From: Halichondria panicea
Lineage: Eukaryota; Porifera; Demospongiae; Suberitida; Halichondriidae
NCBI RefSeq assembly: GCF_963675165.1
Contig: NC_087387.1
Span: forward strand, 4,986,990-5,050,989
Direction: 5' to 3'
Length of the DNA stretch: 64,000 nt
Position 1 is the stretch's first letter. Each line of letters opens with the position of its first letter. Both the position numbers and the translations under genes were made by a program. Under the pieces are notes generated by a model. It worked only from the letters and a program-made list of their open reading frames with translations, was not told where the DNA came from and searched no databases. Below are positions 1-64,000 of this stretch, piece by piece.

Positions 1-795
1 GCGATGTTATCGAGGTATGCCACGGTACTGGTTTTATGCAGTTACTTCAAGGAGAGAGATAGGAGGATAAACAATGTTCAAGTTACTACCATGCAGCTCA
101 TTGATCCTTACCATGTTTCTGTCCTATGCTTTCCCGTGTTTATATGCTTTCTCTTGCTTGCCTATCAGCATAAGGGTGTAACTGACTGTAACACCGGGAA
201 AGCAGAAAGCATAAAACAGAGAAGCATAGATAGTATAAAAACACAGAAGAGTTAGTATAGGGAAACAAAGTATATCTAGTATATCTATATAATATTTTTT
301 TATTATATAGGAAGTATTCAGTATAGCCATGTAGGTAATACTCATGCAGTGTTAATAAATTAAAACCAGCTCCACCCACCTTTGTTTCTGTAATACAAGT
401 CATGCAGACCTGAGTACCAGTCCACTATAGGCATATACAGCATACCAGTTAATTGATACTCACAGTAAAGGGTATATTGCCATGTTCCAAGATTTTTGTA
501 TAAATCTGCCCAGTGCACTTAATTGGAACAAATAATTCAATTGCTTAATAAGTATAATTATACCTAAACTGTACAATAGATGAAATCACCAGTCAACGTG
601 TTGTTTTATGTGACCTTTACACAGTTATTGGGACTCCGTTTTAATGATTAGTCCAAACTAAAATCTCATGCCATGGCTTCTGTGTATGTACAGGTATGAC
701 CACCAAACAAGGTTATCATACTGGGCACAATAAATTCCTAACATTGAAGTTATTGCAACTCAAGTCTATAATTATCATCCCTAATGCACATGCAG
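1..795. other. Upstream region of gene 1, 5' exon unresolved
   Basis: No exon can be proven here. A reading frame starting with ATG at 74 gives a hydrophobic leader of about 34 residues (begins MFKLLPCSSLILTMFLSYAF) that would suit a signal peptide for gene 1, but I find no good donor that ends it in phase 1, which the next exon at 796 needs. The only phase-1 GT inside it (138) has poor context. The rest is A+T-rich with no recognisable coding sequence. Confidence 0.3.
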
Positions 796-2551
796 GCATT
801 GCAGCCTCTTTCGTTTTCACCAATGGTCAGACGGTACAGGAATCTGCTGGAGTTTTCCAAGCATGTGTTGCATTGAACGAAGCACTCAGCACAGGCAGCA
901 TCACCATCACCGTTGCTACACAAGCTGCAGTCAACACTGAGCGAGGTCAGAGTACATATCAAGTATTTAGTTTAAAAAGCCATTTTATAGGCTATAATAT
1001 TATAATTATTCTTTAGATATATATACCAGTTGAAATATTCATTATAGCAATGTCATAAGAATACTACTTTCTATATTTACACAGGGATTAATTTTGGGAA
1101 TCCAACACCGCAGGCCCTGACCTTTACACCGACTGCTTCTCAGCTGTGCTTCAGCATTCCCATTATCAGGGACAACATTGTGCAACTCGGAGTACAACTG
1201 TTTGCACTATCGCTATCTTCCACTGATATAAATGTGCAACTATCAATGCAACAATTTGTCACCATTGAGGAGAGTGATGGTGAGACTAGTAGTTATTATG
1301 CACTTATAAAGTTAATTGTTTGGCATGTACATTGATTATTGAGCTGGAAGTGTTATAAAAAAGAATCAGATCATCTTAATCGACTAAAGCAATCCCATCT
1401 CTCCCCTCCTCTTTTACTCAGTTCTCGTAGTCGCTCTGTCCAGTTTATCTTATACCGTCCAGGAGGGTATGCCAATACAGATATGTGCTGATGTAGTGAA
1501 TGGGATTCTAGCCTCAGGCAGTTCACTCACAGCCACCGTTACCAGCCAAACAGGCACTGCTAGTGGTAAGACTATAGCGTGACAATGAACTGCATGGAAT
1601 ACAATAAAATTTTCCTAAAATACAATATACATGTACACATTATTACAAGCTGTAAATTAAAGAATATTTAGGCCAAATACTATGTTTTGTAGGCTGCATC
1701 AGTATAGCACTAACATTGGTTACAGAGGAAATCCATTATAAAATGGACATTGAGGAACAAAGTTTTAATTGCCCATTGTATACAGAGGTGGCATTATTTT
1801 GTTGAGGGGTTGTTTGTACAGAACATGTTCATTGAGCATTGGGTGCGGCATTTATATCACAGTATGTACGTTAGCCTTTTTTCAGAGAAATAGCCATTGA
1901 AACGAGTTCCACTGCATTATTGTAGTATACAAATTTAATGCTCGTCAATTGAATCTTTATTCCAGCTGGATCTGACTTTGTGGCAATAGTGTCTCAACTC
2001 GTTTTTACCAGTGAAGTGGTGGCTCCAGTTTGCAGACCAGTCAGTACCATTGACGACTCAAGTATAGAGGCACTGGAATCCTTCACAGTCACCTTAGAAC
2101 CTCTGGCTGGGGCTATTAATCTGGAGGTTGTGAATGGTACAGGGATCGTTTATATCGTCGACAATGATGGTGAGTGAAATACATACTAGTATATTATAGT
2201 GCTCACAAGAGCAGTAAACAGGAGTGTATAGTTATATTTAACTTACTTCTGCATGAGAGTGTCCAATACCACATGTATACATAATATTATATCAATTGAT
2301 AGACAAACTAATTGTGCTACCGTTGCATATGCATGCACAGTTGCAACACTTGGATTCCAGGAGACGGCCATAATGGTAGATGAGGGCAACTTCAACATGA
2401 GCATGCAGCTTGAGGTGTGTGTTGAGCTGATCCTAGAAGCAGGGCAAGAACTTGAGAGGCTTGTCAATGGATCAGCAATCACTGTAGCTAATACAGCATC
2501 AGGTATATAATTATAATTAACCATAACACAGTTAGAACTGTTTTTAGTAAT

Positions 2552-2587
<36 letters not shown>

Positions 2588-4558
2588 CATTATCGGAAGA
2601 TTAACAAACCACTTTGTGATTATTAACCCATACTGTGCTTAACAACTGTTTCTTGTATTTCAGCTGGACAGGACTTTCTTCCTTTGACACAGTCTTTAAG
2701 TTTCGATTCCACCAACAGGAATGGCGACCTCTTCTGTTTCGAAGTGACAATCATCGGAGACGACACTATTGAGCAAAATGAGACCTTCAGAATTAAGCTC
2801 ACCTCATCGACAGAGGACACTGTTGATCCCAAAGAGGTCACGATTACTCTCATCCACGACGGAGACGGTGGGTATACAAAATAATCATGTATAGTCTATC
2901 AAACTATAGTATCAATTTTAGCCTGAGGTTTTTTCTTCAGATTTAGCCAAAAGCAAACAGTAATCTAACAGCACAATACACTCATTTATAACTCACATTG
3001 GTTAGTACAAAGTCATAATTATGGTCACTAAACTCTGACAGAGTAACATTTTACTGACATAATTCGAGGGTGGTCTAAGTATAAACTAAACAAAATTGTT
3101 TCTTTCACTACAGTCAATGTCTGCCCAATGCTGCCCAACATTTCAAATGGCCAGGTGACAATTACCGGGTTCGGTTTGAGAGAAACAGCTACCTACACCT
3201 GCAACACTAACTTCACGCTAGTAGAAGGAGCCATTACCCGGGAATGCCAGTCGAGTGAAGCCAGTGGGCTGTGGTCAGGGAATGAGCCTCGTTGTGGTGG
3301 GTGGTGCAGCATGTAGACACATTGACAATGCTATATACATGTGCATGTCTACACATGCACTGACCATATACCCAAAAACAGTGAATGTTTAGCCTGCGCT
3401 TTGGTTAGCCCTGTACTTGTTATGCCCTATAACTAATACATGTGAAGTAACTATAAATACTGTACTTTGGCATAGCTTTCAGTCCATCTACATAATTATA
3501 TTTATGCATGCTATAATACACCTGCACACTCGTGCACACACACAGTTAGCCTTGTGCTTATATACTACTTCCCCTTCCAAACACACACACTATACAGTTC
3601 CGATGTGCCCCATCTTTATGATCGAACAAGGTACTATCCAAATCACGGGAGACTCAGCAACTGCAGAGTGTTACGATGGCTATGAGGTGTCAATGGGTGA
3701 TGTCGTGAGATATTGTCAACAAAACTATACATGGAGTGGCACAGAGCCGCAATGCACACGTGAGTTAGTTACATACATTTCTGGGAAATTTCGGCACAGA
3801 TTTTGGAATTCTATGGAAACATTAAAGGCTGGTTGAAGTTCCCTTCCTAGATGAGGTCACTAGTATAATTAGTTGTTTATCTAATTCTTATTGTCACGAG
3901 TTTAAAAATGTGTAACATTATACCGTTCATTTCTATGAGTTGCATTGCACTGTTGCTAAGTGTCTAAGCATGTGGTTAAACATTACAACCATTTTTGCGA
4001 TGAAGACAGCCTTTCAAATACGATGTATTGGCACCGAGCAACACAAATGCAATGCATGCATGATTAGGTTTGTTTCCCGCGTGCAGTTGTTGACTGTGGT
4101 ACCCTACCGGATGTCATGAATGGAATCGTGACGCATGAGGATACTGTATACCAGTCCACGGCCATGTACATGTGCAACAGTGGCTTCACACTGACGGATG
4201 GGAACAGTCAGAGGACTTGTGATATTAACGGAGATTGGACAGGAGAGGAGCCAACGTGCAGTAAGTTATTCCAATGCCAATATATGATTATGCCGATCTT
4301 TTGTGTTTTACAACAACCGTTAAACAATACAATTCTATACCATAATAGTTATTATAATAATTATAAGGCACCAGAATTGTCATTGCCCCATAGTAATTAT
4401 GTCTACAGTGTGTACACATAATTGAAGAAAATTTATGGCAAACTTTCACTGATTTATTTTAATTATTTTTAGATGGTGCATTGAAGACCGTGGTGCCTTC
4501 TGGAGTGGTCATGACGCTGCTGACAGTACTTATGGCTACTCTATTGGCTAATCTTTAA
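796..4558 (+). CDS. Calx-beta/CCP surface protein, GPI-anchor-like C-terminus (gene 1, 5' partial)
   Basis: Exons read from sequence: 796-945, 1085-1279, 1422-1565, 1966-2169, 2341-2502, 2664-2867, 3114-3296, 3598-3759, 4087-4260, 4473-4558; all introns are GT-AG and phase 1. The first acceptor could instead be at 805. The first six exons form three Calx-beta domains, two exons each, the second and third starting with an AGxDF motif and ending near DNDG or DGDG. The next three exons are one CCP/sushi domain each (four Cys, WSGxEPxC-type ends). The last exon encodes a short hydrophilic stretch and then a hydrophobic run ending LMATLLANL at the stop, with no basic cytoplasmic tail, which looks like a GPI-attachment signal rather than a TM domain. 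Visible product is about 553 aa. Calx-beta domains usually bind calcium and CCP domains mediate extracellular binding, so an adhesion or recognition role is inferred. The signal-peptide exon is missing or unproven. Confidence 0.85.
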
Positions 4559-5664
4559 GTAATTCACAACTTCACACCCTAAGGTGAATGATTGCATGTA
4601 CACAGGGCAGGCTACAAGAAACATAGAATGATAGTAAATTCTGGATAATTTATGTTATTGAATTGTAACTCTATACAATGCACACACACACACAGATTTT
4701 ATTGAATGCTACACAACTGAACAATATATAATTATTGTATGTATAAAAATTTAGTAGGAGCTTTTTCTTATTGTTTTTTATAATTATGTGTCGCAGAATA
4801 ATTTTTTTTAAATGACTTTGTAACAAATATGAAATGAATTGTGACGTATCTGATTATAAAGTTGAGTACCATGAACCGAATGCATGGGCACACGAACCAA
4901 ATAAGCATATACATGACAATCGAATAATTGTACCGTCAACCAACACAATTAGTATTACAAAAAATACATCTATTTGATGTGGTTTACCTTATTGTTAACT
5001 ATTATAAACAGGTACTAATTTTAGTGAATTTGTAATTAACGCTAAAGTAAGTACGCGCTAATAATAATAATTAAAAAATTATGAATCTCATTAATGTACT
5101 TTTGAGAGTATGCTAGCCCTTTTTTCATCTGTATCTGACTCCAAACTTTCCATTCAACCTTAAAACTCATACTTGTACATCTTTTGACTAATATTATATT
5201 GTGGTATTGAATTTGCTACAAATCCGCCAAAATTAGTACCCTAAAAACAGAGAAAAATCTGAACACGCTAAAATTACTACCCGTCTATAATAGTAACATT
5301 AAGGTAATTTCAGCAAATAGACATGATTTGCTCAAGTGCTTATTGTGACAATGATGACAATGATGACCCACAAGTTATGGCCATGATGTGCCGATAAACT
5401 GATAAACAGAATCTGATAGCACAAACAATCTCTTCCGAGCAAAGCACAGAATCCCATGAAGCACAACACTGCATATTTGAAAAGGTAACTAGCACTTGAT
5501 AGTACCTAGTTACACCTTTCATAAACAAACATTTAATCGTTTCCAAACACATTTCAATATCTCAGATCTACAGTACTGTTGTTAGTTTTAACGCTGTGTT
5601 TCAAAAAGTGAAGGAATATTGACAGAGCTGTAATTATTATAGCCATTTTCAGAGAGCAACACGA
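4559..5664. other. Intergenic, A+T-rich
   Basis: This is 3' flank of gene 1 and upstream flank of gene 2. It holds a short CA run near 4680 and many A/T homopolymers. No coding exon, RNA gene or clear repeat is visible. The promoter of gene 2 should lie in the last few hundred bases, but I see no diagnostic element. Confidence 0.5.
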
Positions 5665-8600
5665 ATGAGAATGTCTTATAGAGTAGTACTGCTGGTTGTA
5701 ACTACCTTCTGTGGGTACCTCTGTTCTGTGAATGCATCCGGTAAGTTAAGTGTGCTAATAATTACAAATAATTATGATAAAATAAAATAAAAGAATGATA
5801 AATTATATCTACAACAGAAGAACATTGTTCATTGTAAATCAGGTCCACTTGAACACAAGGGCTGCTTTAACAAATTTTCAATTCTCAACTTCTGTAGCAT
5901 CTCTTTCGAGCAGTACTATCGTCGTGAATGAAGGAGACTCAGCTCAACTGTGTGTCAATATTGATGAGCCTCAAGATGTGACTGTACAGTTGCTAGTATC
6001 CATACTTACAACCACACTGAATGAAGGTACTTAGTTTTGCTATATAGAAACCATGTAGTCTATACTGTTTCAAATCATGCTGTGATTATTTCGTGCAGGC
6101 ACCGATTTTGACATATCCAGTAACGAGTTACAGTTTACTGTTGACGGGCCGACTCAGATATGTTTTGACATAGAAGCCTATCCTGATGATATTGTCGAGA
6201 ATGGGGAACTGTTTCAAATAAGTATCGGTGGGACGATCACTGTTGGAGCTATTGGTTCTACCCTCGTTACCATTAGCGATGCAAGCCGTAAGATGTGATG
6301 CATGCATGCAGTGTAGTTGCATTACATATATGTGTACTGTCGATATAATTCAGGTATCGATGTCAGCCTCACTCAGGAAAACTACGCAGCAGTGGAAGAG
6401 ACAGTGGATACTTCTGTAATGGTGTGTGCCATGATCGTTAGTGGAAGCATACAAAGACAAGTTACGGTCACACTCGATACAGTTGACATGGGAACAGCTT
6501 CTTGTAAGACACTATTTAATCACTGGAGTTATCTTCATATTGCACTTTCCCTTTGAATTCTCCCTCCACAGCTGCAGACGATTACATACCTTCAGGAGCT
6601 GTCTCAAAGACATTCAGCCCGATAGACGCCAGCGAGCCACAGTGCACAAATATTGCCATTCGAAGCGATGACATTATTGAAGAGGTTGAGACATTTATGG
6701 TCAGTTTAACAGCTGGTGTGGATGCTGTAAATGTCATCATTGGCGAAGCTACAGTCTCTATAACAGACAATGATGGTAAGTAGACATTAATACCCATAAT
6801 TATTGAACTATGGCATACCCCACTTCCTACTGTACAGTATAGCTCTTAACAGCCACTAACAAACAAGTTTGAACTCCATGGCAGGTTCCCAGATCCCAAT
6901 TAAATGAGTACAAAACAACCCCTTAAAAGATATCACCATACATTTTGTATATTTAAATACTTGCTAACGTGTCTATTAAACGGGATTTAACCTAATTTGT
7001 CAGATCTAGATACTAGATTACAATGCCATTCTTTAAAACAAACACTCCACTCTGTATTAAAGGTGTCAACTTGGCACTGTCCTCACCTTCGGTGGCCATT
7101 CCAGAGGGAGACAGTGGATTGACTGATGTTAATATCGATCTGACGGTGGCCTTAAATGGACTCACTCTGGACAGAGCCATCACAGTGTTGGCCAATACAG
7201 TAGATGTAACAGCAAGTGAGTTTGTCATATGAAATAATTATAGGCTAGGCAAGTAGATCATTTATGTGTCCGCTATAAAAAGTGATTCCACGGCATGTAT
7301 TAAACAGCAAATTTATACAACTATACAAAGTCACAAAATTGTTTTACAGCTGTTGGAAATGATGACTTTATTCAATTGGTCAACGAGCCATTCACGATAC
7401 CTGCCACGGCTGCTGATGGAGATAGTTTCACTTTCACTGCTCAAATTGTTGGTGACCTAGTGGAGGAGAACACAGAGCAGTACATAATTCGATTTACTGC
7501 AGAGAATGAGAATGACGCGTTCGAACTTAGTCAAGTATTTGTGAGGATACAAGATGATGGGGATGGTAAAAAGAATAATTATGCAGCTATAAGATTCACA
7601 TTATTTGATTACTCACAGTGCTATCTCTCTCATATATATTGGAGAAGTTTTAACAAACTATTTTACTCACTCACAATGCAGCTGTGAGAGATTGTGCAGC
7701 TCTTGCTGATCCCGCTAATGGTCAGGTGACTGTAAGCCCAGATACACTGCAAGATTCCATTGCTACCTACTCTTGCAATGTTGGATTTAATCTCAATGGA
7801 GGCGAGACTAGAACTTGTTTAAACTCGGGCTGGGGAGGAGAAGCGCCAACTTGCCAGGGTGAGGAAATTGATTATGTAGTTTGTCGGGCTTGCCTTTAAA
7901 GCACAGTACACTTGCTATCAGTATAATAATTGTATGCGTACACAATAAATCACAGCACATTAATTTACCAAAATAACTTGATCGTTTAGCACATACCTCA
8001 CTGAGCTGATACCTCTTTCCATGCAGTTGTCGACTGCGGAACTCTTACGGATCCACAGAACGGAATGATTCAAACATCCAACACTAACTACGAGGGTCTG
8101 GCTATCTACAGCTGTGTGTCTGGCTACGAGCTTGACACTGGTGCCGTCACTGTGACTCGGACTTGTCAGTTAAACAGCATGTGGTCTGGAACGGCTCCTC
8201 AGTGTGTCCGTAAGTTGATGACCAACGAATCCACAATTTTGTGTTTAGTTGTGTTGATCTACACAAAACTAAAATTAACACCTAAACACTAGCTGTGAAT
8301 GTATTAATCTCACATACACTCTCCCCTTTAATTTTTGTCTTATGGCTACCATTTTCTCGCTACATACAGGAGTAACTTGTCTATTCCTTACTGATCCAAC
8401 TAACGGACTTGTGCGATACCCCAACGGTGGAACTTCGTTTGGAGACACTGCAGAGTACGAATGTGACGCAGGTTATGACCTCACGGGAACTCCTGTGAGG
8501 ACCTGTCAGGCCAACAGGGAGTGGTCACTCACACCACCCTCTTGCACACGTAAGTATACACCCTAACATTGTCTAACGATTGATCAACCAGTTTGATCTA

Positions 8601-11600
8601 AGCACATAATTAGTATCTCTCTCAAAGCTACTGAACTTTGTTTTGGGTATGATTACCACTATATAGTGTTCTAACAAATGTGTGTATCCAATTTATATAT
8701 GCAGCTGTTAGTTGTGGGGAGCTAAGCAACCCGGAGAATGGGATCGTTGAGGTGCCCTCTAATCTGTTCCCAGGCACGGCTACATACTCTTGCAATCCTA
8801 ACTTTGAGTTGGTGAACGGTCCTCAAGTTAGAATGTGTCAGGCAAACGAAACATGGTCGGAAATTGCACCAAGATGTCAGGGTGAGAAAACTCTATAATA
8901 TAGTTGTAAAAGATTTACCTATAATCGAGGAAGCAGTACAGGAGAGGATCGAGCCCTTTTAACCGCCACTCCTGAAAAAGGACCCAACTGTAATATAGGC
9001 GTGACAACACTCAGAACAGTTAAATGTACAAATAACCCCTCAACAAAAGTCATTCTGATAAAGCATGGCCAAATCTTTGTTCCCCAATGTTAAAAGGAGT
9101 TTCCACATTACATTACCGCGTAACTATAGCCATGCACTATGATGTATTAAAGCAGAGCCTTACGTAGAGTAAACATATTAAATTCACTTAACCTATTAAT
9201 TTAGAATGTGTAATCACATTGCCTCTCTGTTGCAGTGATAGAGTGCCCTACGTTAGAGAATCCAGACAACGGAGAAGTGAACATTCAGGTTGGAATCAAT
9301 GGAGACACCACGGCAACGTATAGTTGTAATGAAGGTTATGAGCTAAATGGAAACAATATCAGAAACTGCGAGGCCAATTCACAATGGTCAGGAACTGCTG
9401 CTACCTGTGAAAGTAAGTGCTGTATGTATCATTATATAAGGAAGCTTAGCAAATAAACTGACAAGTACTATACTTATACTCTATTTAATTCCTTATCATG
9501 CACTAGTTATTGAGTGCGCAGACCTAGTCGACCCTGAGAATGGAGCCGTCACTGTCGGTAGTAACACATTCCAATCCGAGGCTATGTACAGTTGCAACAG
9601 TGGTTACGATCTCAGAGGTTCCTCTACAACTGTCTGCCAGTCTAACTCAATATGGAGCAATGGGCCTCCTTTCTGCGACAGTGAGTAGATTTATATAGAT
9701 ACTATAATAGTTGCTGTATGGGAACAATAAGCATGCACAGACATACCCCCATAATACAAACACTACCAGTAATTATACATGCACGACTGAAATTTAAATT
9801 TATTCCACAATCTAGTTGTGGTCTGTGATGGTCTGAGCCCTCCTGTGAATGGAACTCTATTGCTCAGCAGTGTGGTGTTCAATTCTCAAGCAACATATGG
9901 CTGTAACTCTGGCTTCATGATCAACGGACCGACGGTCAGAATTTGTCAACAAACCGGTTCGTGGTCAGGAAATGTCCCAACTTGTGAAGGTGAGTACTCA
10001 CATTATTAGTGGCAACAGATAATTATGTATAAAGACTATAGATTAGTACTTGTAAGAAGACACTGCATGCAGCTACCGTGGCTGTTGTCCTGCAATCGAT
10101 ACTCATTTAACCTTGCACCTCCTGCAGAGATATTATGCCCCGAACTGGAAGTGTCTCAGGGCACGATCAACACTACCAACGGCTACAGGACTAGTTCAGT
10201 GGCCACAGTACAGTGCAGTGATGGCTACAGACTCAGTGGACAAAGCTCCCTTACATGTCAGATTTCAGGAGAATGGACAGACAATGAGCCCACTTGTGAA
10301 CGTAAGGGAATTAGTATTATACCCATTAATGGTTGGCAATTATTATATCCTCTGTACATACGTATACTCTTCAGGTATTAATACAGTACACACAATCAAT
10401 ATAGCGTACAAGATCTGCAATCTCAAATGCGTGTAACTTTAAGATGTCTCATAAATATATATATAATCATATATAATCATAGCAACCAGAGACGATTGCA
10501 ACACTATATGTTTCAACACTATGCTAATGCAACTAGGACACAGTTTACTAAATAACAATTAAACAATTATTATTGATATCTGACACTAGACAACGCAGTA
10601 AATAGATGTTGTACCAACACTCCACCTTAGTGACAGTACAATGCCGGTGACATGCCTTACAAGAGAAACACGGGGGAATCATTTGGTATGGAATGTCAAC
10701 AATAACAGGCTTCAGTCCCAATGCACATTCCAACTATAGCAAATAGATATCGTAGCAGTTTGCTTCCTTTGGAAAGGTCCAAGGGCTCAAAATCTGTATA
10801 CATCACAGTATAGTAGTGCATGCTAATGGCAGACTGGCCTGGTGCTTACTGCTTTACGCGTACGTGTATAATCACAATAGCTCTCATCATTTATACTTGG
10901 GCTTGCTTAACCACAGAGTGAGTGTATAGGAAACCCCTGTGGTTTAATTGATCGATCAAGTGGTCAAATTCGAAATAAGAAAACTGCCAAATGGTACACT
11001 ATAGTATGCGATTGTCTTGGTAATTGATACGCATGTGCAAATAGAAATACCATGCAGACCACTTTTCTCTTCTCAGCGGCTATACTCGAGGTTATAGAAT
11101 ACAATTACAGCAACAAAGTGCAAAACCCTGATCATAATTGAGGGCTGATATATAAATGTGTGTTTGAATATACGCATTCATACACACACTCCTACCTAAA
11201 ATAGCCAGTTGCTAAAAACTCACTCGAATAATTCTCTCCCTGCAGTTATCCAATGCCCTAACATCACCACCGTTGCTAATGGAGATATTGCATTCACCAA
11301 CAGTACCCAGCCTGGTTCAGTGGCGAATGTGACGTGTGACGATGGTTTTGAGTTCAGTGGGTCGGAAACACGCACCTGCACAATGAATGGGGTGTGGTCA
11401 GGAAATGAAAACTTGTGTTCCCCATCAATGGGCCCAAGTGAGTGATTTGAGAGTGAGAGTGGTGATTCTGCTAATGATTAACCTTTTTCAAATTACCTAA
11501 AATAATTTTACAATCTAAGTTTTGCAAGCGAACAATGATTTCATACAAGCATGCCAGTATAAAATTGTAGGTATTTTTGAATACGGTTGCGCAATATTAC

Positions 11601-13514
11601 TCGCACCTCAAATTGTTCCTTCACCTACAGATAATGGACTAACCAGTCTTCTTGATCAGACTACAATAATTGGCATAGCAATTGGTGGAGCATTGTTCCT
11701 GATCATCCTTTTTGTCATCGTGACAATTTCTGTTTGTGTATGCTGCAAAATAAGGAAAAATAAGATATATAAGAAGTATGTTCTCCCCTACAGAAGCTAC
11801 ATATACGGTGAGTGTGTATAAGTTAATTTATAAAAATAACGGGTGGAAGAATCGTAAAATTATAATATTTTTATACGGTTATCCCTTTACTGGTCAAAAT
11901 GTTGTAAATATTACCAAGAGTGCAATTATTACAACAACAAAGGAGCATGTGTCAATATTGATCAATGTTGATATTGGATTGTGTGGTAGATTGGAGTGTC
12001 ATGAATGCGATTATCCTTTGAAGTTTTGCTGAGCTGTTCAATAAGCTGACACTGGAACTGGATTGGCTCTGGAAGTACTATTGACTTTGAACTCTGGTGA
12101 TCCTTAACTGCTTATTCTCCTGTTCAGCCATTGTCTGTGGCTACTGCTCCCATCTACACCACCTTTAAAGATGCTAAGTTATACTTTCTCCAGACACAAC
12201 TCATCTTTTGTGTGTCCTACTGTATCCCTTTACCGGTCAAATTGGAAGGTTTAGACCAGCTATATACAGCTTTTAAAGGCCACACATACTTCCATCGAGG
12301 CAGCAGCAAGGCATAATCGACTGGTTAGTGTGTGTGTGTGTGCACAACCATTGACCCACGCCCATCTTCTAAGCCAATTAAGTCTTCATTGGGGGGGGGC
12401 GGCGATTAAATCAAGCTAAGTTGGTGGGTTGGGCCGGCTGACCACAAATTCAAACTAAAGTGATGACCCTTTTCTCCACGGTTGCGAACGACCTGGAAAG
12501 GGTAAGGTAGGTTTACTAGCAGGGGCGTAGCCAGGAGGGTGCTAGGGGTGCTCGAGCACCCCCAACCAGCCTGAGTCAAGTATACAAATCACAGAGAAAC
12601 GTATTTGATTATCCACCTGAGCACCCCTATCTTAATTGCTGCAGTTAGGCTGTTAGCTAGCTAGTATATAGGCAAGGAAAACGATTCAGTCTCTATACTG
12701 TGAGCTATTCTGGCTTAAATCTATAAACTAGTTCTCTTTTGTGACCAGCTTCTCAATGCAAATAAACATTCAGCCACACCCAACTTGGCAGATAAGTTAA
12801 TTATTACATCATAAATAAGAGGTGTGGTTTCTGGTCAACCAGATTTCAGCGCTTCGCGCCCTCTTTTATCTATGATAGCACCTCTTTCTCCAAAATCCTG
12901 GCTACGCCCCTGTTTAGTGCATGTACATGTAGTCTACAGCCTCGAGACATCTAGGCCAACATGCAGGTTCAAGCTTCTTAGCTTGCTCGCTTTTATTCGC
13001 CACACATGTTATATGAACTAGCATGCAAATAGCTTATAAGGCACTCCAAAGTGATACTCTGGTTTCTGGTCCCGAAGAATCTCTAATCGCATGCGGGCGG
13101 ACGGCTTTTATCATTATCTAATTATTGGTTTCACTAGGAGTACTCCTGGTTTCACCTTACGAATAACAAATGAATATCATTATCACACTATTTTGTATCA
13201 CATGGACCACTGTGCGCATGCGTAGTAGAAGATGAAATAGAAATCCAAGAATAATGCAGGTGGTGGACCAGAAACTAGATTGTTACTTGGAGTGGCCTAA
13301 TTACAGAGGCATGAATAATGCAAACAATTCACAATTTATGATGTTTTGTGCATGCTGCAGATGACAAAATTTAATAATACTATGTTACTCTCCTCTTGCA
13401 GCTAACACTCAACCCACCAGTGGAGGTCCCCTGTCTGATACGGAGATAAGACAGTGGGAGAGTGAGACCAGACAGCATGCAGTAGATGCGGTGGATGCTC
13501 TCCAGAACCACTAA
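5665..13514 (+). CDS. Calx-beta/CCP transmembrane receptor-like protein (gene 2)
   Basis: Eighteen exons: 5665-5740, 5898-6026, 6099-6287, 6354-6503, 6572-6775, 7063-7215, 7350-7565, 7682-7858, 8027-8209, 8370-8549, 8705-8881, 9236-9412, 9507-9680, 9816-9989, 10128-10301, 11246-11437, 11631-11807, 13402-13514. They sum to 3015 nt (1004 aa), all joined in phase 1. Exon 1 is a signal peptide (begins MRMSYRVVLLVVTTFCGYLC). Exons 2-7 make three Calx-beta domains, two exons each. Exons 8-16 are nine CCP/sushi domains, one exon each, with the usual four cysteines and a Trp before the last Cys. Exon 17 carries a TM segment (IIGIAIGGALFLIILFVIV) followed by CC and a lysine-rich, tyrosine-rich stretch. 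Exon 18 is a short acidic tail ending DALQNH. The gene is a longer cousin of gene 1 and lies in tandem with it. The exon 2 acceptor at 5898 was chosen because it alone restores phase with exon 1. No ligand can be inferred. Confidence 0.9.
11808..13401. other. Long last intron of gene 2
   Basis: The intron holds a GT run near 12330, a G-run near 12391 and the TIR element at 12520-12912. A short open stretch near 12128-12178 begins after a possible acceptor, but in the phase required by exon 17 it reaches a stop at once, so I do not call it an exon. Confidence 0.55.
12520..12912. mobile_element. Non-autonomous TIR element, hAT-like ends
   Basis: The 393-bp stretch has inverted termini beginning CAGGGGCGTAGCCAGGA. 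The flanks TTTACTAG and TTTAGTGC share only four of eight bases, so an 8-bp target duplication is at best decayed. It contains no coding capacity. A shorter relative is at 21242-21466. The hAT assignment is a guess from the CAGGGGCG-type end. Confidence 0.5.
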
Positions 13515-13815
13515 CAATCCAATCACCAGTTCACCTGCATGTGTTTAACAATAGCTACTTTATTATTATACATTATACTACTATGATTATAGCCAGTGCA
13601 TCCTCACCTGTTGATTTTTTGTCACAACTATATTCCATAAATATTGTGTTTGATCTATCAAAGAGGAGAGTTGTTGATGAGAGGCTAGGGGTCAATGTCC
13701 CAATGTAATGTCGTCATGGCGGCGTTAATTCGAGGCTTTTACGGTGACTGCGCATGTGCAAAAAGTCTAACTGCAATGTGATAATTCTTTAGTCTAAAGC
13801 TCTGCTCCCTAAGCA

Positions 13816-16800
13816 ATGGTTGCACGGTTGCTACCAGTACTTTTACTCGCCACAACTGCATTAGGTAAAGTTAACTAGATCTGTATCAGATATTAGCTGA
13901 GGAAATTGTTGCTGCTATATTACTAGATCTACACTGTGCATGCTAATCAGACCATGCAGGTACCTAACAGCTTGCATACTTGTTGTGTCTTATTGCCTAG
14001 TATGCATATTACTATGTACATGCATGTACCTAGCTAATCGTTTTATCCAGGGCTGCTGTTTGAGCAAAACAAGTATGTATTGTCAGAATCAGAAGGAGGT
14101 GTAATGATGTGTGTGCAAGCCCCGGACCCACCTCTCCAGGCCCCACTAGAGTTTTTCATTGTGGATGAACCAGACACTGCTTTACGTACGTAAATATCAT
14201 TAATTTATGGTGTTGAAGTTCATATAAATTGATTCTCACATTTAATTTTCATTGCATTTCACTTTATATACTGTATTGTTTGAACAGCTAGTTAATATTG
14301 TAGTTCGTGTGTTAGTGCAGTTTGTATGCACGTGCCATTGTGAGCTAAACTGTTTCTTGCAGGTGATCAAGACTACATTCCAATAGGAGAATTTGGAGCA
14401 GTGTTAAACGTCTCTGTTTGTTTCAGTTTGTCCCAATACATAGTGGATGATAGGGCAGTTGAGGGGACGAAGGTGTTCACTGTGAGACTCATAGCGACCA
14501 ATGGTAGTATACGTATAGACACAGCTGCAGTATACATCATTGATAATGATGGTAAGCTTAGATAGCAACATTCATATAGCTGCCACATTCATGTTGTTCA
14601 TGTATACGTACTTTCGCCCTGTATATTAAAGAATTTGTCATACTGTGTGACTGTGTCATTAACAGTATGCACTGTAAAGTGAGGGAAATGTGTGAGCAAC
14701 ATTCCTCAGTATGCTTTTATTAGCTGCGTGTGAATTAGGAAAACTGCACACTATAGGCAGCCACATATTGTAGCCCTTCCGTGTGATTGCCGAGATAAAC
14801 CCTCATTACTTCTATACAGGAGCCCACTTTCGATTAGTCAACAGATTAAATCCAGAATTTGGAGCTGGTATATTCTCCATTACTGAGACCAACGTCAACA
14901 TGAGCCTCCCAGTGTGTGCAGAACTGGTGACGGGTGGGGAAACAGATATGCAAAGAGCAGCCATTGGCTTGGAGAGGGAGGCTGTACTTCTCATCACTAC
15001 AATGGAGAGAGCTGCAGGTATAATTATAATAATAGAAGTTATAATGGTCTAGCTTTTATTTGGGACTTGAGTGTCTGGCCGCCCTTATTATCATGCAGTT
15101 GGTTTTCATACATTCAGGGTGCCACTGTATGCTATGATGACTGCTAGTTTATGTATAAGTATATACAACTGTATGAGTTCTGTGAATTTCATATTAACTG
15201 ATAATTGAATTAATTACAGCGATTGATCAAACGTTAAGCTCCGTTTGCGTACACACTTTACAGACAGTAATGACTTTCTGGTGGTGAACAACAAGACTTT
15301 GACCTTCCCCACCGGCTCCACCAATTCCCTCCAACTGTGTGAGGAGATCATCATTTTTGGTGACATTATTCCAGAGCAAGCGGAACTGTTCATGTTTAGT
15401 GTGAGCACTGCTGACTCACTGGACGTCATTGAGGGACCAACCAGCTCTACAGTTATCATACAAAACGATGATCCTAGTAAGACGATCGATTTTAAGTTCA
15501 CAAAAAATATTGTGCATGCATGCATGCCTCAATGTATATTAGCCTAACTGTTACATGGGAGAGAGAGTGGGAATGTTGGAAAGAAAAGGGAATAGACTGG
15601 GGGGTAGTGGGATTAAAATTGAGGGATAGAGAATATGCCTATGACTCGTTGCCATAGATATGTCACTAAGCCATACACGTTGTGCTGTTAAACAATTTGG
15701 TGGCAGGGAGATATGAAGCCAAAACCTTCTTATGAAATGATAGTAATTATATTTCCCTTCAGTTCCCGACTGCGGTCAGCCCCCTAGTCCAGGGGAGAGA
15801 GGTGTGGTCATGTACAATAGTACCCTCCTGGGATTCAGGGCAGTGTACAGCTGTGAGGTGGGGTACCAGCTGGAACCGAGGGGAGGGACAGATTCGGAGA
15901 GAGTATGTCTGCTCAGCGGAAACTGGAGTGGAGTGGACCTCACCTGCACAAGTGAGTTGATTTGTTGTCTAATCTGTAGCACTGCTTTTCATTGTATTGC
16001 TATACGAGGTAATACTCACTAAGTTTTGTGCAAACAATAGTATACCCTTATAATTATGTGCTCACAACTTATATGTTTCAGAGCTTAGTGTTAACGTTAC
16101 ACTCCATCGAGCTGAATACCTTTCTGTTACACAGTTGTGAACTGTAGTATTCTGACCCCTCCCCTCCTCGGTGCGGTGGTGCTTAACCAGACCAGCTTTG
16201 GGGCAGTTGCTGTCTATGCTTGTCTCCGTGGTTACCAGTTGCTAGGAAACAGCAGCCGCACTTGCCAGGCCAATGGACAGTGGTCCAGCAGGGCGCCACT
16301 TTGTAAAGGTACAGTACATCTATGATTATAATCCTGATTCATCACTCGGAATCATTACATGTATTCATTTCAGCCGTAGACTGTGGAGATCTCTCAGAGC
16401 CGGATAACGGATTCATTGCTATCAACAGCACGACCTTCACAAGCACTGCTAGCTACAGCTGTGCCACTGGACATGAACTAGTTGGGAATGATACAAGAAC
16501 GTGTGTGGCAAGTGGAAATTGGTCCGGGAATCAACCACAGTGTGGAGGTGATTATAGATCTGTTAATTTACACTTACATCATAATTATTGTGTCTCTTGT
16601 TTGTAATTTTGTAATAACATTAACATAATATACACAACGGCTTGTTATACTGCTAAAATCAACTACTTTATATGTGTATGCTTGAGTTTCCGTATGAGTT
16701 TCCGTAATTCTAGTGTTGGGTGTGAGTGTGAAAGTTAGTTTTCAGTTTTCAGTCAGTTGCAAATGGTGACAATCTCGTAAGCATTTTCCTCTTGCTCCAC

Positions 16801-19800
16801 CTGACCATATGCAGAGTTGTCAGTTAAGTCTTCTTCAATCTCATAAGCATTCTCCTCTTGCTCCACCTGACCATATGCAGAGTTGTCAGTTAAGTCTGTC
16901 ACCATGGATACACGTCCAGACTCCCTGTGATCACCATTCTGTAGTCTTGGTGTTATGTTTTGGCTTGTACCAGGCTTTTTGGTATATACAGTCGATATGA
17001 CTTTTCTGGTGCTACAAGTTGAAAACATTTGTATAGTGTATGAGCTCAGCTTTTTGCCCTACCTTCTTTTCCGGCTTGAAGTGACCACCAGAGCTATGAT
17101 CATCCCAATCAGAAGGGCAATGAATAATCCAATGAAGATTCCTAGTATTGTAGTAGTGAGAACACTGGGTCTTTCCGTCAGTTCATTGTATGTAGAGATA
17201 TTCAATAGAACTGCTGAATTCACAAATTTTGTACTAGTATTGCTACATTGAGCTTTATGCTGGCATGTGATCCTAAGCTCCATGCATGTAGTGTTCGACT
17301 CAGTTACTGGTGCACAGGTTAAGCTTCCTCCATCTTTTAGTGTACAGTTATTGATAGGTGAAAAACTGCTTCCAAATGTGCTCACTACGTTTGCTCCTAT
17401 AATTCGATAAAAATAATTATTGTAGTTAACTCATTTGTGGTTACCTTCTGTAGAGAATCTCATTTGAGAGCACACAGCTCCAGCTAACTCTGGGTTGTTA
17501 TTGCACACTGTTCCCCATAGTCCATTCACACACACCTCCACTCGTCCCTCCATAACAGTTGATCCATTTACCAATCTCGTATATCCTTCAGTACTGCATG
17601 CTATTGTAATAGGTCCATAATCATTATAACTGATGCTACAATTTCGTACCTGTTTGGCATTGTAATGTAGCAAAATTTCTAAATCTGTTATTTAAACAAT
17701 AGTTGGAGCTGAAGTCCAGGTCTGGGCAGTCTTGTAGGCGACTCTCGGTGCCTCTGCACCCGCCAGTGATCTGGAAAAACCTTGAGGATACAAGGCTTGA
17801 ATTCAGCTTTGAAAAACCTGATTGGGCTCCTGAATATGATAATTGATGTCTCAGAAACATAATTATACGTATTGATCTATACCTTCGCCACTGTAGCCAA
17901 GTTGCTTGCATGCCACTCTAGCTTCTGTATCAGTCCAGACACCATATCTACATCTCCTGTAAAAATTTTGATTTTCACATACCGATTCTTTAATTTGTCG
18001 CCAATCCCTTTGGTAGCAGTACTCAAGATAGTTGTTCCCATTATAGGCTAGTAATCGAATGTCATCATTCGTGCAATCTGGACAATAAAATAGAGAAAGT
18101 TTATTTCATGTAAGACTTGCTGCAATTCGAATCATCAATGCTATATAAAACTATGAGTAAGCTGTATTATAACACACATACTATATTGGTATACTATACT
18201 ACTATACAATTATACTATACTTTCTTGAGCTGCAACAAGTCCTAGAAGAAGTAACACTGTGCCAAACAGTAAGAGGCTCATGACTGAAATCTAGACACAA
18301 CAATTTATAATGTGTGTTTTATTTTGAATGCTTTGTCCAAACATGCATAAAGGTCTTCAAACATTCAAACAGTATTATCAGCGAAGTGTGATTAGCTAAA
18401 TCACCAAACACTCACATCATCGTGTTTGTGGTCATTCACACGTTCGTAATAATCCACTTTTCTATGCACATACAGTTGTTAACTGCGGTCTCCTGGAGTC
18501 TCCTCGGCAAGGTCATGTGACTATCACCACCTCCGTCTATCTCTCACTGGCGATCTATAGCTGTGACACTGGGTACATGAATACTTCCAATCTTGTGAGG
18601 GTGTGTGAAGCGAGTGGGCAGTGGAGCAGTACGAAGCCAAACTGTACTGGTGAGTGTGAGGTGTGTGCATGAAGTGTGTTACATTATAAATTATGATGAC
18701 AGACGAATTATAACCCCACACACACACACACACAGATATTGATGAGTGCTTCTTGTCGGAGGACGACTGTCATAGCAATGCCTCCTGTACCAACACACTG
18801 GGAGGGTTCAGCTGCTCCTGTCAGCTGGGCTTTCAGGGAGATGGTCAAACATGTCTAGGTGAGTGCAATATGGCTTGTCTTCTCAAAATAGTGGGTCCTT
18901 CGAATTCCTGATGGACGTATTCTTGAAGCAAATTAGCTAGGAACTGTCACTCAAAAGCTTAGGGGTTGCGTAATTTCAGACGTGGGCATAATCTCGGTAG
19001 AGTACAGTTATAAGCATACACTTGGCAATGAATTTTTCTCCCTCGTAGATATAAATGAGTGCTCCCTGGACAAAACAAACTGCTCACAAGGTTGTGAGAA
19101 TTCAGTGGGATCCTTTCAGTGTGTCTGTAATCAAGGTTACCGACTGGCACATGACGGCCAACTCTGCAACAGTTGAGTCCAGTGCACCATTTAGTGGTAT
19201 AACTCATTTACAATTAATATTAACATTGCGTGCTGGCCTAGTGTGTCATTTCTGGTCATGATATATAATTATGATGGAGATTTTATGATACTTTTTACCA
19301 GCTATACTATACCTATGCATGACATACAGACATCAATGAGTGTGAGGATGGGACGCATGGTTGCCATGCCAATGCCAATTGTATGGATACTGAGGGCAGC
19401 TTCACTTGTTCGTGTAAAGAAGGGTTCACTGGAGAAGGATTCAACTGTACAGGTCAGCAAATAGTACTTAAAATATGTACAGTATATACACTTTCAACTA
19501 TTATCCTCAATGTTTTTGTGCTAATTGAATGCAGCCATCGACTGTGGAAGATTGGAGGCTCCTCAAAATGGTGCAATATCTCTTGCTAATAGTTCCACTC
19601 GTTTCAGCTCGGTAGCCATCTATTCTTGTCTCCGTGGTTTCAACATGATAGGTGAAGCTAGTCGAGTGTGTCTGGTCAGTGGAGGGTGGAGTGGACAGGA
19701 TCCAGTGTGCAGAGGTGGGCGTCATTGTACAAGTTGAACAATACAACAAATACTTAATACATGCATGACGAAACTCTCGGTTGTTATTAAGGGGCAGACG

Positions 19801-22576
19801 GGGCTGGAAAAATGTGAGTGCCCATATCTTGAGTGGGATCATCCAACGGTACAACATAACATTTTTGTACTTAAAGTATCGATCCCATTGTGTATCACAT
19901 GTCATTAGTGCTAAGCTTTCATATGTATTACTCAATAGTTGTTGACTGTGGACCCCTCCCCGACATATCACTGGGCGGAGTAAAGCTCCTCAATGGTAGC
20001 ACAGTGTATGCATCGGTTGCTGAGTACCAGTGTGTGACAGGCTATCTCTTGGCTAATGGAGATGAGAGGAGAGAGTGTCTTAGTACTGGCCTGTGGAGTG
20101 GCAGGGCTCCTGTCTGTCTGAGTGAAGGTGACCGTGTGCTTAAACTGCATAATTATAATTTACATTGTACTATATTTTCACATGCAGAGTGTACTAATTC
20201 AATTTTAATTAACACATAATAGAGTTGGCCGTACTAGCTGTACTGTAAGATTTTATGAAAGTGCTGCTGTGGTTTATTGCATCCTTATAATGTGTGAATG
20301 TTGTCTATATTGCAGGCTCTGTGACTGATACATCTGTAGACATTGTAGTGGTGGCTGTGGGCGTATCTGTGGGAGGGTTCTCATTGGCCGTCATCATCGT
20401 GTCGATCCTCCTCCTCACTGCCGTGTATCAGGTACGACAGAGGGGGCGGGAGAAAGTGTACGGGGTGGACAGTCACGGAACATGGACAGGTGAGAGGAAC
20501 ATAATTATTTGCAAGTGATGCATCTTCCTATCATTTCATGCATTCTGTTTTTTCACACTGTTAATAAGTTACAATTAAACTGTTCTAGGGAGCAGAGATA
20601 GCATTGAGCCAGTGACGTTGCGATACACCAGACCCATTTACGTCGACACATTCAGCGAGGACACACACACCTCACACGCATTCTCAGGTGAGATAATTGA
20701 CATCTATGTCATAATTATAATCAATATTGACTATAATAGTCAATATTAATTAGTCAATATTGATTATAATTATGATACACACAGCCTATCATAAGAATAG
20801 GATATACCACACCTAAGAAGAGGATATAATTATGGGGTGCATATCCTCTGAGTAGGTCATATTTTACTTATATACCACGTGACTGCAGCACTATAACAGG
20901 AACTCCCCCTAGCAACAGATTCAATCGACGGTGCAAACTGCAAAAAGAACAAAACTATGCCGGATTTACAGCCGTCAAAGAGCTAGTTGAGCAACGCGTC
21001 GACTCCTAAAGATACTCAAGTGCTTCCTTGCTCCAAGCGTTGACCATTCGACATCCCTTACTGGAGTTGCAAGCTCTTTTGAATAACTAAACCACGCCCA
21101 TGGACCCATATGGAAGCTTAACCATCTTGTTAAAGAGCAGTTTACGTGTTTCTGGCGTTACTTTGAGTCTTAGTACCATCAAGCATGGCACTTTTCTCTT
21201 TGCTCTCTTTCTGAAAAAACTGTGCATGCCTGCATGCATGGCAGTGGCGTAGGCAGAGGGGGGGCTGAGGGGCTAGAGCCCCCCCTTTTGTGCTTTATCA
21301 ACTCCAACTCAGCTTGAATTACCACGATCTGTCCATGATTCTGCACTGTACTGTTATACTAGAATGATGTCATTGAATGGAAATGTGGGCAGGGCCATCT
21401 AATGCGCATGCTGACTGCTGGGAAAAGTGACTGAGCCCTGCCCTTCCCAAAATCCTGGCTACGCTGACCAATGAAACCAATTAGTGGTGACTTAAGTGTA
21501 GGCTCCGATAAATTATGCTCGGAATAATTTTAGCCGGCATAATAGGTGTCTAGTAAGTACCGTAAAATTATAGAACCAATTATTTTTCTAGAAACAATGT
21601 ACAGAAAAAAATTGATTTTATATGGTGGTATAATTATAGGTGTTATAAAAGAGGGCGTCCTAACCGAGGCTGGTGCTATGGACATTTACGGTAGGCTCAA
21701 TGTCCTTCTTGCATGGTATAGATCATTACGTTATGTTTTGCATAACCATGTTTTCATGGTAAAAAAATGGCTGAAGGTGAATATTATCAAATCAGCAAGA
21801 TAATACTGAAAATCATAATTATGTCTTGTTTCAGTTGTGTGCTATATTTATATGTCTATACATCGTATTATATGTATGTCACATTTTTTTTTTATTATTG
21901 GATGAGAATAATAGACACATTTTCAAAAATTAAATATTAAATTGGTGAAAAAAACATAATTTATCAGGGCCTACTTAAGTGTAGTATAAATTTGATTATT
22001 GGTCATAATTATTTTTGTGGTTAGACATCAAACGATCGATTGTACTTGCTGTTTAAGTTCATAGGTAATATAAACTAGGATGCAGACCGATTCAACCTAA
22101 AGCACTACCCATGCACCACTTCATTAGCTTGCATTGCTAAAAACTGCAAGGAGTGCATTTATGCGTGGCGAATTCCAATGCAGTTTGGTAGAATAATGTT
22201 TGGTAGAAGGTAATGATCGATACTGTTATAATTATTGCCTTTGGCTGCTACTAGGGAACTGACGCAGGACTATTAAGCAATAAGTATAATAACATCATGC
22301 CCTCGTGCTATACTACTAATACAACTCTTGTATGAGGGAATTACTTCATCTTCAGCCTCGTATTATACAGGAAGACAAAATGTGTACATATTCTTGTCCC
22401 CAACTTTTATACTAAATTATTTTTCCACTGTTTATATAAATCAGTATAATTATACCTCTCTCCCCTGCTCAGATTTGGACTCGGCTAGATCTAGTACAGA
22501 GTTTCCTCTGAGTGAGCGCAGTCGACCCACTTATGCCGACATGAACGGGGAAAGTCAGCACCAAACATTCTTGTAG
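13816..22576 (+). CDS. Calx-beta/CCP/EGF transmembrane receptor-like protein (gene 3)
   Basis: Seventeen exons: 13816-13864, 14051-14185, 14363-14551, 14820-15017, 15264-15476, 15763-15951, 16135-16308, 16374-16547, 18476-18649, 18736-18858, 19049-19171, 19330-19452, 19535-19714, 19939-20127, 20316-20489, 20589-20687, 22473-22576. They sum to 2610 nt (869 aa); all introns are phase 1. Order: signal peptide (begins MVARLLPVLLLATTALG); two Calx-beta domains of two exons each; three CCP; a fourth CCP after the long intron; three EGF-like modules beginning DIDEC, DINEC and NINEC, the calcium-binding EGF start; two more CCP; a TM segment (SLAVIIVSILLLTAVY); and a tail with tyrosines in PIYVDTF and PTYADM. 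YADM fits the YxxM class bound by PI3-kinase SH2 domains, a family-level inference. A possible AATAAA lies about 210 nt after the stop. The 1.9-kb intron 16548-18475 contains an entire antisense SRCR gene. Exon 14 may end at 20121 instead of 20127; both keep frame. Confidence 0.9.
16753..18281 (-). CDS. SRCR-domain transmembrane receptor with tandem tyrosine motifs, nested in gene 3 intron
   Basis: Six exons in transcription order: 18281-18221, 18077-17883, 17829-17650, 17585-17445, 17396-17063, 17011-16753; total 1170 nt, 389 aa. Exon 1 is a signal peptide (MSLLLFGTVLLLLGLVAA). Exons 2-3 encode one divergent SRCR domain (WTDTEARVACKQLGY, then GGCRGTESRLQDCP). Exons 4-5 encode a second, truer one (RLVNGSTVMEGRVEVC, GLWGTVCNN). 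Exon 5 continues into a TM segment (TTILGIFIGLFIALLIGMII) and basic SSRKRR. Exon 6 is the tail, with a 22-residue unit repeated twice, each holding YGQV and YEI six residues apart, an ITAM/ITIM-like layout. Intron 3 is only 64 bp. The whole gene, and probably its promoter (18282-18475), lies in one intron of gene 3 on the other strand. SRCR receptors are abundant in sponges and usually bind pathogen or self ligands; the ligand here is unknown. Confidence 0.85.
16771..16902 (-). repeat. 66-bp coding tandem duplication in SRCR cytoplasmic tail
   Basis: Two adjacent 66-bp units start at 16771 and 16837 on the + strand and differ at only a few positions in their first 60 bases. Each encodes about 22 residues containing DNSAYGQVEQEENAYEI. 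The near identity shows a recent in-frame duplication. Confidence 0.85.
20688..22472. other. Long last intron of gene 3
   Basis: The intron is A+T-rich. It contains a small inverted repeat near 20720-20780 (TCAATATTGA-type arms) and the TIR element at 21242-21466. I see no further exon: the last two exons (20589-20687 and 22473-22576) join in phase. Confidence 0.5.
21242..21466. mobile_element. Short TIR element related to 12520-12912
   Basis: It begins CAGTGGCGTAGGCAG and ends with a degenerate inverted copy (CTGGCTACGCTG); the inner AAAATCCTGGCTACGC matches the right end of the 12.5-kb element. It has an internal poly-G/poly-C stem near 21260-21285. No target duplication is visible. Confidence 0.4.
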
Positions 22577-23134
22577 GCCGGCCTATACACTTTTCACATG
22601 CAGCCAATACGCATTTCAGAAAAAAAAACTTTTCCCAAGCAAAGATTGTTATTTCTTTTACTATTATAGCATGACCAGTCATGTATAATAATTATACAAG
22701 TGAGAGTAACCATTTGCCTTGTGTGTCAAATCAAAACCTACATTCGATGCTATAATTATATCATAATTGCAATAATAAGCATGTAATAAAAAGCAGTCAG
22801 CTATAGCTTAATAGCTATTGTAGAATAATTATTGTCATACACTATAGGTTGGTTGTTACTATCTTTAAGGCTCCGTACGTGTCTTGTACAAATTTACAGG
22901 AAAGCTATCGGCAATACCGCGGTGGTCGTTGAACTCAATACAATATTTCCAGAGAGTGTCACATTGTACAAATACTTTTACAGTGTAGTTATTTTGTATT
23001 GTAGGCCATTTGAACGGATTTGCCTACCGATTATTGACTTCACACTACTTCTACTTACAAAGGAAATTATCAGTTCCATTGTAGAAAAAAGAGTTTTAGA
23101 TGAAGTTGCTTTATCATGCACCATTTGAGAATCG
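22577..23134. other. 3' flank of gene 3
   Basis: A possible polyadenylation signal (AATAAA) lies near 22786. The first about 250 bases are partly duplicated near 24590-24860. Beyond 22980 the minus strand may contain more decayed sequence of the neighbouring beta-helix pseudogene, but no clean reading frame. Confidence 0.4.
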
Positions 23135-23700
23135 TCAAGAAAAAATGAAGATAGCATTACCCCCAGCATGCTCATCTGTTGCGATTGCCTTGTTCTCCCC
23201 AAAGGTAGAGGAATTGATTAGTGATTCTCCCATTATGTTGCAAGCAAATAATCCGTACCCTACACTTTCAATAATGGGTATGTTTTCGAGATTTAGGTTA
23301 GTAACGCTGACCAGGGATATTGCTGCCATGAATTTAAAATTGGAAGGCATGATAATTATTATACCAATACCAGGTGTAACTTTTGTCCTTAGGTGACTGC
23401 ATGCTGCGTTTAGCGTAACCACAATTACTCAGTGTAAGACCTATTAGCGTCAGGTTTTCTAAAGATAAAGTTGAATCAATTATTGCACATTATCGTTGGC
23501 CATTCCTTCTTTAGTGATTGTGAGCCTTTCCAAGCTATGTTGCTGACATGTTCCACCACTAACTGGCTGGTGCTGGTGCAATGAGCAACTTCATGTATTC
23601 CAGGAAGAACTTCAACTGTTGTATTTGTAGCATTCAGACTATTTGTGGCATTAATGTAGTGACAGAGTGTTTGATACTGTGAAATGTCTTGAGACTCCAT
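23135..23700 (-). pseudogene. Decayed parallel beta-helix-type protein
   Basis: Three successive minus-strand reading frames share one style of sequence: a first piece from about 23698 with TVEVLPGIHEVAHC and QLVVEHVSNIAWKG, a second with IDSTLSLENLTLIGLTLSNC, and a third with SVTNLNLENIPIIE and LINSSTFGENKA. The alternation of 'xxVxNLxLxxI' strands and 'SxFxxN' turns suits right-handed beta-helix repeats. Moving between pieces needs frame changes and crosses stops, so the copy is broken, with no intron that would rescue it. Family assignment is from pattern only. It could in principle be a spliced gene with unusual boundaries. Confidence 0.4.
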
Positions 23701-24462
23701 TCCTTAGACTTGAATAGTAGGAGCTACCTTAACAACATGCTGGTATCCATTTGTGCTAAGGATGCCTATATCCAAATACAAAAAGTAGAACACTGTAATC
23801 ATCTTGAACTATAGAGCAATATGGATAATTAATCTCCAGCTATAGATTTTATATAGTTTATCTAATTGTACAGACATGCATGTGCATGCACTCTATAAAT
23901 GCATGCAATCTATAAACTGTCAGGCCGTTATTTTTCTATGCTTCCAGTTGTGTATAGTACTTGTTTTACAAACATGCATGCATCATAAGTGCATGTTTGG
24001 AATATTACAAACATCAACCTATTTTCCTACCTCCATTTTCTCCCAACGTTTTCAGTATAGAAGTTCTGAATAAAATGTTTTTGTATCATCCGTTATTGCA
24101 TGGTTTTAGCATACGCAATTAGGACTATAATTTATGCATGCTATTATGTTACTTTTTCACTATTTTCTGTTGGGATATATTATGCTGACCTCAACAGCAG
24201 AGGTAGGGGATAGCAACACTTGAACGTGATGTGCACTGACACTAAGGAATATCCATTGAAACTCTCAGGATACTCCAGGGTACAAATCCAATGTACCCTG
24301 CTAGGGTGTACATATAGAACTATACCCTTGTAGTACAAATACAATACACCTTTGATATCCATGGTACAACTATAACATAGAACCACCCCCTTTGTGACAG
24401 CGGATGGATAGGAGCAGTATCTAGTGAATACTCTGAGGTACAGACTGTCTTGTTCGAGGAAG

Positions 24463-24860
24463 TGCAGAGGTGGGCGCCATGTACGAGTTGAACAATACAA
24501 CAATTTCAGTCATTTGGACTCTATACAAGATCTATAGTACAGAGTTTCCCCTGAGTGAGCGCAGTTGACCCACTTATGCAGACATAAAGTCAACACCAAA
24601 CTTTCTTGTAGGCTGGCCTACACTTTCACATGCAGTCAATAGGCATTTCAGAACAATAACTTTTCCCAAGCAAATGTCATTGATTGTTTTCTTTTACTAT
24701 AGCAGTAGCTGACCATTCATGAAGTATAATAATAATAACTATAACTATAATGATGGGAGTAACAATTTTCCTTGTGTGTCAAGCAGAATCAAAACCTACA
24801 TTCATAAATGTATGTATATCATAATTGCAATAACAAGCATTCAGTAATAAAAGGCTAAGC
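24463..24860 (+). pseudogene. Partial copy of gene 3 (CCP exon edge plus last exon and 3' flank)
   Basis: Positions 24463-24502 match the end of gene 3's exon 13 and the following intron (about 19703-19750). Directly after, 24513-24620 matches the last exon (22473-22576), including its FPLSER-type stretch and the ending before the stop, and the similarity runs on into the 3' flank (compare 22577-22800). The copy lacks everything between, has an early in-frame TGA where gene 3 has CGA (SerArgPro in gene 3), and other small changes. It looks like a degenerated, internally deleted local duplication. Confidence 0.6.
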
Positions 24861-24954
24861 AGTCAGCTATAGCTATCATATTTTGGGAATAGTGTCAACA
24901 CACTATAAGATAGTTTAGTTGTTGTTCTGATTCAAACGTTGCTAACAGGCTCAA

Positions 24955-25037
24955 ATGGCGACAACAACTTTCTTAATTCTACTGATCACAGTGGCTGGAT
25001 GTGTCCATGCTAGACCACATATCACTGAGATACAAAG
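24955..25037 (+). CDS. Orphan signal-peptide first exon
   Basis: The frame from ATG 24955 reads MATTTFLILLITVAGCVHAR then about eight residues to a donor at 25038 (phase 2). The shape is a typical N-terminal signal peptide with a small-residue cleavage site. I find no matching downstream exon before the repeats begin, so it may be the start of a gene whose remainder is lost, or a gene with long introns. It lies just after the partial gene 3 copy. Confidence 0.35.
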
Positions 25038-25499
25038 GTCAGTTAAAACCCCCGACAGGGAATCACTTCGTTTAAGATAATTGTTTCTGGATGAAATTTT
25101 TGAATGGTAATTTTTCGAATCATCCCGGACTGCTCAAATTTTTCGTGACTTTTGCCCGCGTCCTGAACGAGTGTTTTGATGCAGTAAAATATAATCCTAA
25201 GCAATTCATTTGCACTTCAAGAAACTTCTGAAGATGGATGGATAGTGTACTATATGGCAGCTGCAGACAGACTGAGACAATAGTATCAGTATAATTATAA
25301 TAATTATAGCTATTGATATTGTACAGTATTTTACGTATCAATTAAAGTGTAAAATTAATAATTATGATGACAGTCATTTACTAACAGCATTTTAGCTTCA
25401 ATATATGCATCGTGTAAATTAACCAATAGATCAACATTAATAATCATACCATGAATAAACTGCGAACGCACAACATGAATAAAGTCGTTGATAGATATG

Positions 25500-26240
25500 A
25501 GGTGCCGTTTGTGTCAAAACTATGTAAAAGTGAGACATATAATTTTATATATAATTATGTCCATGGGTATCAGGAGCACATTACAGAAGGAGCGTCTTAC
25601 CTCGGGAATCGCATCTCGTGGAAGTTTGCAAAGCATGACCTTATATGCAAAACCACTAAGTGGGTCTGCGGGCGAGTGCTAATTGAGCTGACGGTGCACT
25701 TTTACCGAGTATAGGTCAATAAAAGTGAAAAGTTACAGCTAGCTAGCTAGCTAGCTATAGACCTGGAAGTAAACTCTCTCTTCTAAAAACCCCAGTAAGA
25801 CTCCCTACTGCAAAAACAAAACGCCTAGTATGTGTTAGTCTAAGTCTAGCAAATTTTCTCTGTACAAAGTGACTGGATATGCTCCTATTTACAGAACTTT
25901 CTGTACCTCACCAATGACAGTCTCTTCCATGATGTATATTAACATCCATCAAAGATCTAGCTATTCATTTTAGCTCTTTCTGGCTCAACCTAGCTCTCCT
26001 GCTGCTGCACTACATACAAAATCCGTTTATAATGATAATTATTCACAGGCTGACCGCGGTCTGTAATTTATGTACACAGTACTTACACACACTCTTATAA
26101 GGCAATGTGGCGTTTACGAAAGCACACGAGATGTGATTTCCGAACCCATGCACAGTTAGACGCTCCTTCTGTAATGTGCTCCTGTGGGTATTAATCAAGT
26201 TTTATATTTATAATACTCGTGGACATATGTCCACAGTATT
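25500..26240. repeat. Imperfect inverted repeat (foldback)
   Basis: An arm near 25555-25700 is repeated inverted near 26040-26200; the clearest matched block is AGCACATTACAGAAGGAGCG (from about 25574) against its complement near 26160. The left part starts with a GTGCCGTTTGTGTC-type sequence also seen at the ends of the 26335-27021 element. No coding frame is convincing. Confidence 0.45.
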
Positions 26241-26334
26241 ATAAATACTCATAGACATTTATAAATGTCCATGCACGGGTATTCATAATTAAATGTCCAC
26301 AGGTATTTATAAATACTCGTTTATTACCATTTAT

Positions 26335-27021
26335 TATGGGGTGCCGTTTGTCTAAAATTGACATAAAATTATGTTTTAACTTTTATTTGACATAAGTATG
26401 CCACATATGAGCTCACGTCGTATGTTTTTGCTGAGACTAATTACTTGAGCTGCACCGCGCCTCTCGGGCCTCCTCTGATCTGAGTATTAATAGTCTATCA
26501 GCTAGCTATAGTTAGAGGAGGAAGATCAAGAGGTCTTAATCATAAAGCTGCTTCTGGAGGACTTTACACTCAGCTAGCTCCACGTGAAAAGTCCTCTTTG
26601 ACCTTTGGATCCTGACGGTCCTCATCTAGCTAGCTACGTACATATATACGTACAGCAATGAGTACGAGTAGTAATAGCGTTACTATCAACATGCATAAGC
26701 ATTCTACAAACGCACTAGTGGCCCGGTTCAAATACAGCCAGCTATGCTGCTATGTTGTCAGTCACCATGCAGTGGGGCGATGCAATATAATATGTATATA
26801 TAGGTGATGTATACTTATACATAAGTCACCCTCTTATATATAGGTGATTTACTTATACATAAGTCCCCCTCTTATTATAGGTGATTTACTTATATATATA
26901 AGTCACCCTCTTATATGTATAGTGGCGTACTTATACATAGGTGGCATACTTATAATTTATAAGTGGCAAATAATAGTTAGAACATAATTTTATGTGAATT
27001 TTAGACAAACGGCACCCCATA
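26335..27021. mobile_element. 687-bp MITE-like TIR element with 6-bp target duplication
   Basis: The ends are about 41-bp inverted repeats with one mismatch, beginning TATGGGGTGCCGTTTGTCTA. They are flanked by ATTTAT on both sides (26329-26334 and 27022-27027). The interior holds three or four copies of a short unit (TATAGGTGATTTACTTATA followed by CACCCTCTTA) at 26790-26930. There is no transposase. Confidence 0.7.
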
Positions 27022-27337
27022 ATTTATGGCAGACCCCATCTGAATTGTAGCAATAAATTGTTGAGAGGATAAGTAGTACACCACATCTTTGCAAATGCTG
27101 CCACGCCCTTTCTCGAGAGGCACCCAAAAACAATATATACACACATGCTTTCCCAACATTAGAACTCCTCATGCATATGAACACCATGCATAGACTCTGA
27201 CACTCAGTAACATGCTTTAAAATACTTTATGTGGTTGTGTACTTAACAGTGACCCTGTACACAATGCAAGAAAACAACAATGTGAGTACATGTACATGCA
27301 TATATACAATGTACAATATGGGAGCTCAGGTATAAGG

Positions 27338-29003
27338 TTATTTACGCCGCTTCTTAGCAGCAGGTACTTGAGACGTCTCAGTGGCTGAGGCCGAGGCCTT
27401 ACGGTTGGAGGTGGGGGTGCGGCAAACTGAAAGGGTTGTTGCTGTAAGGAAATACAATTGGTTTGAAGTACGCCAAGTTTTTGTTTTTGCGTTGAGCAGT
27501 TACAGAGCTGGAATACACACACACGGATACAGTCAGCTTTATGCCGTAGTCCTCGTGCGGTCGAGACATAATTATGTCAATGTTCGTAGACACTAAAGCT
27601 ACCACTCAAATAATCGCCTATACGTACATATATTTGTTGTACAGCACTCACCAATTGGTGGTTGAGGTTGAGGGCTCTCCTCCTCATAGTTGTAATCATA
27701 GTCCTCCACACTCTCTTGAGTTTCACTGGAGCCATACAACACTGTACTGGTTTCACTCTCCTCTGAAACTAGGACAAACCATATAGTTCACCAAAAACCT
27801 ACTGGAGCATAGAAGACCTTCTCGTTCATCATTGGCTGCCTCCTCCTGCCCGTTTCCTATGAGGTAGTAACAAGTGATATTGGCCAACGTCACCTGCACT
27901 CCGTCCGTCAGCTCATAATAGATGTTAGGCTTGAGGGCCACCTGGGAGGTGGGAGGGAGTGACATGCACATCACTACAATTACATCTCAGTGTAAGTTAG
28001 ATTTTTGTCTTGTCGCTCAATTAATAATCATTTAACCAGCGGTCAAACATTAGATTAGCTTACTGAGTTCTCTGCTATAACAATCTAACTGTCTCACATG
28101 CATGTACATGTATGTATGATTTGCAATACCACCTTTCGCCTGAACGTCTTATTCCGACTTCCAAGATCCTTTATAAAGTGTGAACCCTTCTCCACAAGTA
28201 TCTGTGCATGTTTCTGGGAGAGGGACCCATTGGAGAGTGTCACATCACAATCCTCTCCACGTCCTACCAAGTTATCCCCTGTTGTACATATATGTGTGTA
28301 TATAGAAATCGGGGACACACGCACACACACATGCACAGAGTATGTACAATCGACTCACCCTCTTTGAGGAAATAGTCGAAATATACCGGGGGTGTATATT
28401 CTACGTTTTGGGAGATATTCTTGTCCTGGGAGAGCACTCGCAAAAGGCTCGCTGATTGGGTGCTCAAAGTCTCATCACGCTCTGCCGTTAGTCTTTCTGA
28501 GTGAGCAGACTCAGAATATATACAGACAGACCGGACTATAACCTGTGGCCCGCCTACGCGCCTCGGGTTAATAACAATCATGTTTACCATATTATTTGAA
28601 CTCAATGTAGGGGCATATGTCAGTAATATCTTTGTATCTTGTGATGGTATGCACATTTGTGATGGTATGCACATAAAATACTACTGTTCATGTTTGGCTA
28701 TATAAATACAGAAATATAGGAGATGGTATCTGGACGTGTCTATAGCGATAGTATTGTAAAACATGCCGTAAATGCCTATTACAATATTCAACCTACCGTT
28801 CCATTAGTAATCGAACTGTGATTGCAAATATGCTTTAATATTTACCTGTTTCAGGCAAGATTCCTCCTGGGCTGTGGTTAGGACTCTGCGACAGGTCATT
28901 AATTAACCTCTATTATACAGGGTTTACAAACCTGATTTGGCTCTTGTTCCTGCAGGAATACGCTGGACGGCTCGCTTGTTGGGTTGTGAGAGGAATCTTC
29001 CAT
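27338..29003 (-). CDS. Compact FHA-domain nuclear protein, MDC1-like FHA
   Basis: Seven exons in transcription order: 29003-28932, 28885-28846, 28496-28359, 28278-28133, 27941-27803, 27768-27652, 27426-27338; total 741 nt, 246 aa. The FHA domain spans exons 3-5, about residues 75-145: VGRGEDCDVTL (the GR of the phosphopeptide-binding loop), SQKHAQI (the SxxH motif), LGSRNKTF (the GSxN/K loop), and a final strand DGVQVTLANITCYYLI. The start ATG follows a short leader and gives an acidic/Ser-rich N-terminus; the C-terminus is acidic (ESVEDYDYNYEEES) and then basic, ending AAKKRRK, a probable nuclear localisation signal. FHA domains bind phosphothreonine. The pattern recalls MDC1/NBS1-type FHA domains of DNA-damage signalling, but there are no BRCT repeats and the protein is very short, so orthology is unproven. 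A tentative gene runs the other way from about 29.5 kb. Confidence 0.75.
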
Positions 29004-29860
29004 GCTGGTTGCACTGTTGCTCAACTTGGTAAGATGTGAAATAGCTTTCTGTTTGTGTAGCCTTTTATATTGTCAGCTTTGTGGGTTTTTTAGCTGAGCT
29101 CAGTGGTAAGTGTGGTTAGCCGGATGAGCACAGAGGAAAACCCTTACTATTTTTAGGTTGTATAATTATAGCCATTATGTCACACTCATACACCTAGCTC
29201 CTACAATTTAAGGTATTAGAGTGATGGCAAGGGTGGTGGTGTCTGGGGGGTATTATTTTGTTGACAAATACTGTACCGTTAATAACCCCTAGTACATGTA
29301 TATAATTAATCCTTGTGCTTCATTTGTGTGTATTAGGGTTAGGACTGGCAAGGAGGATCCATGCGCTTTTAGAGCTACTGAATGCATTTGTTAGTTTTGA
29401 CATACGACTATCACACACACACACACACACACACACACACCACCCTCCTCACACAGGTCCAACCCGCTCCTGTCTCACACTCTCATCATTCATGGGGATT
29501 ACCCCGCCCACCTACCATTTGGGGCTGTGCCTCTGTTGGCTACTAGTAAGTAAGCCAGGCTGTTGTTACGACGACTCTAACAGTGTGTACAACAAGAATT
29601 TCTGCGGACAAGTGAGTTAGAGTAAACACCAAAATAGATTACATCATACATTGTATGTGATTCAAAATTTTAATTTGTCGTTCCCTTTTAATTGACTGAA
29701 TTAATCCACACACACACACGTACAGGCTTATAGCCAATGCACCGTACATAGTCCCCCCCCCCACACACACACACGTATGTACATTGTATTCTGTTTACGG
29801 TAACCTCTGTAACACTGCTCCTACAGTATACATGTATGTTTTAATAACACCTTTGTCTAG

Positions 29861-35997
<6,137 letters not shown>

Positions 35998-36099
35998 ACT
36001 TATACTTATCTGGTTATAGAGAAGACGGAGTATGAGTCTTGGTACTGCCTGAGTTCAATGTCATACCACCAGATCCAAAGCTGCCACAGAAGTAGCATG

Positions 36100-36157
36100 A
36101 GTAGCCTAGATCCCAGCCCTCTCTCATCAATTGAGAGCGGCCTAGAATCGAGGCTAC
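36100..36157. mobile_element. Tiny TIR remnant with TAGCCTCG-type ends
   Basis: It begins TAGCCTAGATCCCAGCC and ends CGGCCTAGAATCGAGGCTA, the same terminal signature as the 37002-42783 and 52805-52903 elements. No target duplication is visible; it may be a decayed minimal copy. Confidence 0.4.
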
Positions 36158-36363
36158 CAGAAGACTGCAACTGCTCCTTGTATGTCTTCACTAGCAGGAA
36201 GGCCTGCCCACAGGAGGCCTTTTGACAGACGTAATGATTTTGTATAAACCAATCAGATTACTGTATTTGTGTGATTATAAAACGAAGAAAAAACCGATAT
36301 CTACTCAGTCTTCTTTGAGTGATCATTCAGACTTCATGCGCTGCCAGCTCGCTTGATCTAGCC

Positions 36364-36533
36364 AGCTCTACCGTCTCAACCCCACCAACTCTACCGTCGC
36401 TGCCAGCTCGCTTGATCTAGCCAGCTCTACCGTCTCAATCCCACCAGCTCTTCCGTCTCAATCCCACCAGCTCTACCGTCTCAACCCCACCAGCTCTACC
36501 GTCTCAACCCCACCAGCTCTACCACCCCGTCAA
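36364..36533 (+). repeat. About 21-bp tandem array, CCAGCTCTACCGTCTCAACC
   Basis: Six to eight imperfect units follow each other, with two longer units containing GCTTGATCTAG. The same unit occurs within both arms of the 37.3-38.1-kb palindrome and once near 48785. Here, as near 48.8 kb, it lies shortly upstream of a GTAAG donor-like site (36567). Confidence 0.75.
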
Positions 36534-37095
36534 CTCTCCTACGGCCAGACAGCATCTTAGCAAAGTAAGTTCCAACCATGTCGTGATTATAATTATATAG
36601 AATGTGTCGGTCGCTTATACTTCTGCCTCAAGGAAGGAGGGATACGGTAAAGCTGACTGTGTGTGTGTGTGTGTCTGTACTGTGTGTGTGTTCCAGCTGT
36701 AACTGCTCAACGGTTGCAATGCGACAAAAACTAACAGTTTCTATAGGCTTCTAGCCACGTTCTCTTGGATTTTGATTCGTGGATTAGCAAACTAAAGCGC
36801 AGAAGCCACTAATCACTCCCAAAGGGTTACTATCCAGCTAAGAAGCTACTACACCTGGTCTATCTCACTTAGAAAATGCATTTTTGTGGGTACTACAGTG
36901 GTTTTCCTTACCTTTGCAGGCTATACTGCAAGAGCACTGCAACCACAATGTAGTAGATATAGTATTTTGGTTGGCTTCTGTTATGATTGTTAGTAACAAG
37001 CTAGCCTCGATTCCAGGCCGCATTAAAATACGGCCTGGTACCTATTGCAGGGGTGATAGTGCGCATGCGCTTCAAATTACCCAGAATATGGGTAA

Positions 37096-37315
37096 TCGCA
37101 TTAGTGTAGTTCGAAGAGGTTCGGAAGGGTCGAACCACAATGAACACCTGAAGAACATATTTTCAAAGTATTTGCTTGTTAATAAGTGTAGTTCGAAGAA
37201 GTTCGGAGGAGTCGAACCATAACGAACACCTGCTTGTCCATTAGTGTAGTTAGAAGAGGGAGCTACACTAATCGACAAGCAAACACGAGGCATTAGCACA
37301 GCGCCAGCTTGAACA
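37096..37315. repeat. TAGTTCGAAGAGGTTCGGAAGG repeat, subterminal
   Basis: Three imperfect units of TAGTTCGAAGAGGTTCGG followed by TCGAACCA and AACACCTG lie near the left end of the 5.8-kb element. The same units form the larger array at 40655-41490. Confidence 0.6.
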
Positions 37316-37327
37316 CTAGTTGATAGT

Positions 37328-38069
37328 TGGCTAAGCTATTTCGTAGTTGATAGTTGGCAAGCTATTTTGTAAGTTTAAACTATACAGCAAAATCCAGCAA
37401 ATCCGCCATAAAAAGTAACCAGACATTGTATAATCACGACAAGAACGCGAACCTGTTTTGTTGAGAGAGATGGTATAGTAGGTTGAGACGGTAGAGCTGG
37501 TAGGTTGAGACGGTAGAGCTGGTAGGTTGAGAGGGTAGAGCTGTAGGTTGAACTCTCGCTAACGGTAAGGTTGAGCTATAAGACGGTAAGGTAGAGCCAG
37601 TCTATATAGTAGTACTTCGGCCTCCAGTTTTGGTGAGTAGCTCACGAGGGCAGATCACGTGATAGCCTTCCTGTTATTATCCCCCACTACGTACTTCAGC
37701 TACCTGTACCAGCTGTAGTACGTAGTGGGGGATAATAACAGGAAGGCTATCACGTGATCTGCCCTCGTGAGCTACTCACCAAAACTGGAGGCGAAGTACG
37801 ACTATATAGACTGGCTCTACCTTACCGTCTTATAGCTCAACCTTACCGTTAGCGAGAGTTCAACCTACAGCTCTACCCTCTCAACCTACCAGCTCTACCG
37901 TCTCAACCTACTATGCCATCTCTCTCAACAAAACAGGTTTGCGTTCTTGTCGTGATTATACAATGTCTGGTTACTTTTTATGGCGGATTTGCTGCATTTT
38001 GCTGTATAGTTTAAACTTACGAAATAGCTTGCCAACTATCAACTACGAAATAGCTTAGCCAACTACCAA
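37328..38069. repeat. Large palindrome, arms about 350 bp, 23-nt spacer
   Basis: The left arm (37328-37694) and right arm (37718-38069) are near-perfect inverted copies around a 23-nt centre (37695-37717) flanked by CACTACGTAC and GTACGTAGTG. The left arm contains one extra 21-bp unit of the CTACCGTCTCAACC repeat. It lies about 520 bp upstream of the REase-kinase start and within the element. Such a structure could extrude as a cruciform or hairpin. Confidence 0.85.
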
Positions 38070-38275
38070 CTACGAAATAGCTAAGCCAACTATCAACTAC
38101 GAAATAGCTTGCCAACTATCAACTACGAAATAGCTTAGCGAACTACCTGCTACGAAATAGCTTAGCCAACTATCAACTACGAAATAGCTAAGCCAACTGC
38201 CTACTACGAAATAGCTAAGCCAACCCAACTACCTACTACGAAATAGCTAAGCCAACCGAACTACCTACTTCGAAT
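38020..38275 (+). repeat. 28-bp tandem array CTACGAAATAGCTTAGCCAA
   Basis: About nine imperfect units, which start in the right palindrome arm and continue beyond it. An inverted array of the same unit lies at 42105-42275, and one or two inverted units at 37320-37370. Confidence 0.75.
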
Positions 38276-38589
38276 GTCAACTACTAGTAGCTCTCAGGGC
38301 CACCGTAGTAGTGCCCTAGTCTCGTGAACCAGCCGCCCTCTCTTGGGGAGAGACCGTCTGGGCACTCTTTACACAAGTATCATGTGGTCTAGATAGGAGG
38401 CAGCAAATAATGAAAGTTTATGTGCGGTTGAGCATTGAGCAGTGATGTGGTAGGCAGTGAATGCGGATGTGGTTACGTAATACATTCCATTGTGCAGCCC
38501 AGAAGTCAAGAGCAGTCAGTCTAGCCTCTACTCACTTTCCTCCATCTCCCTTTCCTTCTCTCAACCAGTTCCGTGGAGCAAGTAGATCT

Positions 38590-40231
38590 ATGTCGATGCC
38601 GAAGAAACCGTTGTAAGTTGACCGTGTGCTCACATATGACCCTTTGATTTTGTTCTGTATTACTGTATCACCTCTTTTGCCTCTTTCTTTTCATAGGCAT
38701 TCCCACAATACTCGCTTGTCATCAGCAGTTGCACCTATACCATCCAGATCGTCTACCGCCATAGACGGGGGAAAATCTTCCTCAAGTTCAATTTCTAAAG
38801 CGATTGATCTGAAGTTGTATGGCTACTACCTGTTGGGGGGGGGGGGAAAAACAAGGTATTGAGATAAAAACCTACTCACTATGGGACATTTTCAAAGAGC
38901 TGAACTTGAAGAGTGTTGATCATAATCTTGAGCGTGTTGATTATATGATAGCCAACAGCATGTCAGTGTCAAAAGGATATAGCGACTCTGTAGGTAAAGT
39001 GTGCTTCGAAAAGATCTTAGAGGATTGTCGATTGAGCGGTGACTGGATGGTCCGGAAAGCCGTTGCTCTACCACTACCTGATTCTGACAATCAAGCCGAC
39101 AAGCTACCCGATATACAAATAGTAAAAAAATCAAACTTTAAGGAAATCTCACAGGTCGCAGAAATTCAATCCTCTCCAATGTTATGGACAGAGAACAAGT
39201 CTGTTCTAGTCGCGACGGACCTATTCAGGAATCTACGAGAAAATACAGAACTAGATTACGTTGAAGTATTTGCTTTACCAAATTTAACAAACAAGCAATG
39301 CATCACTTCAATAAAAGTCAGCATCAAAAGCCTGAAATTTCTGGTCACTCTCAAACGTTTTCCAGAAATCAAACAAGGTATTGAATACATGAAGTCCCAA
39401 ATTAAACTGAAGTGCAGTCAAGTTTTACCAATTACGTCGATTGTGCGCCACCTCGTAAAGCTGACCAAGATTGAGTTACAAAATGCTGCTGCTCAGGTTG
39501 CTTCTGAAGCTGGTGCTACTTTTGTGGAATATCAACCACCCAAGCAGCTGTATTCAACCTCTCACATTCTTTTTCTCTCCAAGAATACTGTGTACAAAGT
39601 AATTCATACCTCTGCTGGATTACGTTCAATTATGATAGTCCAAAAAGCATTCGGTAGAACAGCACCTACGCTGACTGTTAATGTCCAGACATGTTCAATT
39701 GAGCCGATGATTGTCGAGTACACCTATGTTCCGTACCATTGCTTTAGCAAGGAAGAAGCTCGATTGTGCTTCAAAGAGTTCATGCTTTGTGTGAAGGCCG
39801 CGCTTGATGAGCTGCATGGCATGAATATTGCGCACAACGATGTGCGAATGGAGAACGTTTTGTTTTCTTCAAATTTCACACCAGTTTTTATCGACGTAGA
39901 TAGGGCCTCGCTATCAGATCCAACCGAATTCGCACATGGCTTATTTAGAACCACAACACACAGCTGCATGTACAACCTCGACCACTCTACATGGAGAGAC
40001 GACGGTGCCAGGACTGACCTGTTCCAGCTGGGCTGGATGGCGGCCTGGATATTGAATACCAGCACCAGCTCTAGCTTGTACCACTCACGAGAATGGACAA
40101 CGGAACCAGATGAAATTCGAACCAACAAGTTCGTTGAGTCCCTGATCACGTCCGGGAAGTTTAAGAGTGAATTGTTGGAGAATTGCGTATCGGAAGTGAA
40201 GACAATTGAACAAGTGTTGTTAGCTCGTTAA
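38590..40231 (+). CDS. Crinkler-like REase/protein-kinase-like fusion, one frameshift in a G-run
   Basis: Exon 1 (38590-38612) begins MSMPKKP; exon 2 (38697-40231) continues in phase. In a 12-G run (about 38835-38846) the frame shifts; 11 Gs would give one 518-aa frame. Residues about 65-210 look like a PD-(D/E)XK-type nuclease domain: LPDIQIVKK with Asp at 39110-39112 and VAEIQSS with Glu at 39161-39163, an E-x-Q variant. The C-terminal half is kinase-like: VYKVIHT with a candidate beta-3 Lys, the catalytic loop HNDVRMENVL (39833 onward) in place of HRDxxxxN, FIDVDRA with two Asp in place of DFG, and a helix-F-like DLFQLGWMAAWIL. This pairing is known from Crinkler-type effectors and related transposon-borne proteins; a role in element mobility or host conflict is inference. 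The T-rich acceptor at 38566 suggests an upstream non-coding exon. Confidence 0.65.
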
Positions 40232-40654
40232 TTGTGTGATTATGCTCACTTTAATAGAGTCTCAAGTTGTAAATGATCCTTCTTGTATATATGGATGAAC
40301 AATTCAGTGTAGGACGTGGTAGGATGTATGATAGGGTACTTTAGGATGGATGGCTTAACAATCCAGTGTAGGACGAAGAATTAAGGTTGTAGTAGGATGG
40401 GGTAGGATGCACTATCCGTGTATGACGTGGTAGGATGTGTGATAATAGATTATTATTTTATTGATTCAGCTGCATACCAGCATCATATCAGCAGCGTCCC
40501 CTTTTTATGCACATTGTTTTGTGCCGTACAACACCTCCTCAAGAAAAGTATTAATGGGTGTAACACAATGGATGTATATCAACCGGTTCAGGATCCCGAG
40601 TTACATGTATGATAGACAACATTTTGATCGCGAATTACACTTTGTACAGGATTA

Positions 40655-41490
40655 GATTGAACCACACCGAACACCTGTACAACACCCTAACCAAGTGTTT
40701 GCCTGTACGACTCTTCCGAACCTCTTCAAACTATTGTACAGCATAAATAAAGAGTATCTTGCAAGTGTTTGGTGTGGTTCGATCAAGTTTGAAGAGATTC
40801 GAAAGAGACTTTGAACCACACCGAACTCTCGCAAAGTACTCCTGTACAGTAGATCGAAGAGGTTCAGAAGAGTCAAACCACATACAGTACAGTTTGATAA
40901 ATAGTCGAAGAGGTTAGGAGGAGTGAAACTACACTGTGCAAGAGTTTGAAGAGGTTCGAAAGAGTGTCCAGTAGTGTAGTTCGAAGAGGTTCGGAAGGTT
41001 TGAACCACAATGAACACTTGTAGAACACCCTAATCAAGTGTTGGCGTGTCCAGTAGTGTAATTCGAAGAGGTTCGGAAGGATCGAACCACACCGAACACC
41101 TGTAGAACATGCGTGTCCAGTAGTGTAGTTCGAAGAGGTTCGGAAGGATTGAACCACAATGAACACTTGTAGAACACCCTAATCAAGTGTTGGCGTAGTT
41201 AGAAGAGGTTCGGCACTTGGTGAGGGTGTTCTATAGGTGTTGGGTGTGGTTCGATCCCTCCGAACCTCTTCGAACTATGCTACTGGACTGGCAAACACAG
41301 TGTTCGGTGTGGTTCGATCCCTAAATCTCAGCACAAGCAAACACTTGGTGAGGGTGTTCTACAGGTGTTCGGTGTGGTTCGATTCTTCCGAACTTCTTCG
41401 AACTATACTACTGGAGATGCAAACACTTTGTGAAGGTGTTCTACAGGAGTTCGGTGTGGTTCGATTTTTCCGAACCTCTTCAAACTACAC
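40655..41490. repeat. Imperfect tandem array, partly inverted (GAACCACACCGAACACC unit)
   Basis: Units of about 70 bp contain TAGTTCGAAGAGGTTCGG, TCGAACCACA, AACACCTGTAGAACACCCT. To about 41215 the units run in one orientation, and after that in the other (GTGTTCGGTGTGGTTCGAT), so the whole block is itself a foldback. Confidence 0.7.
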
Positions 41491-41496
41491 TCATCA

Positions 41497-42103
41497 AGCG
41501 CGGCCTTCACACAAAGTATGAACTCTTTGAAGCACAATCGAGCTTCGTCCTTGCTAAAGCAATGGTACGGAACATAGTTGTACTTGACAACCATCGGCAC
41601 AAGTGAACATATCTGGACATTAACAGTCAGCGTAGGTGCTGTTCTACCGAATGCTTTTTGGACTATCAAAATTGAATCTTTTTCAGCAAGGGTATGAATT
41701 ACTTTGTACACAGTATTCTTGGAGAGAAAAAGAATGTGAGAGGTTGAATACAGCTGCTTGGGTGGTTGATATTCCACAAAAGTAGCACCAGCTTCAGCAG
41801 CATCTTCAGCAACAGCATTTTGTAACTCAATCTTGGTCAGCTTTACGAGGTGGCGCACAATCGACGTAATTGGTAAAACTTGACTGCACTTCAGTTTAAT
41901 TTGGGACTTCATGTATAAAATACCTGGTTTGATTTCTGGAAAACGTTTGAGAGTGATCAGAAATGCCATGTCTTTGATGCTGACTTTTATTAAAGTGATG
42001 CATTGCTTGTTTGTTAAATTTGGTAAAGCAAATACTTCAACGTAATCTAGTTCTGTATTTTCTCGTAGATTCCTGAATAGGTCTGTCGCGACTAGAACAG
42101 ACT
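41497..42103 (-). pseudogene. Truncated inverted copy of the REase-kinase gene
   Basis: The minus strand reads a near-identical copy of the middle of the 38.6-40.2-kb gene, from LVATDLFRNLRENTE through KRFPEIK, ITSIVRHLVKLTK and FLSKNTVYKVIHT to VKAALDE. It lacks the N-terminal start, the first catalytic Asp/Glu region and the whole kinase catalytic loop, and is cut on both sides by tandem arrays. It differs by scattered substitutions. Confidence 0.85.
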
Positions 42104-42104
42104 T

Positions 42105-42275
42105 AGTAGGTAGTTGGGTTGGCTTAGCTATTTCGTAGTAGGCAGTTGGCTTAGCTATTTCGTAGTTGATAGTTGGCTAAGCTATTTCGTAGCAGGTAGT
42201 TGGCTTAGCTATTTCGTAGTTGATAGTTGGCTAAGCTATTTCGTAGTTGATAGTTGGCTTAGCTATTTCGTAGTT
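42105..42275 (-). repeat. Inverted copy of the 28-bp tandem array
   Basis: About six units of CTATTTCGTAGTTGATAGTTGGCTAAG-type sequence, the complement of the array at 38020-38275, abut the truncated gene copy. Confidence 0.75.
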
Positions 42276-42792
42276 ATCGTACTACGAACGTAAAACCTTA
42301 GTAAATTACACAGGAAATTAGTCCGTTTACTAAGAATATGTTCCGTAATACTTTATCTCTATGACTGAGCTCTGTAAAGCTGTGGCTTATGCCGTCTATT
42401 GTGTTGGTCTAGAAGGCTTGAACACTAGTTTTAAGACAGAAGAGGCTCTCATCTACGTCTAGGATGGTCCTATAGCCGGGTTGTCTTCGCAAGTAGCAGT
42501 TTGAGGCACCATACACTTCCCATAGCCTGTACAGATCCAAGGTAAGACATCCTGACCATACAACCGTCATAGAGGTAGATGAGAGCCTCTTCTGGCTTCA
42601 GACTAGTGTGAAAGCCTTCTGGAACAACGCAATAGAGAGCTAAGCTGATGTACAAAGATAGAAAATAGATGAGAGAAAGAAAAAGGGGATTCCCCAGATT
42701 TTGGAGAATAAACTAACGCATGCGCACTATCACCCCTGCAATAGGTACCAGGCCGTATTTTAATCGGCCTGGAATCGAGGCTAGTAACAAGC

Positions 42793-43275
42793 CAACAAAA
42801 TTACTTGCTATGGCCTGCAAAATGCAAACTGTAATTGGTTTTAATTTGGCAATTTCAAAACTGCCAAATTAGTGGACCTGATTGCTGTAGTAGCCTAAGA
42901 CGTCAAATTAAAAAATCGCCAAATTCTAATAGCTCACTCACCAAATAATTATAATAGCCACTAAATGTTCCAGGTGTCTCATATTTTGTCTGACTGAAAT
43001 GATGGTAGCTTAGCTAACTTGTTGCTTGGTTCATTGTGGCAAAATGATATGAGCTAAAACTTGTATGTATAGCTATAGGGAGCCCTGGCTAGGCTCAAAA
43101 TTGGATATTTCCAAAAGCAGCTTGTTGACAGCAAGCATTATATAGAAGGAATACTGTGAAAGTAGAGTAGTAACCCTTTGAGTTGTGTGAAAAGTCTGCA
43201 ATAGCCAGTATTTTACCCATCATTGATTTTTTGTGATGTGTTGTGGGTGGACTAAACTAACACAGACAGGTAATC
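42793..43275. other. Right part of the host repeat
   Basis: A+T-rich dispersed-repeat sequence that continues the host element after the insertion. It shares AATGATGGTAGC and GTTGCTT-type stretches with about 34650-34690. No coding frame. Confidence 0.45.
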
Positions 43276-43514
43276 ACTACATTGTGGTTGCAGTGCTCTT
43301 GGAGTATAGCCTGCAAAGGTATGGAAAACCACTGTAGTTAGTTAGAGCCACGCTAGCAGGTCCGCTAACTCAGATAGTGACCTGCTAGACATCTCATTAG
43401 CAGTGGCCACTTCAAAGCTTGAATATGCAAATTTATTCTAACATTGGTCAATATCAGGAAACAGCCCCAGGCATGTACTGTTTTTCAAATTGTTTTTTCA
43501 TTTGTATGCTATAG

Positions 43515-46293
43515 ATGTCCCAACCACTACTGTATCAATCAGGTGGGGAAATGGCAATTAGCCCTGAAAGAACTTCTACTTCTATGAAGCGAAAAGGCGT
43601 AAGTAATACTACTTTGTAGTTACTAATCTTGCCTTCATTCATAACACTACTTATTATGAATCATTTGCTATTCAGACTAGAGTCTCTCCTATTCCAAGCG
43701 GCAAAAGAATTAAAATGCAGGTACTGAATTATGTATAGGATAGACTACACATAAGAATAATTATGTGTCTATGTACCCTCTGTGGTTATCGAAGTGTTTG
43801 TCACTTTCACTAAAATTTCATTCCTACTTTTGAGAACTTCCTGTAGAATAAGTACCTTCATGTAGCATGTAGTTTAATGTTTTTAGCCAATCAGTTTTAT
43901 TACAGATAATGTAATGTAATCTAAGTTCATTATAATTATACTTATAGCCCTCAGACTTTAATAAATTTATTTATTTATGAGTATATTCATTCTTCCTTTA
44001 GAAGCATTTGATATGTTTTAAAGAATTCGAGCGAAAAGTAGACAAAAATGGGAACGTAACACTGTCGTGTTTTAAAAACTTTTCGTACGCTGAGTTGGTA
44101 CAAAGCATTCGTTGCATTGAAAGTGAAGGCAAATTGATCAAAATCAAGCTACAGTGAGTTAATTTGCTGATAGTTATAATGCTTACAATTAACAAGGTTC
44201 TTAATCTCTCCTATGTATATCTCATGTTGGTTTAAGTTTATGAGTGGTAGTAGTTAAACATTTGTTCCTTGTGCACAGAAAACAAATGCCGAAGAATTTT
44301 TTTCACACTGAAAGTAGTGGAACCCTAGGCCTCACAATACAGGACCTGCCCCTTGGGCAGGGAAAAATGATCTCTGCGTTATTCCAAAGCATCCCATCAG
44401 AATTGTTTATGGACAGCACTGGAAATGTGAAAAAAGTTTTGGATGTGAGAAAGGTTAGTGATTAAATTATTCATTATTCAGTGCTCCACATGTCTTTATT
44501 CAGTTATATGAGGCACTAAAAAAGGAAAAAGAAGTTCAAAGCTGTGCTAAAAATGTATTTGTAAGTCTAGGTCGCTTTTGACACATACCGCTTTTGACAC
44601 ATACCGTATAGCATGTAATTTTTGTGGTTGGAGGTCTGACCATGAATATTTTACCTTTACCTGCAACTATAAACATATTACCCATGAAATGTCTCAATAG
44701 TGCTGAATTACGAATACTTTGTCCCTCAAAAATTACCCACTATACATACAGTAGGCGTGAGTAACAATTCCTCAATGTATGTGAATCCTGTACCATTTAT
44801 ATAGTATAGGCTCACTCCTTGATTGGCAGTTGACCAGTCCCAATCTTTTGATTGAACTGGTTAGCAAATGTAGTACATGTATGTGCATAGTTTGTTTGCA
44901 GTACAGTTGCATTTCAGTGCTCCATGTCTTTATTCAGTTATATGAGGCGCTAAAAAAGGAAAAAGAAGTTCAACTAAGTTTTACAAATTCTGATTCGGAG
45001 GAGGATGTAGAACAAGTATCACAAACACAAGAAGATGCAAGACCAGCTTTTCCCGATCATGTAATTTATCGTATAATCAATTTACTTGGCGAGCTAAGAC
45101 ACTGTATACGTATGGCCCAAGAGAAATTATTCAGGAACGACGTCTCAAAAAGCTTACTATTTCACATATTTAGTTTGGCAAAAACCGAGCTTAATTATGA
45201 ATCATTCACGTAAGTTTATATCTATTCCACCCGTTTGTGGCTAATCTTTGTGTTTTTTTCATGGCCTACTCTATACTACTCAACAGTGCACATGTGTCTA
45301 CTACCAACGACCCTGAAAACCAGTTACTGGGTCTATCAACAATCATTAAAATACCGATCGATGGCGTAGAGGTAGAAACCTGCTTGGCTGTGAGTCATGA
45401 ATTATATTGTGTATAGTACAAACAACCAAATATACAGGGTGTAACAGATGCAGCCATCTTAGACAAAGAAGGGAATCAAATCTTCATTGCAGAGGTATTT
45501 TTTCCCTTCTACATAATTTATATGTACATGCATAATTATTATTTTTATTATTAACAGGTCAAAACCATTGGAAAAACGTTCGGCAATCATACCATGGGGG
45601 AGGGGCAGCTACTTGTCTCAATGCTAGCCAGTTTTATAAACAGCAAAATGAAGCATCCCGTATGGGGATTTCTCCTGTCAAGTCATAGTGTAAGTGAGGT
45701 GGTAACACTGATTATGAATACTTTTGCACATGATGTTTACTGCCTTTGTTGCCAAGCCACACGTTGAGCTTTTATTTGCTTGGCTTTTAACCCTCCAGTT
45801 AGACATTGTCCGTGTACGTCTACTGAGTGGAGAGGTTTTAGTGACGAAATGCCCTATTGGATCATTTACAAGCTTGAGGTGTCTCGTACCAGTTTTGATT
45901 GCATGCTTCTGTGAGTTATCGACTAGTCTAGCAATATTCAGAGTCTATAAGCGCTACAATTTTCAAAACCCAAACTTGTAAGTGGGGGTGCAATTGGTGA
46001 GCCCTTTCTCTAGGGACCGTACCGTGACCTACATCTATACAAATCTGTATTTGACTCTCACATGTATTGTATTTTACGCATGATGTAAACTCACTCCACC
46101 CATTCCCTCCACAGATGCAATGCAAGGAAGTCTGGAGTTTGATTTTGTGAGGCACTGCAAGCACTATTTGCTCGATTCTCATCTGAGATATGGACCCAGC
46201 AGCTGTGAGACTGATCTGGTACCTGAACCCAGCAGCCGTAAGACTGATCTGGGACCTGAACCCAGAAGCCGTGAGACAGACAATAACCAATAG
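43515..46293 (+). CDS. PD-(D/E)XK nuclease-like protein, multi-exon
   Basis: Exons: 43515-43598, 43676-43720, 44002-44153, 44279-44453, 44504-44560, 44938-45209, 45287-45389, 45438-45494, 45558-45689, 45799-45910, 46115-46293; total 1368 nt, 455 aa (436 without the 44504 exon). The N-terminal about 45 residues are Ser/Thr/Lys-rich (KRKG, GKRIK). The C-terminal half carries GVTDAAIL with Asp at 45447-45449, strand QIFIAEVKT with Glu-x-Lys (Glu at the end of the 45438 exon, Lys at the start of the next), and a following helix GEGQLLVSML, the order of a PD-(D/E)XK core. The tail has three imperfect PEPSSRKTDLG-like repeats. The donor at 45911 was chosen over 45978 because only it joins the last exon in frame. 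The gene starts 175 bp beyond the host repeat. Function is unknown; such domains occur in Crinkler-like proteins and DNA-repair nucleases. Confidence 0.7.
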
Positions 46294-46437
46294 ACAGATG
46301 TAGTGTACACTGTGTTCTATTCAATCTTTTTATTCCAGAAGTATTAAATTATTAAATGATATACAAACTAGAGCACTAAAGTGCAAACCCTCTGGCTGGA
46401 AATCTACAGAGTAGCAGCCAAGTGCATCTGAATACAG

Positions 46438-46820
46438 TTGCACCTGCACCTTCGTCAGAAAAAGTGGTGAGATTCAATTCTCTCCCTACAGAGAATGTCC
46501 GAGCTCAGTCTTGCCATCCAGATAACGAAATAGGCCTTCCGCCATCACTCAACACGAACAGGGCCTCGTCTTCTGACGACCTGCCAGAGGCATGGCAATT
46601 ATTAGGGCAGCTCCTGCGGCACAGCTCGGCTCTACGAAGGGCTCTACGGAGATTCCCACGCATTCGCAGCGTGTTCTGCCTTGATAGTGACTCCGAAGAT
46701 GAATCCTCAGTCTCAAGGAAGTACGTCAGACAACACCCTGGAAATGAGGGAATGAGGAAATTTGAGCTTACACAATGTGCAGCTCCCCAAACCACACGTC
46801 ACTGTGAGAATATAAACTGA
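46438..46820 (+). CDS. Candidate alternative terminal exon of the nuclease-like gene
   Basis: An acceptor at 46437 opens a 127-codon phase-1 frame (VAPAPSSEKVVRFNSLPTEN onward) to a stop at 46818-46820. Composition looks coding: SLNTNRASSSDDLPEAWQLL, an arginine-rich SALRRALRRFPRIRS and acidic SDSEDESS. Phase fits the donor at 45911, so it could replace the 46115 exon. It could also belong to a separate gene. No domain is recognised. Confidence 0.4.
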
Positions 46821-48049
46821 ATGACTGAACTGCTAGTTCCCACCCCCAAACATTCAGTTTAATGTACGTATATTTTTTGCACTGCACGACATACATAGCA
46901 ATAGCTATAGTCCCCACCCAAAAAAATCAGTTTAAAATATCATTTTTGCACTTAATGTTTAATTGTAATTGTTGTACCATGGTAAAAATTGTCATATAAA
47001 AGAGACAGGGCTAGTCGATACTAGATACTGAATACCTAAAAACTCAGTGACTTGATATTCAGCGACTTCCTGGCTTCCAATTATATCTTCTGACGACATT
47101 TGGCATGTGCATGTATGCATGTAAGAGCAAAATTATAGGTACGAGCGTAGATACTCGGGCCCCGTACATTCATCAAAGGGTGAACGTATTAGGATGTACA
47201 AGTTAAGGATTAGATGCGAGCAAATGGTGCAAATGAGACCAACACCACAGGCAGGTAGCCCTCATCAATAAACTGACTGTACTGTTACATAATAGTTGTT
47301 ACCGTAGTTTCCCCAAACCCCAAAAATTCGTTTCATGCATGCACATTATTGTCATAAATTCATTTGAAATTCATTTGTACACAAACGTTTTGACAGAAGA
47401 GTTGATATAAAAAAATCTGCGACTTTAGCAACCGGCTTCTTTGTAGGAACAACAAACGGCCTAGTCTCGAGGCTAGAGCTTCTTTGTGTGTGTCCCATCT
47501 TTCTTCAGCCAATCTTTCTTCACTTCCTTCCTTTCTCTTGTGATATCTTTCTTAATGAAGATGCTGTAGCCATACGTACCTCTCTGACTCGTACCCTCAA
47601 TGCCCTGCGATTGGTCACTTCTCAAATGGGGCATTGTCATATATAATCCGAAGGATATCGAAATACAAACAAAAATGAACTTATTTTTTGTTTGTCTAGG
47701 ATGTGCCAAATTTATGCACCTTTGTTTGTCTAGGATGTGCCAAATTTATGCACCTTTGTCTGTATAATGTCTTTTGCTTAGCACCTTTGTCTGTCTGTCT
47801 TTTGTCTTTTGCTTTGCACCTTTGTCTCTCTGTATAATGTCTTTGCACGTGTCTGTATAATGTCTTTTTTTAATTGCAAAATAATGAGAGAAAAAACAAC
47901 ATGTATATACAGACAGGTGGTGGATCAGTCCCATGAGGCAGACCACTCCCCTGCACGTGATCTGACATTCCCTTGAATCGAGGCCATAGGGCTAGGTGGA
48001 CAGTGGGGGGTCAGAAGTTAATTGTGTATCTACTTTCTTACAAGCAAAC
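46821..48049. other. Non-coding, with TTTGTCTGTATAATGTC repeats
   Basis: The stretch 47690-47870 holds imperfect copies of AGGATGTGCCAAATTTATGC and of TTTGTCTGTATAATGTC. A TAGTCTCGAGGCTAG-type end near 47460 resembles a decayed terminus of the TAGCCTCG family. No gene is supported. Confidence 0.5.
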
Positions 48050-48758
48050 GTAGACTGGAAACCACGCCTCTTTCTTTAGGGAAAGAGACTGGCCAGGTGA
48101 CTATCAGCGACTCGTCTTCATTGCGGAAGTGGTTCAGGGAAAAGGGTGTGGTCACCAGTGTTGCGGTTTAGTATACTTTGGCTAGATCTACTGTACTCGA
48201 ACTCTAGCAAGCTAGCTAGCTAGCTCAGCCATCTATCAAACTTAATTTCAATCACAAGTCAACTGCTGCAAAACTATGTCCAAGTCTGGAGCTAGCTGTC
48301 ACCTGGATGTACCTAGTTCTTGTCCTGTCTGTGGCAATGATACCGCTGTAATAGAAACTCAAATGTTGCTGGCAATAGGGCAAAGCAAAGGGACTTTCCA
48401 TAAACCAGTTGGCAGAGAGACAAATATATCTCTGCATCTCTGCTACTTCTGTCTGTTATTTTTGCAGTGGCCTTGTAGCCAGCCAGGTTATAGCAACTTT
48501 AGAATTGCTTCATTGGAGAAGTACTGATAGACAACTTATATCCAAACAGCTAGCTAAGTAGACATAAAATTGATACTGCAACTGTACAGCTATACTCACA
48601 TAAAATCAATTACAATAAAATTTATGCAATATTGTGGTTTAGATATCTCCCACGCATTCATGCACACACTACATTCCAAGCATTCCTTTGGGACGAGTCG
48701 TTGATAGTCACCTGGCCAGTCTCTTTCCCTAAAGAAAGGGGCGTGGTTTCCAGTCTAC
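48050..48758. mobile_element. 709-bp TIR element
   Basis: The ends (48050-48117 and 48692-48758) are about 67-bp near-perfect inverted repeats starting GTAGACTGGAAACCACGCC. Inside is an 83-codon frame (48276-48527) with one CPVCGN pair that resembles half a zinc-binding site; I do not treat it as a proven gene. No target duplication longer than about 3 bp is visible. Confidence 0.7.
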
Positions 48759-48826
48759 AACCAACGTACTACCACTGACCAGTTCTACCGTCTCAACCCA
48801 ACCTGCACTACCATCTCAACCCTACA

Positions 48827-48942
48827 ATGGCCAACGTAACTCCCCCAAAGAAGATGAAGAAACGTTCTTCTTTGAAGTTAGCAAAGAGGGCCATGGAGTG
48901 GGAGAGAATACTTTTCATTCGGAAATGGAAAAATATTATCTG
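48827..48942 (+). CDS. Candidate first exon, basic N-terminus
   Basis: The frame from ATG 48827 reads MANVTPPKKMKKRSSLKLAK and ends WKNIIW at a good donor (GTAAGC, 48943) in phase 2. A CTACCGTCTCAACC leader like that upstream of the REase-kinase gene lies 40 bp before. No second exon is evident before the repeat arrays, so it may be a stranded 5' end. Confidence 0.3.
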
Positions 48943-49109
48943 GTAAGCTATAGTACACCTAAACACTAGCTCCCGGCCAGAGGAGGTACGCCAATGTCAG
49001 TCACTAATTAAAACATCACGTGGGCTTATGTTTTGGGTGCTTCTTGGTACAACTATTCCTTGCATTACATCATATAGACTATATTACATCATAAGCCTAG
49101 TGTTTAGAT

Positions 49110-49860
49110 AATGTCGGTAACACGGGTAATGTAGGTAATGTAGGTAACACTGGTAAGGTAGGTAACATGGGTAATGTAGGTAACAGGGGTAATGTAGGTA
49201 ATGTAGGTAGGTAACATGGGTAATGTACATGTAGGTAACACATTATAATTAGTAATTAAGTAGGTGTTACAGTCATTATAATTAGTGTGCAATTGCTGGG
49301 AAATCAGCAAACATGCTGGTTACATCATAGATTGAAGAGTTCAATCTATGGTTATATTAATTTAATTTGATGGCGACTATAGTTATTTTGATCTCTTTAT
49401 AAACGAAAACGAGTAAGTCGGTGCTCTTTGTCACTATAAGGAGAGTGTCGTTTCAAATTGTGTTCATCACATTATTGCATTATTGCAACCGCTAATTATT
49501 ACCACTGTTACAAAATACCTACCTATATAATGCGTAGCTATGTACATGCATTACTGCATCTAATTAACTGCATTACCTATAATACATTATATACCCGTGT
49601 TACCTACATTACCTATGTTACCTACGTTACCTACATTACCTGTGTTACCTACATTACCTACATTACCAGTGTTACCTACATTACCTACATTACCAGTGTT
49701 ACCTACATTACCTACCTTACCAGTGTTACCTACATTACCTACCTTACCAGCATTACCTACATTACCAGCATTACCTACATTATCCGTGTTACCTACATTA
49801 CCAGCATTACCTACCTTACCAGCATTACCTGTGTTACCTACATTACCCGTGTTACCTACA
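49110..49860. repeat. Two inverted arrays of TTACCTACA-type units
   Basis: At 49110-49240 the + strand reads GGTAATGTAGGTAACA-type units; at 49597-49860 the complement (CCTACATTACCAGTGTTACC) runs for about 25 units. The arms face each other over about 350 bp and could fold back. Frames such as the Leu-Pro-Thr run are artefacts. Confidence 0.8.
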
Positions 49861-50536
49861 GTTCATTTAGTCTAGAGAGTAGATTACCACAAATGTGTGA
49901 GTAGTTGTACTTAAATGTAAATATCTTTTGATTGAAGTATTTCTAAGAAATGGTGTTGATACCCGTGTGTAGATGAATGACTGAACTACAACATATCCAA
50001 AAATGTTTCCATGGAAACATAAGGTGGTGGGTTTGTGGTGATTAATAGAACAACAGCAAATTGTTATAGTGGGTAATCGGTTAGAGTAATAAAACAGTAA
50101 TCTTGTACAGCTAAGGTCCTAGACTTCATCACGTAATTGTTCAATGGTTTAAGTATCCTGGCCATCCCTTTATGGGTGTTACAAATGTTCACAGTGTTTA
50201 TAATTCATGATTTATTGGTTTTCAGGTACACTTTTGGTTAGAGTAATAACTTTTGAAAAATTAATAGCTTAGCTTTCAAATTTCTGTAGTAAGTTTACAG
50301 ATAAATGGGCTACATTTTGATACCAAGAACATCCTATATACTTATAGTATATAGAAAGTAGCTCTTTGTATGACTTTGTCAAGATATTTTTGTGATAAAT
50401 CAGTATTTACGGGAACAAATATCCAATAATGTTGCGGGTCTCTCACTCAAACAGGGGGGTTGGGGCGGCGTCTATATATAAATTTATAATTTCTCAAACA
50501 GGAAAATGACCAGTTCTGGAATACACGCAACCGTTT

Positions 50537-50714
50537 ACCGTATAGCTGGTTATTTTCGAGGATTGGCCCAGAAACACAAACATTTAGTGCCTCGAAAATT
50601 GGTTTACATCCGGTATTGAGCCTTTCTACTATAGGGGTGTGGTCAATTGAACATCTATCCTCGAAATGCCAATCCGCGAACATTTAGTGCCTCGAAAATA
50701 ACCTGCTATACGGT
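50537..50714. mobile_element. 178-bp MITE, ACCGTATAGC ends
   Basis: Inverted ends of about 25 bp with one mismatch (ACCGTATAGCTGGTTATTTT) bound a short interior with two ACATTTAGTGCCTCGAAAA blocks. A relative is at 50826-51027. Confidence 0.65.
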
Positions 50715-50825
50715 GGAAACTTTGATTGAAGGTTCTAGCCCATCTGATAGCTACTAGAAAGATCAGTGCTCCTCGTATGAGCCTAGAGTTGTGATGGCGA
50801 TTATCTCTCCTCTCTTCATTTCTAA

Positions 50826-51027
50826 TACCGTACAGCGCGAAATTTTCAAGGCACTTATATTCCGTGGATTGGCCTCTAAAAGTATTTCGTTGCACAAGTT
50901 CGCAGAATGACTGCTTACCAGAAGCCATGCCTTTACGTCATACATGACTTGTAACAGGTAATTCTACTTCGTGGACTTAATTTTCGGCTAACCCACGAAA
51001 TCCGCGAAATTTTCGTGCTATACGGTA
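50826..51027. mobile_element. About 200-bp MITE, TACCGTA ends
   Basis: It begins TACCGTACAGCGCGAAATTT and ends with a diverged inverse (AATTTTCGTGCTATACGGTA). It has the same terminal signature as the 50537-50714 element; the interior is unrelated and non-coding. Confidence 0.5.
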
Positions 51028-51414
51028 GTTTAATCAACCACGTTGGTAACCATAAGTACTAAAAACTTTACTACTGTAGCAGTTAATTTTCGTTGGGTAA
51101 AGAATTCGAAAAAATTGAACGTGAACGGTGCATGGTTGGTTACCAGGCCTTCCTCTAGTGAGAGGGACTGCGATCGAGGCTAGTGAGAATGTAGCTGCAC
51201 TTGAATACGTATGTGTAGCCTAAAAGTATTCCTTCCGTTTGTGTCTCTATGAGCACACTAGCTGGTGCAAGAGACCTTACAGTTAACGAACACACCAACA
51301 AAACAATGGGCAACTTCATTGTTCTTAAACATTTCTTTTGAGCGTTAATACAGTGAGTGAAGACGATTATGAGAATGCAATGTGACTGTGTGTTTATTTC
51401 CTGCAGTGTCCCGT

Positions 51415-53212
51415 GGTGATGTGAGCGGGGTTATATGGCTACTGGCGATACCTCGAGAAAAAAAAAAGCGAGATGAAGGCCGTACCTCAAAGGTGTCTTG
51501 GAAACCGGCCGAATGAAACGAATGAACGTCCTTTTGAAAAGGGGAAAACACAAAACATACACTAATTCTATACATTAATTACAAACGTTCTTGAAAACAA
51601 ACACTAATTGATTGTATTCCTGCGTTGTTATTGATGCTCACTTATCACTCCCACTCAGTAGCTTGTCACTAGCTCTCGCTTGTTGTTTTGCAATTATGTT
51701 GTCAATTATATAATGGTCATGCACATAACTTACAAAATGAGTGCAAGCGTGCGCTATAGCTTGCTAATGCCTCTCAACACTATAGTAGAGGTATATAAAT
51801 AATTTGCATTTCAAATTGAGTTTTTCATTATAAATGGGTTGTTTTTACAATAGGATACCAATCATGTATGTTAACAACTGTGGACCATCTGCCTTATAAT
51901 TATGGTCAGATGGTTTCGGCCTTATTGGGCCTCATCAGCACAGTGCAGTTGCATGGTATGATTATGCAATAGTTAGACACTGTTTAGGAAGTTTCTGCAT
52001 GATTTAGAAGCCCAAAGGGCTGGTCGTATTATCTCGAACGCAGTGCCCTGAGGACTTCTAAATCACGTGGAAACTTCCTAAACAGTGTCTAAGCATTTTA
52101 GATCATAGCAACCATGAGTATTTAGTCAATTAGATTTGAATGTTCTTATCTCTACATGATTTTCTAAGTGAAGTATATACATGATTTTCTAAGTAAGTAT
52201 ATACATGATTTTCTAAGTTGGATAGAACACTTAATTCCTTTAGCCAATCAAATTGCAGTATTTATGGCAAACATGATGGTGATGTGAGCGGGGTTATATG
52301 GCTACTGGCGATACCTCGAAAAAAAAAAAGCGAGATGAAGGCCGTACCTCAAAGGTGTCTTGGAAACCGGCCGAATGAACGTCTTTTGAAAAGGGGAAAA
52401 CAAAACATACACTAGCTAATTCTATACATTAATTACAAACGCTCTTGAAAACAAACACTAATTGATTGTATTCCTGCGTTGTTATTGATGCTCACTTATC
52501 ACTCCCACTCAGTAGCTTGTCACTAGCTCTCGCTTGTTGTTTTGCAATTATGTTGTCAAATTATATAATGGTCATGCACATAACTTACATGAGTGTTGCA
52601 AGCGTGCGCTATAGCTTGCTAATGCCTCTCAACACTATAGTAGAGGTAAATAATTTGCATTTCAAATTGAGTTTTTCAGTTGTTTTTACAATAGGATGCC
52701 AATCATGTATGTTAACAACTGTGGACCATCTGCCTTATAATTATGGTCAGATGGTTTCGGCCTTATTGGGCCTCATCAGCACAGTGCAGTTGCATGGTAT
52801 GATTTAGCCTCGGTCCCAGGCCGATTTTTTTTTAATAGAACAAAGTTGAAAAATACGCGACCTAGCGTTCAATTGGAGACAGATCGGCCTGGAGTCGAGG
52901 CTAGGTATGATTATGCAATAGTTAGACACTGTTTAGGAAGTTTCTGCATGATTTAGAAGCCCAAAGGGCTGGTCGTAGTATCTCGAACGCAGTGCCCTGA
53001 GGACTTCTAAATCACGTGGAAACTTCCTAAACAGTGTCTAAGCATTTTAGATCATAGCAACCATGGGTATTAAATTTTAGCCAATCAGATTTGAATGTTC
53101 TTATCTCTACATGATTTTCTAAGTGAAGTATATACATGATTTTCTAAGTTGGATAGAACACTTAATTCCTTTAGCCAATCAAATTGCAGTATTTATGACA
53201 AACATGATCTAA
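51415..53212 (+). repeat. Tandem duplication, 863-bp unit
   Basis: Unit A (51415-52277) is followed directly by unit B (52278-53212), both starting GGTGATGTGAGCGGGGTTAT. They differ by small indels and substitutions, and unit B carries a 99-bp insertion (52805-52903 plus its 9-bp duplication). Each unit holds a palindromic GTTAGACACTGTTT MITE (51972-52093 and 52922-53043). No gene is supported. Confidence 0.85.
52805..52903. mobile_element. 99-bp MITE, TAGCCTCG ends, 9-bp target duplication
   Basis: The ends TAGCCTCGGTCCCAGGCCG and CGGCCTGGAGTCGAGGCTA are 19-bp inverted repeats with two mismatches, matching the ends of the 37002-42783 element. GGTATGATT flanks it on both sides (52796-52804 and 52904-52912). 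The paralogous unit A (about 51955) has the single uninterrupted GGTATGATT, the empty site. Confidence 0.9.
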
Positions 53213-53970
53213 GCATCAGAGGAGGTTGGACACGATCACGTGCACCACTTTTTTTGCTGAGCTGGCATAGAAATTGACAAGGGTTTTCCATGTAAACTTC
53301 TAGCTGGTGTTGCACGGTCATTGGAGACTGAAAGCAACATTTATGTATCTCTCTGGCTATCATTAACCAACCCGATCCCCATGCAGCGATCCCCTCTATT
53401 CTGGCGAGTTATCAGTGCATATAGTGTTTACCAGATTCTTGTCAGCCAGTACAGTACAAGCTACATGCAGCACCGCTGAGCTATACTCTACCCTATAGTC
53501 TAGCTAATCCTGGTCCAACTAGACAACAGTTATAAGCTAGCAAAGTAACAGTAGCCATACATTCTTTTTACAGTTGCTCGGTATCCATGGTAACCTGAGC
53601 AGAGACATCACATACGTCACAAAATTGATGACGCGTGGCCAACCTCCTCTGTCTAAGTATACTTAGCACCTCAGGTGCTGATGCCTCGGTGGAGATGCCA
53701 AAGCTACGTACATATAACATAAAGCAACTAATAGCTTTTTTAAATTTACATGACAACATACATTTTACTGCGCATGCAAACTCAAAGAATGGGTAACGAT
53801 CAACCAATTGACACTCCGTAAACAAACGTGCTCTTCTGAAAAGGCTGCAATGACATTCCAAGTAAGCAAAACTGTGAACATTATTTTGCAAATCCACGAA
53901 TTAAGTCGAAGACAAAGGATACTTACTTGTGACTTGTTGGCTGAGCTAATATGAACCAAATGTTTGTCAG

Positions 53971-54007
<37 letters not shown>

Positions 54008-54640
54008 AATGAGGATATTCAAGGTCAATTCAAATCTGCTTCCAGCGGACTTAATTATCTCCAACCCCCTCACTAGTGGTTAGAGGTAAGAAAGAGAGAG
54101 CGGAATGCAAATAAGTTATCAGGAATCCTTTTAATTGACCCTGACTATCCTCCTGTGCACAGTGCACGGTGTGTGTGTACATGTGTGTGTGTGGGGGGGA
54201 GGGGTCATGGCTGAGTGCACTTCAACTTTTAACTTCTGCCACCAACTTGAAATCCTCCATTGTATGGCATACTATTTGTTCTAAAAGTATGCTAAGAATA
54301 GGGGGGCTAAATTTTGTATTTGTGTGGCGACAAGTTAAAAACAGTGGCGCTAATTTTGTGGGGCTACTCAAAAGAGAGTGGGGTTAAACTTCGTGTTTGT
54401 GTGACGGCAAGCTCATGCTGATTGTGTGTTCAACAAATAAAAAGAGTGGCCTAAACGCATAGCCAGCCCCCACAACAAGATGACAAAAAAAATGCAAGTA
54501 TGGGTCAACAGGTTAAGCCACAAAGACTGTGCCCGCGTAAACCGATATTATCACGCCAGCATCTCCACCCGACCTTCGGATTCAACTGACGACCTTTAAA
54601 TGTGAACTACGTGCCTATAATCTAAGGGGGTACTGTATAT
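53213..54640. other. Non-coding, with a GT run
   Basis: It holds a short GT microsatellite near 53972-54002 and another GT-rich patch near 54170. No exon or repeat family was recognised. Confidence 0.45.
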
Positions 54641-54649
54641 TGACTTACA

Positions 54650-54850
54650 TGTACTCTCTCTTATCGGTGAGTCTTCTCTCGATCTTTGTCGTTCTCAATC
54701 TGGGTGACCTGGGCAGCCATTTTCTTGAAATTCTCTTGCCACCTCCATCAGCATACGACTGGTGCTACGAGCAATCTGATTCTATGGAGAAACTCACTGG
54801 TGTGCTTGAGCTGCAGAAAAGGAAATATTGCAGTCGCACTGAGCCAAAAC
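54650..54850 (-). pseudogene. Diverged copy of the 61.4-61.6-kb segment
   Basis: The sequence TGTGCTTGAGCTGCAGAAAAGGAAATATTGC with its upstream context matches 61440-61640. In the frame open at 61.5 kb this copy meets a stop soon after the splice-like site, so it is the more decayed of the two. Confidence 0.5.
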
Positions 54851-55027
54851 ACACGGTAAAGACCCACTAGAGTGCTAAGGTTGATATAGGCCACCATGCA
54901 CAGAGAAAACACATCACCTACGTTAGCTAGTATACACTCTGTGAAATAGAATCCCATCTCTCTGGTTAGAAAACACTACAATGTAGCTAGCTAGGTAATA
55001 TTACTGTGTACCAAAACACTTCCTTAC

Positions 55028-55160
55028 GTGCAAGGTCCTCCTCACTGGTCTGTGTACACTCTATAACAGATGTAGCTGCAATCCACTGCTGGAACTGCCC
55101 AAGGAGATATTTTATATAGCACACTCTCCTCTCAGAAGATCCTCCTAGAGTCGTGCACCC
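55028..55160 (-). CDS. Candidate exon, unrecognised
   Basis: Between a possible acceptor (55161-55162 on the + strand) and a GTAAGG donor, the minus strand is open for 44 codons: begins GCTTLGGSSERRVCYIKYLL, ends TQTSEEDLA, phase 0 to 1. It lies downstream of the death-domain exon in the same orientation and may belong to that locus. No domain is recognised. Confidence 0.3.
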
Positions 55161-55489
55161 CTGCCACATGCCCCTACACGTAAACAGAATGGGAACTTTA
55201 TTCTAACTGCTAGAAGTGGTAAACATCAAGAAGCAATAAAGTATACAAAGGGGCTGTAAATGGAAGCATCAGTCAACCAATAAACACATCCTCTCTACTC
55301 AGAGTGGGTACATTTGGTAATACTTTAGAGCACTTGGGTAAAAGCAGCAGTCACACTGAGCCAAAACAGACGGTAAAGACCCACTAGACAATAAATATTA
55401 AGCGACACACGAGTCCTACGTAGCTCTGATAAAGAGTTGATTGTACAACCTAACACAACTATTATCACTGTATACTCACCAGACTCGTA

Positions 55490-55655
55490 GCTGGTCACAA
55501 GTTCCTTTGCTACATGTACTTGCTCCTCTCCTATGTTACTGAGACGAGATTGGCCAGCTCACTCCATGTTGGTCGTCCAGACCAACCCTTCATCCATTGG
55601 TCAATCACTTCTGTCAAGCAGCCAGCACTGTCGTTGGGACACGAATCACAACACA
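55490..55655 (-). pseudogene. Death-domain exon with internal frameshift
   Basis: The minus strand reads CDSCPNDSAGCLTEVIDQWM, then KGWSGRPTWSELANLVS, the middle and late helices of a death domain (helix 4 CLxEVxxxW, then PTWxxLxxxL). After that the frame hits a TAG, but one frame over it continues IGEEQVHVAKELVTSYE to a good GTGAGT donor. A single missing base near 55532-55538 would join the two. Death domains mediate assembly of apoptosis and innate-immune complexes. The break suggests a decayed copy, or a sequencing slip. Confidence 0.5.
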
Positions 55656-55862
55656 CTGAGACAAAAAAATACGGTAAATACCCCCTACACAATAAATTGG
55701 CTTCATCTCCAATGGGTATATAGGGTCACGCTTTCACAAGCTAATTTGTTCTCTGCAAGGACAAGAGATGCATATCAGTACTACTGTTAGCACACACGAC
55801 GACATGTATATAAAGAGGCTAGCTCTGAACCAGGTTTCTTGGTCTGGCTAGCTAACTCATAC

Positions 55863-56018
55863 CTCCCCATGTAAGACACAGAAATGCGTGGGTAGAAGGA
55901 CATGAGGGGATGGTGATATCCAATGGTTTAGAGTTAGAGGTACACAGTTGGAGGATCACAACCATTTGTAACTGACTACCAGTTGAGTAGGGATCGCTGT
56001 GACCCTCCACGGAGCTAT
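55863..56018 (-). CDS. Candidate exon upstream of the death-domain exon
   Basis: The minus strand is open from a possible acceptor near 56018: GGSTQFHSSVEGHSDPYSTG, then QLQMVVILQLCTSNSKPLDI, ending HAFLCLTWG before a GTATGA donor (phase 1). Composition looks coding. It may be the part of the death-domain gene that precedes the death domain; I recognise no domain. The start is uncertain. Confidence 0.35.
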
Positions 56019-56115
56019 GAAATTGGGTGGAACCACCTACATGTAGCATGATGATGTGGACACAATAAAGTGCAGATTTCCCCAGCAAGTATTGGTGTTC
56101 AAACCACCTTGGCAA

Positions 56116-57150
56116 ACAAGCCGCTTCCTACATATAAGTCCCTGTGATGAAGCTTATTTCACTCATGTTTGTGCGTCTTTCTGTGATCTCTATTGTTATC
56201 TGAACTCTGTCCAATAACTCTTCCCCATTTTTGTTTTTTGCACTTGTTATACCTATTATTCTCGAATGTATGTCACAGTTCAAGAGCACATGCCCTACTC
56301 TCCCAAAAATGTTTTTTGCACTTGTTATACCATTATTCTCGAATGTATGTCACAGTTCAAGAGCAGAAGAGGTATACGACACACGTGCCTCGATTAGTGG
56401 GTAAAGACTTTAGAATGGATAAGTAACAGTCACAATGAGCCAAAACAGCCAGTAAAGACCCACTAGACAATAAATGCTATGTGAGACGGAGGTCCTATCT
56501 CTGATAAAGAGTCGATCATACATTATTATAACACTATAATGGAACACAGGGGGGGGCAGAGCGTATACAACACATAAAAAGTCTAACGAAACACAGGGGG
56601 GGGGTACAGCGTATGCAACAGCTTGTTTAACCATAGATACAGGAAGAGAGGGATTGGCAACGGATCACGTGCGCCCATAAGCCACATATAAAATTACATG
56701 AAATCAATACAGAGCTTGACAAGCCATCCGTGTTTCCCTCCCCAACGCGGTAGAACAACCTTTACGAACCTTTCCAAGCCCTTCTATTCGATGCCCCTTG
56801 CTTGTAGGCATCATTATTTTAGAGATGACAAAAACATAATTTCGATTGTTGTGAAGTAGCTAGAGGTACATGCGACACTATGTACCTCCTGCTACTATAA
56901 TATAGCTAGAGCTGCCTAACTAAGTAGTGTACTGTGTAGCATATGGCCTAAAGCACTGCATTGAACTGAAAGTCAAGCAGCAAAATTCTTATACTGACAG
57001 TAAAAACAATCGTTTGTCTCTTATTTTGTGTCTGGCCATTTTTCCCAACGTTGAAAGTAGGCGGCTTCAATTAAACCGCAGGGAAACACGGATGGCTATT
57101 CGAGGCGCTTTTGTTACCAATCCCTCTCTTCCTGTATCTATGGTTTAACA
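56116..57150. other. Non-coding, short direct repeats
   Basis: A block with TTTTTTGCACTTGTTATACC and TCGAATGTATGTCACAGTTC occurs twice (about 56230-56290 and 56308-56365). GAGCCAAAACAG-type and GGGGGG-type stretches seen here recur at 54.8, 55.36 and 60.4-60.6 kb. No gene was seen. Confidence 0.4.
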
Positions 57151-57494
57151 TAAAGTACGTTAGTGTCTAATTGAGCACAGGGGGGAGGGCACAGCGTATA
57201 CAACAGCTCGTAACATTGGCCTGTGACCCTATTATAAATGATGCTACCAAAAGTGAGTGGGAGATATACATGCTGTGCAGGTGCACCTGAAAACGGGTTT
57301 TCTATAGAGAGGCTTTATTTGCTTATTTGCTTATTTGCCTGATTGAGAGGCATCTTTGTGTAGGAACATTTGCATTGGATGACTCGATCTAAAGTACACG
57401 TACATGTACATGCAAGCTTCGTACTCTGAAAACATCATAGTTGTCATCTCCACCTGAGGCTAAGAGCTGACCGTCAGGTGACCATCTGAGCCTG
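57151..57494 (-). pseudogene. Duplicated segment with Cdc20/Fizzy-like WD40 piece, cut by the minisatellite
   Basis: The minus strand has LRWSPDGQLLASGGDDN, the fourth or fifth blade signature of Cdc20/Cdh1 WD40 propellers, next to a possible acceptor. The coding then runs out of similarity into YDVFRV, and upstream of it the 80-bp minisatellite begins at once. Most of the segment (57151-57487) is near-identical to 60548-60893. No other blade was found nearby, so this is an isolated fragment. Confidence 0.5.
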
Positions 57495-57503
57495 CATAGT
57501 ATC

Positions 57504-59097
57504 TAGGGATTACCCGTGGGTCACCCAAAGGTATACCCCAGCATGTACCAGTATGCCCAGAGTAACTATAGTACCGTAGTATCTAGGCATGACCCCGTGG
57601 GTCACCCAAAGGTATACCCCAGCATGTACCAGTATGCCCAGAGTAACTATAGTACCATAGTATCTAGGGATCACCCATGGGTCACCCAAAGGTATACCCC
57701 AGCACGTACCAGTATGCCCAAAGTAACTATAGTACCATAGTATCTAGGGATTACCCGTGGGTCACCCAAAGGTATACCCCGGCACGTACCAGTATGCCCA
57801 GAGTAACTATAGTACCATAGTATCTAGGCATGACCCGTGGGTCACCCAAAGGTATACCCCGGCACGTACCAGTATGCCCAGAGTAACTATAGTACCATAG
57901 TATCTAGGCATGACCCGTGGGTCACCCAAAGGTATACCCCGGCATGTACCAGTATGCCCAGAGTAACTATAGTACCATATTATCTAGGGATTACCCGTGG
58001 GTCACCCAAAGGTATACCCCGGCACGTACCAGTATGCCCAGAGTAACTATAGTACCATAGTATCTAGGGATTACCCGTGGGTCATCCAAAGGTATACCCC
58101 GGCACGTACCAGTATGCCCAGAGTAACTATAGTACCATATTATCTAGGGATTACCCGTGGGTCACCCAAAGGTATACCCCGGCACGTACCAGTATGCCCA
58201 GAGTAACTATAGTACCATAGTATCTAGGCATGACCCGTGGGTCACCCAAAGGTATACCCCAGCAGGTACCAGTATGCCCAGAGTAACTATAGTACCATAG
58301 TATCTAGGGATTACCCGTGGGTCACCCAAAGGTATACCCCGGCACGTACCAGTATGCCCAGAGTAACTATAGTATCATAGTATCTAGGGATTACCCGTGG
58401 GTCACCCAAAGGTATACCCCGGCACGTACCAGTATGCCCAGAGTAACTATAGTACCATAGTATCTAGGCATGACCCGTGAGTCACCCAAAGGTATACCCC
58501 AGCATGTACCAGTACGCCCAGAGTAACTATAGTACCGTAGTATCTAGGCATGACCCCGTGGGTCACCCAAAGGTATACCCCAGCATGTACCAGTATGCCC
58601 CAAGTAACTATAGTACCATAGTATCTAGGCATGACCCGTGGGTCACCCAAAGGTATACCCCAGCATGTACCAGTATGCCCAGAGTAACTATAGTACCATA
58701 GCAGGGTGTCATACAGGGGGGGGGGGGAAGGGGGGATATCCCCCCCCTATCTCCAATTTCCCCCCCCTTTTTTGCTGACTGAGGGTCCATAGCTGGCAAT
58801 TTTACATACTATGAAATAACAGTTGACCTTTTTTTTAGCAAAATTTTCTGGTTACTTTTCTTATTTCCCCCCTCTACTTCAAAATCCTGTATGACACCCT
58901 GCATAGTATCTAGGGATTACTCGTGGGTCACCCAAAGGTATACCCCAGCATGTACCAGTATGCCCAGAGTAACTATAGTACCATAGTATCTAGGCATGAC
59001 CCGTGGGTCACCCAAAGGTATACCCCAGCATGTACCAGTATGCCCAGAGTAACTATAGTACCATAGTATCTAGGGATTACCCGTGGGTCACCCAAAT
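57504..59097 (+). repeat. 80-bp minisatellite, about 17 copies, interrupted
   Basis: Units of 80 bp (TATCTAGGGATTACCCGTGG through CCCAGAGTAACTATAGTACC) run from 57504 to 58697, then again from 58902 to about 59097 after an inserted 200-bp element. Units differ by a few substitutions and rare 1-bp indels. Two more units lie inverted at 59705-59860. The apparent proteins here are shadows, since 80 is not a multiple of three. Confidence 0.95.
58702..58901. mobile_element. 200-bp MITE inserted in the minisatellite
   Basis: It has perfect 16-bp inverted ends (CAGGGTGTCATACAGG) and is flanked by CATAG on both sides (58697-58701 and 58902-58906), the second copy restoring the repeat sequence ACCATAGTATC. 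The interior has long G and C runs. No coding capacity. Confidence 0.9.
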
Positions 59098-59700
59098 ATA
59101 AAATGTTAGTAATTCACAATCAGGGCCTACACACACAAAGTCATTGGTTCTTGTGCATGATCGAGGCTGGTAGCATGATCTTTGAAGTTGGACGCTCGAA
59201 GATTTCTTGAGCCATCAATAAACTCCTAGTTAAGTTTCTTAAGCCTGATAGCTATCTTGAAACTTTGTAGAGAGACCTACCAGCCAAGAGAGAGAATGAC
59301 CCACCAACCAGAGAAAGAGAGAGACTAACCGGAGAGAGAGACCCACCAGCCAGAGTGAAAGAAAGACCAAAGACAGTGAGAGACCTAGCAAGAGAGTAAG
59401 AGTAAACTCAGAACTTTAGACAGTCCGCTTGTTCTCAGCTAAATGTACTGATTTATTTGTCCACATTTCTTGAGTCTTTTTGTAGCTTATTCTGAGCTAC
59501 TAGAACTCTGGTAAAGGGCTCTTACTAGTGCTATAGAGCTAGAACAGCTAGCCCCTAGCTAGCTAGCTACGTACATATATATATCTCTGGCTAGCTACAT
59601 AGCTCTGCTCTGACAAAATGTCTGACTAACACGTGCAATGACAGGTCACGTGCAAATAATGACCGGATTTGTCTGTTGTTTGGGTGTAATTTCGAGCCCT
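59098..59700. other. Non-coding, purine-rich patch
   Basis: It contains a GAGAGA-rich stretch at 59280-59410 and a GCTAGCTAGC-type patch near 59550. No gene was seen. Confidence 0.4.
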
Positions 59701-59704
59701 GCCT

Positions 59705-59860
59705 TTGGGTGACCCACGGGTCATCCCTAGATACTATGGTACTATAGTTACTTTGGGCATACTGGCACGTGCTGGGGTATACCTTTGGGTGACCCACGGG
59801 TCATGCCTAGATACTATGGTACTATAGTTACTCTGGGCATACTGGTACATGCTAGGGTAC
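59705..59860 (-). repeat. Two inverted units of the 80-bp minisatellite
   Basis: CTTTGGGTGACCCACGGGTC to GGGCATACTGG recurs twice at an 80-bp spacing, in the opposite orientation to the main array. Confidence 0.9.
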
Positions 59861-60049
59861 CTACATGTACATGGTATAATGTGCTGATCATGCTGGTCCC
59901 ATAGTATATTAGTTGGACCCTTATGATGCACTTACTACGCCTGATGGCACTACTGGACAACCCTGCTACATACGTACATGTACAAGACCCCTCACATAGA
60001 ATACATGTATGTGTGGTGTGGTGTGAGGTGTGTGTTGCTCACTTTAAGG

Positions 60050-60165
60050 AAAAGCTTCTTCTCTTTAAAGACGTGAACAACATTGATCTTGGACTGGAGC
60101 ACCAGCCCTGACATAACCAGACTTAGGGCACGCACATTCAGATCCAGCTCACTGATAAGGAGGGA
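60050..60165 (-). CDS. Candidate exon, unrecognised
   Basis: The minus strand between a possible acceptor and a GTGAGC donor is open: ELDLNVRALSLVMSGLVLQS, then KINVVHVFKEKKLFLK. The boundaries are approximate. It lies between the minisatellite and the WD40 remnant and could belong to either neighbour or to none. Confidence 0.25.
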
Positions 60166-60547
60166 GGGGCATGATAAATACAACCACTTACACTGTACTT
60201 GTACTGTATCTTCACTGGACTATACTAGTTGCATGTCTATAACTGCTGCAACAAAAGTCTCACAACCCTATACATGTAGCTCATACATGTACATGAACAT
60301 GTAATCCCTATAATTATGCATGCACATGTAGATGCAATAGAAGTACAGTGCAAACAGGTTTAGTACATGTACACATTAAACGTACATTATCTGTGAGGGG
60401 TACCGGGAACGCTAATTAAACACGGGGGGGCACAGCGTATACAACATACAAAAAGTACGTTATAGTCTAACGAAACACGGGCACAGCGTATACAACATAC
60501 AGAACACAGGGGGGGGGAGGTACAGCATATGCAACAGCTTGTTTAAT

Positions 60548-61010
60548 ACAAAAAGTACGTTAGTGTCTAATTGAGCACAGGGGGGAGGGCACAGCGTATA
60601 CAACAGCTCGTAACATTGGCCTGTGACCCTATTATAAACGATGCGACCAAAAGTGAGTGGGAGATATACATGCTGTGCAGGTGCACCTGAAAACGGGTTT
60701 TCTATAGAGAGGCTTTATTTGCTTATTTGCTTATTTGCCTGATTGAGAGGCATGCATCTTTGTGTAGGAACATTTGCATTGGACGACTTGATCTAAAGTA
60801 CACGTACATGTACATGCAAGCTTCGTACTCTGAAAACATCATAGGTCTCACCTTGTTATCATCTCCACCTGAGGCTAAGAGCTGACCGTCTGCAGTCTGC
60901 ACACTGTCTGCAGTCTGCATCTGAGTCTGCACACCTCCTGTGTGTGACCTTGGTAGCGTTTGATTGGAAGAGAGGCCTCTCGATGGTCCTAGGCAACAGA
61001 TCAGAGGAAT
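60548..61010 (-). pseudogene. Duplicated segment with broken Cdc20/Fizzy-like WD40 exon
   Basis: In one minus-strand frame RYQGHTQEVCRLR resembles the Cdc20 blade start (xLxGHxQEVCGLxW). A 20-nt expansion of GCAGACTGCAGACAGTGT then breaks the frame, and DGQLLASGGDDNK resumes in another frame up to a GTGAGA donor (exon end at 60852). The 57.4-kb copy lacks the expansion. A decayed copy is the simplest reading. Confidence 0.5.
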
Positions 61011-61439
61011 ACCATGTGACTGCATGCAGACATAATTATTTATTAGCTGTGGCCGAGAATAATTATGCCTCGGTGTGCATGCGCAAGCAAAGTATATGGT
61101 AGTCCGTTTGTGTGTGTGTTATAATGCTGAAAGTAAAAGTTATAGTCTAATGGAGCACGGGGGGGGGCATATACAACAGCTGCTATTTTATAGATCAGAA
61201 TACACATCACCACGACGACTCACATCTCTTGACTGTAACTGTTTGAATACTGCCAGTTCGGTTCCTCACATCAAAATAGCGTCATTCTCAATGAATCCAA
61301 ACTGTACATCACCTGCAGAACAAATAGGCAAATGAACAAAGTGAAAATGTATGTGAGAAACAAAACCTAAGGTAAATCATTGATAGTTTAGTTTTGTACT
61401 TACAGTAAGGGGGGTACCGTACGTATATGTATAACACAT

Positions 61440-61614
61440 TGACGTACTCTCTCTTATTGGTAAGTCTTCTCTCTCGACATTTGTCGCTCTCAATCTGGGC
61501 AACTGGGCAGCCACACTCCTGCTACCTCCACCTGGTGTTACGCAACCTGATTGGTCAGATCCATGAGAAGGCGTTGCTATGGAGAAACATTTACTGGACA
61601 GGTGTGCTTGAGCT
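61440..61614 (-). CDS. Candidate exon, Ser/Gly-rich
   Basis: After a T-rich acceptor (TTTCCTTTTCTGCAG) the minus strand is open: AHLSSKCFSIATPSHGSDQS, then GCVTPGGGSRSVAAQLPRLR and NVEREDLPIRE, to a GTACGT donor. It could be the N-terminal part of the Cdc20-like locus or unrelated. A decayed copy is at 54.65-54.85 kb. Confidence 0.3.
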
Positions 61615-61729
61615 GCAGAAAAGGAAATATTGCTGTGACAAAAAGCCATACACTTACAGAACAGAGATTGATACATGTCGATCATCCATCATTGGTATAG
61701 CCCAGAAGGTCGAATACTAGCTAAGACCT

Positions 61730-62743
61730 TTTCGTCCCTAATGTTTATTGTGCCGGGACTCATCATTGGCGCATAACTGGAGGTCAAAGGTCGAAAACAT
61801 TGGCGATATATAATTGGCGCATGACACGACCTCCAGGTCTTTCGTACATGTCTATATAGTATGGAGTGGTTTGATCATAGTGTTAGTTAGTCGTAATTTT
61901 CGGATGTTGCTTCTACACAAAAATTAACCCACCACCACCGACACATGTAGTAGAGTCATAATTATTATCTAGGTAGCGCAAGCATTTCAAAGACAGCTTC
62001 TTGTAAAGAACGCATATACGAGTCAGCTGGGAGTGTTTCCCCCCAATTCGGAAGGTCATTCGTGACGTCACATTACACTCGTTTTTCACACCTTAATTAA
62101 ATAGGGATAAATACCTTCATTAGCCTTCATTATGACTAATCACAGAGCCTGTGTGTGGGGGGGGGAAGTTGTATACAGTATGCATACCTTGCACGTAGGG
62201 GTGGTCCCAATATCGTCTCCTGCATAATCGAGTGATCCCTGTGGCTAGCCATCAGTCGTGTCTAAGCCGGGTGCCCTCAGCTGGGGGGGGGGGGATATTT
62301 AGCAACACAGTTCAATATGTACAGTACATTAGGTATAAAGCCTGTTGTGTGTGTAGGGAGGGGGGGCTATGTACAGTACATTAGGTATAAGCCTGCCATG
62401 TACATACATGTAGGAGGTGATGAAGCAAAGTGGTATCACAACCTAAAAATAGCTAACCACACATTACAGGGTTTATGCTAAGTCCTGGTAGAACAAGATA
62501 GATCTTGAATAGAAATTGAGCAATAATTTAGAACCACAATGTACCTGTGCTGGACATGATGAAGCATGATGTATGATAAAAATAGTATAAGCCTGTGTGT
62601 GGGGGGGGGGGAGGTTGTGTACAGTATATTAGCTATGAGCTTGTGTGTGTGGGGGGAAGGTTGTGTACAGTATATTACATCTCACCAAGTTGTATCAGAG
62701 AGAAAGATTTCAGTGCAAAGCAAGGTTTCACAGTGCAATCAGC
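61730..62743. other. Upstream region of the last gene, G-rich tandem-like blocks
   Basis: Blocks of AAGCCTGTGTGTGGGGGGGG-type sequence followed by GTTGTGTACAGTATATTA recur near 62145, 62340, 62590 and 62640. The long G runs could form quadruplexes. No gene was seen before the ATG at 62744. Confidence 0.5.
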
Positions 62744-63908
62744 ATGGACGAAGAGGTTTGTACCCTGTACAATAGAGTGGCATGTGAACACATTATTTTG
62801 TCACAACAAGTATACGTAATGTACACTTTCCGATAATTATTATTAATTAACTCTACAGAAACTTGAAGAACAGGCCAGGCTGCCAGAGTACGACTCGGCC
62901 TCTACTCCAAAGATGCGAGAGATACAGGTGAGAATTTTTATATGCTAGCAAATACCAAATATACACCCATAATAATTGCAATGACTCGCTCACCTTCACA
63001 GGAGGAGAGTGCCTTTGACCTGTCGCAGAGTCCTAACCACAACCTCACTCCAGAGGAGGAATCTTACCTGAAACAGGTAAGCAATCACAGTACGAAACTC
63101 ATGTGCATCTTTGTAGGATTGCAATTCTGCACAGAAGTTTAACACTATTTGTATGCTCTCAATTGGAGGGTTGCATGCATACATGTAATGAACAATAAAC
63201 TCAGTCTAGTGTCCCCAGTTGCTCTTTAAAATGGAATGGTAGGTCGAAAAATAGGCCTGGGGTACCTGGGGGCGTGGTTGAAATTCGTTTCCAAGGTAAA
63301 CTAGGCAATTGTAGTTCCTGAAGGTGCCACACATCGGTAACGTGTACTACTGTAGGTTTAACCGTTTTGGCACCATACGAAGCATAGAAATTTACCGTAC
63401 CGTACGGTTGCACGTTTTGTTGCGCTTTCGATTAAAAACTGTTGAGCGACAATACATGTAGAACGCTTATGTCAGTTCTGTACCGATCCTTGTACAGTAG
63501 CCGCTCTCAAATAGTAGCCTCAGTGAACGTTGAGGCTAGCACGTGGCAGCCATATTAATACTAGCTAGGTAGAAGCTAGTCAGTGCTTTACAAAGACTTT
63601 CTTGTGGCAGAGTTTGAGTTTGTGCAGGTGAAAGAGCAACTTGAAGGTGCTGGAATGTTTTATAGGCGAGGGTATTAATCGCCTCTCTCGAATTGTAGCC
63701 TCTTTTACGCATATACAGTATGTACAACAAGGAAATAAAACGCATGGTGCGTTGTTTTATTTCCCCATTCACAGGTTCCTTAATCAGTATCATCAGTCTA
63801 TGTGAATCCTATAATTATATATAACTGAGCTTAGAAAAATATGCTACATTATAGGACATTGGTGACTCACCTCTCACCCCAACAACCGAGCCATCCAGCC
63901 CATATCAG
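62744..63908 (+). CDS. Start of a + strand gene, continues beyond window
   Basis: Exons 62744-62755 (MDEE), 62859-62927 (KLEEQARLPEYDSASTPKMR, ending EIQ), 63002-63076 (EESAFDLSQSPNHNLTPEEE, ending SYLKQ) and 63855-63908 (DIGDSPLTPTTEPSSPYQ); all joins are phase 0 with good GT-AG sites. The 70 codons seen are acidic and SP/TP-rich, as in a phosphorylated regulatory region. The third exon resembles exon 2 of the FHA gene (28885-28846) and the fourth resembles its exon 1, so the two genes share an origin at their 5' ends. An FHA or other domain may follow outside the window. Function is not assignable. Confidence 0.6.
63077..63854. other. Intron 3 of the last gene
   Basis: It contains no further in-phase exon. 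TAGCCTC/GAGGCTA-type short sequences near 63514 and 63690 are too short to call as element ends. Confidence 0.4.
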
Positions 63909-64000
63909 GTTTGTACATGTACGTCTGCTGTCTGCATGATTAAACACAATTTGTCGCTATATAATTATATTTGAGCTATATACATGTAATTAGACACTAG

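Follow-up and report, generated by a model that had tools for sequence, protein, structure and literature searches.

A 601-bp MITE of the Sponge Halichondria panicea Interrupted by a Mosaic Insert Carrying a REase-Like/Kinase Gene

The inverted ends at positions 37002–42783 of the window (the whole 64,000-nucleotide stretch of Halichondria panicea DNA analyzed here) mark a non-autonomous element (MITE) of 601 bp rather than a transposon of gene size. The original prediction had treated the 5.78 kb between these limits as one bounded element; it consists instead of a 601-bp MITE in two parts (37002–37098 and about 42276–42783) with a 5,177-bp interruption. Very probably, the region as a whole is a MITE interrupted by a mosaic that carries a gene, with the gene spreading by other means and being likely a conflict-type gene under diversifying selection.

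Inverted Ends and Target-Site Duplications

The long inverted ends that had been predicted are present, with 37002–37069 and 42717–42783 aligning over 67/68 bp with a single one-base gap. They are flanked by the predicted perfect 9-bp target-site duplication, GTAACAAGC, which is located at 36993–37001 on the left and 42784–42792 on the right. The terminal sequence of the MITE family is TAGCCTCGATTCC. The 19-bp end TAGCCTCGATTCCAGGCCG has 1,232 exact matches (643 + 589) in the 131-Mb host assembly and 4,947 (2,539 + 2,408) when one mismatch is allowed, with elements of every length class counted together, whereas the reversed control has 0 matches both exactly and at up to one mismatch. Given these exact matches against none for the control, the window ends are not a chance occurrence.

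The window and 20 loci of 10 kb contain 19 nearest end pairs, of which 13 are flanked by a 9/9 duplication; the six others comprise one at 8/9, one at 7/9, and four at 4/9 or less. When flanks are deliberately mispaired, a 9/9 match is found in 1 of 342 pairings. Pairs with perfect 9-bp duplications range in size from 35 bp up. Because the 9-mers are duplicated at copies elsewhere too, the boundary originally called is right, but it is the boundary of the MITE.

The 601-bp MITE Family

A genome search with the left 99 bp of the window element yielded 736 candidates, of which 40 were scored and listed, and ten of the 39 listed places other than the window (L039–L048) were read. Both ends are present in nine of these ten loci, and the lengths of 568–606 bp leave no room for the gene. 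The 9-bp duplication is perfect in six of the nine two-ended copies and reaches 8/9 in L048 and 4/9 in L047. The right end of L043 is altered and was left unpaired by the end scan, and in L042 the MITE stops after its left 97 bp and host sequence follows. Immunoglobulin-like and EGF domains are present at the L042 locus. Members of the end family shrink to 35–106 bp, and those as short as 35 bp have little beyond the two ends. The element is a MITE ordinary in kind (short, non-coding, and high in copy number, an internal 19-mer being found 95 times exactly) and very abundant.

Mutator-like elements generate target-site duplications of 8–10 bp, usually 9 bp. The family is likely of the Mutator type, a membership that rests on the 9-bp duplication and to which the long inverted ends conform; the predicted Mutator-like identity probably holds for the MITE rather than for a 5.8-kb gene-carrying unit. 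The MULE-type transposase domain PF10551 has 31 matches in the host genome, and an exact 19-bp end lies within 20 kb of none of the five matches on contig C1 in the listed stretch to 9.88 Mb. Mobilization of the MITE in trans by a Mutator-type transposase would be the most likely route.

Interruption of the Window Copy

The window copy is an L045-type 601-bp MITE split into two pieces. Its left 97 bp (37002–37098, forward strand) is 100% identical to L039, L040, L041, L043, and L044, and 98.97% identical to MITE positions 1–97 of L045, whereas MITE positions 91–601 of L045 align to 42273–42783 (99.8%, 511 bp), so that the right part as delimited here, MITE 94–601, occupies 42276–42783 on the forward strand. 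The left break falls directly after ...GGGTAATCG and the MITE sequence resumes at ATCGTACTACG; therefore ATCG (MITE 94–97) is doubled, being repeated at 42276–42279, and 37099–42275 (5,177 bp) is extra sequence, inserted at MITE position 97 as judged by alignment to uninterrupted copies. The left 97-bp and right 511-bp halves are contiguous in L039, L040, L041, and L043–L046. In addition, the internal 19-mer CCCAGAATATGGGTAATCG, which ends at the break, is the one with 95 exact genome copies, and the next base is the MITE's T in 90 of them; the five exceptions, at this single base, are C in the window, A in L042, and G in three copies. L042 breaks at the identical MITE position 97, which may point to a common cause or to a hot spot for breakage.

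Composition of the Mosaic Insert

The insert begins with a block of TTCGAAGAGG-type repeat units on the forward strand (37099–37232; nhmmer units at 37099–37178 and 37184–37232), followed by a palindrome at 37287–38072 with arms at 37317–37521/37868–38072 (97%) and 37620–37701/37711–37792 (99%), and each of its sides has a counterpart in the upstream part of gene locus L029. A 27-bp minisatellite (38018–38256, forward strand) lies upstream of the gene. Downstream of the gene, an array of TTCGAAGAGG-type units in both orientations (40642–41492, nhmmer) is followed by a 615-bp inverted partial gene copy (41490–42104, reverse strand) that matches 39197–39811 at 95%, and by the 27-bp minisatellite in inverted orientation (42118–42275, reverse strand); positions 42104–42275 are 100% identical to positions 4241–4412 of L029. 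Against the L029 gene locus, the pieces of the insert have identities of 99.5, 92.3, 96.0, 95.8, and 100%.

The junctions differ in their recurrence. A 161-bp stretch over the 40635 junction, at the start of the repeat array, recurs at 100% at C12:2598063, whereas the 42104 junction between the inverted gene piece and the minisatellite is matched over its full length in the window alone; elsewhere the sequences on either side of it occur apart. Rfam gave zero matches in the window. The insert was also considered as a transposon in its own right and rejected: one end is not the inverted repeat of the other, the doubled ATCG spans just 4 bp, and inspection by eye of the limits of the block shared by L029 and L030 revealed no clean ends. 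A templated or rearranged insertion is the probable nature of the insert.

The REase-Like/Kinase Gene

The gene at 38590–40231 (forward strand) is the sole long open frame between the MITE ends of the window. It consists of exon 1 (38590–38612), an intron with GTAAGT...TAG borders (38613–38696), and exon 2 (38697–40231); the short first exon, GTAAGT donor, and TAG acceptor are common to the window and the close copies L029 and L030. A run of G at 38835–38846 has 12 bases in the window versus 11 in L029 and L030, which offsets the downstream frame of the window from the upstream frame of exon 2. The extra G may be genuine, or it may stem from an error in sequencing.

The C-terminal half of the protein has a kinase-like region (aa 318–415; 39770–40063, forward strand) with the motifs HNDVRMEN (aa 339–346) and DVDR (aa 359–362). 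The Pfam Pkinase model matches this half in all seven aligned family members, at best with 2.1e-8; the match of the window protein (E 5.3e-5) falls short of Pfam's own cut-off. The best solved-structure match of the kinase half is ULK3 (7.4e-7), and the motifs K260, HxD-R-EN, and DxD-R are invariant in 7/7 members.

The N-terminal half contains a PD-(D/E)XK-like motif region (39107–39175, forward strand; PD at aa 97–98, E-I-Q-S-S at aa 115–119). In the family motif PD...(E/Q)-x-Q-S-S, PD is invariant and E is found in six of seven members, with Q in L030. The lysine of the D...(D/E)-x-K signature that active PD-(D/E)XK nucleases share is replaced by Gln in 7/7. Profile matches are weak (HSDR_N_2 at 0.0016 in one family member and 0.29 in another, mREase_IV at 0.0018 in one member, and SspH at 0.015 in the window); they agree with a REase-like fold but fall short of proof. 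If this half is of the PD-(D/E)XK fold, its nuclease catalysis may be altered or lost. An AlphaFold2 model from the single window sequence (frame from 38819) has a mean pLDDT of 34.1 and is unusable. Of the predicted REase–kinase fusion, the kinase domain is supported by profiles, whereas the nuclease half is confirmed in part, its likeness to PD-(D/E)XK resting on the motif and on profile matches of low strength.

The Gene Family in the Host Genome

The gene is a member of a small, spliced host multigene family. When the genome was searched with the protein of the window, 28 candidates yielded 20 matches. Two are close full copies, L029 (95%, at C11:3.05 Mb) and L030 (92%, at C6:7.33 Mb); L031, L032, L034, and L035 are 30–39% identical with open frames of 478–495 aa, and the remaining matches are fragments. 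A pattern-limited scan for prokaryotic and viral relatives using the seven-member alignment returned 45 and 49 pattern matches, none of which was confirmed.

In nine of the ten gene loci (L029–L038, 10 kb each, up to five mismatches), no suitably oriented pair of MITE ends surrounds the gene, and no MITE end at all was found in the 10 kb covered at L029 and L030. As far as the loci were read, the gene and the ends therefore occur mostly independently of each other. The exception is L037, in which an inverted end pair 4,419 bp apart surrounds a stop-riddled distant relative with flanking 9-mers that match at 3/9. L034, L035, and L037 have separate short elements of the end family beside the gene. 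The original prediction regarded the gene as the spreading cargo of a bounded element, to be sought between the same 19-bp ends elsewhere; such ends do surround a relative at L037, but the nine two-ended MITE copies are gene-free, and the evidence runs mostly against the cargo proposal. Probably, the MITE ends are not the gene's means of spread.

Excess of Protein-Changing Substitutions

The close copies differ mainly within the coding sequence. Counting substitutions only (a 17-base intron indel was left uncounted) and ending at the shared 3′ end (40635), coding and non-coding differences are 32/1557 vs 1/811 between the window and L029 (Fisher p 2e-5), 54/1551 vs 3/788 between the window and L030 (p 3e-7), and 41/1569 vs 4/836 between L029 and L030 (p 1e-4). 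Further downstream, L029 and L030 have two mismatches in 683 bases.

At the codon level, synonymous and nonsynonymous changes number 0 and 25 (window–L029), 3.4 and 43.6 (window–L030), and 3.5 and 38.5 (L029–L030), against an expected synonymous share of 23–29% (kappa 1–4); P values are 1e-4 to 0.02 over the three comparisons, which share sequences and for which the test was chosen after the data had been seen. When changes within 10 bp are merged, the protein is altered by 19/19, 23/23, and 21/22 clusters in the three comparisons. The changes concentrate at window residues 171–173, 264–269, and 291–304. The inverted 615-bp gene piece has a like excess in comparison with L029 (2 synonymous vs 24 nonsynonymous), whereas the diverged pairs L031/L032 and L034/L035 do not (dN/dS 0.50 and 0.85). 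L036, which has too few substitutions, and the L033 fragment, whose frame has 11 stops, were left out of the codon tests.

Near-identical introns and flanks alongside a changed protein are a sign of diversifying selection on the gene, a pattern frequent among genes engaged in biological conflicts. Flanks homogenized separately could add to the coding/non-coding contrast, and the stronger part of the case is the near-absence of synonymous change within the exon.

Origin of the Composite

On the proposed course of events, a 601-bp MITE, one of a very abundant family that makes 9-bp duplications, inserted at the window site, and a 5.2-kb mosaic broke this copy open at MITE position 97. With the mosaic came one member of the REase-like/kinase family, part of a second member in reversed orientation, and arrays of repeats, which also flank the gene at other loci. 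The gene probably spreads by duplication and rearrangement of this repeat-rich neighborhood, with templated repair as the probable route, and not via the MITE ends. In the protein, the kinase domain probably regulates the nuclease-like domain, and the likeliest role of the gene would be that of a conflict-type protein under diversifying selection. The composite is a single copy in the loci read, and its intact ends and duplication fit an insertion of the mosaic either before or after the MITE landed.

A rival account is a Pack-MULE-like capture, in which a mobile MITE would have taken up the gene fragments by templated fill-in and then transposed to the window site as a 5.8-kb unit. The complete ends and perfect 9-bp duplication around the whole composite are consistent with capture, as is the patchwork interior with its differing similarity to L029 (99.5, 100, 96, and 95.8%), and the oriented ends of L037 around another, degraded family member leave room for it. 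However, capture is unlikely, since the composite was not found a second time and the 42104 junction is whole only in the window, the nine two-ended close MITE copies carry nothing, and the 9-mers that flank L037 match at just three of nine positions. It is barely credible that the gene is instead the mobilizing gene of a selfish element with the window ends, a proposal that also figured in the original prediction: a single long open frame does lie between the ends, and some transposons are known to encode nucleases of the restriction type, with CR proteins discussed in such terms in PMC5289972 (section 11), but about 1,232 exact ends face 20 gene matches genome-wide, the close full copies L029 and L030 are without such ends in the 10 kb read, and the motif lysine is Gln throughout the family alignment. 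An assembly artefact that joined unrelated repeats within a MITE is very improbable; long inverted repeats and arrays are difficult to assemble and the copies differ by one base in the G run, but the assembly comprises 39 contigs over 131 Mb, and the 161-bp stretch that spans the 40635 junction has a perfect match on another contig.

Comparison with Known Systems

The interrupted MITE resembles Mutator-superfamily MITEs in its 9-bp duplication, long inverted ends, and many short gene-free copies; it differs in that no MULE transposase could be linked to the ends of the sponge family and in that members shrink to 35 bp. Pack-MULEs of plants are elements in which MULE-type ends enclose host gene fragments. 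The window composite likewise has host gene fragments between MULE-type ends, but it is a single copy, and its interior is attached to a known MITE at a single breakpoint.

The order of the domains in the sponge gene, a nuclease-like domain and then a kinase domain, resembles that of CR (Crinkler-RHS-type) proteins. According to section 11 of PMC5289972, REase and kinase domains are paired in about one-sixth of CR C-termini (Zhang et al., 2016), and in such proteins the nuclease is thought to be toxic and the kinase regulatory. Unlike these proteins, the sponge gene has Gln for the motif lysine and a short N-terminus, and no Crinkler model is among the Pfam matches at E ≤ 1 for any of the seven members. 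Crinkler proteins carry an N-terminal header of the Ubl/LFLAK type; as none was found with the Pfam models, the gene is not classified as a Crinkler; what remains of the predicted Crinkler-type link is the resemblance in domain order.

In Drosophila simulans, selfish genes are silenced by hairpin-RNA loci (Dox/Nmy). Those loci and the window share a gene with a nearby inverted partial copy and a fast-changing family, a likeness in geometry only. It is conceivable, if quite improbable, that the REase-like/kinase genes are a fast-evolving animal conflict system (e.g., toxin, self-recognition, or anti-element) with selection on discrete protein patches, and that the window locus with its reversed 615-bp piece would be a source of hairpin RNA silencing the family.

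Implications

A gene enclosed by flawless element ends and a flawless target-site duplication is not necessarily the cargo of that element. Two families come newly into view: a MITE family with 9-bp duplications and members that shrink to 35–106 bp, and an animal REase-like/kinase family in which the protein diverges between close copies but the intron and the flanking sequence stay nearly constant. If the family is indeed under diversifying selection, such genes would be engaged in an arms race within an animal, and not only as effectors of oomycetes and fungi.

Short members of the MITE end family

The window carries, at 52805-52903, a 99-bp element with the ends of the MITE end family, flanked by a perfect 9-bp duplication (GGTATGATT). 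Very short members of this family, each with a perfect 9-bp duplication, are also found at loci of the REase-like/kinase gene family: in L035 at 589-634 (46 bp), 1210-1315 (106 bp) and 2078-2112 (35 bp, consisting of the two ends and hardly anything else), and in L037, the locus of a stop-riddled distant relative, at 9383-9483 (101 bp).

Repeats and other features

Several types of short repeat array (TTCGAAGAGG, GTAGGATG, CTACGAAATAGC) directly adjoin gene fragments at L033, L036, L029 and L030, and the joints are abrupt. L035 contains a piggyBac-type transposase fragment (7976-8482; DDE_Tnp_1_7 match, E 6.3e-22) about 2 kb from its REase-like/kinase family member. At about 29944-30823 the window has a long CA/TG dinucleotide repeat, the source of spurious long open frames.

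A break position shared by two MITE copies

In L042, a locus elsewhere in the genome, the left end of the MITE halts (reverse-complement position 297) at MITE position 97, the exact base at which the window copy is broken, and is followed by host genes. Position 97, which adjoins a small hairpin within the MITE, is possibly a hot spot for breakage.
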